Virus record (IMG/VR): IMGVR_UViG_3300022871_000021
Span: 1 to 56,027 of that record
Direction: 5' to 3' (one strand)
Length of the DNA: 56,027 bases
Origin: a virus
Below the pieces are notes generated by a model. The model was given only the letters and a program-made list of their open reading frames with translations. It did not search any database and had not been told where the DNA came from. This document shows, piece by piece, positions 1 to 56,027 of the stretch (the stretch's first letter is position 1; each line of letters opens with the position of its first letter). The position numbers and the translations under genes are program-made.

Positions 1-1910
1 ATGAGGCGATAACCATAACCGAAAATATTAATATATTAGACATTGAAATAGATATTCCAATCTCCTCTGAATCAATTTTAATTTCTGAACTAGTCTCTTT
101 AGAATTATTTGTTGGCATGAATGTATACGAAGAGATATTTATAACTGAGTTTACAAGTTTATTAGATATTTCGATAGAGCTTGGGCCTGTTTACGAAGCC
201 ATAAATATAATCGAAGATTTTATTTCTGAATATATTTTCTCAGGCCTTAATATTTATGATGAGATGGCTATAGTAGACGAAGATGATGTTGACTTGGTGG
301 TCGAAATAGATGTATTAGATTTTATTGGGGTAGCTGAATATGTTGATTTATGGGATATTGAAATTAATTTACCTATTAGTTATGAAAACATAGCGATATT
401 CGAAGATGCAAGTTTTAATATTCTTACATATATAAATATTAGCGACGCTATTTCTATAGCAGAATATACAAATTTGCTCGATATAGAGATTAACCTGCCA
501 GTTATTTATGATGAAATAACTATAACTGAAAATATAGAAACTGATTATATATTTGAAGCTCTTAATGTCTACGAAGAAATGTCTATATCGGAATCTATAA
601 AATTTGATTATATTTTTAATTTAAGCATTTATGACGGAATAACGGTATTAGAAAATATTGATTTTGAGATTCTTATATATATTGAAGTAAATGAAAATAT
701 TTTAATAGCTGAATATACTGATTTATTAGATATTGAAATTGATTTACCTGTGGCCTTTGATAATATATCTATCTTGGAAAATGTTAATGCGGATATAAAT
801 ATAGAATTAAATGTAATAGAGAGTGTTAATATAACAGAATTCGCTAGTATATATGACCCTATAGTAGAATTGGGAATAGTCTATGAAGAAATAATTCTTG
901 CTGAAAGCGTTAATTTTTATTATGAACTTGATGCAATCGTAAATGATAATATCTCTATAACTGAATACATAAATATGTGGGATATTATCATAGATTTGCC
1001 TATTGTTTATGATAATATTTCAATCGTTGAGGCTGTGGAGAAGTTTGAGATTGAAACTAATTTTAATGTATTTGATTCCGTATTTCTTACCGAAAATATT
1101 AATATATGGGATATCGAAATAGACGTTCCTTTAGTTTATGATGGCATTATCATCTCAGAATATATAAGTCAATTTGAGCTAGATGCAAATATCGATGCAT
1201 TTGATTCTATATCTTTAGCCGAAAATATTAATATATGGGATATTGAGATAGACATTCCTTTAGTTTTTGAAGGGATAACGATAACCGAAAATATTAATGG
1301 AAATGTAGATGTAGATATTAGCATAGCTGATAATATCAGCATAAGTGAATATGTCCTTTTATTAGATATTAGCGTAGAGTTAGAGGCTATTGAAAATATA
1401 TCTTTAATAGAAAACGCATCTATTTATTTTGGGTTAGATATAGAGGTTTTAGACAATATCTCTACAGGCGAAGACGTTGGATTATACTCGACATACCTTA
1501 ATGTAAATATATATGATTTAATATCTATAATAGAAGCAGCTACAGTTTGGGATATTATCGTTGAGTTATCTGCCGTCGAAGATATAGCCATTAATGAATA
1601 CGCTTCTATCGTGACAAAGGCTGATGTAGAGATTTTTGATAATGTTTCTATTTCTGAAAGCATAGAAGCATATATTCAAATTGAAGTTAATTCCTCCGAC
1701 TCTATATCTATAACCGAAGATGCGGAGCTGTATGACCCTATTATAGAATTAGGGATAGTTTATGATATAATTGTTGTAGAAGAGGATATTTTTGAAAGTG
1801 TAGTCTATTGGGATTTATTCCCGTTACTGTTTACGGCTACTCCTAGAAAGCGGATATTTACGGCGGATAAAACTGATACTGAAATAGAATATCAAGGAGC
1901 GAGAATATGA
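1..1910 (+). CDS. Acidic tandem-repeat structural protein, 5' end outside the window
   Basis: The frame is open from base 3 with no stop before an internal ATG at 117, so the gene enters from the left and at least 635 residues are visible. Nearly all of it is a degenerate acidic repeat with consensus VYDxIxIxExIxxxDIxIDLP. Half-units of about 21-22 residues pair into a 43-residue unit: the GAA codons starting ENINIWDIEID at 1092 and 1221 are exactly 129 nt apart. About 14 such units fit, and the alternating polar/hydrophobic pattern suggests stacked beta strands. The last 30 residues (around FTATPRKRIFTADKTD) are different and basic. Position just before the fiber-tail adaptor and connector genes suggests a virion surface or fibre protein; that role is inferred. 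The stop overlaps the next start (ATGA). Confidence 0.8.
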   Translation, partial: EAITITENINILDIEIDIPISSESILISELVSLELFVGMNVYEEIFITEFTSLLDISIELGPVYEAINIIEDFISEYIFSGLNIYDEMAIVDEDDVDLVVEIDVLDFIGVAEYVDLWDIEINLPISYENIAIFEDASFNILTYINISDAISIAEYTNLLDIEINLPVIYDEITITENIETDYIFEALNVYEEMSISESIKFDYIFNLSIYDGITVLENIDFEILIYIEVNENILIAEYTDLLDIEIDLPVAFDNISILENVNADINIELNVIESVNITEFASIYDPIVELGIVYEEIILAESVNFYYELDAIVNDNISITEYINMWDIIIDLPIVYDNISIVEAVEKFEIETNFNVFDSVFLTENINIWDIEIDVPLVYDGIIISEYISQFELDANIDAFDSISLAENINIWDIEIDIPLVFEGITITENINGNVDVDISIADNISISEYVLLLDISVELEAIENISLIENASIYFGLDIEVLDNISTGEDVGLYSTYLNVNIYDLISIIEAATVWDIIVELSAVEDIAINEYASIVTKADVEIFDNVSISESIEAYIQIEVNSSDSISITEDAELYDPIIELGIVYDIIVVEEDIFESVVYWDLFPLLFTATPRKRIFTADKTDTEIEYQGARI

Positions 1911-2191
1911 AAATTCCAATAGTAGTAAAGAAGCCTAATGAACAATTTTCTATAGGGTTTGAATATATAAGCCCAGATTTAACGGAGGGCGCAACCCTAG
2001 CCTCTTGCACGGTATCCATAAGTCCTTCTGGCGGGCTTGTTGTTGATGGCTCGCCCGTAGTAGAGGCTACTAAAGTTTCTCAGGTGGTCAAAGGAGGAGC
2101 TGACGGAGCCGAGTATTGGGTTACATTTTTAACGACTACTTCTGGTGGTCATATCTATGAAGATAAAATCTTCGTAAAAGTGAGGGCATAA
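1907..2191 (+). CDS. Phage fiber-tail adaptor-like small Ig-fold protein
   Basis: A 94-residue protein with the pattern of the phage fiber-tail adaptor family: a single beta-rich domain with FEYISPDLTEGATLASCTV near the N-terminus, then alternating strands ending in a GHIYEDKIFVKV edge strand. SD AAGGAG lies 8 nt before the ATG. It overlaps the repeat protein upstream (ATGA) and the connector downstream (TAATG), so it is translated with the head-tail joining genes. Family assignment is by pattern only; a generic Ig-like decoration protein is the alternative. Confidence 0.55.
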   Translation: MKIPIVVKKPNEQFSIGFEYISPDLTEGATLASCTVSISPSGGLVVDGSPVVEATKVSQVVKGGADGAEYWVTFLTTTSGGHIYEDKIFVKVRA

Positions 2192-2823
2192 TGGCGAACG
2201 AGTACATTACAAAAGCAAAATTAAGGGTAGACCCTTATAACATTAGCGAACAAGAAGCTGATGATACTTATTTAGGGGTTTTACAGGACTTGACAAAGGT
2301 TATTATAGATAATCTTTGCGGACAACCATTTTCTCAGGAGGGGACAGCTTCGGCTTATGTAGAGAAGAAGATATCTGGAACGGGAAAAGATACAGTTTTT
2401 ATGCCGAAAAAATTAGTCACTCTTGAAAAGATAAGAATATATTCTTCTACTACAGGATATGTAGACTATACGGCTTCGAATTTTACGGCCAAGAAAAAAT
2501 TTATTACTTGGAATTTATTTACTTCTGCTGTATCGAGAGGGAGACTATATCCAGAAGTCTTTCCTTTGGGTCTTTATAATATAGGAATTTATGCAGTCTG
2601 GGGATGGGAGACTGTTCCTACTCCCATAGAATATTTACAGGGAAGATTAATTCAAAAGATTTTAGAAAAAGGTTTCTTTGACGAAAAGAATGCAACAGAA
2701 AAAATAGGTGATTACTCAACGAAGATATTATTTGATGTAAATGAGAATCAGCTTGCGGATAAAGAGTTAGATTTAATTGTTAAACAATATCAAAATAATT
2801 GGTTAGGTTATGGCGTCTCTTGA
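2191..2823 (+). CDS. Head-tail connector protein (gp6-like)
   Basis: A 210-residue protein whose N-terminus (YITKAKLRVDPYNIS, then EADDTYLGVLQDLTKVIID) has the helical layout of gp6/gp15-type head-tail connectors, which form the ring under the portal. It is longer than typical members (about 100-130 residues), with extra beta-rich sequence in the middle (around residues 70-140) and a helical C-terminus. The order here (connector, stopper, gp10-like, terminator, tube) is the standard siphovirus order and supports the call. It overlaps the next gene by 14 nt. Confidence 0.6.
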   Translation: MANEYITKAKLRVDPYNISEQEADDTYLGVLQDLTKVIIDNLCGQPFSQEGTASAYVEKKISGTGKDTVFMPKKLVTLEKIRIYSSTTGYVDYTASNFTAKKKFITWNLFTSAVSRGRLYPEVFPLGLYNIGIYAVWGWETVPTPIEYLQGRLIQKILEKGFFDEKNATEKIGDYSTKILFDVNENQLADKELDLIVKQYQNNWLGYGVS

Positions 2824-3160
2824 TTTGAAAAGATTTTTGAATAATACCATTACGATTTATCGTCGTTCAACCGAGGGTGATGATTTCGGAGGGGTGACTT
2901 CTGAATGGGATAAAAAGAATTGGAATGTTGTTTGTCGGATTTATGGGACTAGAGGACAGCCTTTTACGTTTTCGGTAGAAGGCAAAAATTATATTGTTTC
3001 GATGAAAATGATGTGTGATAAATTCGTCGACATTAAGGTAGGAGACAAGGTAAAAGAAGATAAGGCGGGTCAAACTTATATGGTAGTATTTTTAAAGGCA
3101 GCTAGAACCCATCAAAAGGTACATCATTTAGAGGGCTTATTATCGAGGATTGATATATAA
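2810..3160 (+). CDS. Head-tail stopper / head closure protein
   Basis: A 116-residue, beta-rich protein beginning with the short helix and NTITIYRRS strand typical of SPP1 gp16-like head closure proteins. It also has the usual motif order: a GGVTSEW loop, a strand around WNVVCRIYG, and KVGDKVKEDKAGQTYMVV near the C-terminus. Members of this family close the connector after DNA packaging. The start lies inside the previous gene and the stop overlaps the next start (TAATG). Confidence 0.6.
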   Translation: MASLDLKRFLNNTITIYRRSTEGDDFGGVTSEWDKKNWNVVCRIYGTRGQPFTFSVEGKNYIVSMKMMCDKFVDIKVGDKVKEDKAGQTYMVVFLKAARTHQKVHHLEGLLSRIDI

Positions 3161-3546
3161 TGAAAGTAGATTTTGTAATCTCAGGCGTCCCTAAGGCATT
3201 AGTTAAGTTAAAGCTTCTTGACCAAGTAGTTCGAGACGAGGCTTTGAGGGCTATGGGTAGAGCGTCAGCTATAGTAGCGACAAGAGCTAAAGAGAATATT
3301 TCAGGTCAACATGGTCATGTAATGCATATTAAAACTGGTAACTTGAGGAGAAATATAAAATCAAAGGCTAAATGGAAGGGGAATTTTGAAATAGAAGGCT
3401 TCATAGGAACAGATGTTCCTTATGCTCCTCACGTAGAGTCTTTGCCGGATGGTGGATTTCTTTATCCCGCTCTTATGGAAGTGGGAAGAGAAGCTTTAGC
3501 TTATTTTAAGATTCAAATATCAATGGCCGTTAGGAGTCGATTGTGA
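3160..3546 (+). CDS. HK97 gp10-like neck / tail completion protein
   Basis: A 128-residue protein with the HK97-gp10 family pattern: an N-terminal helix of the form DEALRAMGRASAIVATRAKE, a TGNLRRNIK segment that is the most conserved family motif (usually TGxLRxSI), a GTDVPYAPHVE strand (usually YAxxVExG), and a C-terminal helix with FLYPALMEVG. Such proteins act at the head-tail joint of siphophages. The stop overlaps the tail terminator gene start. Confidence 0.75.
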   Translation: MKVDFVISGVPKALVKLKLLDQVVRDEALRAMGRASAIVATRAKENISGQHGHVMHIKTGNLRRNIKSKAKWKGNFEIEGFIGTDVPYAPHVESLPDGGFLYPALMEVGREALAYFKIQISMAVRSRL

Positions 3547-4013
3547 AAAATATATATAAAGGCATAATCAATATTTTGAAAAATGACCAAGATTTATGCA
3601 AAATGGTAGAATATACTGAAACGAAAAAAAATATGAGGAGAGCCTATTCGCCTGTTGGAAGCTGGAGCAAGCTTATAATATTTTATATGCAGACAGCGAT
3701 GGCGACTACAGATTTTACTCCTCAAATAAGAACGATACCCCTGATAGTCAGGGTTTACGATAGAGATAATGACCTAAATATAGACGATATGGCCGAAAGG
3801 CTTATCTTATTGCTTGATGGGTCTGATTTAGATGTAAGTGAAGAAACTTTTGTGTATGATTGTTCATATACAGGCGACCTCATATCTACGTATTGGAATG
3901 ATGAACAAAAAAGTTATGAGAGAGTTTTGAGGTTTCAGCTTATAGCAAGACAAGATGCTATTGTAGGGGATTCTGAAGTAGCCCCTACAAGGAAGCGAAA
4001 AAGAGATTGGTAA
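3543..4013 (+). CDS. Tail terminator protein
   Basis: A 156-residue protein directly before the tube gene, where siphophages keep the tail terminator (lambda gpU/SPP1 gp17 position). It has an N-terminal helix, strand-rich middle (RTIPLIVRVYDRDND), a helix carrying DDMAERLILLLDGSDL, and a C-terminal YERVLRFQLIARQ strand, matching the alpha/beta terminator layout. The function (stopping tube growth and binding the head) is known for the family. The assignment rests on position and fold pattern. Confidence 0.6.
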   Translation: MKNIYKGIINILKNDQDLCKMVEYTETKKNMRRAYSPVGSWSKLIIFYMQTAMATTDFTPQIRTIPLIVRVYDRDNDLNIDDMAERLILLLDGSDLDVSEETFVYDCSYTGDLISTYWNDEQKSYERVLRFQLIARQDAIVGDSEVAPTRKRKRDW

Positions 4014-4034
4014 AAATTAAAGGAGGGTTGAACG

Positions 4035-4544
4035 ATGGGTAATTATGTAGCGACTAATGTTTTGATAGGTGTAGGAGTAATGACGGTAAACGGTACTAGC
4101 ATTGGTTATACTTCCGGTGGAGTTACGGTTGTAAAAAATTGTGACAGGATGGATAAAGAAGTAGACCAAAGTTATGCTGCGGTTGGAGTCCATAAAATAA
4201 GAGAATCATTTGAAGTCCAAACTAATCTAGCTGAAGCTACTTTGGCGAATCTTAAAATAGTTTGGGAGCAAACTGAATCGGTTGTGGAGTCTTCGCCTAC
4301 AAGAACTCTTTCTTGGGGTATGAACGCAGATGTAGTGGAGTATTCCTTGGCCTTTACAGGTAAATCTCCTGAAGGTTATGACAGAACTTTCACTTGTCAT
4401 AAAGCAGTTATTTGGGAAGTTGGGGATATGCCTTTACAGAAAGATGCATTAACTGTAATCCCTGTAACATTCAGAATACTTCCTGATGTTGATTTAGCTG
4501 CAGGTAAAGAGTACGGAGCAATAGTAGACACGATGACTGAATAA
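4035..4544 (+). CDS. Major tail tube protein
   Basis: A 169-residue, strand-rich, mildly acidic protein with its own good SD (AGGAGGG). N-terminal GVGVMTVNGTSIGYTSGGVT and the later KIRESFEVQTNLAEATL strand-helix pattern are typical of siphophage tube proteins, which stack as hexamers to form the tail tube. It sits just before two chaperone-sized genes and the tape measure, as expected. The C-terminus (VIPVTFRILPDV) is the usual terminal strand. No extra Ig domain is present. Confidence 0.75.
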   Translation: MGNYVATNVLIGVGVMTVNGTSIGYTSGGVTVVKNCDRMDKEVDQSYAAVGVHKIRESFEVQTNLAEATLANLKIVWEQTESVVESSPTRTLSWGMNADVVEYSLAFTGKSPEGYDRTFTCHKAVIWEVGDMPLQKDALTVIPVTFRILPDVDLAAGKEYGAIVDTMTE

Positions 4545-4575
4545 TCAGTCATTTAAAAAAAATGGGAGGTCAATT

Positions 4576-4974
4576 ATGTCTGGTAACGGTATGAATACTG
4601 TAGAAGAATATAGAAAGAATATAGGAAAGCCGAAGGAAGTAACTCTTCCTTCGGGTTCTAAGTTTAAAGTCAAGACTTTGAGTGTAATGGATTATATCCA
4701 AAATGGATTAGCCGATATTCCTAATGAGTTTTTTAAGTTTATCGCAGAGCTTAATGCCGGAAGGGTAACTGATTCAGAATCACCCGAAGCTAAGAAGAAC
4801 TTTGAACTATTTGAAAAATTTCTTAGCATAACCGTTGAACAAGGCATAATTGAACCTCCAGTAATTCTTAAATATAATGAGGAGAAAAAAGAAACGCATT
4901 TAATATATGCTGAACTTACTGAGGCCGACCAAATGTTTCTTATAAAAGTAATTTCAGGAAAATTAAATGGATGA
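4576..4974 (+). CDS. Tail assembly chaperone (gpG-like)
   Basis: A 132-residue protein between the tube and tape-measure genes, with the composition usual for gpG-type chaperones: an N-terminal strand pair (KEVTLPSGSKFKVKTLSV) followed by helices. These proteins coat the tape measure before tube assembly and are not in the virion. SD GGGAGG precedes the ATG by 7 nt. The stop lies within an ATGGATGA overlap with the next gene. Confidence 0.65.
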   Translation: MSGNGMNTVEEYRKNIGKPKEVTLPSGSKFKVKTLSVMDYIQNGLADIPNEFFKFIAELNAGRVTDSESPEAKKNFELFEKFLSITVEQGIIEPPVILKYNEEKKETHLIYAELTEADQMFLIKVISGKLNG

Positions 4975-5233
4975 TAGTTTAGAAATTTTTTTTAAGAATA
5001 GGGATTTAGTGATTGTAGTTGATGCTGTTGCTAAGAAATACGGAATAACTCCGTATCAAGTTTTAGAGATGAGCATATATGAATTTTGCTTTAACTCGGC
5101 GGTATTAGTTGTCACAAATTTCGAGGAAGAAAGAATGAGAAAAAAAGAAGAATCGAAAATGAATAAAGGGGAAAATAGTCAAAATTTAGACTCGTTCGGA
5201 ATAGATAGAACGATAATAAAGGATAAAAAATGA
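4967..5233 (+). CDS. Second tail assembly chaperone (gpT-position protein)
   Basis: An 88-residue protein overlapping the upstream chaperone by 8 nt. It starts with helices (DDSLEIFFKNRDLVIVVDAVA, KKYGITPYQVLEMSIYEF) and ends in a charged tail. In lambda the corresponding part is made by a frameshift from gpG. Here it has its own ATG inside an ATGGATGA junction, and I see no clear X XXY YYZ slippery heptamer just upstream, so coupled reinitiation looks likelier than frameshifting. Function is inferred from position. Confidence 0.55.
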   Translation: MDDSLEIFFKNRDLVIVVDAVAKKYGITPYQVLEMSIYEFCFNSAVLVVTNFEEERMRKKEESKMNKGENSQNLDSFGIDRTIIKDKK

Positions 5234-7836
5234 ATCCATTCGCATCATTAATGGTCAAAATGGGAGCAGACGTAAGAGGCCTTCAGGCGGGGCTATTAAC
5301 GGCTTCCGGCCAAATTAAAGGATTTGCCACTAAAAATAGTGCTCTTTTAAGGACTATGGGTGCGAGCTTTTTGGCTATGGGGGCTGCAGCCACCATAGGT
5401 CTTGGAATGGCAGTCAAAGAGGCAGCTCAATTCCAGTCAGCTATTTTAAATGCTGCGTCTGTTACGGGGTATCTGGGAGAGGAATTAGATAAAGCAAAAA
5501 TATCTATGGAAGGTCTTGCTACGACTTTAGGAGAAACAACTGTATTTACGGCTAGTGAAGCAGCTAGTGCTATGTATGATTTAGCATCTAAGGGTTTCAG
5601 GCCTGCCGAAATGTCCATCGCAGAATTACAGCCTTTGCTTGATTTGGCTGCAGCTACGCAGGCAGATTTAACGACAGCGACGGAAACAGTAACGTCTACG
5701 GTTAGAGCTTTCGGATTGCAAATAAATGAAACGCAAAGAGTGGCAGATGTTTTCACTAAGGCTATAGGAAGTTCAGCAGCTACGATTAATAAGCTTAAGG
5801 ATTCAATGTCTTATATTGCTCCGATAGCAAAGGCTGCTAATATATCGCTAGAAGAGACGGCTGCAGCTCTTGGTAAGATTTATGATTTAGGGTTTCCCGC
5901 ATCAATGGCTGGAACGGCTTTAAGGAGAGCTTTGGCTGAGTTGATGAAACCATCAGCTAAATTAAAGGAAATTTTAGGTGAGCTTAACATGAAGTTTTCA
6001 GATGTTGATACAACCGCCTACGGCTTGGTAGGGGTTCTTAGAAATCTTGACCGAGCGGGAATATCCAATGCTCAAACAATGGAATTATTTGGAACAAGAG
6101 CGGGTCCATTAATGACGGCCCTATTAGGTGTTGACGCAAGCGGAAAGGCTGCTTATGAAGGAATAACTGACCTTACCGAAGCGTTAAAAAATTCTGGTGG
6201 AGAGGCGGAACGAGTAGCGAAGGTTCAGTTACAATCTTTCAATAATCAGTTAAAACTTTTAATGTCAGCCTTTCAAAGTGTTCAAATAGAAGTTGGAAAT
6301 AAATTATTGCCTGTATTGACTAAATTAGTTCAGTCTCTAGCTGATGGATTAAGAGGGATAAAATCGTGGATGAAAGAATTTCCTATTTTATCAAAATATG
6401 TTGTTTACCTTACAGGAATTCTTGGCTTATTGGCAATAGCTTTAGGGACGGTGGCTTTAGTCTTAGGCCCTCTAGCTCCGTTAATGGTAGGCTTCTCTCA
6501 GGCTCTCGGGTTAGTGGCTCTAGCTGCCTTGAAGGTTAAAACAGCTATGGTTAGTTTGGCTCTTGTCTTTACATTAAGCAAAGGAGTCTTTTTACTTTTT
6601 ATCGGTCAAGCTGCTCTTGTTGCTGCAGCTATTATCGCTATAGTTCTGGCCGTAAAAGAGGTGGTTATAGCTTGGGAGGCACTTAAAAAGGCTCAAGCTG
6701 ATGCTACAGAATCTATGGAGAAAGCGGATAAAACTTTTGTGGAACTTTGGCAGCATTTAGCCTTAACTACTCTAAAAATAAAAGGATTAACTGATGCGGA
6801 GAAGAAGCATTCTGAAACAATTTTAGAAATGGTTGAATTATATAAAAAACAGAATGACGAAAATGATAAGGATAGGAAGGTTAGAGACCTTATTACTAAA
6901 TCCATATTAAAACAGCTTAAATTGCAGCAAGAAGTTATAAGTGCGCACAAAGAAGAATATAAAGCTATTGTAGAAAAGCAGAGATTAACGGTTGAATTTT
7001 TGAATGAGCAGAAAAAGATTCAATATGACACCAACGAACTTGTTATGTCCGAAATAGAGTTTAAGCGGTGGGCTTATGCTCAAGATATTGAAAATAGAAA
7101 ACAGGCCCTTCGAGATATAGAGGGATTGCAAGAACAAGAAATTACTAATCTTGAAATTCAATTAGATAAACTGCACGAACTTTGGCTATCGAAACAGGAA
7201 GGAACTAATGATGCGTTAAAGGAATGGAATGATAAAATGGATAGCATTGGAGCGGGATATCTCAAAATGTCTGAAGATGCCAATGATGTTTTTGGAGAGA
7301 TGCCGAGAGTAATAGAGGATGTAGCTAGAGGGATGAGTGACACTTTACAGGGTGTATTTTTTGATGTTTTTAGCGGAGAATTAAAGAGTGCTTCAGAATA
7401 TTTTAACGCTTTTGCTAATTCTATAAGAGCTTCATTCGCTAAAATGTTGGCTGATATGGTGGCTAAAGCCATGTGGGCTAAAGCTGTATCGGGGCTTGCA
7501 AGTCTGTTTGGGTGGGGTGGTACAGCAAGTGTAGCCTCGAATGCAGGGTCTCTTCCAACGGGAACGATAGCTACAACGGGAATGGCAAGAGCTCAGGGAG
7601 GGATTGATTCAATCCCGAGCGAAGGTGCATATTATTTGCATAGAGGAGAGCAAGTCGTTCCTAAGCACGAAGTGGGAGGTAATGGTCAATCGATTACTAT
7701 TATAAGTGTATTTGATAAGAAAATGATACCTGCCATTATGGCGAGGGAAGGTAAAGGCGTTATAGTAAATGTTATTAATGAGGATATGGCGAGGTCAGGT
7801 TCGACCAGAAAAACTTTTATGACGGAGGGTAGATAA
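5230..7836 (+). CDS. Tail tape measure protein (TP901-type core)
   Basis: 868 residues. The N-terminal third has the TP901 minor-tail-protein core: AVKEAAQFQSAILNAASVTG, then ETTVFTASEAASAMYDLASK, and MAGTALRRALAELMKP near residues 220-240. Hydrophobic, probably membrane-inserting stretches follow at about residues 385-430 and 445-480, then a long charged coiled-coil (about 490-680), then a Gly-rich C-terminus with YYLHRGEQVVPKHE, a frequent tape-measure ending. At the usual 1.5 angstrom per residue the tail would be about 130 nm. The protein sets tail length and is ejected with DNA. It overlaps the chaperone stop by 4 nt. Confidence 0.92.
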   Translation: MNPFASLMVKMGADVRGLQAGLLTASGQIKGFATKNSALLRTMGASFLAMGAAATIGLGMAVKEAAQFQSAILNAASVTGYLGEELDKAKISMEGLATTLGETTVFTASEAASAMYDLASKGFRPAEMSIAELQPLLDLAAATQADLTTATETVTSTVRAFGLQINETQRVADVFTKAIGSSAATINKLKDSMSYIAPIAKAANISLEETAAALGKIYDLGFPASMAGTALRRALAELMKPSAKLKEILGELNMKFSDVDTTAYGLVGVLRNLDRAGISNAQTMELFGTRAGPLMTALLGVDASGKAAYEGITDLTEALKNSGGEAERVAKVQLQSFNNQLKLLMSAFQSVQIEVGNKLLPVLTKLVQSLADGLRGIKSWMKEFPILSKYVVYLTGILGLLAIALGTVALVLGPLAPLMVGFSQALGLVALAALKVKTAMVSLALVFTLSKGVFLLFIGQAALVAAAIIAIVLAVKEVVIAWEALKKAQADATESMEKADKTFVELWQHLALTTLKIKGLTDAEKKHSETILEMVELYKKQNDENDKDRKVRDLITKSILKQLKLQQEVISAHKEEYKAIVEKQRLTVEFLNEQKKIQYDTNELVMSEIEFKRWAYAQDIENRKQALRDIEGLQEQEITNLEIQLDKLHELWLSKQEGTNDALKEWNDKMDSIGAGYLKMSEDANDVFGEMPRVIEDVARGMSDTLQGVFFDVFSGELKSASEYFNAFANSIRASFAKMLADMVAKAMWAKAVSGLASLFGWGGTASVASNAGSLPTGTIATTGMARAQGGIDSIPSEGAYYLHRGEQVVPKHEVGGNGQSITIISVFDKKMIPAIMAREGKGVIVNVINEDMARSGSTRKTFMTEGR

Positions 7837-8520
7837 ATGGCTTCCTTAGTGGATTTCGGTCAGTTTACAAGAAATTATCCATTCACGGACGAAACGGGTT
7901 ATGACGTTCAAGAAACTGTGTTCGAAAATGGAGATAAGCAATATAGACTTATAAACGAACAAGACCATATGGCCTTTGTTTTAAATTTCTTTCCATTAAC
8001 TTTGACTGAGTCTCAAGATATTTTGGACTTTTTTAAAGCAAGAAATGGTAAATATGAAGCTTTTAAATTTACAAATCCTTTAGATGGAAAATTATATGAC
8101 GTTAGATTTAAAGAATCAACAATGTCTAGGGAGAGAATTGCATATAATACATTTAGAATGAGAGTTTCTTTAGGTCTTGAATTTCCTTTTGGAGCTTATT
8201 GCGTAATAGACGTAAACGAAGATATAGCCATTTCAGAATATAATGAAATGTTTGATATGGCTCTATGGCTTAATGAGTATGAATCAGTATCAATTTCTGA
8301 ATATGCTAACCTTTTTGACATTACCGTCGAAGTAGGCCCTGTTTATGAATCTATATCGATGATAGAATCTATTTCGATGTATGACCCTATTATAGAATTA
8401 GGGATAAATGATGCTGTTTCGGTAGCGGAAGATGTAGGGTTGTTCGAAATTCTAGCGAGGATAGATGTAAATGATGGTATATCCATAGTAGAAGATGATA
8501 CGATAGGAGCGCCTGCATAA
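7837..8520 (+). CDS. Minor tail protein M-like, with an acidic repeat C-terminus
   Basis: 227 residues in two parts. Residues 1 to about 122 resemble lambda gpM-type minor tail proteins, including the conserved segment ILDFFKARNGKYEAFKF (usually LxxFLxARxGxxxFxW). Residues about 123-227 are four to five copies of the acidic DxISIxE repeat that makes up the gene at the left edge of the window, so the tail-tip domain carries an unusual added array. A 29-nt stretch in the array is identical to one in the first gene. Position directly after the tape measure fits gpM. Confidence 0.75.
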   Translation: MASLVDFGQFTRNYPFTDETGYDVQETVFENGDKQYRLINEQDHMAFVLNFFPLTLTESQDILDFFKARNGKYEAFKFTNPLDGKLYDVRFKESTMSRERIAYNTFRMRVSLGLEFPFGAYCVIDVNEDIAISEYNEMFDMALWLNEYESVSISEYANLFDITVEVGPVYESISMIESISMYDPIIELGINDAVSVAEDVGLFEILARIDVNDGISIVEDDTIGAPA

Positions 8521-9131
8521 TGAGAACACCAAGTTCAGATTTTATAACTAGAAAAAATGCCGAAGCGAATCAGCCTATCTTCCTATATATAATATATGAT
8601 TGGGATGGAGCTAGTAATAATCTTTATTACACTAATCATAAAACATCTATTGTCTACTCTGGCCAAGCATATGTAAAATGTCCTATTACTCACGAGACGA
8701 TAGGAGAGAACACTACTGGAGAAATAGATAGTGTTAGCATTAAACTCGGCAACGCTTCTCGGCTTGTTCAAGCTTATCTTGAAGATTATGATTGGAGAGG
8801 GAAAAAAGTATCCATTATTCAGATATTTGCCGATAAATTAGACGACGCAGATGCAAATATAACTGATACTTATTATATAGATAGTTATTCTAGTAATCAA
8901 GATAATGCGTCTTTTCTCTTGACAAGTAAATTTGATATATTGGGAATAGGGTTGCCTACCAGAAAATATTCAAGAAATTTTTGTAATTGGAAGTTTAAAT
9001 CTACTGAGTGTGGGTATTCGGCAGGGGAAACAGAATGCAATAAAACTTTGGCGAGATGTAGGGTACTAGCCAATTCAGAACGATTTGGAGGATTTCCTTC
9101 TATCCCGTCAAAACGTATAGTAATAGGTTAA
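8520..9131 (+). CDS. Minor tail protein L-like (C-terminal cysteine cluster)
   Basis: 203 residues matching lambda gpL/DUF2163-type tail tip proteins. The C-terminal part carries the signature cysteine cluster FCNWKFKSTECGYSAGETEC, a later cysteine in LARCRVL, and ends with RFGGFPSIPSKR, as family members do. In lambda gpL this domain binds an iron-sulfur cluster; the spacing here is consistent but metal content is not known. It lies between M-like and K-like genes, with a TAATG start junction. Confidence 0.85.
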   Translation: MRTPSSDFITRKNAEANQPIFLYIIYDWDGASNNLYYTNHKTSIVYSGQAYVKCPITHETIGENTTGEIDSVSIKLGNASRLVQAYLEDYDWRGKKVSIIQIFADKLDDADANITDTYYIDSYSSNQDNASFLLTSKFDILGIGLPTRKYSRNFCNWKFKSTECGYSAGETECNKTLARCRVLANSERFGGFPSIPSKRIVIG

Positions 9132-9136
9132 AAGTT

Positions 9137-9553
9137 ATGACAAAAGAAATAGAGGTCAGAACAAAATATCTTGGAATACCTTATAAGCACTTGGGAAGAA
9201 CCCTAGACGGACTTGATTGTTGGGGGCTTCCTATTTTAATTTATAGAGAGATTAAAAATATTGAATTATTTGATATGAATTATGAAAAAGATTGGGCGAA
9301 AAATGGAAAAGATTATTTTGTAGAACATTATTATAAGAAATGGGTTAAACAAACGACCCCTAAATTTTTAGATATTCTTTTATTCTCCGACGGTAACGGA
9401 AGGACTTATCATGCAGGAGTGTATTTAAGTAATGATGAATTTATTCAAGGGAGTTCAGTCGGGGTTATAATAACGAGATTGAGAAATGTTTGGAAGCAGA
9501 GATTAACAGGTATTTATCGGTACGAGGATGGTCTTAATGAAGATAATCTATAA
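9137..9553 (+). CDS. NlpC/P60 tail peptidase (gpK-like)
   Basis: 138 residues with an NlpC/P60 cysteine peptidase fold. LDCWGLPIL holds the catalytic Cys (position 30, usual DCSGLV), and YHAGVYL holds the catalytic His at about residue 94. Lambda gpK cuts peptidoglycan or processes the tail tip during assembly. Only the peptidase half is present; the JAB/Mov34 domain that begins lambda gpK is absent. SD is weak and the gene starts 5 nt after the L-like gene. Confidence 0.85.
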   Translation: MTKEIEVRTKYLGIPYKHLGRTLDGLDCWGLPILIYREIKNIELFDMNYEKDWAKNGKDYFVEHYYKKWVKQTTPKFLDILLFSDGNGRTYHAGVYLSNDEFIQGSSVGVIITRLRNVWKQRLTGIYRYEDGLNEDNL

Positions 9554-9562
9554 TAGGAGTTT

Positions 9563-12500
9563 TTGATGTCTGTTATACTTAAATTTATACCAAATGTAAT
9601 GGAAGAAGCTGGCAGAAGTTCTTATGAACTGCCTTATTTTCTAGATAAGTCTATTAAAGATTATATAAATGAATCTTTGGCCCTGCTTACTGAAGACCCT
9701 TTTCTTGAATATAAAATTATTGTATCTGGGAAAATTGTCGACGACTTGAATGCTGGTGTAAACGATGATGATGAAATAATTATAACTCCTAAAATTAAAG
9801 AGCCTATCAGTACGTTTCTTGTTTGGCTTGGCGGGGGAAGTTTGCTATGGGGTGTAGCTCAAGCAGCGATGTTCGCTTATACAGTTTATTCGGCTTTTCA
9901 AGTTCCGAGAGCTGCTAGTTATGACACTCTAGGAATAGGGATTGATGATGGTTCACCTACTTATAGTTGGAATGGTATCCAAACGACCCAAGATGTTGGC
10001 GGAACCGTCCCCGTTATTTATGGAGAACATAAAGTTGGCGGAAATATTATAAATGCATTTATAAGAAATGATGGGGATAAGAATTATCTTAATGTTTTGC
10101 TCGCTTTAGCAGAAGGGGAAATTGAAGAAATAGCCTCTGTTAAGATAAAAGATAATCCAATCGCAAATTTTGATAATGTTACTACTTATGAACGGATGGG
10201 GACAAATGACCAGACCGTAATATCCAACTTCGAAGACGCCCATAATCTTTATGATGTTACTGTTTCTTTGACTAAAGATAATCCTCATGTTTATACGACT
10301 ATCGACTCAGATGTAGAATCTTTTGGAATTCATTTAGCCTTATCTAGCGGGCTCTTTCAGCAAGATGCTACTGGAAATATTCTCGATTGGGCTGTTACCT
10401 ATAAGGTTGAATACAAACTTCACGCTGACCCTTCATACACGAATTTAGGTGAGACAACTATCACGGCTAAATCACGGGCAGTAGTTAAAAGAGTTTATCG
10501 CAAAACAGGATTAACTGCTGGACAATACGATATAAAGGTAACTAGAATTTCTGATGATTCTCAGCTTAGTCCGATAAAACAAGGAGATTTAACTTGGAAT
10601 CAATTAGATGAGATTAAGACAGATGATTTTAGATATCCTAATACAGCTTTATTAGGCGTCGAAGCTTTAGCGGATGACCAGTTATCAGGAGGTATGCCTA
10701 ATTTTACTTGCGTTGTAAAAGGAAAAAAGATATCTTGCCCTAAAGTTATGAATGGCGCTACTCATGTAGATTGGGCGGATTATTATTATGATTCTTCTAC
10801 TGCTGAGTATAAACTTCTTGCAAGCGGAGCTGCTTTGACTTGGGATGGGGTAACTTATGAAGAGCAATATTGCGCTAATCCGATTTGGTGCTTAAAAGAT
10901 TTAATGGTAAACACAAGATTCGGACTTGGAGAATTTATTGATACAAATATGATAAACGCTTCTCTTTCGGTGGAGATGTCTAAGGTCTGCGAAGAAAAAA
11001 TTGACGACGGAGCCGGAGGCTATGAAAAGAGATATAGATTAGATGTAGTTCTGGATAGCGTTACGAGAGCCTTGGATTTAATTTCTCAATTATGTGTTAC
11101 CTTTAGAGGTTTACCTTTTTATTCTAATGGAACTATTAATGTAAGAATAGATAAGCCTGATACAGCCGTTCAGTTATTCACAATGGGAAATGTTCAGAAA
11201 GGTAGTTTTAGTCAGTCTTGGAAATCTATCAAAGATAAGCCTAACGTAATAGATGTTCAGTTTTTAGACAAGGAAAAAGATTATAAACAGGAGACTATAT
11301 CTTATATAGACGAAGTAGCCCTTACTGCCGGAGACCCATTGAGGAAAAGGACTATTAAAATATTTACTACAAAGTCTTCTTATGCTTTAAGGGAAGCTAG
11401 ATATATTTTAAAGCAATCTAAATATATTAACAAAACTATATCTTTTGGGGCTGGCATAGATGCGGTAGCTTGTCAAGCTGGTGATTTAATTTCTTTTTCT
11501 CACGACGTTACTCAATGGGGATATTCGGGTAGGGTTAAAGGCTCATCCACTACGACCAAAGTTGTTTTAGATAGAAATGTTACTTTAGCTGCTGGAACTT
11601 ATCATTTACTTGTTCAATTTGCTGATGATACGATTGAGGAAAAGGTTGTAAGTACGGGCGTGGGAACGACGAGCATAATAGAAGTTGTAGGAGATGCCTT
11701 TTCTCAAGCCCCACAGATTTATGATACATATGCTTTCGGTATATCAACTGCTCCTAAAAAAGATTTTCGTATTATTTCTATGGGTCGAGATAGAGACTTT
11801 GGCGTAAACGTTACTGGAACTGAATATGAAAGTGATATTTATGATGATACAGCCGTAGATATTCCTGATACAAAGTATTCTGCTCTTGATTTAACAATTC
11901 CTAATGTGTCCGATTTAGCTCTTACTGAAAGATTAGCGACTATGCCCGATGGAACTATAGAGGAAGCTATAGATGTATGGTGGTATAAACCTGCTATGAC
12001 AGACGCTATTAGACAATTCGACCATGTTAAAATTTATATATCCGAAGACAATTTAAACTGGGCCCTTAGAGGGGAATCTAATGATATTCATTTTAGGATT
12101 CAAGGGGATTTGAAATCAGGGAATAAATATTATGTAAGAGTTGTTACCATTACCGTCAACGGAGAAGAAAATCAACTAAGTGCTAGTCCTTATGATGATA
12201 TTACTTTATCAGGTTTGCCCGCTATCCCTTCAGATGTAGCAAATTTCGCCTCTAATTTTGATGATGATTTAGAACTTACTTGGGATAAAATAACTAATAA
12301 TGATTTAGCGGGATATGAAATAAGAAGTGCTGATAATAGTTGGGGAGTAGATAGTGCTGATTTAATCTATCGAGGCTTGGTAAATAGTTATACTTATCAG
12401 CCCGCCTCGAGAACGCCCGGCACGATTTACATTAAGTCCTATAATACAAGTGGAAGTTATTCGGCTACGGCCCAGAATGTTACTCCAACTAATTCTGCGC

Positions 12501-13321
12501 CTGCAGCTCCTACCGTCACCGATACTGTTTGGTTCGGGATGGCTACCCTTGATTGGGGCGATTCGGCAGATGTTGACCTTCAATATTACGAAGTCTATCA
12601 ATCGGAAACTGGGGCTTGGGCCGGGGAAGAATTTCTTGTAAAAAAAGTTAAAGGTACTCAAGCTAACATTCAAGGAAAAACATCTGTGAACGCCGAAGCT
12701 GATGCAGTAGATGCGACTAGTATTACGGATGCTGAATTAATAGGCTCAGGAACAGATGAGTTTAAGCATGATTATGTTAGACAAACTTCAGGAACATATA
12801 AAGACCAAGTAGCTATAGCGACGGCTTACGACGATTCTACGGGAAAGGTTACTGTAGCATCTTGGCCTTCTGGAACGCCTGATGTAGGGGATGAATTTGC
12901 ATTAACTGATAGAGCTTTTTTCAAGGTTCGAGGGGTAGATACTTACGGAGCGGGTTCTTTCTCCTCTGAAAAGACTATTAGTTTTGACCCTCTTTCCGAA
13001 TTTTTGATAGAAGATGGCTCAATAACTACAGATAAACTAGCAGATTTAGCTGTTACCGAGGGCAAAATAGCAGCCGAAGCTGTTACCGCAGGGAAACTTT
13101 ATACAGGAGAATTAATAACTCTTTCGGCTCAGATTAAGGATGCTATTATTACGTCTGCTAAAATTTTAAATTTGAATGCGGATAAAATAAACGTAGGAAC
13201 ATTAACAGGTTTTACGATTAGAACTTCAGCGACTAATCCAAGAGTTGAAATGTCTGGAGACTCTTTAAAGATTTATGATGCGGGCGGAAATCTAGTTGTA
13301 GTTTTAGGAGATGTTAGCTAA
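9563..13321 (+). CDS. Central tail tip / host specificity protein (gpI-gpJ fusion)
   Basis: 1252 residues. Residues 1-80 form a ThiS-like beta-grasp (DDLNAGVNDDDEIIITPK) equivalent to lambda gpI. A hydrophobic stretch at about 83-115 follows, then gpJ proper, recognisable by GGTVPVIYGEHKVGG (residues about 148-162). Two fibronectin III-like domains lie at about 886-975 and 990-1090, and the C-terminus (TTDKLADLAVTEGKIAAEA and onward) has the repeated short-helix motif common before receptor-binding tips. gpJ forms the central fibre and selects the host receptor. Joining I and J in one chain is the main difference from lambda. SD AGGAG precedes the start. Confidence 0.9.
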   Translation: MMSVILKFIPNVMEEAGRSSYELPYFLDKSIKDYINESLALLTEDPFLEYKIIVSGKIVDDLNAGVNDDDEIIITPKIKEPISTFLVWLGGGSLLWGVAQAAMFAYTVYSAFQVPRAASYDTLGIGIDDGSPTYSWNGIQTTQDVGGTVPVIYGEHKVGGNIINAFIRNDGDKNYLNVLLALAEGEIEEIASVKIKDNPIANFDNVTTYERMGTNDQTVISNFEDAHNLYDVTVSLTKDNPHVYTTIDSDVESFGIHLALSSGLFQQDATGNILDWAVTYKVEYKLHADPSYTNLGETTITAKSRAVVKRVYRKTGLTAGQYDIKVTRISDDSQLSPIKQGDLTWNQLDEIKTDDFRYPNTALLGVEALADDQLSGGMPNFTCVVKGKKISCPKVMNGATHVDWADYYYDSSTAEYKLLASGAALTWDGVTYEEQYCANPIWCLKDLMVNTRFGLGEFIDTNMINASLSVEMSKVCEEKIDDGAGGYEKRYRLDVVLDSVTRALDLISQLCVTFRGLPFYSNGTINVRIDKPDTAVQLFTMGNVQKGSFSQSWKSIKDKPNVIDVQFLDKEKDYKQETISYIDEVALTAGDPLRKRTIKIFTTKSSYALREARYILKQSKYINKTISFGAGIDAVACQAGDLISFSHDVTQWGYSGRVKGSSTTTKVVLDRNVTLAAGTYHLLVQFADDTIEEKVVSTGVGTTSIIEVVGDAFSQAPQIYDTYAFGISTAPKKDFRIISMGRDRDFGVNVTGTEYESDIYDDTAVDIPDTKYSALDLTIPNVSDLALTERLATMPDGTIEEAIDVWWYKPAMTDAIRQFDHVKIYISEDNLNWALRGESNDIHFRIQGDLKSGNKYYVRVVTITVNGEENQLSASPYDDITLSGLPAIPSDVANFASNFDDDLELTWDKITNNDLAGYEIRSADNSWGVDSADLIYRGLVNSYTYQPASRTPGTIYIKSYNTSGSYSATAQNVTPTNSAPAAPTVTDTVWFGMATLDWGDSADVDLQYYEVYQSETGAWAGEEFLVKKVKGTQANIQGKTSVNAEADAVDATSITDAELIGSGTDEFKHDYVRQTSGTYKDQVAIATAYDDSTGKVTVASWPSGTPDVGDEFALTDRAFFKVRGVDTYGAGSFSSEKTISFDPLSEFLIEDGSITTDKLADLAVTEGKIAAEAVTAGKLYTGELITLSAQIKDAIITSAKILNLNADKINVGTLTGFTIRTSATNPRVEMSGDSLKIYDAGGNLVVVLGDVS

Positions 13322-14133
13322 TGGATTTACCATTATTATATGAATCTATATCGATTGCTGAAGAAAACGAAATAAGCGCTTTAGCGATATTTGCATATGA
13401 TTATATTATTTTAATTGACGTAGACGAAGTAGAAAGAGAAGTTTTAGATAGAAGCGAAACTATTATAGTAAGCGAGAGTGTCACTTTAGATATAAAGGTT
13501 TATGGAGTTAAAATTATAAGTCCTGTTGATGAAAATTTGTTCACCATTTTAACTGCAGATGTTTCTACGATTTTTAGTGCGGGAAGGGTTACGATGCCTA
13601 ACGCTTTAAATGTAGACGGGACTTATGGAACAGACATAGCTCTTTCAGATTTAGGTGCTGTTCCTTTAGCGGATGTTGGAGTTTTATTGTTTCCTGTTGA
13701 GTTTACTTATGCGATAACGAATATTGAGCTTTTAGTAAGCGTCTATCCTCAAGCTATTGCTTATATGGATTCAAGTGAAAATTATTATGAGCATAATAAA
13801 GCGAACGGGCAAATGACGGCTTGGACGGCGGGAAATTTAACTAATGGAGATGCCACTACATTTGATTATATCGCCTCAATGTTCCCTGTAGCCTTTTGGG
13901 ATATAATGGGTCAGACGACCTTTACTCAGGTGAGACTTTTTGCGGGAATGTGTTATTTAATTTATGATTCAAGTGCTGGAGTTTATAAAAAAGTTTATTC
14001 GATAGGAAACAAAGGAGTTTCTAAAATAGATTATTCTGTATTCATTAAACATTATAATCCGCAACCAAAGTATATCGAGATTGGACTAGACGGAATAGCT
14101 GTTAATGAGAATGTTTCATTGGGGGTTTCTTAA
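13321..14133 (+). CDS. Tail fibre protein A (shared fibre domain, acidic repeat ends)
   Basis: 270 residues. The N-terminus opens with one or two acidic repeat units (MDLPLLYESISIAEENE) and the C-terminus closes with another (GIAVNENVSLGV). Between them is a domain shared with the next two genes: a YGVKI start, DVSTIFSAGRVTMPNAL, then DGTYGTDIAL, YYEHNKANGQMTAWTAG and FWDIMGQ. It follows the central tip gene through a TAATG junction, so it is probably a distal fibre or tip-associated protein. Function is inferred from position. Confidence 0.65.
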   Translation: MDLPLLYESISIAEENEISALAIFAYDYIILIDVDEVEREVLDRSETIIVSESVTLDIKVYGVKIISPVDENLFTILTADVSTIFSAGRVTMPNALNVDGTYGTDIALSDLGAVPLADVGVLLFPVEFTYAITNIELLVSVYPQAIAYMDSSENYYEHNKANGQMTAWTAGNLTNGDATTFDYIASMFPVAFWDIMGQTTFTQVRLFAGMCYLIYDSSAGVYKKVYSIGNKGVSKIDYSVFIKHYNPQPKYIEIGLDGIAVNENVSLGVS

Positions 14134-15779
14134 TGAGTGTAGTTAATTTAATAAAAAATCCAGATTTTTTAACTGCATCTGACTGGAATACTGTTTGGGA
14201 GGGCGGTGGTTATCCTACTAATACTGCTCAATATGTTTATTCATATTCTAATGCTTATATTCGTGACCATTGTAGACGATTAGCTAAGACGGTCGACGGA
14301 AATATAGGAACTGCTCAGACTGTAGACTTTGGATATAACGTGCAAGGATTGAAGTTTAAGTTAGGGGCTTGGGTTAAAATAATATTATGCGCTGTAGGGG
14401 GAGGGGGTCAATTATCTGCTTTTTGGTATGATGATTCTGATGTCCAAGTAGGGTCTGAAATTGTTATTGATACGATGTCGGCAGTCCAAAATTATACCCT
14501 TCATTCTGATGAGTTGACGGCTCCTTCGGGAGCATATAAGTTAAAGATTTATTTTAAGGCTACTGGCGGAGCGATTTCCGTTACGGCCTATTTGGGATTA
14601 GTTTATATTTTTAGTCCTACAGATTATGGATTATTAGTGAGCGATGGGTTAGGTAATAATTCTTTTCTTATCCCAGATGTTGCGACGATTGTAGCCTCGG
14701 GAACTGTTTCTTTGCCTGTGGGTTTAAACGCTGATGGGACTTACGGGGCTGAAATTGATTTACCTGTATTAGAGCAAATAAATTCTGATTATATTGGGGT
14801 TTTATGTCAGGTAAGAGATTTTGATTGGAAAGCTAAAGTAAATATTTTAGCCTATGATGGGGGAAATAAATTTTGGGGAAGCTTTTTTGGTGATAGTGCT
14901 ATTACGTATTACGAGAAAAATGTAGATACAGGAGTAATGACGGCTTGGACGGCGGGAGCGATGACGCCCGGCAATCAGCTTACTTGGGACTCGATTTTAA
15001 GTTCTGGTTTATTAGTCGGGTGGGATAGAAACGAAGTAGAAACATCAAAGATAAGATTATTTGCTTCTATGTATTATTCATTTTTAAAAACTACTCCTGC
15101 CACCCCTGCTACGACTGCTCTATACGCAAGGTATGAAAATATATCTGTAAATAATAAATCAGGATATTCTTTGAGTACCGTTCAAGGGTCAGCCGAAAAT
15201 AATTATGAAATTACGTGCCCTTACATAGATTATGGCGGATGGTGGATGAATGTTTTTTGGAAGGGCCCTATTAGTACGTTTGATATTTATATTGTTCATT
15301 CAGATGGAACTGAAGACTTATTAGCTTCGGATGTAGCTTATAATGATGCGGGATGGAACGTTACGGATTCGACTGCAGAAGGGGCTGTTAGCGGAACTTG
15401 GGCTTGCCCTGATACGGTTCTTGTAACCACAGATGCTTTGAGGTTCGTGCTAAAAGGAAGCGGTGAATTTTTGGGTGGTTTATTGCAGGCTAGTTGGCCG
15501 TTTAGCTTTACTATATCTTTTATTACCGGAGGGCTTGGATGGATAAGATTGAATCCCGCTACTTGGACTTTTACTAGATATTTTTGGGCATACGCTCAAA
15601 GAACGCAAAACGGAAAATTTAGAACATATTGGGGAGATGCAAGCAAAGAAGTTAAAATAGAAGGAATAAATTATACCCCTTTGGCCGGAGGGGTTAAGAA
15701 TGTAAACTCAATAGGCTCTAATGGAGTTAGTGAAGTGGATTATGTTGTTTATTTAAAAAATTATGCGGGGATATCATAA
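14133..15779 (+). CDS. Tail fibre protein B (jelly-roll-like N-terminus plus shared fibre domain)
   Basis: 548 residues. Residues 1 to about 160 start with NLIKNPDFLTASDWNTVW and look like a carbohydrate-binding jelly-roll module of the kind found on phage fibres. Residues about 165-320 are the fibre domain shared with both neighbours (YGLLVSDGLGNNSF, GLNADGTYGAEIDLP, ITYYEKN). About residues 330-540 are a further Trp-rich beta region. A host-glycan binding role is inferred from the domain type and location. Joined to both neighbours by TAATG junctions. Confidence 0.6.
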   Translation: MSVVNLIKNPDFLTASDWNTVWEGGGYPTNTAQYVYSYSNAYIRDHCRRLAKTVDGNIGTAQTVDFGYNVQGLKFKLGAWVKIILCAVGGGGQLSAFWYDDSDVQVGSEIVIDTMSAVQNYTLHSDELTAPSGAYKLKIYFKATGGAISVTAYLGLVYIFSPTDYGLLVSDGLGNNSFLIPDVATIVASGTVSLPVGLNADGTYGAEIDLPVLEQINSDYIGVLCQVRDFDWKAKVNILAYDGGNKFWGSFFGDSAITYYEKNVDTGVMTAWTAGAMTPGNQLTWDSILSSGLLVGWDRNEVETSKIRLFASMYYSFLKTTPATPATTALYARYENISVNNKSGYSLSTVQGSAENNYEITCPYIDYGGWWMNVFWKGPISTFDIYIVHSDGTEDLLASDVAYNDAGWNVTDSTAEGAVSGTWACPDTVLVTTDALRFVLKGSGEFLGGLLQASWPFSFTISFITGGLGWIRLNPATWTFTRYFWAYAQRTQNGKFRTYWGDASKEVKIEGINYTPLAGGVKNVNSIGSNGVSEVDYVVYLKNYAGIS

Positions 15780-16324
15780 TGCCTTATGGACTAAAGATTA
15801 GTGATGCACAGGGGAACGTTGTTCAACTTAGACCTAATGTCTCTAATATCGTAAGTGCAGGTCTATCCCTCATCCCTAATGCTTTATGGCCTGATAATAC
15901 TTTTGGCGTAAATGTTAAGTTACCGGGCTTAGCCGATTTTAATGAAAATAGTGTTGGAGTTTTAGCGAATGTTAGAGAGTGGAATTCGACAACATCATAT
16001 TTATGGGTTGGGGGAGGACTAAGCCCAGAACAATGGGGCTTATTTAGATATGTTAATACTGCTTTAACGTATTATGAACATAATATTGCTGATGGAACTA
16101 TGAGCGTATTTACTCCCGAGTTCGCTAAAGATACAATATTTAATCAACATGGCATAGCGTTTTGGGATAAAATGGGGCAGACCGAACTTGATACGATAAG
16201 GATATTTGCTGCTTTAATTTTATATATTTATGACCGTTCGGCTTCGGTTTATAAAAAAATATATGCTATTTCTAGAATCAATAAGGTTGATTTTGCTGTG
16301 TTTGCAAAAGATTTAAAAGGATAA
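15779..16324 (+). CDS. Tail fibre protein C (single shared fibre domain)
   Basis: 181 residues consisting almost only of the fibre domain shared with the two preceding genes: YGLKISDAQGNVVQ, NVSNIVSAGLSLIPNALW, NTFGVNVKLP, LTYYEHNIADGTMSVFTP and FWDKMGQTELDTIRIFAA. It therefore looks like a minimal paralogue without repeat or jelly-roll modules. Probable tail fibre or fibre cap; not verified. Confidence 0.6.
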   Translation: MPYGLKISDAQGNVVQLRPNVSNIVSAGLSLIPNALWPDNTFGVNVKLPGLADFNENSVGVLANVREWNSTTSYLWVGGGLSPEQWGLFRYVNTALTYYEHNIADGTMSVFTPEFAKDTIFNQHGIAFWDKMGQTELDTIRIFAALILYIYDRSASVYKKIYAISRINKVDFAVFAKDLKG

Positions 16325-16326
16325 AA

Positions 16327-16686
16327 ATGTTATTAGGATATGACAAAAATGGCGATGTTCAGTTTATGTTTACGGATGAAAAATATTTGAGCCGTAGATT
16401 TCCGAATGATACGGCTAAGATATCTAATTTTTGGAAAATAAAGAATCATGGTTTAACGGAGTTTTTTATTCCCATAGCTATTGTAAAAGATTGGGATAAC
16501 ATTAAAGCATATAAAATCGTCAAGAATAGGTTAGTTAAAAGGAAGAAGGAAGAAGTGGTTAATCTTAATAAGCAGAAACCCAAAATTTTATCACAGGGTC
16601 TTTTTGCTAAGAACATTTCAAAAGAACCGTATATAGCTTCCGCTATAGTAGATTCCGATGAAATCGTAAGAGAGGAGCAAAGATGA
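16327..16686 (+). CDS. Uncharacterised protein after the fibre genes
   Basis: 119 residues, not recognised. The N-terminus (MLLGYDKNGDVQFMFTDE) has a short beta-hairpin look seen in small fibre-associated or chaperone proteins; the C-terminus is charged and Lys-rich. Its place between fibre and putative lysis genes is where fibre assembly helpers often occur, but nothing in the sequence proves this. It overlaps the next gene by 4 nt. Confidence 0.5.
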   Translation: MLLGYDKNGDVQFMFTDEKYLSRRFPNDTAKISNFWKIKNHGLTEFFIPIAIVKDWDNIKAYKIVKNRLVKRKKEEVVNLNKQKPKILSQGLFAKNISKEPYIASAIVDSDEIVREEQR

Positions 16687-16988
16687 TATCCATAGAAATT
16701 GTGGAATTATATGTAAAATATGGAGTAGGAGCTTTTTTGACCATAGTGATGACTGGTCTTTTTATCTGGATGATAAAGTATTTTGTCATTAGAACCGTAA
16801 GCAAAATAGAAAAAGTTGGTGAGACTCTGGACAAAGTAGCTTCTAAGATGGAAACAGGCTTTGACAAGCTGTGGCAGAAAATAGATACCCACGAAGCTTC
16901 ATCTTCTGAGGCCTCTAGATATGTAAGAGAAGAACATAAGCAAATGATTGAAACTCTTGGCCGCATTAATGGTTATCAAAAAGAATAA
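16683..16988 (+). CDS. Small membrane protein with coiled coil, holin candidate
   Basis: 101 residues. One transmembrane helix at about residues 13-36 (GAFLTIVMTGLFIWMIKYF) is followed by an amphipathic coiled-coil-like region (VSKIEKVGETLDKVASKME) and a charged tail. This layout resembles XhlA/BhlA-type phage membrane proteins that act with holins. SD GAGGAG lies 6 nt before the ATG. Position beside another small membrane gene and the spanin-like pair supports a lysis role, which remains inference. Confidence 0.55.
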   Translation: MISIEIVELYVKYGVGAFLTIVMTGLFIWMIKYFVIRTVSKIEKVGETLDKVASKMETGFDKLWQKIDTHEASSSEASRYVREEHKQMIETLGRINGYQKE

Positions 16989-17044
16989 TTTGGAAGAGGT
17001 TGAAATAGCGTTAAATAACATAAAATTAAGAGGAGGTGGTTGAA

Positions 17045-17284
17045 GTGATTAAAATGATAACAAAAATAAAAAATTTAATTCCTGTCGTCTTGGGGATAAT
17101 TCAGGTTGTCCTTCCTATCATAAAAGAAATTTTGGTGGGATTGACTAGAATCTGTGAAGTAGTTTTCTTTTGGACGGATATTGACGAGAAAGTCATAGCA
17201 TTTTTAAATAAATATTATGATATTGTCAATAATTTTGTAGAAAAAATTAAACGATGGTTGTTAGGAATGGGATGGACAATTTAA
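17045..17284 (+). CDS. Small hydrophobic protein, holin candidate
   Basis: 79 residues from a GTG placed 8 nt after AGGAGG; an earlier GTG at 17036 is too close to that SD. The N-terminal half is hydrophobic (NLIPVVLGIIQVVLPIIKEI, then a segment around CEVVFFW) with one or two possible membrane helices. The C-terminus is amphipathic and basic. Holin is the best guess from neighbours; a minor virion membrane peptide is the alternative. Confidence 0.5.
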   Translation: MIKMITKIKNLIPVVLGIIQVVLPIIKEILVGLTRICEVVFFWTDIDEKVIAFLNKYYDIVNNFVEKIKRWLLGMGWTI

Positions 17285-17383
17285 CGTAACAAGTGGAGGG
17301 GTGGACGGAAGTGACCTCCTTTCGCTCTAGTTCGCACCTAGAGATTATCTGCCCCTCTGCGACATTTTACAAAGAGGTGACTT
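17285..17383 (+). promoter_or_regulatory. Structured leader with competing hairpins before the lysis pair
   Basis: A GC-richer non-coding stretch. CTCTAG (17325-17330) pairs with CTAGAG (17338-17343). GAGGGG (17296-17301) can pair with CCCCTC (17352-17357), enclosing that hairpin. Alternatively GGAGG (17295-17299) pairs with CCTCC (17315-17319), which frees CCTCT (17354-17358) to pair with AGAGG (17373-17377), the ribosome site of the next gene. The pairings are read by eye; a switch function is inferred. Confidence 0.45.
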
Positions 17384-17563
17384 ATGTGGGCTTCAATTTT
17401 AGGGTTTATAAAATTATCAGGTAAACTTTTAACATTATTTTTAGATAAAATAAAGAAAAGAACAAAAATGAGAAAGGAGGTCAAAGATGATATTGAAAAA
17501 GGGATTGACTCTCGGGACCCTTCTCGTATTAATCGTGCTTTTGGTAAGTCAAAGCGGTTGTAG
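17384..17563 (+). CDS. Short membrane-anchored protein, inner-membrane spanin-like candidate
   Basis: 59 residues. SD AGAGGTGA lies 4-7 nt before the ATG. The N-terminal 20 residues (MWASILGFIKLSGKLLTLFL) are hydrophobic and can anchor in the inner membrane; the rest is highly charged and ends in DPSRINRAFGKSKRL. The last 77 nt overlap, in another frame, the start of a lipoprotein gene. A small anchored protein with an embedded lipoprotein gene is the architecture of two-component spanins, which fuse inner and outer membranes at lysis. The periplasmic part is shorter than in typical i-spanins, so the role is tentative. Confidence 0.55.
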   Translation: MWASILGFIKLSGKLLTLFLDKIKKRTKMRKEVKDDIEKGIDSRDPSRINRAFGKSKRL

Positions 17564-17786
17564 TTTATTACGAAAAGAAGTAAGATTATATCCTATTGAG
17601 AAATCGGATATTTTTAATGTTCCTAAAGGGGCGATAGTTTTAATTCCAAAAGGGACAGTTTCTACAGATAAAAAGGGAAAAGCTATTTTAACTTGGCCCG
17701 AGACTAAAATTCCTATAGAGAAACAGGGCTGGTTTGTTTCAGATTTTTGGTTGGACGAAGTAGGAGAAGTTAAGATAGGAAGATAA
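17487..17786 (+). CDS. Lipoprotein, outer-membrane spanin-like candidate
   Basis: 99 residues with SD AAAGGAGG. The N-terminus is a lipoprotein signal: basic start, hydrophobic core TLGTLLVLIVLLV, then SQSGC, with Cys 26 as the lipidated residue (Gln at -3 is a weak point of the lipobox). The mature part is a small beta-rich domain (KGAIVLIPKGTVSTDKKGKA). The start lies inside the 17384 gene in another frame, as with Rz/Rz1-like pairs. A spanin role is inferred; known o-spanins are usually Pro-rich and shorter. Confidence 0.65.
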   Translation: MILKKGLTLGTLLVLIVLLVSQSGCSLLRKEVRLYPIEKSDIFNVPKGAIVLIPKGTVSTDKKGKAILTWPETKIPIEKQGWFVSDFWLDEVGEVKIGR

Positions 17787-17808
17787 TAAAATAAATGGAG
17801 GTCAGATT

Positions 17809-18108
17809 ATGATTGTTTTAAAGAAAAATGATTATGGAACACCTATTCTCTTTAAGATTAGGACAAACGAAAAAGAAATTCCACTTATAGGCTCGAAGGT
17901 AATTTTTGATTTTATATCAAAAGATACAAATAAGAGAATAGGTGGAGGTGAATGTAAAATAACAGACGAAGCTTTGGGTCAAGCTCTTTATGAATTTAAA
18001 GATGGCGAGTTGGCTCAGGTAGGAGAGTATCAAGGAAAAGTAACAATAGACTTATCTCAAGGGGCTAAAAGGGAAGGCCTCACTCTTGAATTTAATGTAA
18101 TAGACTAA
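17809..18108 (+). CDS. BppU N-terminal domain-like small beta protein
   Basis: 99 residues with the pattern of the BppU N-terminal (baseplate upper protein) Ig-like domain: KKNDYGTPILFKI, then GSKVIFDFISKDTNK, a GECKITDEALGQALYEF segment and GEYQGKVTIDL. In lactococcal phages this domain attaches receptor-binding proteins to the baseplate; stand-alone copies are common near tail genes. It is the last gene before the terminator. SD GGAGG precedes the ATG. Confidence 0.6.
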   Translation: MIVLKKNDYGTPILFKIRTNEKEIPLIGSKVIFDFISKDTNKRIGGGECKITDEALGQALYEFKDGELAQVGEYQGKVTIDLSQGAKREGLTLEFNVID

Positions 18109-18127
18109 AATATAATAAATTAAATAT

Positions 18128-18192
18128 AACGCTTCATTTATACGCATTAAGCTTTAGGCTAAGTGTAAAATATAGATGAAGCGTTTTTTTTC
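18128..18192 (+). terminator. Rho-independent terminator of the late operon
   Basis: AACGCTTCAT (18128-18137) pairs with ATGAAGCGTT (18176-18185). The stem continues inward with TTTATAC pairing with GTGTAAA (one G-T pair) and a small inner hairpin around GCTTTAGGC. An uninterrupted run of eight T (18184-18191) follows. It separates the structural/lysis genes from the early promoter at 18241. Confidence 0.9.
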
Positions 18193-18240
18193 TTCCCTTT
18201 TGCCTTTGAAATTTTTTTTAAAATATCGAAAATTCTTCTC

Positions 18241-18271
18241 TTGACAGTATATTATAATATGTTATATTATA
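18241..18271 (+). promoter_or_regulatory. Promoter with ATATAATAT-type operator (early region, first promoter)
   Basis: -35 TTGACA (18241-18246), 16-nt spacer, -10 TATATT (18263-18268). TATAATAT (18253-18260) and ATATTATA (18264-18271) are inverted around GTT and overlap the -10. It drives the train of small genes from 18313. An 11-codon reading frame from ATG 18291 precedes the first gene and could be a leader peptide. Confidence 0.8.
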
Positions 18272-18312
18272 TTATAGGAACAAAAACAACATGAATAAAG
18301 GGGAGAAAAATA

Positions 18313-18537
18313 ATGGATATGAATAGGATTAGAAGAGTAAAAGATAGATTTTATACACAGATTGATGAAAATATTTCCTATGAAAATGTTCTCCGAAAGG
18401 TCAGAAAAGAAGCTAAGAAAATGAAACACGGACAGTTAGAACAAAAATATTCTAAAACAATTATACAAGAGGCCTTGAATGGAAGAGGAACAAGTGAAAC
18501 TGAAAGAGATTTTGTAATGAGAACGGGAAGATATTAA
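18313..18537 (+). CDS. Uncharacterised early protein
   Basis: 74 residues, first gene after the 18241 promoter, SD GGGAG 7 nt before the ATG. Charged and helical (YENVLRKVRKEAKKMKHGQL), with no motif I recognise. First-gene position after a regulated promoter suggests an early function against or for host takeover, but this is guesswork. Confidence 0.5.
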   Translation: MDMNRIRRVKDRFYTQIDENISYENVLRKVRKEAKKMKHGQLEQKYSKTIIQEALNGRGTSETERDFVMRTGRY

Positions 18538-18538
18538 T

Positions 18539-18775
18539 ATGGAAAAGAAGACACTTATAGGAACTTGTGTAGATAACCCTTTCAGAGAGATGGAAAAGCT
18601 CGAAAAGATTATCGATGAGGCTAAAAAAATAAGTAAAAGAACGTTTTTTAAAAGATGCGAGATAGCCTTAGAAATAGAAGAAGATATAAAACGATTTCCC
18701 AATGATTATGAATTTTATAAATATCAAGAGATATACTTTTACCGATGGAGTGCTATTGAACATTTTTATAAATGA
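18539..18775 (+). CDS. Uncharacterised early protein
   Basis: 78 residues, one base after the previous stop. Helical and charged (NPFREMEKLEKIIDEAKKIS), with an aromatic C-terminus (EIYFYRWSAIEHFY). No recognised family, signal peptide or metal motif. Confidence 0.5.
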   Translation: MEKKTLIGTCVDNPFREMEKLEKIIDEAKKISKRTFFKRCEIALEIEEDIKRFPNDYEFYKYQEIYFYRWSAIEHFYK

Positions 18776-18806
18776 TTAATGATAGTTGATATATATTATG
18801 GATGAT

Positions 18807-18816
18807 AGCTATAATA
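18807..18816 (+). promoter_or_regulatory. GCTATAAT gene-start element, copy 1
   Basis: AGCTATAATA, 29 nt before the endolysin start. TTGATA at 18786-18791 lies 18 nt upstream of its TATAAT, so this copy could work as a full sigma-70 promoter. Confidence 0.6.
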
Positions 18817-18845
18817 CTACAGAAGATAAACAAAGGGAGGACAAG

Positions 18846-19304
18846 ATGACAAAAAACTTAATACTAAGGAGATTAATACTACTGGCATTAATACTTAGTC
18901 CAATGCACGCTAGGACGGCACTTGCTATGAATGCTACTGATGAAAAGAAATTAAGTTCTATGAAGTTTGAAGCGAGTAAAAGAGTAAAAGAGTTGCTCGA
19001 GACGGCTAGGAAACGATGGCCTGAATATAAAATAATACTAGCAGAAACTTATAGGACTCAAGAGCGACAGGATAAGCTCTATAAGAAAGGGAAGAACACG
19101 ACTACTGTTAGAATTTCTAAACATACATTAGGACTAGCAGCCGATATATATTTTACTGATGGGAAAAGAATTTTAGCCTACGAAGAAGCCCCATACTTGG
19201 AACTTGGGAAAATGGGAGAAGATTTAGGGTTGACTTGGGGAGGACGTTGGAAGATACCTTTTGACCCTGCTCACTATGAATGGAGAGGTTGGTATAATCA
19301 TTGA
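18846..19304 (+). CDS. Exported M15-type peptidase endolysin
   Basis: 152 residues from ATG 18846, which has a good SD (GGGAGG); an upstream in-frame ATG at 18786 runs through the GCTATAAT element and is not used here. An N-terminal signal sequence (RRLILLALILSP, then ARTALA) precedes the mature domain. The enzyme has the VanY/L-alanyl-D-glutamate peptidase pattern: ETYRTQERQDKLYKKG, the zinc motif SKHTLGLAADIYF (His and Asp) and the catalytic C-terminal DPAHYEWRGW. It would cut peptide bonds in peptidoglycan. A cleavable or SAR-type signal suggests Sec export rather than pure holin release. It lies in the early region, away from the holin candidates. Confidence 0.85.
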   Translation: MTKNLILRRLILLALILSPMHARTALAMNATDEKKLSSMKFEASKRVKELLETARKRWPEYKIILAETYRTQERQDKLYKKGKNTTTVRISKHTLGLAADIYFTDGKRILAYEEAPYLELGKMGEDLGLTWGGRWKIPFDPAHYEWRGWYNH

Positions 19305-19837
19305 TACCTAAATATCCTAAATATAAGAGAGAAGAAAAATTAAGTGCGAAATTATCTTTAAAAGATATAGATAACATTAAATTATTATATGCAACTGGGG
19401 AGTTTTCGCAACGAGATTTAGGGAGAAAATTTAATATTGCTCAAGGGACAATAAGAATAGCCTTAATGTCGAAGGAAGACAAAAAAGAACATTATCGAGA
19501 TTTATACGCCAGAGGCATTAGTTGTAGCGTTAAAAAGAGATATGGACAAGAATATCAAAAGAAAGCGTCAAAAAAAGTTATTGAGAGAAAAAAAGATTTA
19601 TATCCCGATGAATATAGAAAATGGCATTCTCATCAATCGTCTAATCATCCTTATAAAAAGACTAAAGAATATAAAGAAAAAATGCGTGAATATTATAAAA
19701 AATATGATGATGCCCGGCGAGAGAAGAGGATAGAATATAATCGTGCATATTATCAGGGAAAAAAGCTTTTGCTAAAATCTAAAAAATATTTCAAAAAAGA
19801 GGTATTATCGTTCAAAGAGAATAGGGATGATAGATGA
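19301..19837 (+). CDS. Helix-turn-helix DNA-binding protein
   Basis: 178 residues from a TTG overlapping the endolysin stop (TTGA); no ATG exists before residue 60. Residues about 28-52 form a helix-turn-helix (GEFSQRDLGRKFNIAQGTIR), of the resolvase/sigma-4-like kind used to read DNA. The remainder is very basic and Tyr/Lys-rich (EYKEKMREYYKKYDDARREK), resembling basic tails of phage-encoded nucleases or DNA-binding proteins. Target unknown. Confidence 0.6.
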   Translation: MIPKYPKYKREEKLSAKLSLKDIDNIKLLYATGEFSQRDLGRKFNIAQGTIRIALMSKEDKKEHYRDLYARGISCSVKKRYGQEYQKKASKKVIERKKDLYPDEYRKWHSHQSSNHPYKKTKEYKEKMREYYKKYDDARREKRIEYNRAYYQGKKLLLKSKKYFKKEVLSFKENRDDR

Positions 19838-19854
19838 TTAAAATTACGGATGAT

Positions 19855-19864
19855 AGCTATAACA
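19855..19864 (+). promoter_or_regulatory. GCTATAAT gene-start element, copy 2
   Basis: AGCTATAACA, 15 nt before the ATG at 19880 and immediately followed by TAATAGGAGGG (SD). Shares the GGATGAT lead-in with copies 1 and 3. Confidence 0.6.
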
Positions 19865-19879
19865 TAATAGGAGGGAAAG

Positions 19880-20203
19880 ATGACTAAACCTAGATGCGAA
19901 GAATGTAATTGTAGTCTTGAAAAACGTTTTAATACGATTAATGGGGAAACTAGAATGACTCCTTATTGGGTTTGTGTGAATATTAAATGTGAAGATTATC
20001 AAATGCCTAAAGAAATTAAAGGGAAAGAGGGTACGCAAGAATTAAAACCTTGTCCATTTTGCGGAGGAGAGGCAAAAATAGAAAGAAAGGGAACAAGGGG
20101 TCAAAGTATGATTATATCTTGTGTTGATTGTGGTTGCACCCTTGAATCTGGTGATGTATTTGGATTAACTAATATTTTAAAATGGAATAAACGGATTGAT
20201 TAA
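19880..20203 (+). CDS. Two-zinc-finger protein with Lar-like C-terminal half
   Basis: 107 residues. The N-terminal half has CEECNCSL and YWVCVNIKCEDYQMPKEIK, a zinc-knuckle pattern repeated as a 55-residue protein at 51986. The C-terminal half (LKPCPFCGGEAKIERKGTRG, then CVDCGCTLES and a closing W-N) matches the Lar restriction-alleviation family signature. Lar of Rac prophage modulates host type I restriction; most phage homologues are untested. The fusion of the two modules is unusual. Confidence 0.7.
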   Translation: MTKPRCEECNCSLEKRFNTINGETRMTPYWVCVNIKCEDYQMPKEIKGKEGTQELKPCPFCGGEAKIERKGTRGQSMIISCVDCGCTLESGDVFGLTNILKWNKRID

Positions 20204-20232
20204 TAAGAATATTAAAAGACTTGAGGACAAAG

Positions 20233-20595
20233 ATGCTTGAAGACGACCTAACTAGAGCGGGATATAAAAAGATAGTAGGGTTTCCTAAGTACCGGATAAC
20301 TAATGACGGCAATATCTGGATAACAGATATGGGAAGGATTATGAAATCATTTACTTCCGCTCGGGGTTATGAAGTTCTTGCCTTATGGAACAACAGAAAA
20401 AGGACAAGAGTTATGGTTCACAGATTAGTTGCTATTGCCTTTGTAAGGAATAATAAATGTCTCAGATTTGTAAGACATAAAGATGAAAACAGAAAGAATA
20501 ATTGTTCGGATAACTTGGAATGGTATGGAACGTATTACAAAAAAGAAGATGAGAAAATCCCAATTTATAATACACGCAAAAGAAAAGGAGCATGA
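20233..20595 (+). CDS. NUMOD4-HNH homing-type endonuclease
   Basis: 120 residues from ATG 20233 (SD GAGG 6 nt before); a TTG at 20221 is in frame but has no SD. NUMOD4-like start (VGFPKYRITNDGNIWI) is followed by an HNH core: VHRLVAIAF, then VRHKDENRKNNCSDNLEW, the usual H-x-D-x-x-x-x-N-N...NLEW block. Such genes are mobile endonucleases inserted between phage genes. The first His of the core lies in VHRLV. Confidence 0.85.
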   Translation: MLEDDLTRAGYKKIVGFPKYRITNDGNIWITDMGRIMKSFTSARGYEVLALWNNRKRTRVMVHRLVAIAFVRNNKCLRFVRHKDENRKNNCSDNLEWYGTYYKKEDEKIPIYNTRKRKGA

Positions 20596-20598
20596 AAA

Positions 20599-20937
20599 AT
20601 GAATTTTGAAAAATATAAAAATTTAATGGAATATCCATATAGACCTCATAAACCATTCCTAGAAAGAGGCCATACATCTAATGAAGCACGAAATTATACG
20701 AGTTCGTTAAGGGTTTATGAGTCGTTGATGGTTAGATTTAGAGAAGGACGCCAAAAGTATCATGACGAAGGTAATAGATTGAATGAACAATTTAAGCAAG
20801 ATGCTTTTAAAGAACTTAGTATTCAAAATAACGAAAAGAAAGAAAAGCTATGGTCAAAGGCATGGGAAGAAGGCCATAGTGGTGGTTTAAATGAAGTTTG
20901 GATTTACATGCAAGACCTTGTAGAATTGATTAGTTAA
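20599..20937 (+). CDS. Uncharacterised protein
   Basis: 112 residues, strong SD (AAAAGGAG). Highly charged and helical, with RGHTSNEARNYTSSLRVYE and AWEEGHSGGLNEVWIYM. I do not recognise the family. Confidence 0.5.
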   Translation: MNFEKYKNLMEYPYRPHKPFLERGHTSNEARNYTSSLRVYESLMVRFREGRQKYHDEGNRLNEQFKQDAFKELSIQNNEKKEKLWSKAWEEGHSGGLNEVWIYMQDLVELIS

Positions 20938-20959
20938 TCTATATAAAGGAGCGTGAACA

Positions 20960-21169
20960 ATGAAGATAAAAATAGGTGATGTTTACACTGTAAGAAAGGC
21001 AGCAGCAAAGAGGTTGGGCATACATCCAAATGTTATTGCAGCTAATATGGGTGGAAATTCTGCATTTTACGCTTTGTGTTTAGCAAAAGATAATATAAAA
21101 CTTGATTCCAACTTAAAGGCAATATTGCATTATTATTTAGTAATTTTTTACACCGAGTGTGTGAAATGA
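20960..21169 (+). CDS. Uncharacterised small protein
   Basis: 69 residues, SD AAAGGAGCG. Contains a short helix-turn-helix-like stretch (VRKAAAKRLGIHPNVIAANM) that could be a small DNA-binding unit; the C-terminus is hydrophobic (LHYYLVIFYTEC). No firm assignment. Confidence 0.45.
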   Translation: MKIKIGDVYTVRKAAAKRLGIHPNVIAANMGGNSAFYALCLAKDNIKLDSNLKAILHYYLVIFYTECVK

Positions 21170-21363
21170 ACGAACAAAAAGTAACCTCATTAAAAATAAA
21201 TATAAAAGAGTTAAGCAGTGTTCTTGCAAAACATTTTGATGCTGGAAGTTGCTACATCGTAAGCGCTAAGATAAGTTCTCCGACAAGAAAACATATTCCA
21301 GACTTTTATACTCTTGGAGAAAAAGGATTATTAACAATCGAACTTGAGGTAACTAATGAATAA
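21166..21363 (+). CDS. Uncharacterised small protein
   Basis: 65 residues from ATG 21166 inside an ATGA overlap; a GTG at 21157 is the alternative start. Strand-rich with SLKINIKELSSVLAKHF and LLTIELEV. No SD is visible, so it is probably translated by coupling. Confidence 0.45.
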   Translation: MNEQKVTSLKINIKELSSVLAKHFDAGSCYIVSAKISSPTRKHIPDFYTLGEKGLLTIELEVTNE

Positions 21364-21754
21364 AGAAAAACTTAAACCATGTCCGTTTTGCGGAGAAGAA
21401 GCAGAATATAACTACGAGCCGATAGGAAGAGATAATCATTTTATGGGAGAGAGTTTTATCTATTGTAAAGAATGTGGAGTTGGTTTTAATAGCTTCAAAT
21501 TATCTGAAAAAGAATTAATGAAAGCATGGAACACAAGAGCCGAAGACAAGGTGAAAGATGATATGCTAAATGAGCTTAAAAATATAAACAAATGGCTTGA
21601 AGATTGCGATAATGATTACGAAGTTGTTACTAAAACAGGTTTCGTTTATAGACCGATTGGAATAATAAAAGAAATATTAATTTATCAAATCAAAAAAGAA
21701 GAAGAATATAAAAAATGGGCTGAAAGCAATTGGAATGAAGAAATCACACCTTAA
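21356..21754 (+). CDS. Lar-like zinc protein (second copy)
   Basis: 132 residues. The first 62 carry the Lar family pattern: LKPCPFCGEEAEYNYE, a second pair FIYCKECGVGFNSF, and AWNTRA as the terminal W-N motif. The remaining residues are helical and acidic. With the gene at 19880 this gives two Lar-type proteins within 2 kb. A restriction-alleviation role is a family property, not shown here. Confidence 0.7.
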   Translation: MNKEKLKPCPFCGEEAEYNYEPIGRDNHFMGESFIYCKECGVGFNSFKLSEKELMKAWNTRAEDKVKDDMLNELKNINKWLEDCDNDYEVVTKTGFVYRPIGIIKEILIYQIKKEEEYKKWAESNWNEEITP

Positions 21755-21780
21755 GCAATTTAAAACGAAGAAGAGAGATT

Positions 21781-21972
21781 ATGAACTTAATAGATGACAA
21801 AATAGCAATACAATGGTATTTAATTCCGGCTATAGCCATATTAATTTTATTTTCTATATGCGTGTTATCTTTTGTGGAAGAAGGCCCTAAATTGCCCGAA
21901 ACCCTTGACCACAGTCGATTACAGAGGGTTTCAGACGAAATACGACCTAGACCATGGGTAAATACCGAATGA
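21781..21972 (+). CDS. Single-pass small membrane protein
   Basis: 63 residues. One transmembrane helix at about residues 11-31 (WYLIPAIAILILFSICVLSF), then a Pro- and Arg-containing hydrophilic tail. SD GAGAG. Function unknown; small early membrane proteins often act in superinfection exclusion. Confidence 0.5.
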   Translation: MNLIDDKIAIQWYLIPAIAILILFSICVLSFVEEGPKLPETLDHSRLQRVSDEIRPRPWVNTE

Positions 21973-22026
21973 AGCAGATAGTCATTATCACGAATTTAGG
22001 GATGAATGATAGATATTATGGATGAT

Positions 22027-22036
22027 GGCTATAATA
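22027..22036 (+). promoter_or_regulatory. GCTATAAT gene-start element, copy 3
   Basis: GGCTATAATA, 27 nt before the ATG at 22064. It shares ATATTATGGATGAT upstream with copy 1, so the two leaders are related over more than the core. Confidence 0.6.
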
Positions 22037-22063
22037 CCACGAAAGACAAATGAAAGGAAGAAG

Positions 22064-22504
22064 ATGAGTATATATTTAACTGATAAACAATATTTAGAAT
22101 TACTTCAGAAACTTCGGATTGACTTAGACAAAACCGAAAAGATTCTTTTCGAAGATAGCACAGAAACAGGCTATAAACATACTGTAACTAATGTCGGATT
22201 GTGTGCAGGGGAAGTAACGGAAACTAATTGGTCTAAGGATAAACACCTTACCAGAGAAACAGCAATGTGGCCTAAAGAATTTGATAAAATAGGTAAAGTT
22301 AAATATGAAAGTCCTCAAATGTTTACAAGAAAATATAAAAGGAAAAATCATAAATGCCCTTTCGCCGAGAAAGGTACAAACACAGATGGTTGTTTTTATA
22401 GATGTAAAATTTTCCAGAAAAAGTATAAAATACCTTCGATAGAAGAGGCAAAACAGATGTACGATAAATGTATCGATGAGGTTAAAAATAAACTAGGATT
22501 ATAG
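22064..22504 (+). CDS. Uncharacterised protein with cysteine motif
   Basis: 146 residues from ATG 22064 after a GGAAG site; an in-frame ATG at 22022 would translate the GCTATAAT element and is rejected. Starts MSIYLTDKQYLELLQKL. A C-terminal cysteine/histidine group (HKCPFAEKG, then GCFYRCKIF) may bind metal. Not recognised. Confidence 0.55.
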   Translation: MSIYLTDKQYLELLQKLRIDLDKTEKILFEDSTETGYKHTVTNVGLCAGEVTETNWSKDKHLTRETAMWPKEFDKIGKVKYESPQMFTRKYKRKNHKCPFAEKGTNTDGCFYRCKIFQKKYKIPSIEEAKQMYDKCIDEVKNKLGL

Positions 22505-22545
22505 TGTTGATTTTATGGCCATAATCAAATTGAAGGAGGTCAAAG

Positions 22546-23316
22546 ATGGAAAAAGTGAATTTCGACGTAGAGTTAAAGGGAATTAAAGTTGACGGAGGGG
22601 AAGAAATTCCAGACAGAAAGGCGGTAGTTAGAACTGATTCTGGTAAAGTTCTCGGGATAGTAGGAAACTCATATACTCCTATTCATCACAGAACAGTAAT
22701 TGAAACTTTTGATTCAATGGAGTTTCTTAAAAGAAAAAGAATAGATGTTTGTCGGGATGGTTCGGTGATGTTTGCTCAGTATGATATCGGAAATGGTCAG
22801 GCATTACAGACCGAGGTTGCCGTTGGAGATGTAGTTAGTTTTGGCCTAAGAGCGTTTAATTCTTTTAATCTACAATTTGGAGTTGGATTTGAATTGAATG
22901 CTAACCGTCTAGTTTGCACAAATGGTCTTGTTGTTCCAAAGGCTATGGCTAGATTATCGATGAGGCATTTTCGAAACATTAGTACCGATGGATTCGAAGA
23001 TGTAATAAAAGAGAAGATGAAGGAATTTGGCCCTACGATTGAGATTTGGAGAAATTGGATGAAGATTAAGCCTTCAGAGTCAAGAGTTGAACAATTTTTT
23101 AAAGATGTAAATATAGGGCAGAGGCTCGGGAAGCAACTCTGGAACGAAGCGATTGACGAAACTAAAAAGCTTGGAGTTTGGGGCCTATATAATACTTTTA
23201 CAAAATATGTTACTCATGACTTAAAGATAAGGGGTAACGAATCTAATCGAATGATGTCGGTTAGGAGTAAAGAAAGAGAATTGCTCCATAAATTCTATAA
23301 TTATAATTGGAATTGA
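22546..23316 (+). CDS. DUF932-family phage/plasmid protein
   Basis: 256 residues matching DUF932 proteins: an N-terminal VRTDSGKVLGIVGNSYTPIH (family motif VGxxYxxxQ, here with His), FAQYDIGNG, and SFGLRAFNSFNLQFGV with a following RLVCTNGLVV (family motif R-x-V-C-x-N). These proteins are common in phages and plasmids and have no settled function; a role in DNA metabolism is often supposed. SD GGAGG. The 155-nt gap after it holds a promoter. Confidence 0.8.
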   Translation: MEKVNFDVELKGIKVDGGEEIPDRKAVVRTDSGKVLGIVGNSYTPIHHRTVIETFDSMEFLKRKRIDVCRDGSVMFAQYDIGNGQALQTEVAVGDVVSFGLRAFNSFNLQFGVGFELNANRLVCTNGLVVPKAMARLSMRHFRNISTDGFEDVIKEKMKEFGPTIEIWRNWMKIKPSESRVEQFFKDVNIGQRLGKQLWNEAIDETKKLGVWGLYNTFTKYVTHDLKIRGNESNRMMSVRSKERELLHKFYNYNWN

Positions 23317-23388
23317 TGGCGGAAGGTTTTTTAGTTTTAATAAAAATTTAAAAAATGTTGTGAGAGATAAACGAATTATAAAGAAGTT

Positions 23389-23420
23389 TTGACAGAACAT
23401 TCTAGTATGTTATATTATGT
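23389..23420 (+). promoter_or_regulatory. Promoter before DNA ligase
   Basis: TTGACA (23389-23394), 16-nt spacer, TATATT (23411-23416). The left operator arm is changed to TCTAGTAT; the GTT centre and right arm ATATTAT remain, so operator symmetry is partly lost compared with the 18241 and 39090 promoters. Confidence 0.75.
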
Positions 23421-23447
23421 TATAAGATGGAACAAATAAAAGATGAT

Positions 23448-23457
23448 GGCTATAATA
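23448..23457 (+). promoter_or_regulatory. GCTATAAT gene-start element, copy 4
   Basis: GGCTATAATA, 14 nt before the ligase ATG, running directly into TAATAGGAGGG. It lies 32 nt after the -10 of the 23389 promoter, so it is inside that transcript's leader. Confidence 0.65.
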
Positions 23458-23471
23458 TAATAGGAGGGAAG

Positions 23472-24485
23472 ATGAATAGAACGATTAAAAAATATGAATT
23501 AGACCTAGAACAAATTGAAGCCTCAAAAGCTAGCGGTGGAGCGATATATACCATCCCCGAAAACATTTGGGAGACGTACGGATGGATTGCCGAAGAAAAA
23601 CTGGACGGGACGAGACTCAAGATGCACATAACTCCAGAAGGCAATAGATTTGATACTAGAAGGATATCCGATAAGACTCAAAAATTTATGGAAAGAACGA
23701 ATAACTTCCCACATTTAAGAGATTTAGAATTGGTAGAATTTAAGGGAACGATACTTGACGGAGAAGGGATTGCCCCCGTTAAAATAGATACGATGGGAGC
23801 TACACAAAGTATAGTGGGGGCGAGCCCAGAACACGCTTGGGAAAGACAGCAAGATATCGGATGGATTAAATATAGAACATTCGATTTAATAAAGTATCAA
23901 GGGAAAGACGCTAGAGCCATACCATTTCGTGAAAGAAGAATTATATTAGAAGATATAGTAAAGAAAATAAGATTAAAATATCCTGATACGACAATAGAAA
24001 TTCTTGTACAAAGAACCAAGAATATGAAAAAATTCTATGAGTTAGAAATTGGAATGGGAAAAGAAGGAATAATGTTAAAGAATCTAGATGGTTTATATGG
24101 AGATATACATAGTTTATTAAAAGTTAAAAAACATACTAGACTCACAATGATAGTGACAGGGTTTAAGGATGGGGCGGGAAAGCATAAAGGTAAAGTCGGA
24201 AGCGTGGGGATAGGATTTTATGGAGAAAAACAACTTACATATGCCGGAGGACTTTCAGATGTTTTAAGACAGGATATGCAAGATAACCCAAACGAATATC
24301 TCGGGAAAACGATTGAAATAGAATGCCAAGAATTTACTAAAACGGGGGCTCTAAGGCATCCAAGAGTAGTAGGAACAAATGACAAGAGAAATTCACAGGA
24401 TATAGAGCAAGAAAAATTAAGAATATTTAGACTTGATAAAAATCCAGAAGATTGCAAGAGAAGCCAAGAAATAAAAATTCGATAA
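23472..24485 (+). CDS. ATP-dependent DNA ligase
   Basis: 337 residues from ATG 23472 (SD GGAGGG); an in-frame ATG at 23427 lies in the duplicated leader and is rejected. Motif I is EEKLDGTRLK, with the lysine that accepts AMP; motif III region is LVEFKGTILDGEG; motif IV KEGIMLKN; motif V begins LLKVKKH. An OB-fold follows (IVTGFKDGAGKHKGKVGSV). Length fits compact viral ligases. It seals nicks during phage replication or recombination. It has its own promoter. Confidence 0.92.
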   Translation: MNRTIKKYELDLEQIEASKASGGAIYTIPENIWETYGWIAEEKLDGTRLKMHITPEGNRFDTRRISDKTQKFMERTNNFPHLRDLELVEFKGTILDGEGIAPVKIDTMGATQSIVGASPEHAWERQQDIGWIKYRTFDLIKYQGKDARAIPFRERRIILEDIVKKIRLKYPDTTIEILVQRTKNMKKFYELEIGMGKEGIMLKNLDGLYGDIHSLLKVKKHTRLTMIVTGFKDGAGKHKGKVGSVGIGFYGEKQLTYAGGLSDVLRQDMQDNPNEYLGKTIEIECQEFTKTGALRHPRVVGTNDKRNSQDIEQEKLRIFRLDKNPEDCKRSQEIKIR

Positions 24486-24508
24486 TTTAGGTTTAGGGAA
24501 AATAAAAA

Positions 24509-24862
24509 ATGAAAATACTTGTGGCTACAAACAAAGGATTTGAGAAAAATAAATTTGATATCCTTCAATGTAAAGAGAATGAGCCTGTGATGTTCGGCCT
24601 TAATTATAAAAATATGATAGGAATGGAAACCTTAAAGATTACTTCAGCCTTTAAAGTTATAAATTCAAGCCTAACTCCTTCAGAGATTAAAGGAAAAATC
24701 AAGTCTGCTGAAATGAAGTTAGGGTGGTATAGAATAATGAATAAAATCGATTTTAACGCTGATATTACGGAAGAGGCTGAAATTCTCTTACTACTAGCGG
24801 ATGAATGGCCTACAAGGGTTATACTTGAACGTACAGAGGGTTTCATAGACAAAAGGACCTAG
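24509..24862 (+). CDS. Uncharacterised protein
   Basis: 117 residues, 23 nt after ligase. Alpha/beta composition (NKFDILQCKENEPVMFGLNY; TEEAEILLLLADEWPTRVIL), no recognised motif. SD is weak. Confidence 0.5.
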   Translation: MKILVATNKGFEKNKFDILQCKENEPVMFGLNYKNMIGMETLKITSAFKVINSSLTPSEIKGKIKSAEMKLGWYRIMNKIDFNADITEEAEILLLLADEWPTRVILERTEGFIDKRT

Positions 24863-24915
24863 ACTATGGGTAAATATTTACTATTAGTGATGACCATTTA
24901 ACTAAGGAGGATATT

Positions 24916-25053
24916 ATGCCACATACAAAAGGAAAGTGGGAAGCAGTAAAGGGAGATGGTTGTTTTCATTTATTTGTAGATTCTAAGAAAGCTAATACCG
25001 ATAATGACCTCGGAGATATATTTAATGAAGATAGAGCCAAGGGGGGAAAATGA
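24916..25053 (+). CDS. Truncated HTKGPW-family small protein
   Basis: 45 residues, SD AAGGAGG. Starts MPHTKGKWEAVKGDGCFHLF, the N-terminal signature of a widespread small phage protein family (HTxGPWxV). It ends in RAKGGK just where other members continue into an A-x-L-I region, and the stop overlaps the next start. Its first 20 nt after the ATG closely match the decayed copy at 51698. Probably a shortened paralogue; function unknown. Confidence 0.6.
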   Translation: MPHTKGKWEAVKGDGCFHLFVDSKKANTDNDLGDIFNEDRAKGGK

Positions 25054-25421
25054 AAGCATTTACAGACAGACAAAAAGTTTTACTTTATAAAAAGAATATG
25101 GAACAATGCCATGTTCAAAAACCAGCATTTTTTATAGGCAATTTAGTTAAAATAGTAGATGTAGGTAATATTTGCATCAACGAAGTGTATATTGATTCCG
25201 CTAGCGGATGGGGAAAACCGATTGGTGTATGGGAATATTTAGATAAGATAAGAACAGAAAGAGTAGGTACTTATGGTCGTATTATATCGATGAGTTACTT
25301 AAATGTAAGAACTAGACCAATAGTAAAAAAATGGAGTTATTTTGTAAAATTTAAAGATGGCGCAAAGATTGTATTTGGGGAATCTTATCTTATCTACAAG
25401 GTAAAAATCATTAATAATTAA
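25050..25421 (+). CDS. Uncharacterised protein
   Basis: 123 residues overlapping the previous stop (ATGA), SD GGGGGG. Strand-rich C-terminal half (WSYFVKFKDGAKIVFGESYL), suggesting a small beta-barrel, and an N-terminal helix with CHVQKPAFFIGNLVKIVDVG. Not recognised. Confidence 0.5.
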   Translation: MKAFTDRQKVLLYKKNMEQCHVQKPAFFIGNLVKIVDVGNICINEVYIDSASGWGKPIGVWEYLDKIRTERVGTYGRIISMSYLNVRTRPIVKKWSYFVKFKDGAKIVFGESYLIYKVKIINN

Positions 25422-25446
25422 ATTTAGAAAATATAATGGAGGAATT

Positions 25447-25563
25447 ATGAAATATCTTACATTAATTGCTGAAAAAATAATATATTTTTTATATATAGGG
25501 TTGTCAAAGTTGGTTGATTTTGTTGAACAAGCTATAGAGAAAAATAGGAGAAGGGAGGGATAA
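25447..25563 (+). CDS. Small membrane peptide
   Basis: 38 residues, SD GGAGG. Hydrophobic centre (LIAEKIIYFLYIGLSKLVDF) and a basic tail ending NRRREG. Just before a lipoprotein gene, with which it may work. Short length limits confidence. Confidence 0.45.
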   Translation: MKYLTLIAEKIIYFLYIGLSKLVDFVEQAIEKNRRREG

Positions 25564-25565
25564 AT

Positions 25566-25751
25566 ATGTATCGTTTTATCATTTGTATTCTATTTATATT
25601 TTTAATGGGTTGCGCTACTCCTTCGCCAAAGACTTATCAAAGAATTGAAGATACCGCTTGGAAAGAGAAAACTTCTACGTCTAGATTTTATAATATATCT
25701 AGTAAGCTTGAAAAGGGATTATTTAATGATTGCATTAATTATTCACGATAA
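25566..25751 (+). CDS. Small lipoprotein
   Basis: 61 residues. FIICILFIFLMGCATPS is a textbook lipoprotein signal with lipobox LMGC (Cys 16). Mature part only about 45 residues. SD GGGAGGG. Early-expressed phage lipoproteins such as Llp or Cor block receptors against superinfection; this role is a reasonable guess but is not visible in the sequence. Confidence 0.65.
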   Translation: MYRFIICILFIFLMGCATPSPKTYQRIEDTAWKEKTSTSRFYNISSKLEKGLFNDCINYSR

Positions 25752-25768
25752 GGAAGTGGGTATAATTT

Positions 25769-26011
25769 ATGGGAAATTTTAAAGTTCAAATCAAAGAACC
25801 TGCCCAATTAGTTACTCTTGAAAAAATAATTTGGTTCGGAAAACATAAAAACAAAAGTATTAAAAATATAATTGACAACGAAGACGGGGGAGCAAATTAT
25901 ATTTGTTGGATGATAAATTCAGATATTATAGAATTAGATGTAGATGGAGTCAGTTATTTAGAGGTTGCGGAAAATGAGAATTATTTAGATTGTGACGAAA
26001 ATGATAGATAA
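25769..26011 (+). CDS. ExoX C-terminal/DUF3820-like domain protein
   Basis: 80 residues. IWFGKHKNKSIKNIIDNE followed by ANYICWMI matches the fGKhKGktieeI...YLxWL motif found at the C-terminus of ExoX-like exonucleases and in DUF3820 proteins. Stand-alone copies are common in phages. No nuclease active site is present here, so it may be a binding or accessory module. Confidence 0.65.
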   Translation: MGNFKVQIKEPAQLVTLEKIIWFGKHKNKSIKNIIDNEDGGANYICWMINSDIIELDVDGVSYLEVAENENYLDCDENDR

Positions 26012-26339
26012 AAATGATTATATTCTTGGGGTTTGGCATTGCGAAAGACTTAGAGGAAATGATAAAGGTTATGCTTTTGTAATAGCTAAAAAGCCTAAAG
26101 AGGGAAACTGGCAATTATTGATTAAAACTCATACAAAAAATTTAGCTTCGAAAGAGCCTTTAATTTTAACTTTTGATGATTCTCCGGATATAGATACTAT
26201 AAAATTAAGGGCTGAATTAGTGTTCGAACCTGCGAAAAGTTTCTTCCCAGATTTTTCTGAGTATGTTGAAGTTAAAGGTTCTAAAGAAAAGTTATTACTT
26301 TTGGTAGCTGAAGCTAGATTTCATGGAAAGATTAAATAA
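26001..26339 (+). CDS. Uncharacterised protein
   Basis: 112 residues from an ATG within the previous gene's end; a GTG at 25992 is also in frame. Beta-rich (GYAFVIAKKPKEGNWQLLI; LILTFDDSPDIDT). No recognised family. Confidence 0.5.
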   Translation: MIDKNDYILGVWHCERLRGNDKGYAFVIAKKPKEGNWQLLIKTHTKNLASKEPLILTFDDSPDIDTIKLRAELVFEPAKSFFPDFSEYVEVKGSKEKLLLLVAEARFHGKIK

Positions 26340-26355
26340 ATATTATAAAGAAATT

Positions 26356-26387
26356 TTGACAGAACATTCTAGTATGTTATATTATGT
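26356..26387 (+). promoter_or_regulatory. Promoter (duplicate of the ligase promoter)
   Basis: TTGACA (26356-26361), 16-nt spacer, TATATT (26378-26383), inside the 93-bp duplication; drives the small cysteine protein and the SprT-like gene. Confidence 0.75.
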
Positions 26388-26414
26388 TATAAGATGGAAC
26401 AAATAAAAGATGAT

Positions 26415-26424
26415 GGCTATAATA
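26415..26424 (+). promoter_or_regulatory. GCTATAAT gene-start element, copy 5
   Basis: GGCTATAATA, 20 nt before the ATG at 26445, within the duplicated leader. Confidence 0.6.
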
Positions 26425-26444
26425 TAATAGGAGGAAGAAACAAA

Positions 26445-26591
26445 ATGAAAAAAGAAAAATCAGGATGTAACGGTTATTATTTAGATAGTAATGGGAAACA
26501 TTGTGATGTAATACTTACCCGAGACGTAAAGTTATCTGATTGTAAAAAGTGTAGTTGTCCTTCAAATCAGTATTCAAGGGAAAAGAAGTAG
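26445..26591 (+). CDS. Small cysteine-rich protein
   Basis: 48 residues from ATG 26445 (SD GGAGG); the longer frame from 26394 lies in the duplicated leader. Four cysteines (GCNGYYL, KHCDVIL, DCKKCSC) could bind zinc. Short and basic, ending REKK. Function unknown. Confidence 0.55.
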   Translation: MKKEKSGCNGYYLDSNGKHCDVILTRDVKLSDCKKCSCPSNQYSREKK

Positions 26592-26603
26592 AGGGGAAAA
26601 TAA

Positions 26604-27059
26604 ATGAATGTGAAAGAAGTAATAACGCTCGGAAGAAATAAACTTGATGAAAATGGATTATCTGAATGGAAAATAAAAGCAGAAAGAGCTTATAGCCGAG
26701 CGGGAGTATGTTTTTCCTATGAAAAAGAAATTAGAATATCAAAACAATATATAGAAATAATGTCTGATGAAGATATCTTAGATACGATATTCCACGAAAT
26801 AGCACACGCTATAATCGGAATAGGTCATGGGCATGATAACGTTTGGAAAAAGAAATGTTTAGACCTTGGGTGTAGACCTAATAGGCTTCTTTCCAATGAA
26901 TTTCAAGTCGAAAGAAAATGGGTTGCGGTATGTTCGGCTTGTGGGGCTAGATTTGGACGAATGAAGAGAGCCAAAGAACGACGTTGGTGTGGCGAATGCG
27001 ATAATAAAATGATAGGTCATGGACTAAAATTTAAACCAAATATCAAATATAAAGGATGA
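26604..27059 (+). CDS. SprT-like zinc metallopeptidase
   Basis: 151 residues. FHEIAHAIIGIGHGHDNVWK contains the HExxH metallopeptidase motif with a further His, as in SprT/Spartan proteins. A C-terminal zinc ribbon follows (CSACGARFGRM, then RRWCGEC). The eukaryotic relative Spartan cleaves proteins cross-linked to DNA; bacterial and phage SprT functions are mostly unknown. SD GAGGGG. Confidence 0.85.
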   Translation: MNVKEVITLGRNKLDENGLSEWKIKAERAYSRAGVCFSYEKEIRISKQYIEIMSDEDILDTIFHEIAHAIIGIGHGHDNVWKKKCLDLGCRPNRLLSNEFQVERKWVAVCSACGARFGRMKRAKERRWCGECDNKMIGHGLKFKPNIKYKG

Positions 27060-27063
27060 TAAA

Positions 27064-27249
27064 ATGTCTAGAACGTTAAATAAAAAACAAAAGGAATATC
27101 TAATTCGTCAGTTTGAAGATGGAGTTAGGGAATGCAATCATTTAACTCCAAAAGAATTAAAAGTTTTAGAGCGGATGAATAACCATGAAGCTTTATATTA
27201 TAATATTAATAGATTTTTAGCTGACCGAAAAACTGAAGTAGGATATTGA
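27064..27249 (+). CDS. Uncharacterised small protein
   Basis: 61 residues, helical and charged (LNKKQKEYLIRQFEDGVREC; LTPKELKVLERMN). Follows the SprT-like gene by 4 nt. Not recognised. Confidence 0.45.
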   Translation: MSRTLNKKQKEYLIRQFEDGVRECNHLTPKELKVLERMNNHEALYYNINRFLADRKTEVGY

Positions 27250-27281
27250 AACGGGAAAAATATTTTAATCGAGAGGTAAAA

Positions 27282-27398
27282 ATGAATTGTAAAAAATGTA
27301 ATAAACCGATGATGAAGGACGGAAAAAGTTGGGTATGTCCATACTGCAACGTAACCGTATCTTTTGGAAAGGAGAAGAAAGATGGGGGACGGAAATAA
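27282..27398 (+). CDS. Small zinc-ribbon protein
   Basis: 38 residues, SD GAGAGG. Two CxxC knuckles (MNCKKCNKP and WVCPYCNVTV) 16 residues apart make a minimal rubredoxin/zinc-ribbon fold. Its stop lies inside the next gene. Confidence 0.6.
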   Translation: MNCKKCNKPMMKDGKSWVCPYCNVTVSFGKEKKDGGRK

Positions 27399-27801
27399 TA
27401 AGGTAGTTAAAAGGGGTGAAGCAGTCAAAACGGAAAAGATTTTAAGTGAATATGATTTAATACAATTTACAGGAACGGAACATTATTATAGACACTCTCT
27501 ATCAGGATTTGTTTACACAGATGGTGTTGCGTTTATGGCCGAAAAGGGAGGAGCTTATTGGCTAATAGATAAAATTTTAATAACAACTAAACATTTAGAG
27601 GATGAAGAGGTGAGAGCTAAAATGGAGGCATTTGGAGTTTGGATTTTACAGAAAAATCCTGACGGCTCAGCAGTCCTTGAATGCGAAGACGGTAATGGTA
27701 ATTCCCTTTATAAAGAGAATATTAATTGGTCTGATTTTCCAATGAATAAAATTACATTATGGTCAATTAATGGAATTTTAATCCTACCTAGTGAATATTG
27801 A
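27382..27801 (+). CDS. DUF6876-like protein
   Basis: 139 residues from ATG 27382 (SD AAAGGAG); a TTG at 27364 is also in frame. Matches the DUF6876 pattern throughout: LIQFTGTEHYYRHSLSGFVY, TDGVAFMAEKGGAYWLID, LECEDGNGNSLY and the C-terminal ITLWSINGILILPSEY. The family is common on plasmids and phages and has no known function. Confidence 0.8.
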   Translation: MGDGNNKVVKRGEAVKTEKILSEYDLIQFTGTEHYYRHSLSGFVYTDGVAFMAEKGGAYWLIDKILITTKHLEDEEVRAKMEAFGVWILQKNPDGSAVLECEDGNGNSLYKENINWSDFPMNKITLWSINGILILPSEY

Positions 27802-27930
27802 CCTAGATAGACCTCTAGAACAGGGCAAATTCTTTACTGGAGACCTGTGGGGATGAGTCTAGACGAAAAGGGATATGGACTATAGGTAGGTTTATAAAGT
27901 GGCCTAAAATGGATTTAAACGAGAAATTAA
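27802..27930. other. Non-coding spacer before a regulator gene
   Basis: 129 nt without a supportable gene; one 17-codon frame from ATG 27909 is not convincing. Several short CTAGA/TCTAG words give weak pairing potential, but I see no clear promoter or terminator. Confidence 0.3.
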
Positions 27931-28203
27931 ATGAAGAGTTTAACTCAACTTGCTTATGAATTAAATATTTGTCCTTCTTGGATAAATAAAGCAATATTAA
28001 GAACAGGTGGGAAATTAGGTCAAAGCGGAAAACCCGTATTATATACTATAAAAGAAGAAAATAAAATTTCTTTGATAAGATTTTATAGACTATTAAGCTA
28101 TAGTTTCCAAGAAATTAAAGAATTTTTAGATATTAATATTATTCCAGAAGATTTGCATATAAGAAAGAATAAAATAAAAAAAATATTAAATAAATATGAA
28201 TAA
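27931..28203 (+). CDS. MerR-like winged helix DNA-binding protein
   Basis: 90 residues. Residues 3-25 form a helix-turn-helix (LTQLAYELNICPSWINKAIL), followed by a wing-like hairpin (KPVLYTIKEENK) and helices ISLIRFYRLLSYSFQEIKEF as in MerR-type regulators, but without the effector-binding coiled coil. A local transcription regulator is likely; target unknown. Confidence 0.6.
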   Translation: MKSLTQLAYELNICPSWINKAILRTGGKLGQSGKPVLYTIKEENKISLIRFYRLLSYSFQEIKEFLDINIIPEDLHIRKNKIKKILNKYE

Positions 28204-28372
28204 AGAAGAATTAATTAAAGTATTAGATGCATTTGAAATTGTCTTAAAAGAGAACGTCGAACTGAGAAGAGACGCTTTAACGTTTATGGTTGAGAAAGGT
28301 TTATGGGATGAATTTATGAAGTATCATTGGGCGGAACGTCTTAAAAATACGACAAATCTAAAGGGAGATTGA
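28196..28372 (+). CDS. Uncharacterised small helical protein
   Basis: 58 residues starting inside the previous stop (ATGAATAA overlap). Helical and charged (EELIKVLDAFEIVLKENVEL), ending NTTNLKGD. Not recognised; coupled to the regulator gene. Confidence 0.5.
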   Translation: MNKEELIKVLDAFEIVLKENVELRRDALTFMVEKGLWDEFMKYHWAERLKNTTNLKGD

Positions 28373-28377
28373 TTAAA

Positions 28378-28554
28378 ATGGTTAATAAGATTAAGGTCTC
28401 AGCTAGACTTCGGGCTACGATAAAGGTTTCAAATTTAGTAGGTTTAAAATATGATACTAAGAAAAATCCCTACGGAGGCTTTTATACTGTTTTAGAGCTA
28501 GAAAGAATTGTAGAAAAAATAGAGGCTCTACAGACTCTATCGCCCACGAAATAG
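28378..28554 (+). CDS. Uncharacterised small protein
   Basis: 58 residues from ATG 28378 (10 nt after GGGAG); a TTG at 28369 is too close to that SD. Basic N-terminal half (KIKVSARLRATIKVSNLVGL), acidic helix at the end. Not recognised. Confidence 0.45.
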   Translation: MVNKIKVSARLRATIKVSNLVGLKYDTKKNPYGGFYTVLELERIVEKIEALQTLSPTK

Positions 28555-28562
28555 CTATAATA
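28553..28562 (+). promoter_or_regulatory. GCTATAAT element, copy 6 (atypical position)
   Basis: AGCTATAATA, starting in the stop codon of the preceding gene, 71 nt before the next start and upstream of the 28584 promoter. It lacks an SD directly after it, unlike the other copies. Confidence 0.4.
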
Positions 28563-28583
28563 TAAAAAGAAACAGCTTTCTTC

Positions 28584-28612
28584 TTGACAAATATAATATA
28601 TTATGATATATT
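28584..28612 (+). promoter_or_regulatory. Promoter with ATATAATAT box before a ribbon-helix-helix gene
   Basis: TTGACA (28584-28589), 17-nt spacer, TATATT (28607-28612). ATATAATAT (28591-28599) faces an imperfect inverted arm ATGATATAT (28603-28611) overlapping the -10. Confidence 0.8.
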
Positions 28613-28633
28613 TGGTTTACAAAGGAGGTTGAT

Positions 28634-28804
28634 ATGGCAAATACAACTATTTATTTTCCAGATGATAGTAAAACGAAAGAACTTTTGAAGAGGGTTGAGA
28701 TTTACAGAGCAACGCACGAAAAACTATTGAGTCACAAGCCTTCATTTTCGGAATGCGTCATTAGGGGATTAAAAAAATTAGTAGAAGTCGATAAAAATAA
28801 ATGA
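28634..28804 (+). CDS. Ribbon-helix-helix-like small regulator
   Basis: 56 residues, SD AAAGGAGG. N-terminal strand NTTIYFPDD, helix KTKELLKRVEIYRATHEKLL, then SFSECVIRGLKKLVE fits the Arc/MetJ ribbon-helix-helix order. Such dimers bind short inverted repeats. It is the first gene after a promoter containing the ATATAATAT inverted repeat, so it could be the repressor of this promoter set; this is inference. Confidence 0.6.
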   Translation: MANTTIYFPDDSKTKELLKRVEIYRATHEKLLSHKPSFSECVIRGLKKLVEVDKNK

Positions 28805-28805
28805 T

Positions 28806-28817
28806 GACCTTCGGGTC
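28806..28817 (+). other. C(UUCG)G tetraloop hairpin between genes
   Basis: GACC (28806-28809), TTCG, GGTC (28814-28817): a short hairpin with the extra-stable UUCG loop, directly after the small regulator stop. No T run follows, so it is more likely an mRNA boundary or stability element than a terminator. Confidence 0.5.
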
Positions 28818-28840
28818 GGGAAAATTCGGAGAAATAGCCG

Positions 28841-31480
28841 ATGTTACTATTACGAGCTCCAGATAGCTCCCATGTTGGATATTTTGAAGCGGTTGTTCAC
28901 GGAGACAATTTTTCGTCATATGTTGATGCCCTTAAAAATACTCCCACTAGAGTCTGGGAATCTAAAGCTAAAGTTTGGCGTATATCAATTTGCGATTATA
29001 ATATTTTAATAAAAAATTGCAAGGATAAAGGCCTAAATAGCATAGATGTAGATAATAAGTTAAAAGGTATATTAGCATCTTATAGAGCTTGGGAATATAA
29101 TACTAAAGCATTGATAGCTGAAGATGATGTAGAGTTATGCGTTGACGCTTCTATCCTAAAAATTCCAATGATGCCCCACCAAAGAGTTGCTCTTAAATTC
29201 TTTCTCGAAAGAAAAACAGCTATAAACGCAAGCGAAATGGGATGCCTATCTGGAGACACAGAATATCTTTCCCCGACAGGGTGGAAAAAAATATCTCGAT
29301 ATCATGGTGGTAAAGTTTGCCAGACAACAAAAGAAGGAATTGCGTCTTTTACTCTCCCGAAAGCATACATCAAAAGACCTTGCAAGGAAATGTTTCGGTT
29401 TCATCATACCAGAGGTCTCGACCAAATGTTAAGTCCCGAGCACCGAGTTTTAACTTTTTCAGAAAATGACATAGGAACGGTTATCTCAGCCGAAAATTTG
29501 GCTCGTAGACATGACGAAAACGAAAGTGGATGCAAGGCAAGATTTTTAGGTGCTGTTTCGCTTGAAAGGAAAACGACGATAAAATTATCGGAAGCTCAGC
29601 TAAGGCTCCAAGTTGCCTGTATGGCAGACGGGAGTTTTCCCTATCCGAGAAGATGTAGGGTGCGATTAAAGAAGCAAAGGAAAATTATTAGAATTAAAAG
29701 ATTGTTGGAAGATGCGAAGATTGAATACCATTTTAGACTCGATACTGATGGCCTAAGTAGTTTTGAGTTTACTCCACCGATAAGCACGAAGATTTTCACT
29801 AAAGGGTTCTGGAAAGCCTCGCTAGCCCAACGACAGATTATTTGCGATGAAGTTCGTTATTGGGATGCTACTATCAGAAAGGCAGGAGCCGTTACCTTCT
29901 GCGCCCAAAACAAACAAGATGCAGATTTTATTCAATACTGTTTTATTTCTACCGGCAGACGTGCAAGAGTAACGGTTTCAAAAGATAGAGGATATTTTTC
30001 GACAGGATATATTGTCCATGCAGTAGGCAACGGAAGAAGCGGAAACTATATTCATATCGGAACGGCAAAGAAAAATATCTCAATTCAAAAGTCACCTGAT
30101 GGGTTTAAATATTGTTTTGAAGTTTCTGATACTTTTTTACTCGTTCGAAGAAATGGATGCGTGTTCGTAACGGGTAACACAGGCAAAACTTTTCCCGCCT
30201 TGGTGGCTGCTAAACATCTTTACGATACTGGTCAGATAAAATCTTGCTTGGTAGTTTGCATAGCGTCTGTAAAGTGGAATTGGGCTAGGGAGGTCGAGAA
30301 ATGTTTAAACGGAGCTACTTATAAAGTGATTGAAGGCCCTCAAGAGAAAAGAATTGAAGGCTATATGTCAAAAGCTCATTTTAAAATAGTAAATTATGAA
30401 ATATTAAGAAATGATATTGACCCTATACTTTATGACACTACTTTTGATTGTATCATAGTTGATGAAATTCATAGAATAAGGACCTATAAAGCTAAGCAAA
30501 CGAGGGCCCTTTACACCCTTGGGAAAACAGCTACTTATAAATATGGTTTGACTGGAACTCCTATTCAAAATAAATTAAATGATTTATTTTCAATAATGAG
30601 ATTTGTTCATCCTAGTATTCTTGGAAATTGGTTTGCCTTTGATAGGCGATATGTAATAAAAGGATATTTTGGAGAGATAGCTGATTATAGAAGACTCGAT
30701 GAAGTTCATGATAAATTAAAAACAATAATGTTTAGAAGATTAAAATCAGAAGTATTGAAAGACCTACCCCCAAAAGTCTATAATGATATTTTAATAGACT
30801 TATCTCAGAAGCAAAGAAAATTTTATAATGATGTTAAGAACCAAATTCTTGAATCTAAATCGGAAGACGTGGAAGATAAGATAAATGCTCAAGCTAAATT
30901 TTTAGCTAATATTACATTTTTGCGAGAAGTTTGTGACTCTTGTGAATTGATTGACCCTTTAGTGAATGCATCCTCAAAGCTAAAAGAACTTAAGAAGATT
31001 GTTCCAGAGATATTGGAAAACGGCCATAAAATAGTCATCTTTTCCCAGTTTAAAAGAATGATTTATATAATAGAACGAGAATTGAAGTTGCCAGCTATAC
31101 TATTAACAGGAGACGTTTCTACTACTGGTGGAGCTAGGGATGAATTGATAGATGAATTTAAGGAGTCTAAAAAGAAAAATTTATTTTTGATGACTACTGC
31201 AGGAGGAGAAGGGATAAATTTACAATGTGCTGATTATGTAATATTTTTTGATTTACCTTTTAACCCACAAGTAATGGCTCAGGTCGAAGATAGACTACAC
31301 AGAAAAGGACAGAAGTCTACTGTTAACGTTATCAGATTACTGGCTAAAAATACTATCGAAGATAGGGTGTTAGATATTTTAAAATTTAAAACAAAACTCT
31401 TTAAAGCCGTAGTAGATGGAAAATCAGTTAATCCAGTAGTTTTGACTCAAAAGGAATTATTAAATGCTATTGAACTATAA
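28841..31480 (+). CDS. SNF2-family helicase interrupted by an intein
   Basis: 879 residues as encoded, 567 after removal of a 312-residue intein (residues 135-446). Flanks join as NASEMG-TGKTFPAL, restoring the Walker A motif. After it come the DEAD-like box CIIVDEIHRIR, GLTGTPIQNKLNDLFSI (motif III region), and motif VI VEDRLHRKGQKSTVNVIRLL, all typical of SNF2/SWI2 ATPases. N-terminal 100 residues resemble the HARP/SMARCAL1-like region seen in short phage SNF2 proteins. These enzymes move along double-stranded DNA and remodel or anneal strands; phage versions sit near replication genes, as here. Weak SD GGAG 10 nt before the ATG. Confidence 0.9.
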   Translation: MLLLRAPDSSHVGYFEAVVHGDNFSSYVDALKNTPTRVWESKAKVWRISICDYNILIKNCKDKGLNSIDVDNKLKGILASYRAWEYNTKALIAEDDVELCVDASILKIPMMPHQRVALKFFLERKTAINASEMGCLSGDTEYLSPTGWKKISRYHGGKVCQTTKEGIASFTLPKAYIKRPCKEMFRFHHTRGLDQMLSPEHRVLTFSENDIGTVISAENLARRHDENESGCKARFLGAVSLERKTTIKLSEAQLRLQVACMADGSFPYPRRCRVRLKKQRKIIRIKRLLEDAKIEYHFRLDTDGLSSFEFTPPISTKIFTKGFWKASLAQRQIICDEVRYWDATIRKAGAVTFCAQNKQDADFIQYCFISTGRRARVTVSKDRGYFSTGYIVHAVGNGRSGNYIHIGTAKKNISIQKSPDGFKYCFEVSDTFLLVRRNGCVFVTGNTGKTFPALVAAKHLYDTGQIKSCLVVCIASVKWNWAREVEKCLNGATYKVIEGPQEKRIEGYMSKAHFKIVNYEILRNDIDPILYDTTFDCIIVDEIHRIRTYKAKQTRALYTLGKTATYKYGLTGTPIQNKLNDLFSIMRFVHPSILGNWFAFDRRYVIKGYFGEIADYRRLDEVHDKLKTIMFRRLKSEVLKDLPPKVYNDILIDLSQKQRKFYNDVKNQILESKSEDVEDKINAQAKFLANITFLREVCDSCELIDPLVNASSKLKELKKIVPEILENGHKIVIFSQFKRMIYIIERELKLPAILLTGDVSTTGGARDELIDEFKESKKKNLFLMTTAGGEGINLQCADYVIFFDLPFNPQVMAQVEDRLHRKGQKSTVNVIRLLAKNTIEDRVLDILKFKTKLFKAVVDGKSVNPVVLTQKELLNAIEL
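29243..30178 (+). other. Intein in the Walker A motif of the SNF2 helicase
   Basis: Begins with Cys 135 (CLSGDTEYLSPTGWKKI, a Hint N-block), has a block B-like SPEHRVLTF, and ends VFVTGN before Thr +1. The penultimate residue is Gly rather than the usual His, which may slow or change C-terminal cleavage. A LAGLIDADG-like block (LQVACMADGSF, about residue 255) and RYWDATIRKAG suggest a homing endonuclease, possibly degenerate. Total 312 residues. Confidence 0.88.
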
Positions 31481-31487
31481 TCAATCT

Positions 31488-31560
31488 CCCGAAGTGAATA
31501 CTTCGGGGTATTCGCTGAAAGCGAAGGGTTGTGTATATATTACCTACGAAGTAGGTAATA
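31488..31560 (+). other. Three consecutive hairpins, possible origin or structured leader
   Basis: Hairpin 1: CCCGAAGT (31488-31495), loop GAAT, ACTTCGGG (31500-31507). Hairpin 2: TTCGCT (31511-31516), loop GAA, AGCGAA (31520-31525). Hairpin 3: 10-bp stem 31538-31547 with 31551-31560, loop GAA. All stems are perfect. No T run follows. They fill the gap between the helicase and the replication genes. Confidence 0.7.
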
Positions 31561-31572
31561 GATAATTTATAT

Positions 31573-31600
31573 ACTATATGTTTATACACTATATGTTTAT
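31573..31600 (+). repeat. Two 13-bp direct repeats spaced 15 bp
   Basis: ACTATATGTTTAT at 31573-31585 and 31588-31600, in an AT-only stretch directly after the three hairpins. Iteron-like arrangement next to replication genes; may also include a promoter for the gene at 31642. Confidence 0.65.
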
Positions 31601-31641
31601 TATAGGGGAACATATAAGACAGGGAAACAGGAGATTATTTA

Positions 31642-32100
31642 ATGGCTGAATATAAAGTTAAAAAAGGAGTTACTAGCTTTAAAAAAATTCCTGTGGAGGA
31701 TTGGTCAACAGACCAGATGTGCTCATATTTCCGTGATGAGTTTAAATCTAAATATGGGATAGATACAAGACGCCCCATTGGACAGATTAAAATTCATATA
31801 AACAAAAGAACAATATCTAATCTATTCAGGTTAGAGGGTCGTTCAATAGACATCCATCCTAATGAACTATTTAAACAATTTATAATTTGGTTAGTAGATA
31901 AAAAGCAAGTTCATAATTTTAGAGTATGGCTTTTTTCTAAACAAGACGTAATGGTAGATTATTTAGACGAAAGGGCTAAGAGATTAATGGACAAGAATCT
32001 TGGTTCGGTTGAAGACTTCAAGAAGCAGGAAGAGAAAAAAGTTAAAGATGCTTTAGAATATTTCAAGGGAGGTGGAAGTGCAAAATCCAGACCTAAATGA
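31642..32100 (+). CDS. Uncharacterised protein at the head of the replication genes
   Basis: 152 residues, SD AGGAG. Mixed helix/strand with KIPVEDWSTDQMCSYFRDEF, then HINKRTISNLFRLEGRSI and a Lys-rich C-terminus. Position before the DnaC-like loader, after the hairpin/iteron region, is that of phage initiators or loader partners. I recognise no initiator motif. Its end overlaps the loader gene. Confidence 0.55.
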   Translation: MAEYKVKKGVTSFKKIPVEDWSTDQMCSYFRDEFKSKYGIDTRRPIGQIKIHINKRTISNLFRLEGRSIDIHPNELFKQFIIWLVDKKQVHNFRVWLFSKQDVMVDYLDERAKRLMDKNLGSVEDFKKQEEKKVKDALEYFKGGGSAKSRPK

Positions 32101-32806
32101 TAATGTTAGAGGAATAGTTACTCCGACGGATGTAGAGATAGAAGAATTAAATATTTTGAAGGAAGAAATAAAAAAGAGGGGTGGGCCTAGAAAAGAATTT
32201 GATTTAAAGTCTAAGTATTTATTAGCCTCACTACCTTATAGTTATTGGGATATAGGTTGGGATGAGTTTGAGGGGAGCAAAGATGCGAGAGATTTTGTTA
32301 AACTTTACTGTGATAATTTGGGGAACGCTTTGAAAGAAGGGCAAGGAGTAATACTTTCGGGTTTACATGGGACGGGCAAGACGACGTTATCTTGTTTGAT
32401 AGGCAAGGCAGCTATAGAGAAAGGCTTTTCAGTTAGATATATTTCTATAGCTAAAATTCTTGATTTGATTATGGAGGGTTTTGATTCTAAGGCGGCAAAA
32501 GAACGATTAAATATTATGATAGAAAGGGTAGAGGTTTTAATACTAGACGATTTGGGAAAAGAATATAAGGGAGTCCGAGGACAGTTAAATCCTATGATGT
32601 CGTTAAAGTTGGATTCTATGTTGAGGGAAAGAATAAATCGGAATTTAATTACGATAGGGACGACTAATTACGGGAAGAACGCTATAAAAGAGAAATACGG
32701 AGATTCGGTAATGTCGGTTTTATATGGTTGTTGTAAAACCTTTGAGGTGGTGGGTCAGGATTATAGAACAATAAGAGGATTAAACTTTTGGGAGAACTTA
32801 AAATGA
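32078..32806 (+). CDS. DnaC-like helicase loader (AAA+ ATPase)
   Basis: 242 residues from GTG 32078, about 5 nt after AGGGAGG; a GTG at 32072 overlaps that SD. Walker A GLHGTGKTTL, Walker B VLILDDLGKEY, sensor 1 LITIGTTNY, and a C-terminal arginine-containing YRTIRG. These are the DnaC/IstB AAA+ hallmarks, with the usual N-terminal region (KSKYLLASLPYSYWDIGWDE). It should load the DnaB-like helicase encoded next. Overlaps both neighbours. Confidence 0.88.
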   Translation: MQNPDLNDNVRGIVTPTDVEIEELNILKEEIKKRGGPRKEFDLKSKYLLASLPYSYWDIGWDEFEGSKDARDFVKLYCDNLGNALKEGQGVILSGLHGTGKTTLSCLIGKAAIEKGFSVRYISIAKILDLIMEGFDSKAAKERLNIMIERVEVLILDDLGKEYKGVRGQLNPMMSLKLDSMLRERINRNLITIGTTNYGKNAIKEKYGDSVMSVLYGCCKTFEVVGQDYRTIRGLNFWENLK

Positions 32807-34116
32807 TAACAGATGTTATTAAATTTGAAAGAGCAATAATTAAAGGTCTTTTACTTGGACATCATTCTAGAAAATTGATGACTAGATTAAATGTAGATTA
32901 TTTTGAGACTCTTCAGCTAAGAACTATCTTTCAGGTTATCATAGAATATTATAAAGAATATAGCGAAATCCCACAGGTAGATATATTGGTTAATGAGTTA
33001 AAGAAATCCAAGATTGAGGACGCTGAGTTCAAGAATATGGAAGCATTTTTGACTAAAGGGGAAAATCTTACAAGCGATAGATTTAGGTATGCCGTTCAGG
33101 AAGTAGAAAAGGAATATATATCTCGTAAACTAAGGACTTCGATGAAACAAGCTATAGGATTCCTCAACAAAGGAGAACCCAAAAAAGCGCAAGATATATT
33201 GCTAAAGGAAACGATACAGCTTTCAAGCTTTGGGAGAGAAATAAGGATAGTAGATTTTGTTTCTGATTTCGAGAAGAGAAGAGCTCATTTAGTGGACCGT
33301 AAAGCTAACCCAGATATACTTAAAGAACTTTGCATTCCTACTGGTATTGACAGATTAGATTACGAGCTCGACGGTGGACTAAGAAAAGGGGAATTGGGTT
33401 TGATACTTGGACAGCCCGAAGGAGGTAAGTCTATAACTTTACAGGATATGAGCGTATCAGCCGTTATGTCTGGGTTTAAGGTGGCCCTAGTGACTATAGA
33501 AATGACTCCCGAGCAAACGGCTTATAGATTGGATTCAAGATTATCTCAAATTAAATATAGAAAGTTTAGAAAGGCTCAGTTGACGGACGAAGATTTAGTT
33601 AAGTGGGAGCTTGACATTAAAGCGTTAAAGGAAAATTCTCTTAAAATAATAGGAGTTCCCGAGGGTTGTTCCTGTAGATTGATAGAGTCAGAATTACATA
33701 GATTGGCTGGCATATTTCAACCAGATTTAGTCGTGGTCGATTATGCTGGAATAATGAGTCCGAACGAGGGAGCTTTCGGCTCGAGCATGGACTGGAAATA
33801 TATTGGAGCGATAATAAGAAATTTAAAAGGTTTATCTCTTAAAATGAATATTCCAGTTTGGTCAGCGTGCCAGATATTAGTTGGGGCTAAAGAAAAGGCC
33901 GAGGTAGGATTTGTTGATGTTGGGTTGGCTAGACAACAGATAGCAGCTCACGCAGATATTTGTGTAGCTATAATCCAGACGAGTCAAATGTTGGCTATGG
34001 ATTTAACGAAATTACAATTAGTTAAGGTTCGAGAAGGTTGCGAGTCGAGGTTTATAGAGTTTACGAATGATTATGATAGGATAAAATTGGTGAGAGAAAT
34101 ACCTACAGGGTCTTAA
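32803..34116 (+). CDS. dnaB: DnaB-like replicative helicase
   Basis: 437 residues from ATG 32803 within an ATGATAA overlap; the in-frame TTG at 32788 has no SD. N-terminal DnaB-type helical domain (FERAIIKGLLLGHHSRKLM), linker, then a RecA-fold core: GIDRLDYELDGGLRKGELGL, Walker A GQPEGGKS, VALVTIEMTPEQ, Walker B DLVVVDYAGIMSP and WSACQIL. This is the 5'-3' ring helicase of the fork, next to its loader and primase. Somewhat short of E. coli DnaB (471 residues). Confidence 0.9.
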   Translation: MITDVIKFERAIIKGLLLGHHSRKLMTRLNVDYFETLQLRTIFQVIIEYYKEYSEIPQVDILVNELKKSKIEDAEFKNMEAFLTKGENLTSDRFRYAVQEVEKEYISRKLRTSMKQAIGFLNKGEPKKAQDILLKETIQLSSFGREIRIVDFVSDFEKRRAHLVDRKANPDILKELCIPTGIDRLDYELDGGLRKGELGLILGQPEGGKSITLQDMSVSAVMSGFKVALVTIEMTPEQTAYRLDSRLSQIKYRKFRKAQLTDEDLVKWELDIKALKENSLKIIGVPEGCSCRLIESELHRLAGIFQPDLVVVDYAGIMSPNEGAFGSSMDWKYIGAIIRNLKGLSLKMNIPVWSACQILVGAKEKAEVGFVDVGLARQQIAAHADICVAIIQTSQMLAMDLTKLQLVKVREGCESRFIEFTNDYDRIKLVREIPTGS

Positions 34117-34161
34117 TATGTTAGAAGAATTAAGGTTTAAATATAACGTCGGGATAATTTT

Positions 34162-35127
34162 ATGAAACATGAAGATATAATAATTAAAATAAGCATTCTT
34201 GCTTTGTTAGATTTTTTGAGTATAGAGGGCAAGATTCAGGGCAAAGAATTTCTCGCATCTTGTCCGTTTCCAGAACACTCCGATAAGTCTCCTTCGTTTA
34301 GCATAGCTATTGATGGGGAGAAGAAGGGCTGTTGGCATTGTTTTGGTTGTGGAGCGAAAGGGAATATAATTCATTTAGTTCAAAGATGTTTGAATTTAGA
34401 CAGGAGCAATGCTGTAAGACAGATTGCTAATTGGTTTGGGTTTCCTGAATCAGTTAGTTCTCCTTCTACTCAGGAAATAGCTAAATTGTTAGAGAAAGAA
34501 AAGGAAGAAGATGTAGAGACGGATTTAATAAGAATACCGTTACCCAAATATATTGAAGATAAAGAGGAACTTTTAAAATATTTAATGACCAAACGAAAAT
34601 ATACAGAAAAGCAGTCGTGGTCTATTATAAATTATTATAATCTTTGTTGGACGAATCAGGGTTATTATAAAGATAGAATTATAATTCCTATATACGATTC
34701 TATTGGGTCTTTGGTTACTTTCGAAGCTTCCGATTTAACTGGTCATAGCGACAAGAAGAAGTTATACCCGAAGGGAAGTCCTATGTCTAGGCTATTGTTT
34801 AATAATCATAATGTAAATAGTGGTTATACTTGGATGGTTGAGGGTATATGGGATGCTATCAGAATATGGAGCTTTGGCGAGCCTGCTATAGCTACATTTG
34901 GAGCTCATTTATCAAGCTATCAGGCTCAGATGATTATACAGAAATATTCTGATGTTATGATATTATATGATGGGGACGAAGCGGGAAGAGTAGCTCGGGA
35001 TAAGGTTTCAGCCGTGTTGAGCCCTTATTTAAACATAGTAGAGGGAGATTTGAGATTTGGCGACCCTGCCGACTTGACTAAAGAGGAGTTTAGAGAGCTT
35101 ATTACATTTCTAAATATTCATAAATAG
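34162..35127 (+). CDS. dnaG: DnaG-like primase
   Basis: 321 residues. CHC2 zinc finger in the N-terminal third (CPFPEHSDKSPSFSI, then CWHCFGCGAKGNIIHLV), followed by a TOPRIM domain with MVEGIWDAIRIW (catalytic Glu) and ILYDGDEAGRVARDK (DxD). It lacks the long C-terminal helicase-binding domain of bacterial DnaG, as phage primases often do. It makes RNA primers at the fork set up by the two genes before it. SD not obvious. Confidence 0.9.
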   Translation: MKHEDIIIKISILALLDFLSIEGKIQGKEFLASCPFPEHSDKSPSFSIAIDGEKKGCWHCFGCGAKGNIIHLVQRCLNLDRSNAVRQIANWFGFPESVSSPSTQEIAKLLEKEKEEDVETDLIRIPLPKYIEDKEELLKYLMTKRKYTEKQSWSIINYYNLCWTNQGYYKDRIIIPIYDSIGSLVTFEASDLTGHSDKKKLYPKGSPMSRLLFNNHNVNSGYTWMVEGIWDAIRIWSFGEPAIATFGAHLSSYQAQMIIQKYSDVMILYDGDEAGRVARDKVSAVLSPYLNIVEGDLRFGDPADLTKEEFRELITFLNIHK

Positions 35128-35149
35128 TTTAAGATATTTGGTTCTTTCT

Positions 35150-35159
35150 GGCTATAACA
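35150..35159 (+). promoter_or_regulatory. GCTATAAT gene-start element, copy 7
   Basis: GGCTATAACA, 19 nt before the ATG at 35179, continuing TAATAAGGAGGG (SD). Confidence 0.6.
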
Positions 35160-35178
35160 TAATAAGGAGGGACACAAC

Positions 35179-35367
35179 ATGGGAGGAATGATAGGGGAGA
35201 GAGAAATAAGAAGTAATAGGGCTAGGATGAAAGTGGTAAAGAGGGTTTCGGAGATATTGAAAGATAAGAGTCTAATCGTATATAAAAGATTCTTGATGAA
35301 AATGGCAAATCAATATAAACCGATAATGAACACAGGGGTAGTATTAACGGAATTTACAAATAAATAG
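35179..35367 (+). CDS. Uncharacterised small basic protein
   Basis: 62 residues, SD AAGGAGGG behind a GCTATAAT element. Very basic (ERNIRSNRARMKVV-like start with many Arg/Lys; exact run GEREIRSNRARMKVVKRV). Could bind nucleic acid; no family recognised. Confidence 0.5.
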   Translation: MGGMIGEREIRSNRARMKVVKRVSEILKDKSLIVYKRFLMKMANQYKPIMNTGVVLTEFTNK

Positions 35368-35373
35368 GATGAC

Positions 35374-35403
35374 TCTACCATAGGAGCAAGACCCTATGGT
35401 AGA
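35374..35403 (+). other. 11-bp perfect hairpin between genes
   Basis: TCTACCATAGG (35374-35384) and CCTATGGTAGA (35393-35403) around the 8-nt loop AGCAAGAC. No T run follows, so simple Rho-independent termination is unlikely; an RNA processing or protein-binding site is possible. Confidence 0.65.
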
Positions 35404-35429
35404 CTCCTTCTTCAAAGAGGAGAAGATAA

Positions 35430-35693
35430 ATGTCTAGAGCAAAGCCGAAATCGTCAAAAACGACGAAAGAGCAGGATAATCAAAGGATTAGAGATTTAGA
35501 GGCTCGGAAGGAAAGAGATAGACTTTTGAATTATCAGTATTCTCCTTGCGTTTATTGTGGCGAGGCAGCGAGATGGCGTTGGCCTACTGGCAAAGAAGCT
35601 GAGAAAGAGAAGTACGAGCCAAAACATTGTGGTAAGGAAGATTGTCAGAAGAAGTTTATGGATGCGATGATGGACAAAAAGAGGTCGAAATGA
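35430..35693 (+). CDS. Small zinc-binding protein
   Basis: 87 residues, SD AGAGGAG. Basic N-terminus (SRAKPKSSKTTKEQD), then a zinc site: PCVYCGEAARWRW and HCGKEDCQKKF. Not recognised; a nucleic-acid-binding role is plausible. Confidence 0.55.
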   Translation: MSRAKPKSSKTTKEQDNQRIRDLEARKERDRLLNYQYSPCVYCGEAARWRWPTGKEAEKEKYEPKHCGKEDCQKKFMDAMMDKKRSK

Positions 35694-35887
35694 TAAAAAG
35701 ATTTAAGAGATATATTAGGACGAAAAGGCTGAAAAATCAACTTACTATGCTCTTGTCTTTGGATTCATATTTAAAGAATCAAGGAATCTCTAGACAGTTA
35801 AGGAGACTTTTTTGGAGGAAGATGGCTTCAGAGGAAAATCGAACTTCTACTATAATGCAGTTGTTAGGAGAGGTAGAAAAATTGTGA
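35690..35887 (+). CDS. Uncharacterised small basic protein
   Basis: 65 residues from the ATG inside the previous stop (ATGA); an upstream in-frame start at 35642 lies inside the zinc-protein gene. Basic and helical (RFKRYIRTKRLKNQLTMLL). The end overlaps the next gene (GTGA). Confidence 0.45.
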   Translation: MIKRFKRYIRTKRLKNQLTMLLSLDSYLKNQGISRQLRRLFWRKMASEENRTSTIMQLLGEVEKL

Positions 35888-36402
35888 CAGATACGACTCG
35901 TGAATGTTTAATTGAGTTTTTAAACGAATTTCAGAACGAGATTAAAGAGCCTATAGCTGATTATGGAGGGAATGAAAGGCAGGATTTTAAATTTGTTAAA
36001 AAGACTCTTGCTTCTGGAGGGATAGTCGATTGTTCTCCTCTTGATTATTCGACTGGAGTAGATTTATTAAAGCCGATAAAGGGCCGTAAATATAACACGG
36101 GAATATGTATGGATTTATTAGAGCACGTTTCCAATCCTTTTATTGTTGGGGAAAATATTACTAATTCTTTAAGAAAAGGAGCATTACTATTTGTTACAGC
36201 TCCGTTTGTTTGGGGCACACACAATTGTCCGAATGATTACTTCAGATTTACTGCTGAAGGCTTGAAGGTTATATTTCCTAAGCTCGAATGGTTACGGATA
36301 GATATTCGGGTGGATGATTGTTGGAAGAATCTTAAAAAGTTTAGAAAAGATGATAAGATTGTAAAGTTTTTTAGGGTTGTAGGAGTCTTTAAAAAGATAT
36401 GA
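35884..36402 (+). CDS. SAM-dependent methyltransferase (class I, type-11-like)
   Basis: 172 residues from GTG 35884, which overlaps the previous stop; AGGAGAGG lies about 10 nt before. The motif I region is degenerate (IADYGGNERQDF in place of DxGxGxG). CMDLLEHVSNPF is the post-I segment common in small-molecule and glycan methyltransferases, and ALLFVTAPFVWGTH resembles motif IV/V. It begins a sugar-enzyme cassette, so a glycan or lipid-linked sugar substrate is more likely than DNA. Confidence 0.7.
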   Translation: MTDTTRECLIEFLNEFQNEIKEPIADYGGNERQDFKFVKKTLASGGIVDCSPLDYSTGVDLLKPIKGRKYNTGICMDLLEHVSNPFIVGENITNSLRKGALLFVTAPFVWGTHNCPNDYFRFTAEGLKVIFPKLEWLRIDIRVDDCWKNLKKFRKDDKIVKFFRVVGVFKKI

Positions 36403-37007
36403 ATAAAATAATAGTTTATACATCGATATATGGAGATAAGGATAATTTGATAGTCCCTAAATTAGAGGGATGTGATTTTGCATTTTTTACTGGCGATGGT
36501 GGGATAATGAACGCTAAGAAATTCAAGATACTACCTCATAGATATTTTGGAGAATATAAATATAGTATGTGGGTAGATGGAAATATTAAAGTTTTTGGGG
36601 ATATTAAATCTTTAGTCCAAAGGTATATGAAAAATTATGATATTGTAGCTCTAGCCCATCCTTTAGAAAGTCTTGGAATTAAGGTTTTAATTTTTGATGA
36701 ATTTAAGGTATGTATAGACCAGAAATTTGGAAATGTTTTGGATGTGAAAAGGCAGATGTTAGATTATAAAAATGATAATTGTTCTGATATTCCCGTTTTG
36801 GCTGGTGGAGTAATAATAAGAAAGCATAATGTAGAATCTATAAAAAATTTTGGTGAGCGATGGTGGGAAGAGATTAAAAAATATAGCATTCGTGACCAAT
36901 TAAGTTTTTCGTATCTTATCTGGAAATTAGGGCTTAGATGCGGTAAATTGGATAACGTTGGGCTAGAGGCTAACTGGTTTAAATATTATAATCATAAAAA
37001 TGAATAA
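36399..37007 (+). CDS. DUF616/TOD1-like glycosyltransferase 1
   Basis: 202 residues. Family landmarks: IVYTSIYGDKDNL at the N-terminus, KILPHRYFGEYKYSMWVDGN (usual PHRYF...YSIWIDGN), a central ALAHP, and the C-terminal WWEEIKKYSIRDQLSFSYLI. These enzymes have a GT-A-like fold and transfer sugars. A close paralogue follows with an 8-nt overlap. Substrate unknown. Confidence 0.8.
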   Translation: MNKIIVYTSIYGDKDNLIVPKLEGCDFAFFTGDGGIMNAKKFKILPHRYFGEYKYSMWVDGNIKVFGDIKSLVQRYMKNYDIVALAHPLESLGIKVLIFDEFKVCIDQKFGNVLDVKRQMLDYKNDNCSDIPVLAGGVIIRKHNVESIKNFGERWWEEIKKYSIRDQLSFSYLIWKLGLRCGKLDNVGLEANWFKYYNHKNE

Positions 37008-37620
37008 ATCAATTCTTTACACAGCAGTATTTGGCGACGATATAAATGTTTTAGACAAAAGCAAGGAGAATATTTCCGATGGTTGTGATTTTGCTTCTTT
37101 CACGTCTTTGAAGGAGGATAGGTTTACGGCTAGAAAGATGAAGTTATTACCTCATAGATATTTTAATTCTTATAAATATAGTATTTGGACGGATGGCAAT
37201 ATACAAATAACGCAAGATATTGTTCCTATCGTTGAAAGATATATGGAAAAGGGAAAGATAGTTGTTTTAACTTATCCAGATGAACCTCATAATCATTATC
37301 GAGAGGGCGAAATCTGTGTTGAATTTGGTAAAGATATAAAAGAGAATGTAAACCCTCAATTAGAGAGATATAGGCGGGAGGGTTGTCCGCCACTGTCTAC
37401 TGTTTGGACTGGAATAATCATTAGAAGGCACAATGACCCAGAGGTTATTAAATTTGATGAGTTGTGGTGGAATGAAGTCTGCATTGGAAGCGTAAGGGAC
37501 CAGATTAGTTTTCCTTATGTTGCTTGGAAACTTGGAGTCGAATATGTTACGGTAAAGAATGAAGGATGGGATGGGGAATGGTTTAAATATTTTAATCATT
37601 TTATAAAAGAGGAGGAGTAG
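37000..37620 (+). CDS. DUF616/TOD1-like glycosyltransferase 2
   Basis: 206 residues, paralogue of the previous gene: LYTAVFGDDIN, KLLPHRYFNSYKYSIWTDGN, LTYPDEPHNHYREGE and RDQISFPYVAWKLG. Conservation of the DGN and RDQxSF blocks in both copies suggests both are active, perhaps adding different sugars. The two genes probably arose by tandem duplication. Confidence 0.8.
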   Translation: MNKSILYTAVFGDDINVLDKSKENISDGCDFASFTSLKEDRFTARKMKLLPHRYFNSYKYSIWTDGNIQITQDIVPIVERYMEKGKIVVLTYPDEPHNHYREGEICVEFGKDIKENVNPQLERYRREGCPPLSTVWTGIIIRRHNDPEVIKFDELWWNEVCIGSVRDQISFPYVAWKLGVEYVTVKNEGWDGEWFKYFNHFIKEEE

Positions 37621-37884
37621 ATGGCTAAAAAATGTAAATGTCCTGTAAAGAAAAAGCTTATGGGTTTAAAAAAAGGAATGATTTTAGACGGTAAGGTGAT
37701 AGACAAAATATCTAGCTGGAAACTTTATTATGATATGGAGGTTGAAAAGGTTTGCGGGCATTATGACCCTGCCCAAAAGGTTAATAAGGTTTTAATGGCA
37801 GCTTTAGATGAACTGATGCCTGCCTATATAAACAAGCCGCAATGGGTTGAGGAACGAAAGGCGATGTTGATAGTTTTTAAATGA
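37621..37884 (+). CDS. Uncharacterised small protein
   Basis: 87 residues, SD GAGGAG. N-terminal Cys/Lys cluster (KKCKCPVKKKLMGLKKGM), remainder mixed. Not recognised. Confidence 0.45.
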   Translation: MAKKCKCPVKKKLMGLKKGMILDGKVIDKISSWKLYYDMEVEKVCGHYDPAQKVNKVLMAALDELMPAYINKPQWVEERKAMLIVFK

Positions 37885-37898
37885 TAGGAGATAGAGTT

Positions 37899-38117
37899 AT
37901 GGAAATTTTTACCGATAAGGCTTTGACTTGTATTTCTTGTAGTCTAGATTTTATTTTCACTAAAGGTGAACAAGATTTTTTCTTCAAGAAGAATCTCGAT
38001 ATCCCGAAAAGATGTCCTGAGTGTAGAAAGAAAAAGGTGGTAAGAAATAAGAAGCGACAGAAGAAATTTTTAGCCGCTATTGCAGTAAGGGAGTATATAA
38101 ATATTGAAATAATATAA
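37899..38117 (+). CDS. Zinc-ribbon protein (zf-trcl-like)
   Basis: 72 residues from ATG 37899 (AGGAG 8 nt before); ATG 37881 is the alternative. TDKALTCISCSLDFIFTKGE, DFFFKKN and PKRCPECRKKK follow the probable zinc-ribbon family pattern (DKxLxCxxCgxxFxFTxGEQxFY...PxRCxxCR). Function of the family is unclear. Confidence 0.7.
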   Translation: MEIFTDKALTCISCSLDFIFTKGEQDFFFKKNLDIPKRCPECRKKKVVRNKKRQKKFLAAIAVREYINIEII

Positions 38118-38144
38118 TAATGATTTTAAGGAAAGGAGGTTGTT

Positions 38145-38990
38145 ATGTCCAAGTTTTTGATAGTTGGCGGTGGCTATATTGGTTCGTATTTAGCGACTAA
38201 GTTGCCTGATAGTAAATTATTAACGGGTTATATTGGGGATGAAGCTACTCTTGTTAATGCTTTAACTAAAGAGTTTCCTAGCCATATTTTAATAAATTGT
38301 GCCGGAAAGACTGGTAGACCGAATATAGATTGGTGCGAAGATAATAAAGATATAACTTTTGGAGCTAATGTAGGCCTTCCTGTTATGATTGCCGAAGTTT
38401 GCAAAAAGCTTGGTCTTTATTGGATGCATATTGGTTCAGGCTGTATTTATGATGGATACGAAAAAGATTTTGACGAAGAGGATACTCCTAATTTTTTCGG
38501 TAGTTTTTACGCAAGGACAAAATATTGGTCTCAAGAGATATTGTCAGAATATGCAGAGGCTTGTGTATTAAGAATCAGGATGCCGATAGACGAAAATCTC
38601 GCTCCGAGGAATTATATTTCAAAAGTTGTAAACTATGCTAGAGAAGGTAAGCCTATATTCAATCTTTTAAATTCAATGACGATATTAAATGATTTAGTTG
38701 AAGTTATTAAGTTTTTAGCCGAAGGAGGGGAGACGGGGGAATATAATGTTGTAAATAATGGAAGTATGGTCATTGGAGACATACTTAAAATTTATAAACA
38801 ATATGCAGACCCAAGGCTTGAGTGGATAGAAAAAGAATATTCTACTGTAGCTAAAGGGCTTAAGGCTGGTAGGTCAAATTGCATTATACTTCCAAAGAAG
38901 TTGGAAGATAAGGGATTTATAATGCCAGAATTAGAAGGAAGTGTTGCCAAGATACTAAAAGAATATGCAGAAAAGAAAAAGGGTTTGTGA
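38145..38990 (+). CDS. RmlD-like NAD(P)-dependent sugar reductase
   Basis: 281 residues of the extended SDR type. Nucleotide-binding motif IVGGGYIGSYLA, ILINCAGKTGRPNIDWCEDN (as in dTDP-4-dehydrorhamnose reductase relatives), GSGCIYDGYE, and the catalytic SFYARTKYWSQEIL (YxxxK). It would reduce or epimerise a nucleotide sugar, supplying the two glycosyltransferases upstream. SD AAAGGAGG is strong. A rhamnose-like product is inferred. Confidence 0.85.
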   Translation: MSKFLIVGGGYIGSYLATKLPDSKLLTGYIGDEATLVNALTKEFPSHILINCAGKTGRPNIDWCEDNKDITFGANVGLPVMIAEVCKKLGLYWMHIGSGCIYDGYEKDFDEEDTPNFFGSFYARTKYWSQEILSEYAEACVLRIRMPIDENLAPRNYISKVVNYAREGKPIFNLLNSMTILNDLVEVIKFLAEGGETGEYNVVNNGSMVIGDILKIYKQYADPRLEWIEKEYSTVAKGLKAGRSNCIILPKKLEDKGFIMPELEGSVAKILKEYAEKKKGL

Positions 38991-39040
38991 AAAGAATAAA
39001 AAGATTATAAAAATTTTTTATAGTTTTAAACTAAGTATAT

Positions 39041-39060
39041 AAAGGAGATTTACCTTTATG
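39041..39060 (+). other. Short hairpin before the sigma-factor promoter
   Basis: TAAAGG and CCTTTA flank a 7-nt loop, burying an SD-like AAAGGAG. A five-codon frame (ATG at 39058, MFCC then stop) follows. Possible attenuator or remnant; weak case. Confidence 0.3.
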
Positions 39061-39089
39061 TTTTGTTGTTAAACTGTCTTACATTTCCC

Positions 39090-39121
39090 TTGACCGCATG
39101 ATATAATATGTTATATTATAT
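39090..39121 (+). promoter_or_regulatory. Promoter with perfect 9-bp operator arms (sigma-factor gene)
   Basis: TTGACC (39090-39095), 16-nt spacer, TATATT (39112-39117). ATATAATAT (39101-39109) and ATATTATAT (39113-39121) are perfectly inverted around GTT, the best copy in the window. Confidence 0.85.
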
Positions 39122-39137
39122 GAAAAGGAGGGGAAAG

Positions 39138-39755
39138 ATGAAAACAGAATTAACAGAAATGGCTATAAGGGCGAAAGAGGAGCCGGGAGTCCTCGATGGA
39201 ATACTCCTGAAATGGCAGAGAAAGGTTAAGTTAGAGGGATGGGTGAGGAATAAAACTTTACAAGATTCGGACACGAACGATTTGAAACAGGAAGTTTTGA
39301 TGAATATAGTTGAACGATTTGGGGAATATGATGAACATAGAGCAGCGTTTGAGACTTGGGCTTTTAACCGAGCAAGACAAGTTATAAGAAGTTGGGTGAG
39401 AAAAAGATGCTTAGAAAAAGCCCCAGTTTTGAAGAAAGGTTTTAGGGGGAGGGAGTCTATAAGAGGGAAGATAGGTCCTATTCCCGAAGGAGACATAATA
39501 ACATATCCTGAAGGGGTTGGATATGTAGATGAGTTTGAGGGGCATGTCCAGATGATAGGAACAATAATATCTGAAATGGATATGCAAGAAAGAAACAGGG
39601 AAACGACAAGGAAGACTTTTAAGATGTTAGCCGAAGAACAAACTAAAAAAGAGATTGCTGAAGAGTTAGGGATAACCAAAGGGAAGGTAGAAGCAAATAT
39701 AAAGAGGATAAGAAAGGCCTACGGAATACTCGAAGAAGCCAAGATGTTAGTATAA
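39138..39755 (+). CDS. Phage-encoded sigma-70-family factor
   Basis: 205 residues from ATG 39138 (SD AAAGGAGGGG). ATGs at 39108 and 39120 are in frame but lie within the operator. Region 2-like sequence spans DLKQEVLMNIVERFGEYDEH to FETWAFNRARQVIRSWVRKR, and a region 4 helix-turn-helix spans KKEIAEELGITKGKVEANIK. With only regions 2 and 4 it looks like an ECF-type factor. It could redirect host RNA polymerase to the phage's GCTATAAT elements or to late promoters; neither is shown. Confidence 0.8.
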   Translation: MKTELTEMAIRAKEEPGVLDGILLKWQRKVKLEGWVRNKTLQDSDTNDLKQEVLMNIVERFGEYDEHRAAFETWAFNRARQVIRSWVRKRCLEKAPVLKKGFRGRESIRGKIGPIPEGDIITYPEGVGYVDEFEGHVQMIGTIISEMDMQERNRETTRKTFKMLAEEQTKKEIAEELGITKGKVEANIKRIRKAYGILEEAKMLV

Positions 39756-39756
39756 A

Positions 39757-39766
39757 GGCTATAATA
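39757..39766 (+). promoter_or_regulatory. GCTATAAT gene-start element, copy 8
   Basis: GGCTATAATA immediately after the sigma-factor stop, 25 nt before the next start. Confidence 0.55.
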
Positions 39767-39791
39767 TAATAAGAATAGATTGGAGAGGGAG

Positions 39792-40214
39792 ATGGCAAAG
39801 AGGCAGATTATAGAATATGAAGGTAGAAAGATGCGTTTGACTTACGCCATACACGAAAGGATGATGAGGCATTACGCTATAGCCGAGTTCTTAGGAATAA
39901 AAAATTTATCGGGTTATTTTAGACTTAAGGTTTTTCCTAACGTTAGTTTGGACAGGCCGTATGAAAAGGCAAAAGATTATTGGATTACTGATTGTCATAT
40001 TAAAAAATATTTTGATGATGTTTTGAGGGGATTCGAGAAAGCCCATTCGATTATGGGTGAGGGGGCATTTAGAAAAGATATAAATAAATTATTAATAGAA
40101 ATAAATGCTATGGCGGGGGCTGCCATTGAGTTATGGCCTACTCCTCCTAAAGGTTGGAAGCCATTCAAACATTTAAAGCCAAAGCCAAGACCAAAGTCAG
40201 ATGGTAAAAAATAA
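39792..40214 (+). CDS. Uncharacterised protein
   Basis: 140 residues from ATG 39792 (purine-rich SD GGAGAGGG); a TTG at 39780 is in frame. Basic, with KMRLTYAIHERMMRHYAIAE and a Pro/Lys-rich C-terminus (WPTPPKGWKPFKHLKPKPRP). Between the sigma factor and polymerase genes. Not recognised. Confidence 0.5.
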   Translation: MAKRQIIEYEGRKMRLTYAIHERMMRHYAIAEFLGIKNLSGYFRLKVFPNVSLDRPYEKAKDYWITDCHIKKYFDDVLRGFEKAHSIMGEGAFRKDINKLLIEINAMAGAAIELWPTPPKGWKPFKHLKPKPRPKSDGKK

Positions 40215-40308
40215 AGACTTAAAGTCTAAATGTCTGTCAATGATTAGTCATTTATAATGTGACTATGTTAGGAAATTTTTGACTAAATGAGACAAAATTA
40301 AGGTTGAT

Positions 40309-40318
40309 GGCTATAATA
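40309..40318 (+). promoter_or_regulatory. GCTATAAT gene-start element, copy 9
   Basis: GGCTATAATA, 28 nt before the DNA polymerase start. The spacer 40215-40308 also holds two short inverted repeats (AGACTT/AAGTCT and AATGA/TCATT). Confidence 0.6.
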
Positions 40319-40346
40319 GACTGAAGAAAGATGAGGGAGTTATGGA

Positions 40347-43300
40347 ATGATAAAAATGAAGATAGGTTTAGACGGAAGAGTTTGGAAGAAGGAAGAGGGT
40401 AAGCAGGATTTGATAATAGGCATCATAGAGCAGGATGTTTATAAATGTCAAAGGTCGGCTAACGAGCATTTACATTTTGTTCATAATGGCTGGGGCCTTG
40501 ATTCTGATTTACTTAATTCGTTGATAGATAGAGGCGTTAAGATAATTCATATTCACGATAAATTTTTTGATGAACATTATTATTCTGAGCTTGATATGAT
40601 GAAGGAGTTCGGCGTAGAAGAGGAATATGGAACTAACGGTAGACAAACACTTCTTTCTAAAAAATATTGGGGAACAAGTCCAGATTACGAGAATAAATCT
40701 AATGGATTTGTTCACTTGCACGTTCATACCGAATACTCAATGCTTGACGGTATGGGTCCGCTACCTGAGCTTATTTTGAAGGCTCGCAGAATGGGGATGA
40801 ATTCTCTAGCCATTACTGACCATGGAAATTTATTTGGAATACATAAGTTTCATAGATTTTGTAAAAGGGTAGGGATAAAGCCTTTGATGGGTTGCGAATT
40901 TTATGTGGTTGATGATGTGTCTGTGAGAGAAAGAGGGAGAAATCATATAGTTTTAATAGCAAAAAATAAAAAGGGATATAAAAATCTATTAAAACTATCT
41001 ACCTTATCTAATTTAGAAGGTTTTTATTATAAACCGAGAATAGATAAAAAAATGTTGGCTGAATGTAATGAAGGACTTATAGCTTTATCTGGGTGCATAG
41101 CCGGAAGAGTGTCTCAACATATTTTGAATGATGAATTAGACAGAGCTAAACAGCATATTTCTTGGTGGAAGGAAACTTTCGGGAATGATTATTATATAGA
41201 GATTCAGCCTGATAAATTAGAAAAATATATTAAAATAAATCCTATTCTTATAAAATTGGCTAAAGAGTTTGGGGTTAAGATTGTTTCTACAAATGATGTC
41301 CATTATGTCGAAAAGTCGGATAAGAAAGCTCACGACGTCTTATTGGGTATCCAGAAAAAACAAACATTAAAAGATAAGCCCGGTTTCGATACTGATGTAT
41401 ATTGGTTTCAAGGTTTAAAAGATATTAGAGGCCATTTTGAACAGTATCATCCTACCATTCATCATTTAGACTTTGACGAAGCTATCAAGAATACCCAAGA
41501 GGTTGCGGATAAAGTAGAAATATTTGATATAAAGGGAAGTTATGAACTTCCGAAAGCGAAAAGTAATGCCTTATCGTTCAGTAAATATTCGGAGACAGAA
41601 TCAAGGTCAGAATATCTTGATAGATTTCAATATGAATTAGGTGTAATTAAGAGTCTTGGATTTGAAAATTACTTCTCCCTTATAGCGGAAATAGTCAGTT
41701 TCGCTAAGAGCAAGGGAATACAGGTAGGGCCCGGCAGAGGTTCGGTATCAGGTAGTCTTGTTTCTTATTGGATGGGAATTACAGCCGTAGACCCTATAAA
41801 ACACGGTCTTATATTTGAAAGATTTTTGAATACTAGCCGAAGAGGTGCTCCTGATATTGATATTGATTTTGACGCTTCGAGGCGAGAAGAAGTTTTAGAT
41901 TATATAAGGTCTAAATGGAAAACTTCTAAGATATCCACTTATATATCTATTCAAGGCAGAGGTTCGATAAAGGATTGTTGTAGAGTATTTGGGATATCTT
42001 ATGGAATGGCAGAGGTAATGTCTAAAGCCTTTCCGGCTAGGGCTGCTCAAAATATAACTATCGACAAGGCTATTCTAACCGAAGGTTCTTTTAAGAAGTT
42101 CTATTTTGAATATCAAGAAATGTTTAAGGTCGCTCGAAGGCTTGAAGGTAGAATTAAAACTGTAGGTCTTCACCCCGCAGGAATAATAATATCAGATGTT
42201 TCTATATCCGACATAGTTGCGTTGAGGTTAAGTAGCGCATCGACTGGAGAGCCTGTCGTTCAATGTGATATGGAAGATGTAGATATTCTCGGGTTATTAA
42301 AGTTTGATTGTCTCGGGTCCAAAACTCAAACGACTTTATCTATAGCGAAAGAATTATCTGGAGTTAAAAGTTTGCTAGAAATACCATTGGATGATAAAAA
42401 GATTTTTAATGAGTTCAAGAAAGGTAATTGTTGGGATATATTCCAATTCCAGAGCGAGTTAGGGCATGATACCGTTATGAAGGTAAAACCTAATGATTTT
42501 GAGACTTTAACTGCTATAACGGCTCTCATCAGGCCGGGAGCATATGATTTTATTGATGACTTCACTAAAGGAAATTATGACCCTATCATCGAGGCCTTGA
42601 GGCCTATTTTAAAGGATACGAGAAATATAATTTTATATCAAGAGCAAACCATGGAAATAGCTGTAGAGCTAGCAGGGTTTAGTTTAGAACGAGCAGACGA
42701 TTTGAGAAAGGCTATAGGAAAGAAAAAGATAGATAAAATGGCATCTCTGAGAGATGACTTTATAGAAGGAGGAGTCAGCAAAGGCCATTCAGAAAAGATG
42801 ATGATGCAATTATTTAAGATAATCGAGAGGTCATCAAATTATGCGTTTAACAAGTCTCATGCTGTGGCTTATACCCTTAATTCTTATTGGTCTATGTGGT
42901 TTAAAGTCTACCATCCCGTAGAATGGGCTACTGCTGAATTATCGGTTCAAATAGAAGACGAAGATAAGTTGAAGAAATATTTGGAAGATACAATGAGGAA
43001 TGGAATATCTATTTTACCCCCAGACATAAATAAATCAGAATGGGGATTTATAAAAGAAGAAAATTCTGTGAGATGTGGTTTGGGGATGGTAAAGAAGTTT
43101 TCGGTTAAAGGGTATGCAGAATTATCAATACATAGACCTTACGAAACTTTTTTAGACTTTATGGGTAAGACATCAGGTGTTAAAATAAATAAGGGTGCGG
43201 TTCAATCTCTCATCAAAGCGGGCGTGTTTGATGGTTTCGGCAAAGGTAGAAGGCCTTTATATGATTTAGTCGAGCAGTTAAAGAGCAAAAAGAAAGCATC

Positions 43301-43715
43301 TAGTCAAGATATAATTTTAAAGGATGTAGAATGGACACCTAAACATAAATCTAAGATGGAGAAAGAGGCGATGGGGTTTTATATATCTGGACATCCTATA
43401 TTACATTATAAAGAAAAGCTGAAGGATTTAGGTATAAACGTAGAAGACGGGTTAGGAGAAACAGGGGAGAGAAGGACTATTAAAGTAGCGGGAATTATTG
43501 ATAATATAAAAAAGTGGAAGTCAAAAAATGGCGAGATGGCTTTTATAGATATTTCAGGATATGAACAATATTCAATTAATGTATGGCATAATGCTTGGAT
43601 AGTTTACGAAAAACATTTATCTATAGGTGATATGATAGTCGTAATTGGTCACAAACTTGAGTCGAGAAATAAGATAGGAATAGAAAAAGGTGATAGTCTA
43701 ACGGTGGTTCAATGA
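40347..43715 (+). CDS. dnaE: DNA polymerase III alpha subunit (DnaE-type) with an extra N-terminal domain
   Basis: 1122 residues. The PHP domain starts only at about residue 125 (FVHLHVHTEYSMLDGMG) and keeps the metal-binding series ITDHGN, GCEFYV, LSGCIAG and STNDVHYVE, so PHP proofreading is possible. The catalytic palm has VGPGRGSVSGSLVSYWMG and APDIDIDFDASRREEV with the three aspartates. YNFNKSHAVAYT-like fingers (YAFNKSHAVAYTLNSYWSMW) and a C-terminal OB fold (KVAGIIDNIKKWKSKNGEMA) follow. Residues 1 to about 120 (GLDGRVWKKEEGKQ, HNGWGLDSDLLNSLIDRGVK) are not part of normal DnaE. It is the replicase. No clamp or clamp-loader gene is seen. Confidence 0.95.
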   Translation: MIKMKIGLDGRVWKKEEGKQDLIIGIIEQDVYKCQRSANEHLHFVHNGWGLDSDLLNSLIDRGVKIIHIHDKFFDEHYYSELDMMKEFGVEEEYGTNGRQTLLSKKYWGTSPDYENKSNGFVHLHVHTEYSMLDGMGPLPELILKARRMGMNSLAITDHGNLFGIHKFHRFCKRVGIKPLMGCEFYVVDDVSVRERGRNHIVLIAKNKKGYKNLLKLSTLSNLEGFYYKPRIDKKMLAECNEGLIALSGCIAGRVSQHILNDELDRAKQHISWWKETFGNDYYIEIQPDKLEKYIKINPILIKLAKEFGVKIVSTNDVHYVEKSDKKAHDVLLGIQKKQTLKDKPGFDTDVYWFQGLKDIRGHFEQYHPTIHHLDFDEAIKNTQEVADKVEIFDIKGSYELPKAKSNALSFSKYSETESRSEYLDRFQYELGVIKSLGFENYFSLIAEIVSFAKSKGIQVGPGRGSVSGSLVSYWMGITAVDPIKHGLIFERFLNTSRRGAPDIDIDFDASRREEVLDYIRSKWKTSKISTYISIQGRGSIKDCCRVFGISYGMAEVMSKAFPARAAQNITIDKAILTEGSFKKFYFEYQEMFKVARRLEGRIKTVGLHPAGIIISDVSISDIVALRLSSASTGEPVVQCDMEDVDILGLLKFDCLGSKTQTTLSIAKELSGVKSLLEIPLDDKKIFNEFKKGNCWDIFQFQSELGHDTVMKVKPNDFETLTAITALIRPGAYDFIDDFTKGNYDPIIEALRPILKDTRNIILYQEQTMEIAVELAGFSLERADDLRKAIGKKKIDKMASLRDDFIEGGVSKGHSEKMMMQLFKIIERSSNYAFNKSHAVAYTLNSYWSMWFKVYHPVEWATAELSVQIEDEDKLKKYLEDTMRNGISILPPDINKSEWGFIKEENSVRCGLGMVKKFSVKGYAELSIHRPYETFLDFMGKTSGVKINKGAVQSLIKAGVFDGFGKGRRPLYDLVEQLKSKKKASSQDIILKDVEWTPKHKSKMEKEAMGFYISGHPILHYKEKLKDLGINVEDGLGETGERRTIKVAGIIDNIKKWKSKNGEMAFIDISGYEQYSINVWHNAWIVYEKHLSIGDMIVVIGHKLESRNKIGIEKGDSLTVVQ

Positions 43716-43834
43716 CGGAATTAGATTTTATTTATCATGTTAAAAGAGCTAGAAACCTTAGAGGGATTAAAAGGGTTGTGGGTTTTATTTTAGGAAAGTT
43801 TGAAGCTATTAGAGGGTTTATGGCTATAATATAG
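43712..43834 (+). CDS. Possible small basic peptide
   Basis: 40 residues overlapping the polymerase stop (ATGA), Arg/Lys-rich (FIYHVKRARNLRGIKRVVGF). Its last codons run through a GCTATAAT element. It may not be real. Confidence 0.3.
   Translation: MTELDFIYHVKRARNLRGIKRVVGFILGKFEAIRGFMAII
43822..43831 (+). promoter_or_regulatory. GCTATAAT gene-start element, copy 10
   Basis: GGCTATAATA, 17 nt before the ATG at 43849, followed by TAGTGAGG. Confidence 0.6.
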
Positions 43835-43848
43835 TGAGGACGGAAGCT

Positions 43849-44103
43849 ATGAATAAAGTGGTTAATGAACCAATTAGAAAACAATCGATGTTGATAATAA
43901 GAAAGTCTTTGAACGAATGGGTTTTCCCCTCTTCCTCGGGAGATAAAGATTGGACGGTAAAGTATTTTGGCCCTAGTCGCTCGGGAGGGGCGAAAAGATT
44001 ATCCTGTAATTGCCCTTCGGCTATTTATAAACATTCAGATGACAGGATTTGTAAACATATAAAATATTTACTAAAAGAAGGAGTGTCTTTATATGGAATT
44101 TAA
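43849..44103 (+). CDS. SWIM-type zinc finger protein
   Basis: 84 residues from ATG 43849 (GAGG 9 nt before). Contains RLSCNCPSAIYKHSDDRICK followed by HIKYLL, the CxC...CxH SWIM motif that binds DNA or proteins, often with helicases or recombination factors. The rest is a short beta scaffold (WTVKYFGPSRSGG). Ends overlapping the next gene. Confidence 0.75.
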   Translation: MNKVVNEPIRKQSMLIIRKSLNEWVFPSSSGDKDWTVKYFGPSRSGGAKRLSCNCPSAIYKHSDDRICKHIKYLLKEGVSLYGI

Positions 44104-44308
44104 AGAAGAAATAAAATTAGACGGAGATATACATTTATCCTCTACGACTCAAGAAGAAATGGAGTGGATGAAGTCTACTCTTCAGACGACTATAACAAAA
44201 GCGTTAGATGGATGGCATAGTTGGCACAAAGTGAAAGGGGAAAAGACTTGTAAAATAAAGGCAAATTTTCAGCTAATACTTAAAAAAAGGAAGGTGAAAA
44301 ATGGGTAG
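44093..44308 (+). CDS. Uncharacterised small protein
   Basis: 71 residues overlapping the SWIM gene by 11 nt; SD GAAGGAG. Ends in KIKANFQLILKKRKVKNG, basic. Not recognised. Confidence 0.45.
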   Translation: MEFKEEIKLDGDIHLSSTTQEEMEWMKSTLQTTITKALDGWHSWHKVKGEKTCKIKANFQLILKKRKVKNG

Positions 44309-44780
44309 GTTGCAAGAGGTCAAGAAGGAAATAGAACAGATTTATAACGATAACGGCTTGATGTCGGTGATGGAGGCTATGGATATAATAGATAAATATA
44401 CTGGCGTAGATGCAGCTAAGTTAATGGAGTGTTCGATAGATTCTTTACAGGCTGATGCTCTTAAATTATGTTCTTTTAATTGCTATCTTACCACTATAGC
44501 AAGTGACCTTGAATCTAATTTTGTCAAGGCTACTAACAACAGAAAATTTCAAGAAGCAAATCAATGGATGACCATAAAGGCCGCTACTCCTGCTATGAAG
44601 TTGGGGGAAGTAGATAAACATGCTGAATCTGGAATTGCCCTCTATAGACAGGAGGAAGCTTCCAAGCAAAAAAAGGCTATGATAATGAGGTCGGCTGTGG
44701 AAAGTATTCAGGAAGTAGTTCAGATGTTAAAGAAAGTAGTAGAAAGGCTCTTGATGCAGGGCCCAATGGCAAATATATAA
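44301..44780 (+). CDS. Uncharacterised helical protein
   Basis: 159 residues, SD GGAAGG, 8-nt overlap with the previous gene. Almost all helix (MSVMEAMDIIDKYTGVDAAK; ESIQEVVQMLKKVVERLL). Lies between SWIM and SSB-like genes, so it may belong to recombination. Not recognised. Confidence 0.55.
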   Translation: MGRLQEVKKEIEQIYNDNGLMSVMEAMDIIDKYTGVDAAKLMECSIDSLQADALKLCSFNCYLTTIASDLESNFVKATNNRKFQEANQWMTIKAATPAMKLGEVDKHAESGIALYRQEEASKQKKAMIMRSAVESIQEVVQMLKKVVERLLMQGPMANI

Positions 44781-44800
44781 AATAGTAAATTAATAAACTT

Positions 44801-44822
44801 GTTGAGACTGGAAGTCCTCAAC
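44801..44822 (+). other. Hairpin before a small gene
   Basis: GTTGAG pairs with CTCAAC, with an inner ACT/AGT pair and one bulge. No T run. It sits 27 nt before the ATG at 44849. Confidence 0.4.
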
Positions 44823-44848
44823 GGGAGAAGGTTAAAGGAGGTGATTGT

Positions 44849-45064
44849 ATGGAGAAAGTTTTGAAGACTTCCTATATGGAAAACTTGCCTAGTCCGAATT
44901 ATAAGACGAGACAGTTTTCTAGGACGATTGAAGAAACTCTTGAGCTTCAGGATTCAGAGGAAGGAAAGCAGCAATTTCTCGAAGCATCTGCTAGACAGCA
45001 GACAATATGCGAGACTCTAGTCAAGAATGATATCGCAAGGCATAAGGAGTTGATGGAAGGATAA
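44849..45064 (+). CDS. Uncharacterised small protein
   Basis: 71 residues, strong SD AAAGGAGG. Helical and charged (SRTIEETLELQDSEEGKQQF). Followed by short inverted repeats (GTGGG/CCCAC and GCGA/TCGC) up to 45110. Not recognised. Confidence 0.5.
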   Translation: MEKVLKTSYMENLPSPNYKTRQFSRTIEETLELQDSEEGKQQFLEASARQQTICETLVKNDIARHKELMEG

Positions 45065-45131
45065 TGTGGGATAGCCCACCAATAGCGAATCAATCGCACA
45101 AAAGCGCATAGGCGTAAAAGGAGAAAAGAAG

Positions 45132-45686
45132 ATGTCAAATTTTAAAGTAGAGAAATCGGATTTTGTAGTTCCACCGGAAGATAGTTATTTTCTGGACTTA
45201 GTTTGGATAGAACAGCTTGAAGGAAAGAATGGGCCATATTATAGATGGCATTGGAAGATGTCAGATATTCCCGAACAAAAAGAATTAGTAAGGGCAAGGG
45301 CTACATCTCAAACTTCGTTAGTTCCTACATTAAATAATCGTTTTGGAATGTTTTTGGATATTCTCTCAGGCGGTTTAGAGGAAGGACAAGCAGGTTCTAC
45401 CGAAGGGATTGTGGCCAAGAAGTACAGAGTTAAAGCGTTTATTGAGCATAACAAGGTTGGAGAGAATACGTTTTGCAACGTGACTAAACTCATTACTGGA
45501 ACCTCTAAGGCTGGAGAAGGGATAGGCTATAAAGGGGTTACAGAGAAGTTGAAAGAGCAGGTTAACGAGGTCTTAGCCAAAGCGGGCAAGGAACAGCTTG
45601 AGGTTAAAGAGCCTAAAGAGCCCAAGGAATCTAAGGACGAAGCTAGTCCTGTGAAGTCGAGCAAAACAGCCGATATTCCTTGGTAG
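45132..45686 (+). CDS. Single-strand DNA-binding-like protein
   Basis: 184 residues. A beta-rich N-terminal domain (residues about 1-125, with YYRWHWKMSDIPEQKELVRA and YRVKAFIEHNK) looks like an OB-fold of the phage DUF669/SSB type. A Lys/Glu-rich linker leads to a C-terminal tip ending TADIPW, similar to the DDDIPF tip by which SSBs recruit partners. Position between replication and recombination genes fits. The fold is inferred by pattern. Confidence 0.6.
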   Translation: MSNFKVEKSDFVVPPEDSYFLDLVWIEQLEGKNGPYYRWHWKMSDIPEQKELVRARATSQTSLVPTLNNRFGMFLDILSGGLEEGQAGSTEGIVAKKYRVKAFIEHNKVGENTFCNVTKLITGTSKAGEGIGYKGVTEKLKEQVNEVLAKAGKEQLEVKEPKEPKESKDEASPVKSSKTADIPW

Positions 45687-45705
45687 TTAGTCGGTAGTTA
45701 GATGA

Positions 45706-45762
45706 AGTCGGCGGGTAGGCCATCCCTATCTTGAGTCTTTCCCTTGGTTTACCCGTCAGACT
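45706..45762 (+). promoter_or_regulatory. Long-range stem-loop before the Rad50-like gene
   Basis: AGTC, CGGGTA and CC (45706-45721) pair in order with GG, TACCCG and GACT (45746-45762), enclosing a 24-nt loop. The stem ends 13 nt before the ATG at 45776, so it could affect translation of the Rad50 N-half. Confidence 0.5.
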
Positions 45763-45775
45763 TTTAAAGGATAAA

Positions 45776-47740
45776 ATGCGTATAACTAAATTAGAATTAA
45801 AAAATTTTCAAAAGCACGAACATTTTGAGGCAGATTTTACGGATAAGGTCAATGCCTTATACGGGGAAACCGACTGTCTATCGTCTGATACTTTTATTCT
45901 ATATCATACTGTATCAATTAAAGGAGTTTTGCAGAACTGTAAAGGTGGAACGATTAAAAGACTTTATGATTTATTTCATAAAATTTCGGCTAAAGGTAAA
46001 GGGCTTTATTTTAGAAAAGAGTCTTTAAATAGTAAATATAAAATTGCTTCAATAAATGATGAGGATTTAGTTTTTAGAAATGATATTGAAGATGTCGTTC
46101 ATTCAGGTAAAAAACATTTATTTGAGGTAGTTACAGAAAGTGGGTTTAAGATTAAAGCCTCAGGAAAGCATAGATTTTATGTAGGTTCAGGAAAATATCG
46201 AAAATTGCAGGAATTGTCTAAAGGAGATATTGTTTATATTCACACAAATAAGAGGAAGAAAATAAAGAAAAAAGTTGAAAGGCATAAATCAGTTTGTGTA
46301 AAACAACATCCTCAAGGTAGCTTGAAAATAATCAATAAATGTAGATATTACCGAATCCAAAAAAGTAGATTAGTTTACGAAGCTCGATTAAATGGTTTGA
46401 CTATAGAGGGATATAGAGGAATTTTAAATAGTAATGAGGATATAAAACATTTAAGATTTATAAATTCATCTATATATGAAATACATCATAATAATTTTGA
46501 TAGATTAGATGATAGATTTGAAAATCTTAGTTTGATGATAAAGACAGACCATAAAAGATTACATAGAGAACAATCTATTTTAAATGTAAGGCCTAAAGCC
46601 TATCCTGATATTATTCAAGAAATAAAAGATGTTGGATTTGGTGATACATATGATATTAAAGTAAAAAATCCTTATAATAATTTTATAGCAAATAATTTAG
46701 TGGTTCATAATTCAGGAAAATCTTGTATAGTTAGAGCTATTAAGTGGGTGATTTATGGAGAGCCTAAAGGGGATATAGTTAAGAAGGAAGGAACGGATAA
46801 AACGTCGGTTCGGATTACTCTCGATTCGGGGGTAATAGTAGAGAGAAGAAAGTCAACATCAGTTAATGCTTATATAATATATAAAGACAACGAAGCAAGA
46901 AAGTTTGATTCTATAGGTAAATCTGTTCCAGATGAAGTCAAGAATATATTTAATATGAATCCGATGATTGTGAATAAAGAGCAAGTTTTTTTAAATATAT
47001 CTAATCAAATATCTCTGCCTTTTATGTTAAAAGATTCTTCTACTTTTAGGATGAAAGTTTTAAATAAGTTAACAGGAAATGATGTTCTTGACGAAGTCGC
47101 CCAATCATTTAACAGGGATTCACTTAAGTTTAGTCGTGAGGGTAAAATTATAGATGAAGAAGTTGAGGCTAAGAGGTCATCCTTAAAAGAGTTAAGTGAC
47201 GAAAAGAACATAACAGAAGGATTATTGTCTAGGGTAAAACCTTTAGTGGAGTCATCATCCAAGAAGATAAAGAAATATAAAGAGGCTTCAGATATTAAGC
47301 GTAGATTGAGCGTATTAGATGACAATGTTCAGTTTAACTTGAATAAAATGGAGTGCATAAAATATCCAGATGAGAAAATCATTTTTCGGGTTGAGAAAAT
47401 AATTGATAAATTTGAAAAAGTTAAGGCCTTTTCTCAAAGGTTATCGTCAGGTCAGGAAAATTTATCTATTATATCTGACCAGTTAAAGTCTATAAAATTT
47501 CCCAAAAATGTAAAGTCTTTATATGAGAGGGCAGAAATGCTCCTCAAAGTGTCCAGATTGACTGCTGATGAACGAAAGAAGGCAACCCTATGGTCTACCA
47601 TAGGCGAGGAATTGGTTACAGTTGCGGAGCGGGTAGAGGAGGGTAACATTAGATATATTCAAATTTTAAAGAAGTATAACAAATGTCCAGTTTGTCAGAG
47701 TAAATTGACGGATGAGATATTTAAGGGGATTAAATTATGA
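45776..47740 (+). CDS. Rad50/SbcC N-terminal half with zinc hook, interrupted by an intein
   Basis: 654 residues from ATG 45776 (SD AAAGG); TTG 45731 is rejected because it lies in the stem-loop. Starts MRITKLELKNFQKHE, the ABC/SMC N-lobe. Exteins join as LYGETD-SGKSCIVRAI, restoring Walker A. After the lobe comes a coiled coil (SFNRDSLKFSREGKIIDEEV onward), and the protein stops 15 residues after the zinc-hook motif NKCPVCQSKL. Signature and Walker B motifs are absent; they are encoded at 49250. Without the intein it is 375 residues. It should act with the Mre11-like nuclease at 48066 in DNA end processing. Confidence 0.88.
   Translation: MRITKLELKNFQKHEHFEADFTDKVNALYGETDCLSSDTFILYHTVSIKGVLQNCKGGTIKRLYDLFHKISAKGKGLYFRKESLNSKYKIASINDEDLVFRNDIEDVVHSGKKHLFEVVTESGFKIKASGKHRFYVGSGKYRKLQELSKGDIVYIHTNKRKKIKKKVERHKSVCVKQHPQGSLKIINKCRYYRIQKSRLVYEARLNGLTIEGYRGILNSNEDIKHLRFINSSIYEIHHNNFDRLDDRFENLSLMIKTDHKRLHREQSILNVRPKAYPDIIQEIKDVGFGDTYDIKVKNPYNNFIANNLVVHNSGKSCIVRAIKWVIYGEPKGDIVKKEGTDKTSVRITLDSGVIVERRKSTSVNAYIIYKDNEARKFDSIGKSVPDEVKNIFNMNPMIVNKEQVFLNISNQISLPFMLKDSSTFRMKVLNKLTGNDVLDEVAQSFNRDSLKFSREGKIIDEEVEAKRSSLKELSDEKNITEGLLSRVKPLVESSSKKIKKYKEASDIKRRLSVLDDNVQFNLNKMECIKYPDEKIIFRVEKIIDKFEKVKAFSQRLSSGQENLSIISDQLKSIKFPKNVKSLYERAEMLLKVSRLTADERKKATLWSTIGEELVTVAERVEEGNIRYIQILKKYNKCPVCQSKLTDEIFKGIKL
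45875..46711 (+). other. HNH intein in the Walker A motif of the Rad50 N-half
   Basis: 279 residues from Cys (CLSSDTFILYHTVSIKG) to the canonical VVHN before Ser +1. Block B-like ASGKHRFYVG is present. An HNH homing nuclease lies inside: YEIHHNNFDRLDDRFENLSL then TDHKRLH. AT content and codon use look like the host gene. The splice junction residues are all canonical. Confidence 0.92.
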
Positions 47741-47913
47741 GGGTGGAAATTAGATTGAGTAATTTTGAGGAATGTAAAGATTGTCTTTTATTGAAAGATT
47801 CGGGTCAAATTGAGGATAGGTATAAATGCAAACTTTATAAGATAAATTTAGATTGTGATGTGAGGCATAGAATCCATAGGCCTCAAAAATGTATATTGGA
47901 TAATGGGAGATAA
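47737..47913 (+). CDS. Small cysteine-containing protein
   Basis: 58 residues overlapping the Rad50 N-half stop (ATGA). Four or five cysteines (FEECKDCLLL, YKCKLY, LDCDVRH, KCILD) could bind metal. Lies inside the Mre11/Rad50 cluster. Not recognised. Confidence 0.55.
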   Translation: MRVEIRLSNFEECKDCLLLKDSGQIEDRYKCKLYKINLDCDVRHRIHRPQKCILDNGR

Positions 47914-47916
47914 AAT

Positions 47917-48069
47917 ATGATATGGATTGAAAGATTATTCTGGATATTAGGTATGTCATTCCTAGCATATATTTGTTTTGTTGGGGGGTATAAAAGGGCT
48001 ACTGACCGTTGGACGGAACATTACCGAAAAGTTCTTGCTAAGCTATACCTGTTGGGGATTAAATTATGA
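47917..48069 (+). CDS. Small single-pass membrane protein
   Basis: 50 residues. One membrane helix (LFWILGMSFLAYICFVGGY) followed by a basic tail (KRATDRWTEHYRKVLAKLY). Stop overlaps the Mre11-like start (ATGA). A membrane peptide inside a DNA-repair cluster is unexpected; role unknown. Confidence 0.5.
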   Translation: MIWIERLFWILGMSFLAYICFVGGYKRATDRWTEHYRKVLAKLYLLGIKL

Positions 48070-49034
48070 AATTTTTATATACTTATTGTAGTCATATAAA
48101 AGGTTCAAATCCTCTTTATCGTAAAGGTAATTATTATGAAGATATAAAAGCTAAGATTAAAGAGATAGTGTTCTTATCGGGTGGTGTAGATATGGTGGTT
48201 CATGGAGGGGATTTCGGAGATGCTCCGATGATGGCTCTTGGCGTGGCAGATGAGATAGTAGATATGATTGAGGCGGGAGGAATTCCTTGGTATATAGTTA
48301 GAGGGAATCACGACGAAATAGGCCATAACCCAAATCTTTCGGGTGAATCAATTTTAGACCATATTTTTAGACGTTCAAAGTTAATAAGGCATCTTGATGT
48401 CATAAATGATGGTATCGTTACTGAATTTGAAAACGGAAAACAGATTAGAGGTGCCAAGACTGTTATTCAGGGATTTGATTTTTATCACGGAATAGAAAAA
48501 GATTTGAATGAAAAAGGTTTATATTGTTCTGTTGAAACAGATGGGAAGAAGATAGCTGTTGTTCATGCTCTTATAATGGATAAACCATTCCATCCCCAAG
48601 TATTACATTCCGTCATAGGCGAGATTAAAACAGATTTTGATTTAGTTTTGATAGCCCATAATCATACAGAGATGGGAATTATTAAATATGGGAAAACTTC
48701 TTGGATTAGTATAGGGTCGTTAGCTCGTATTACGTCTGCTAAGAGCGATATAAACAGAATGCCTAATGTTTTATATGTTGATACCCTTGAACCTTCTTTA
48801 AAGATAATTCCTCTTAAATGCGGTAGACCAGTAGAGGATGCGTTTAATTTAGAGTTAGTGGATAAAATTAAGGAGAGGGAAGGTTCAATAGAGAGTTTTA
48901 TAAAAAGTCTTGAATCGACAAAAGTTAAAGGTTTAAATCTTAAGGGTATTATTGAAGAATTATGCGAAAAGGAAGCTGTAGATAAAGAAGTTTTAGATGA
49001 GATAATAGATAGGATAGGAGCCACTGAACAATGA
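48066..49034 (+). CDS. Mre11/SbcD-like nuclease
   Basis: 322 residues. Metallophosphoesterase motifs: II VVHGGDFGDAP, III VRGNHDE, IV VVHALI, V LIAHNHTEMG. Motif I is unusual: YTYCSHIKGSNP has Cys where the family has Asp (D-x-H). The C-terminal part (about residues 255-322) is helical and probably the Rad50-binding region. Known function is ATP-regulated nuclease at DNA ends with Rad50. The motif I change may alter metal binding. It is encoded between the two Rad50 pieces. Confidence 0.85.
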   Translation: MKFLYTYCSHIKGSNPLYRKGNYYEDIKAKIKEIVFLSGGVDMVVHGGDFGDAPMMALGVADEIVDMIEAGGIPWYIVRGNHDEIGHNPNLSGESILDHIFRRSKLIRHLDVINDGIVTEFENGKQIRGAKTVIQGFDFYHGIEKDLNEKGLYCSVETDGKKIAVVHALIMDKPFHPQVLHSVIGEIKTDFDLVLIAHNHTEMGIIKYGKTSWISIGSLARITSAKSDINRMPNVLYVDTLEPSLKIIPLKCGRPVEDAFNLELVDKIKEREGSIESFIKSLESTKVKGLNLKGIIEELCEKEAVDKEVLDEIIDRIGATEQ

Positions 49035-49043
49035 GGAGGGTTT

Positions 49044-49277
49044 ATGGATTACAAAGAAGAGCTTGACAAAATCGAAAAGGATGTTAACGAAAAGAAGATA
49101 GAAAAGGTTCGGTTAGAGGAAAGACAAAAGGCGTTAGGGATTGAAAGGGATGACATATTAAAGGAGCTTGCAGAGCTTGGGGTTTCTCTCGACGAGTTAG
49201 ATAGTTATTTAGAGAAAGAGGAAAAGGAAATAAAAGAGGGGATAGAAGAATGTCAGAAGATTTTACTGGAAAAATAG
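49044..49277 (+). CDS. Small coiled-coil protein between Mre11 and Rad50-C
   Basis: 77 residues, SD GAGGAGGG. Nearly all one charged coiled coil (EELDKIEKDVNEKKIEKVRL; LDSYLEKEEKEIKEGIEE). It lies where the descending arm of a Rad50 coiled coil would be encoded and may supply it as a separate chain. Stop lies inside the next gene. Confidence 0.6.
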   Translation: MDYKEELDKIEKDVNEKKIEKVRLEERQKALGIERDDILKELAELGVSLDELDSYLEKEEKEIKEGIEECQKILLEK

Positions 49278-49870
49278 AAGAGATTGGATATAAGCTAGCT
49301 ATTCATCAAAGACATTTTGATGAATTAGTTGGAAAGTGCGATATGTTATCTCAACAGCTAGATGTCCATAAGAAGAGGTCTAGCCTTATTTCTCATAAAC
49401 AGGAAGTTTATTCCAAGTCAATAGAGATATTGGATTTAGCCCAAAAGGTCTCTAGGGTTACGATGAAAGATGGCTTCGAATCTATAGTAACATATGCCCT
49501 TCAATTTATTCTTGGCGTGGGTTATAAGTTTGAACTTGAGTTTGATAGGTGGGGTAAATATCACGAAGTTAACTTCAATATAAAAACTGATGATTTCAAT
49601 CTAGCGTTTGACCCTCTCGATACATCTGGAGGCGGAACGATAGATATAGTTTCTCTGGCGTTAAGGGTAGCTATTATGGAATTACATAAACCAGAAATAT
49701 GTGGGCCTATAATTCTTGATGAAAGTTTTAAACATTTATCTCGTCAGCATTTATTTAAGGCAGGTGAATTTTTAAACGCTTTAGCTGAAAGAGTGGGTAG
49801 GCAGATAATAATAGTGTCTCATAAATCTGAACTTGTTAAAATGGCTCACAAAGCTATAGAGGTTAAATGA
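49250..49870 (+). CDS. Rad50/SbcC C-terminal half
   Basis: 206 residues. N-terminal coiled coil (EEIGYKLAIHQRHFDELVGK), then the C-lobe of an ABC/SMC ATPase: DTSGGGTIDIVSLALRVAIM (signature), ICGPIILDESFKHLS (Walker B) and QIIIVSHKSELVKMA (switch His). It has no Walker A, which is in the gene at 45776, 3.5 kb upstream. The two proteins must associate to make a working ATPase. It overlaps the coiled-coil gene by 28 nt. Confidence 0.88.
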   Translation: MSEDFTGKIEEIGYKLAIHQRHFDELVGKCDMLSQQLDVHKKRSSLISHKQEVYSKSIEILDLAQKVSRVTMKDGFESIVTYALQFILGVGYKFELEFDRWGKYHEVNFNIKTDDFNLAFDPLDTSGGGTIDIVSLALRVAIMELHKPEICGPIILDESFKHLSRQHLFKAGEFLNALAERVGRQIIIVSHKSELVKMAHKAIEVK

Positions 49871-50298
49871 AATTAAAGATTGAATTAGTTCCTTCGTCTT
49901 CTTTTTATAAGAACGTTCGTAGTAATGTATCAAGAAGTGAATGGGATATAATCAGAAGAAAATCTTATCAGAAGGCAAATTATAAATGCGAAATATGTGG
50001 CGGAGTAGGGAGCAAGCATCCAGTTGAGTGTCACGAAGTTTGGGAATATGATATAAAAACTAAAATTCAAAAATTAGTTGGATTTATTTCTCTTTGCCCT
50101 AAATGTCATCAAGTAAAACATATTGGGTTATCGCAAATTCGAGGTCTTTACGGTGAATGCTTAGAACATCTTTCTAAGGTGAATAATATATCGATAGATA
50201 AAGCTGAAAAATATATTGATGAGCGCTTCGAGGAATGGCAAGAGCGGAGTAATATTAAATGGACGTTGGATATAAGTTTACTAGAAATAAATAAATGA
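49867..50298 (+). CDS. HNH endonuclease
   Basis: 143 residues. HNH core: YKCEICGGVGSKHPVECHEV followed by GFISLCPKCHQVKHIG, with two zinc knuckles (CxxC and CxxC). N-terminal SEWDIIRRKSYQKAN is usual for this type. Could be a homing enzyme or take part in DNA processing with Rad50-Mre11 just upstream. ATGA overlap at both ends. Confidence 0.85.
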   Translation: MKLKIELVPSSSFYKNVRSNVSRSEWDIIRRKSYQKANYKCEICGGVGSKHPVECHEVWEYDIKTKIQKLVGFISLCPKCHQVKHIGLSQIRGLYGECLEHLSKVNNISIDKAEKYIDERFEEWQERSNIKWTLDISLLEINK

Positions 50299-50639
50299 GT
50301 ATATGGACTTATCTTAAAACTTGTTTGGTAAAGGGTTGTAAAAATGAAGTAGATTTTCAAGGGCATCATATTATACATAGAGGTTCGGGAGGAAGTGATG
50401 GACCTTGGAATAGATTAAAAGTTTGTAGAATTCATCATAATGAAGCACATGATATCGGGGAAGATGGATTTTTAAGTAATCATCCAGAACTTAAATTTTG
50501 GGTGGAGAGGGGAAAAAGGATTGAACGGGTATGGCAGAAAGAAAAGACAGGAAAGCTAGAGAACTTATCGGAAGAAGAGCGAGACATCTTGAAATACATC
50601 CAGAAAGTAAGAAAGTTTTACTCAACGGTTTCGAGTTAA
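50295..50639 (+). CDS. HNH-type nuclease or zinc protein
   Basis: 114 residues. CLVKGCKNEVDFQGHHIIHR, then DGPWNRLKVCRIHHNEAHDI, is an HNH-like ββα-metal pattern with His-His and a C-x-x-H-H pair. Second HNH gene in tandem. The C-terminal third overlaps the RusA gene by 109 nt in another frame. Confidence 0.7.
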   Translation: MSIWTYLKTCLVKGCKNEVDFQGHHIIHRGSGGSDGPWNRLKVCRIHHNEAHDIGEDGFLSNHPELKFWVERGKRIERVWQKEKTGKLENLSEEERDILKYIQKVRKFYSTVSS

Positions 50640-51010
50640 TAGTTTGTTGCGATAAAGTATGTGCGAAGCCTAGAATGACTCGGAGTGATGTTTGGAAGAA
50701 GCGTCCGATAGTTGAAAGATGGCTTGCTTATAAAGATTTAATCGCAATGTCATATCGTTCACAAGGAGGAGTTACGTTTTTTAATCCTGTATCGGTTGGA
50801 TATATATTTTATCTAAAGGACAATCGGCGGATAGATTTGGATAATTTAATTAAAGGTATAAATGATGCGTTAAACAGGTTGGCTTGGCCTGACGACGATG
50901 TAAAGCATATTAGGCAGTATGATTATGCTCGGGCAGTTATAGATACAAGTTTAGAAGAGGAAAGAGTAAAAATAACAATAAAGCCGTTAGATGTTGGATT
51001 ATGTTGTTAG
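50531..51010 (+). CDS. rusA: RusA-like Holliday junction resolvase
   Basis: 159 residues. RIDLDNLIKGINDALNRLAW followed by PDDDVKHI is the RusA catalytic block (D-x-D-N...D-D), and CAKPRMTRSDVWKKRP matches the family N-terminal KPRxT motif. The first 30 residues are extra and lie over the previous gene; no other start exists before residue 45. It resolves recombination junctions made during phage replication. A GCTATAAT element follows its stop. Confidence 0.85.
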   Translation: MAERKDRKARELIGRRARHLEIHPESKKVLLNGFELIVCCDKVCAKPRMTRSDVWKKRPIVERWLAYKDLIAMSYRSQGGVTFFNPVSVGYIFYLKDNRRIDLDNLIKGINDALNRLAWPDDDVKHIRQYDYARAVIDTSLEEERVKITIKPLDVGLCC

Positions 51011-51018
51011 CTATAATA
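51009..51018 (+). promoter_or_regulatory. GCTATAAT gene-start element, copy 11
   Basis: AGCTATAATA overlapping the RusA stop codon, 27 nt before the ATG at 51046. Confidence 0.55.
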
Positions 51019-51045
51019 AGATATAGAGGATAGGGGGGTAGAGAA

Positions 51046-51321
51046 ATGAAAAATTTAATAGCCATAGTTATAATAGGGATTATAGTTTTATTATCTAATG
51101 CATCAGTAGCGTTGGCTAAACAGGTCTATAATTGTGTTGAGGGAAAGTGGGAGACTATTCCAGATAATTCAAAATGGAATCTTAGGTATAATTCTCATTC
51201 AGGCAAGTGGAGTTATCAGCCTAATGGGGCTAAGATTGTTGTAAATCATCATAATGATTCTTGGGATTGGGATTCAGGTCACGCCAATGAAGAGGACGAA
51301 GAGGATGAAGAGGATGATTAA
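51046..51321 (+). CDS. Exported small acidic protein
   Basis: 91 residues. Signal peptide: KNLIAIVIIGIIVLLSNASV then ALA and Lys-Gln, so cleavage after residue 24 is likely. Mature part is Trp/Asn-rich (KWNLRYNSHSGKWSYQPNGA) and ends in a run of Glu/Asp. A periplasmic or secreted early protein is unusual; function unknown. Confidence 0.65.
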   Translation: MKNLIAIVIIGIIVLLSNASVALAKQVYNCVEGKWETIPDNSKWNLRYNSHSGKWSYQPNGAKIVVNHHNDSWDWDSGHANEEDEEDEEDD

Positions 51322-51514
51322 TTTAATACAGAAAATTGCTAAGAAGAAGGTTCAATGTATTTATGTTGAAAAATTTTCATTTACTTCTCGTAAAAAGTAT
51401 TTATTAGAACAATCATTTTTGTGGGAAAATTCTTTAAGGTATCAATTATTAGAATTAGGTATTGCATGGTGCGATTTTAAGATAGAGTTTATTGGGTGTT
51501 TATGTAGGATATAG
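51314..51514 (+). CDS. Uncharacterised small protein
   Basis: 66 residues from ATG 51314 overlapping the previous stop; longer in-frame starts to 51254 lie inside the acidic-tail gene. Basic N-terminus, then SFTSRKKYLLEQSFLWENSL and a hydrophobic Cys-containing end. Low confidence. Confidence 0.4.
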   Translation: MINLIQKIAKKKVQCIYVEKFSFTSRKKYLLEQSFLWENSLRYQLLELGIAWCDFKIEFIGCLCRI

Positions 51515-51536
51515 TTAACTCAAAGGAGCGTGAGAA

Positions 51537-51701
51537 ATGAGCGATTATAAAGAATGTTTTTGTGTTGGTGCTTCTAAATGTGGAGATGATTCGTGCAATA
51601 TCGTCAAAGATTATATAAAGAAATGGGGTAGAGCATTTTGGAAAGAAGGACTAGGAAAGAAAGATGATAAGATATTTAGTTTAAGCAAGGAGACCAAATG
51701 A
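51537..51701 (+). CDS. Small cysteine-rich protein
   Basis: 54 residues, SD AAAGGAGCG. Four cysteines early (YKECFCVGASKCGDDSCNIV), then helical WGRAFWKEGLGKK. Stop overlaps the start of the decayed HTKGPW gene. Confidence 0.5.
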   Translation: MSDYKECFCVGASKCGDDSCNIVKDYIKKWGRAFWKEGLGKKDDKIFSLSKETK

Positions 51702-51989
51702 ACACACATACAAAAGGAAAGTGAAAAGTAGAAAAAGGCATGGACAGCAAGTTTTGCAAGACTTGGCTAATTACAGAAGGTTCTAGAATTATAGTTGAAA
51801 TATATAACGAAGAATCAGCCAAACCACATAGTCCATTGTGTTAATGTGCATGATAAGATGTTAAGAATGCTAAAAAATGCAAGTCTTTGGCATAAAGGGG
51901 ATAAGTGGAGAAACGGAAGTAAATTGAGTAGAGCAGCTTGGAAATCTCATAATAATAACTTAGACCAAATAATCGAGGAGGGACTATGA
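51698..51989 (+). pseudogene. Decayed HTKGPW-family gene (stop codon plus frameshift)
   Basis: The frame opens MNTHTKGK and then hits TGA (51722-51724) where family members have Trp (TGG). Read through, it continues VEKGMDSKFCKTWLITEGSR and IIVEIYNEESA. Near 51825 one extra A puts the rest out of frame; the following frame gives HIVHCVNVHDKMLRMLKNAS, a normal family continuation. So two lesions break one gene. The part after the shift is open to 51989. Confidence 0.75.
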
Positions 51990-52153
51990 ACGAGCATGAA
52001 TGCCAAGCTTGTGGAGGGCTTTTAAGTGAGTGCGTGAATTATGTCGGAAGCGAAGGAGCTCTTCAGGAGATTAAAACTGGTCGGTGGGTATGTTTGAATT
52101 ATAAGTGCAAGGAATATAAGAAACCGAAGGAGCTTAAAGAGGACAATAAATGA
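51986..52153 (+). CDS. Small zinc protein, paralogue of the 19880 N-terminal half
   Basis: 55 residues, SD GAGGAGGG. HECQACGGLLSECVNYVG, then WVCLNYKCKEYKKPKELKED, matches the N-terminal module of the Lar-like protein at 19880 (WVCVNIKCEDYQMPKEIK) in cysteine spacing and the PKE(I/L)K end. It lacks the Lar half. Confidence 0.6.
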   Translation: MNEHECQACGGLLSECVNYVGSEGALQEIKTGRWVCLNYKCKEYKKPKELKEDNK

Positions 52154-52154
52154 A

Positions 52155-52460
52155 ATGGCAACATTAATTTTTATAGAGAATAAGCATTGGCAGTTGAATT
52201 TTAGGGCAGACGGAAAAAGACATCGACTTTATGTACCTACTAAAAGAGTTGGCGAAAAGTTGGTGATGATGATTAAGGAGAATGAAGATATCAAGAAAAT
52301 GCGAGAGCGGTTGAAGTTTTATTTTGAAGAGGAGATTGGGCTATTGGAATATGAGATGCTTGCTGTAAAACAATTTATTTATAAAAAAAGGCTTTCTCCA
52401 GTTGAAAGAAAACAATGCCGAGATATATATAAAAAGGTTTTAAAGAGAAGTGGACAATGA
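52155..52460 (+). CDS. Uncharacterised protein
   Basis: 101 residues. Beta start (FIENKHWQLNFRADGKRHRL) then a long helix. The N-terminal beta hairpin recalls integrase-type arm domains, but no catalytic part follows. Basic overall. Confidence 0.5.
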   Translation: MATLIFIENKHWQLNFRADGKRHRLYVPTKRVGEKLVMMIKENEDIKKMRERLKFYFEEEIGLLEYEMLAVKQFIYKKRLSPVERKQCRDIYKKVLKRSGQ

Positions 52461-52505
52461 TAATAATTATTGGTGAAAACTATTAAAGAAAAATAGTATA
52501 AGGAT

Positions 52506-52694
52506 ATGGAAATGAAAGATAAATTTATGTCTCAATGGACTTTTGAAGGAAAAGAATTAACTACAGATGAAGCTAATGAAATGAGAGAGAATAAAGAAGA
52601 TTTTATGAGTGACGTTAATACGCAGACAATTAAACGAATAATAAAAGATAATCCTATGGAGTTTATGGACAAATTGTTAGAAGATAAGGAATGA
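52506..52694 (+). CDS. Uncharacterised small acidic protein
   Basis: 62 residues, helical, acidic (SQWTFEGKELTTDEANEMRE; NPMEFMDKLLEDKE). First of a run of small genes joined by near-identical GAGGATATG start sites. Confidence 0.45.
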   Translation: MEMKDKFMSQWTFEGKELTTDEANEMRENKEDFMSDVNTQTIKRIIKDNPMEFMDKLLEDKE

Positions 52695-52698
52695 GGAT

Positions 52699-53058
52699 AT
52701 GAAGGTTAAGGTTAATTTATGTGGATGGGCAGATAGCTTTTATGGCAGCAAAGTATTTTTTCCTTTACAAATAGCTATGAATGAATGTGTTGGAGATTGT
52801 GATTTCTTTTTTCAAGTTAAGAAAAAGTCTTCATCAGGTGGAGGTGTTAATACCCATTATAGAGTTGAAGTAATTGCTGCTAGATGTTGTGCCTGTGGAT
52901 ATCATGGTACACAAGAGACAATGGATTTTAGTATCTATGAATTTTCTTTTGAAGTTGCTCAATACACTAAAAATCTTATTTATCAAGGTGCAAGAGATTG
53001 TTTAAAGAATAAAAGGTTTACTACGGAAACCATAGAGATGCTGACTAAGGAGGAGTAA
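52699..53058 (+). CDS. Uncharacterised cysteine-containing protein
   Basis: 119 residues. Cysteines in NECVGDCDFFF and RCCACGYHGTQ could form a metal site. Preceded by GGAATGAGGATATG; ends LTKEE, which is the translated SD of the next gene. Not recognised. Confidence 0.5.
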   Translation: MKVKVNLCGWADSFYGSKVFFPLQIAMNECVGDCDFFFQVKKKSSSGGGVNTHYRVEVIAARCCACGYHGTQETMDFSIYEFSFEVAQYTKNLIYQGARDCLKNKRFTTETIEMLTKEE

Positions 53059-53061
53059 GAG

Positions 53062-53256
53062 ATGAATGCATGTGATTTTGAAAATATATGTGAAAGAGTT
53101 CATAAAGCATACTGTCAATATTGTATTGATATTAAGGGCAAAGAATATTGGACTAAAGGAGATTATTCAAAACTTGAATATAAAGTAAAATTAGCAGATA
53201 GATACACAGCTAGAGCAGTTTTAGATTATTTAAAAGAGAAAAATCTTTTAGTTTAA
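53062..53256 (+). CDS. Uncharacterised small protein
   Basis: 64 residues, SD AAGGAGGAG. Cys/Tyr-containing N-terminus (CDFENICERVHKAYCQYCID), helical end (YTARAVLDYLKEKN). Not recognised. Confidence 0.45.
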   Translation: MNACDFENICERVHKAYCQYCIDIKGKEYWTKGDYSKLEYKVKLADRYTARAVLDYLKEKNLLV

Positions 53257-53273
53257 CAAGGAGGAGTGAGGAT

Positions 53274-53459
53274 ATGATAACCCCAAAAGATTGGAAAGAA
53301 CATAAGAGCGAGATAATAGAACAAATCCTCGGTGAATATATTGATAATTATTTAAAATCAATCAATGTTAAAATATGGTATAGAGAAAGTAAATATGGGC
53401 GATGGACTTTTTCAACACCCCAATCTGAACTTACAGCAAATTACTTTATAGGAGAGTGA
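53274..53459 (+). CDS. Uncharacterised small protein
   Basis: 61 residues, SD AAGGAGGAGTGAGGATATG layout. Acidic helix (KSEIIEQILGEYIDNYLKS) then a basic Trp/Tyr part. Not recognised. Confidence 0.45.
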   Translation: MITPKDWKEHKSEIIEQILGEYIDNYLKSINVKIWYRESKYGRWTFSTPQSELTANYFIGE

Positions 53460-53463
53460 GGAT

Positions 53464-53766
53464 ATGAAACGACCTGTTAAGGAAAATATTACAAAAGATA
53501 TGGATTCCATTGAGATAGCCTTAACAATCCAATGGAACAACTGCTGTGATGATTGGGAGAAGTATTGGGAAGAAGAACATACTCTACATATTGAATCCGA
53601 GAAAGAATTATGCAAGTTAAAAGAATCTCTCCCTACTGTTGAGGAGATAGAGAAGATATTAATTAAAAAGATAGAAGTTATAGAGTGTAACCCAAGAACT
53701 TGTGGTGCTTATGCAACTTTTAAAGGAGCAGCCAAAGCCATACATAAAAGTTTAACTAAGGAGTGA
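53464..53766 (+). CDS. Uncharacterised protein
   Basis: 100 residues, start site GGAGAGTGAGGATATG. Contains TIQWNNCCDDWEKYWEEEHT and ends AAKAIHKSLTKE, the last residues again being the next gene's SD in translation. Not recognised. Confidence 0.45.
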   Translation: MKRPVKENITKDMDSIEIALTIQWNNCCDDWEKYWEEEHTLHIESEKELCKLKESLPTVEEIEKILIKKIEVIECNPRTCGAYATFKGAAKAIHKSLTKE

Positions 53767-53770
53767 GGAT

Positions 53771-53920
53771 ATGAAATTCATAGTTGATTTAACTTGTCCC
53801 GACGGAGATTTCATAAAAGAAGAAGTTGAAGAAATGATAACTGATTGGTTGGATAAGAAAAGAAAAGAAGGAATCGCTTTTAGATTATTATATTCAGTTA
53901 AAAAAAGAATTAAGGAGTGA
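53771..53920 (+). CDS. Uncharacterised very small protein
   Basis: 49 residues, start site AAGGAGTGAGGATATG. KFIVDLTCPDGDFIKEEVEE then a basic helix. Part of the small-gene run. Confidence 0.45.
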   Translation: MKFIVDLTCPDGDFIKEEVEEMITDWLDKKRKEGIAFRLLYSVKKRIKE

Positions 53921-53925
53921 GGAAT

Positions 53926-54063
53926 ATGGAATTATTGAATGAATTAATATTATATATAGCTAAGACCTTTACTTATGACGATGTGGTGCAACATTCAAAA
54001 GAAATATTAGAACAAGTTTTTTATGAAGCAGTTATTAATAATTTAACTAAGGAGGTTAAATAG
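53926..54063 (+). CDS. Uncharacterised very small protein
   Basis: 45 residues, start site AAGGAGTGAGGAATATG. Helical and acidic (ELLNELILYIAKTFTYDDVV), ends NNLTKEVK. Last of the small-gene run. Confidence 0.45.
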   Translation: MELLNELILYIAKTFTYDDVVQHSKEILEQVFYEAVINNLTKEVK

Positions 54064-54459
54064 ATGAGCAAACAGGATAAGCAGGATAATTTGGAATATC
54101 ATTTAGACACGGGAATAAGCTTAGAAGGATTGACGGGCCTCCCTTCAGACTTAAAGGAGGATGTAGTCTTTTTAAACGCCTGTGTTGGTGCTGTCGTAAC
54201 GTATTCCAAGGTTAAAGGCGGGCTAGGTATGCATGAGCATCGAAAGTTTTTTAGATTCAGAGAAGCTGTTCAAAAGGCTTTAGATTCTGAAGAGACTACA
54301 ATCGCTGATATAGATTCTGAGGCATTTAAGACTTTCTTGAAATGGTGGAACGAACAAAAGCCTGATGCTGGTATTAATGAGATGGTAATAAGAGTCGATA
54401 AGAAGATAGTCGAGGCCGTATCTAATCACGATAAGGTTCTCAACGAGGGTAAATCTTAA
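54064..54459 (+). CDS. Uncharacterised acidic protein
   Basis: 131 residues, SD AAGGAGG. Helical, acidic, with LEGLTGLPSDLKEDVVFLNA and KFFRFREAVQKALDSEET. Not recognised. It closes the run before a new promoter. Confidence 0.5.
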   Translation: MSKQDKQDNLEYHLDTGISLEGLTGLPSDLKEDVVFLNACVGAVVTYSKVKGGLGMHEHRKFFRFREAVQKALDSEETTIADIDSEAFKTFLKWWNEQKPDAGINEMVIRVDKKIVEAVSNHDKVLNEGKS

Positions 54460-54471
54460 CTTTTAATCATC

Positions 54472-54500
54472 TTGACAAATGAAATATAATATGATATATT
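54472..54500 (+). promoter_or_regulatory. Promoter with ATATAATAT box before the radical SAM gene
   Basis: TTGACA (54472-54477), 17-nt spacer, TATATT (54495-54500). ATATAATAT at 54484-54492 abuts the -10; the facing arm keeps only ATATT. Confidence 0.8.
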
Positions 54501-54533
54501 TGATATTGTCGGTATATTATCTTGGGGGTGTGT

Positions 54534-56027
54534 TTGAAAATAGATACCAGTTCGTTTAAGTCAGTTATAAAGGGTCATAAACTTCAAGGCGATAGCTATG
54601 ATGAGGGGATAAAGGGAATGTTTGACACCGACATCCCTTGTAATCCTACTGACTTCAAAACCTGTCTAATCCATACCGTTCCATACTACACGGGAGCGGG
54701 AATGATGGGTGTTCATATTATCCATAATGTCTTGAATAATATTAAAGATGTTTGTGTAGATTATTGTTACCTTCCTGAACCATCTATCCGCAAAGTATTA
54801 AAATCTGGAAAAATCCCTCTCTTTGGCTTCGGAACAAAAATTCCGTTGAGGGAGTTTGATGTTTTGGGCTTTAGTATGTTCTTCGCTCCTAATATTTGTA
54901 ATATGGTTCATATTGTAAAACTCGCTAATATTCCTTTTCTTGCCGAGGAGAGAGGTGAAGGATGGCCTATTTTTCTTTCTGGAGGTGTTTTAAATACTGC
55001 ACCAGAATCTATTGCTCCTATTTTTGATGTTATGTTTATCGGAGAAGGCGAAGAGCAGACTCCTGTTATAATCAATACTATAAAATTTATGAAGAAAGAT
55101 GGAAAGAAGAAGGAAGAAATTTTAAAGGCAATAGCTAAAATCCCCGGCTGTTATGTTCCGAGGTTTTATGAAAACATTTTCGACCCTATTACGAAAAGAT
55201 ATATTGGTTATAAAAAATTGTGGGATGGAGCTCCTGATAGAATAGATTGGCAAAAAGTAGACATATCTAATCCTAAATATAATTATACGATTGTCAATTA
55301 TAAAAAGGATGTGGCTCGGAAGAGACTATATTTAACTAAAGATGTCGAAGTAACGAGAGGGTGCGTTCATGGTTGCAGATTTTGTGCGCCTTTTTCTTGG
55401 TATAAGCCATATAGGGAAAGAAATTTTGAAGGGGTGAAAGAAGCCATTAAGGCTCGGAAGGAAATGGGGACCGTAAGAATGATGGGCTTGACTCCTACAG
55501 ATTATTCAAGATATAATGAGGCGAGGGATTATGCTATAAGTCTTGGGATTCAGTATGACGGATATTCAGAAAGAGTAGACCAGTTCGAGAGGACTTGGGA
55601 TGACCATAGGAAGAAAAGGTCGGTTTGTTTTGCTCTTGAGTGTTCGGGTGAGTCTATGAGGAGAAGAATAAATAAGCATTTATCGGATAATGTTTTTTGG
55701 TCTGCCTTTAAGAAGGCTATTAAAGAGGGTATAGTAAAGACAAAGGTTATGTGTATGATAGGTTTACCTTTTGAGACTAAAGAGGATGTTATCGGTCTTC
55801 ATAATTTAATGGATGAGATGTGGAAGGCCTCAAGGAGAATAAGGCCTATGTCCGCTATAGAGTTATCCGTAAATCCGTTTTTACCCAAGCCTCACACTCC
55901 TTTTCAATGGTGTGCACATAAAGAGAGCCCTTGGATGGCAGATTATGTTAGGATTTATAATGAAAAGTTTAATGACGGTTCTTTTGTCGTCTTCGATGAA
56001 AAATTAAACAGAAATGTTGTTAAGGGT
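54534..56027 (+). CDS. B12-binding-type radical SAM protein, 3' end outside the window
   Basis: 498 codons open to the last base, from TTG 54534 (GGGGGTG just before); GTG 54528 and ATG 54618 are alternatives. N-terminal part resembles the cobalamin-binding, TIGR03960-type region: IPLFGFGTKIPLREFDVLGF, FLSGGVLNTAPESIAPIFDV, FIGEGEEQTPV. The radical SAM core starts near residue 270 with VTRGCVHGCRFCAPFSW (CxxxCxxC for the 4Fe-4S cluster), then ALECSGESMRRRINK and a TIM-barrel pattern (VMCMIGLPFETKEDV). Substrate unknown. It has its own operator-bearing promoter. Confidence 0.88.
   Translation, partial: MKIDTSSFKSVIKGHKLQGDSYDEGIKGMFDTDIPCNPTDFKTCLIHTVPYYTGAGMMGVHIIHNVLNNIKDVCVDYCYLPEPSIRKVLKSGKIPLFGFGTKIPLREFDVLGFSMFFAPNICNMVHIVKLANIPFLAEERGEGWPIFLSGGVLNTAPESIAPIFDVMFIGEGEEQTPVIINTIKFMKKDGKKKEEILKAIAKIPGCYVPRFYENIFDPITKRYIGYKKLWDGAPDRIDWQKVDISNPKYNYTIVNYKKDVARKRLYLTKDVEVTRGCVHGCRFCAPFSWYKPYRERNFEGVKEAIKARKEMGTVRMMGLTPTDYSRYNEARDYAISLGIQYDGYSERVDQFERTWDDHRKKRSVCFALECSGESMRRRINKHLSDNVFWSAFKKAIKEGIVKTKVMCMIGLPFETKEDVIGLHNLMDEMWKASRRIRPMSAIELSVNPFLPKPHTPFQWCAHKESPWMADYVRIYNEKFNDGSFVVFDEKLNRNVVKG

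Follow-up and report, generated by a model that had tools for sequence, protein, structure and literature searches.

Rad50 occurs in every domain of life, and the usual view is of one continuous chain whose zinc hook caps the tip of a two-strand coil. Can it also be made, naturally, from two chains? A viral locus raises this question. The sequence is IMG/VR virus record IMGVR_UViG_3300022871_000021, positions 1 to 56,027 (this whole 56,027-nt stretch is hereafter the window), and a first-pass annotation had read part of it as a Rad50 encoded in separate pieces around an Mre11-like gene. We argue that the locus very probably encodes a genuine Mre11-Rad50 (SbcD-SbcC) complex whose Rad50 comes as two polypeptides, with a natural break at the zinc hook.

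Organization of the locus

Four genes on the plus strand form the cluster: the Rad50 N-half (45776..47740), Mre11 (48066..49034), a 77-aa helical protein that we call K (49044..49277), and the Rad50 C-half (49250..49870). The coordinates given in the first-pass annotation, including the position of the Mre11-like gene between the Rad50 pieces, all hold on re-reading the window, as do the extein sizes of 375, 77, and 206 aa. The N-half, a 654-aa frame, includes Walker A and the Q-loop in its N lobe, then a helical arm, then a C-terminal CPVC hook 14 residues before the stop; Walker A and the stop soon after CPVC are as first described, with Walker A interrupted by an intein and AAA_23 matched after it. 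The gene at 49250 had been reported to hold only the signature and Walker B lobe. It does hold that lobe, in a 206-aa product that also includes an H-loop and a basal coil of ~60 aa; the motifs read TSGGGT (signature SGGGT), GPIILDES (Walker B LDE), and IIVSHK (H-loop SH), and the product matches SMC_N (3e-5) and PHROG 15167 (8.5e-35). A Shine-Dalgarno-like sequence precedes each cluster gene (e.g., GAGGAGG ahead of 49044), the K and C genes overlap by 28 bp in different frames, and no SbcC-sized match is present in the 56-kb virus record.

The intein (45875..46711, plus strand) lies in the P-loop, where it separates GETD from SGKS and runs for 279 aa from C34 to N312. It shows every feature expected of its class, namely a splicing domain (Pfam Intein_splicing, 6e-12), an initial Cys (Cys1, here C34), a terminal His-Asn, Ser at +1, and homologues without the insert exactly there; its match to an HNH endonuclease (HNH_3) is weak. 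Within the family, this N-half intein is limited to the window and the near-identical contig L005. Because Walker A of the window forms only after intein splicing, splicing is a precondition of ATP binding and activity; the intein would splice itself from the P-loop and so restore the ATP site of the Rad50 head.

Both halves belong to Rad50

When profiles of the two halves were compared with PDB chains, Rad50 ranked top for each. The N-half profile, against all PDB chains, aligned to residues 1-221 of 3aux (7e-22); the C-half profile was best matched by 3qkr (2e-17) and covered residues 166-368 of 3aux, so that the halves give complementary coverage of one core. An AlphaFold model of the intein-free N-half of locus L008 (pLDDT 82) likewise had Rad50 as its top Foldseek hit. 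The Walker A G..GK, the Q-loop Q, and the hook C..C are invariant in 57/57 N-halves, and the hook CxxC falls within the last 36 residues of 231 of 236 N-halves, a chain-end position unlike that of canonical Rad50. Among C-halves (n = 240), the Walker B D and E are present in 240/240, the H-loop H in 228/240, and the signature GGG in 229-236/240. SMC proteins were considered and rejected as an identity: the chain ends at CxxC rather than at a hinge, the partner is Mre11-like rather than a kleisin, and Rad50 scores above SMC in the PDB profile comparisons. In PHROG, the N-half corresponds to families 16465 and 1499, the C-half to 15167, and K to 18563, and these families are not linked to each other.

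The split is shared by hundreds of phages

Relatives were collected by scanning IMG/VR and GTDB contigs with clade alignments, which gave 397 sequences, 259 of them distinct by C-half; genes in these 259 loci were called with our own profiles for N, Mre11 (M), K, and C. All four genes lie within a few kb of each other in 223/259 distinct loci, and the single polypeptide that characterizes Rad50/SbcC, with N and C in one frame, was found in 0/259. One frame labelled C+N (L133, 214 aa) proved to be a C-half with a short coil resembling the N-arm, too short for both lobes. The separate Rad50 pieces around or beside Mre11 are thus borne out in 223 loci, and the search of phage genomes for the same gene order, proposed with the original annotation, found it in hundreds of diverged loci. 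N precedes K and K precedes C in 223/223 four-gene loci, and only three kinds of gene order occur (N-M-K-C, 171; N-K-C-M, 38; M-N-K-C, 14), with about 3 switches between them on the tree. Mre11 lies near the Rad50 halves throughout these 223 loci and is fused to the N-half in 7.

The same split is present in hundreds of phages, including an isolated one. Bacillus phage vB_BboS-125, an isolated phage with a complete genome, encodes gp32 (471 aa, with CPLC near its end), a homing-endonuclease-like gene, gp34 (78 aa), gp35 (211 aa), and an SbcD-like frame; gp32, gp34, and gp35 are members of the same split family as the window genes, but they are annotated "exonuclease", "hypothetical protein", and "ATPase", respectively, and not as one split Rad50. 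Among 50,697 phage records, the window C-half matched only vB_BboS-125 and Microbacterium phage Magritte, against 3490 records matching T4 gp46; this difference may be the reason that the split escaped notice.

Arm length and protein K

Measured from N lobe to hook, the arms group into classes averaging 146, 192, 242, 297, and 346 residues, and the gaps between classes hold only 2/228 loci. The N-arm therefore ranges from about 145 to 346 aa in steps of ~49 aa, and the class changes at least 60 times on an approximate tree. In an AlphaFold model of the vB_BboS-125 N-half (pLDDT 77.5), arm helices of ~42 residues are interrupted by breaks near 196, 250, 297, and 344; the hook-anchored profile of proline and loop content along the arm is noisy and places a unit boundary at one peak only. 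The arm appears to be built of ~49-residue units.

The first-pass annotation suggested that the missing descending coil might be supplied by the separate coiled-coil protein, completing one small Rad50. On this three-piece model, K is the upper part of the descending coil, and N, K, and C together rebuild the ordinary two-strand Rad50 arm. The invariant N-K-C order (223/223), collinear with the Rad50 chain, is the one point favoring a link to K, along with its usual placement directly before C (median distance -4 to 6 bp). K, however, is near 80 residues at every arm length (median 83 aa; Spearman -0.10, p = 0.15), even though the arm itself spans about 145 to 346 aa in increments of ~49. The C-half coil measures ~60 aa beside an N-arm of 145-346 aa, whose helices AlphaFold models at moderate confidence.

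Coevolution is a second source of evidence. Mean-field direct-coupling analysis was applied to the four-protein set across 240 loci (effective number 214), a shallow depth at which co-inheritance lifts the coupling baseline of every gene pair. No coupling band between K and N, C, or Mre11 rose above controls in these 240 loci; that between K and the N-arm did not exceed shuffles, and a weak K-C band (z 5.8) seen in a 106-locus subset vanished in the full set. The strongest coupling of K is internal (K7-K72), as in a hairpin. Nor did the K profile match canonical T4 gp46 or E. coli SbcC, and PHROG 18563 is a family of unknown function. K as the completing coil is hence not upheld, and we consider the three-piece model unlikely, though the most credible of the alternatives. 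Our best guess is that K, retained upstream of the C-half in most relatives, is a small protein resembling a helical hairpin that stabilizes the arm or the coil.

The two halves coevolve as one head

The pairing of N with C contrasts with that of K. N-C pairs rank with the strongest couplings anywhere in the four proteins, and 76 reach or exceed the level of the 100th intraprotein coupling. Random re-pairing leaves 0-1 pairs at that level and swapping of C-halves between relatives 0-7; the remaining gene pairs of these clusters, which have a common ancestry but need not make contact as N and C would, give 17-30. One of the N-C pairs, N34-C197, joins the strand before Walker A to the strand after the H-loop. 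Others form a ladder along the coil (N190-C31, N183-C38, N176-C45) in which paired positions add to a constant and successive rungs are 7 residues apart, the geometry of an antiparallel coiled coil. For the antiparallel N-C band, z is 7.5 (N-C controls at most 5.3), and no other gene pair rises above its controls. These patterns indicate coevolution of N and C as parts of a single folded ATPase head, at whose base the coils run antiparallel. As far as computation goes, this answers the question on which the original reading hinged, namely whether the C-half and the N-half pair.

Could the halves nevertheless act separately, the C-half in an accessory or regulatory role and the N-half as an ATP-binding subunit of some assembly other than a Rad50 head? 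Magritte gives this idea some footing, since its halves lie ~39 kb apart and its N-half lacks a hook. An ABC head, though, requires both halves to close its site, and the head-specific coupling between the Walker A strand and the post-H-loop strand, together with the antiparallel ladder, argues for a shared head; we regard separate action as quite improbable.

Still less probable is programmed frameshifting that links K to C, leaving a system of two chains in reality. The overlap does contain a run of A (GGAAAAATAG) near the K stop codon, but K-C spacing is very variable among relatives, ranging from overlap to well over 100 bp, and each window gene has a Shine-Dalgarno-like sequence of its own. 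Finally, we give practically no credence to an assembly break, sequencing frameshift, or gene decay that broke one Rad50 gene, for which the different frames of the 28-bp K/C overlap might speak: the same organization recurs in 223 distinct loci, in L005 (near-identical but not identical to the window, with the same layout), in a complete isolated-phage genome, and in isolate chromosomes, and the catalytic residues are invariant.

A chromosomal version in bacteria

Split Rad50 is not confined to phages. In 11/20 bacterial loci, the cluster is chromosomal and reads thpR-recA-M-N-K-C-rny-ymdB (in L101, thpR falls beyond the end of the sequence). The hosts are Tepidanaerobacter and relatives of one thermophile-rich order, in which the cluster sits between recA and rny. 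These 11 loci form one clade (support 1.0; FastTree, midpoint-rooted) that adjoins phages with the M-N-K-C order or the Mre11-N fusion on the same tree. Across the order, the C-half is a separate frame of 223-244 aa in 19/22 genomes.

An SbcC profile recovered full-length SbcC in five Bacillales genomes, whose split clusters lie outside the recA-rny setting and are presumably prophage; in eight genomes of the thermophile clade, the same profile gave only short matches to the Walker A region and no canonical SbcC. Long PF13558 frames in the four thermophile genomes examined were considered as canonical SbcC and turned out to be JetC of Wadjet. The thermophile clade, in genomes whose completeness is not stated, likely lacks an ordinary SbcC. 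That the copy lies beside recA in bacteria where no canonical SbcC was detected suggests that cells can use a phage-type split Rad50 for their own repair complex.

Comparison with known systems

Like the genes described here, T4 gp46/gp47 is a phage recombination-nuclease pair with an N lobe, a coil bearing a CxxC hook, a C lobe, and small genes between or beside its members. Unlike the split form, gp46 is one 560-aa chain with CxxC at position 288, mid-chain, and a descending coil after it; it is also remote in sequence (N profile match about 1e-4). E. coli SbcC/SbcD shares the ATPase and nuclease families and a presumed role at DNA ends, but SbcC is one 1048-aa chain and was not detected where the split form is chromosomal. 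The archaeal Rad50 proteins of Pyrococcus and Methanocaldococcus provide the best PDB matches in sequence and fold. The Pyrococcus core was crystallized as two chains (1f2t_A/B), an engineered arrangement; the protein as it occurs in nature is one continuous chain and has long two-strand coils.

Closest in design is an engineered split of human Rad50, in which N and C polypeptides cut at the hook region still assemble; with its C-terminal half supplied as a separate polypeptide, human Rad50 assembles and activates ATM in vitro (PMC3642328). That protein is a laboratory construct with FKBP in place of the hook, and the passage describing it mentions no natural counterpart (PMC3642328). Together, the two-chain Pyrococcus core and the split human protein show that Rad50 can bear a cut of this kind. 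In the open-licence papers searched, we found no description of a natural split Rad50, and the genome paper of vB_BboS-125 makes no mention of one; the natural split appears not to have been described before.

A proposed model

We propose that N and C assemble as a heterodimer to yield one ABC ATPase head. Two such heads would sandwich ATP and join an Mre11 dimer as an end-processing complex, which, like gp46/gp47 and SbcCD, may open or degrade DNA ends in preparation for recombination. Through zinc, the hook that ends the N-chain would link two complexes or two arms. Since no descending strand has to continue from a chain that stops at the hook, the arm would be free to grow or shrink by helical units of about 49 residues. 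The ATPase, nuclease, and DNA-end activities of the complex are predicted from homology, and its putative roles in phage recombination and cellular repair draw on gp46/gp47, SbcCD, and the recA neighborhood.

With more reserve, we lean towards a broader reading in which these loci define a separate branch of the Mre11-Rad50 kind: the N/C heterodimer is obligate, its arm, which ends in the hook, can expand by ~49-residue helical units, and K is a fourth conserved subunit. Such a branch would be widespread in uncultured phages and the only Rad50 of a thermophile-rich Bacillota order (Tepidanaerobacter and relatives), where it lies between recA and rny. Were natural splitting at the hook widespread, the covalent link across it would be shown to be dispensable. 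Such a split would also offer ready-made two-chain material for structural work, make the role of arm length and hook directly testable, and account for hundreds of phage genes annotated merely "exonuclease", "ATPase", or "hypothetical".

Mre11 and the small genes

The Mre11/SbcD-like product of the window, a predicted nuclease (Metallophos, 1e-8), carries Cys where the first metal-ligand Asp (motif I) is expected, with its other metal-binding motifs intact. In the family (n = 240), D9 is kept in 237/240, GD in 239/240, and H154 and H189 in 240/240, and the nuclease activity of the window protein may differ given this Cys. Between the N-half and Mre11 lie a 58-aa Cys-containing ORF (47737..47913) and a 50-aa ORF with one hydrophobic stretch (47917..48069), both on the plus strand and without a family match; these are probably outside the complex. 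Small cysteine and membrane genes within the cluster had been counted as an oddity, a view that comparison does not bear out: N and Mre11 are without a gap in about half of the relatives, and T4 has comparable genes, with 46.1, 46.2, and the predicted membrane gene 47.1 around genes 46 and 47.

Covarying metal-site variants in Mre11

Across the 240 loci used for residue counts, the phage Mre11 nuclease features two metal-site variants that covary at profile positions 84 and 187. GQHD is combined with GDxH in 131 loci and GNHD with GHxH in 82; a mixed state, with the N of the GNHD position paired with the D of the GDxH position, occurs in 21. The variants would represent an alternative ligand set at the active site. 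In the window's Mre11, the first metal-ligand Asp is replaced by Cys (YTYCSH, within 48066-48100), a state found elsewhere among the 240 loci in L073 only.

Homing-endonuclease-like genes around the split points and an intein in the P-loop

The split points are flanked by homing-endonuclease-like genes. In the window, HNH-type ORFs (49867-50639; the second assigned from its own sequence alone) lie directly 3' of the Rad50 C-half. In Bacillus phage vB_BboS-125 (L002), an AP2-type gene (4113-4685) is located between the N-half and K, the small helical protein. The window's Rad50 P-loop is interrupted by an intein (45875-46711) with a weak HNH endonuclease match that, among aligned relatives, is found only in the near-identical L005.

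Variation in cluster architecture

Genomes of Tepidanaerobacter, Fervidicola, Thermovorax, and relatives carry a chromosomal Mre11-N-K-C cluster flanked by recA and rny (L090, L092-L094, L096-L099, L101-L103). In eight of these genomes, a search for canonical SbcC detected none. Seven loci forming one clade (L017, L024, L127, L131, L136, L137, L138) encode Mre11 and the Rad50 N-half in a single 707-820-aa frame.

The terminal hook lacks CxxC spacing in the N-halves of L239 (CPIHKCVC), L328 (CPIFDVPC), and L346 (CPIVEEFGSC). Microbacterium phage Magritte (OR553905.1) has no cysteine hook at all in its N-half, gp155 (93838-94890), which lies ~39 kb from the C-half, gp2 (284-934), counted across the record ends.
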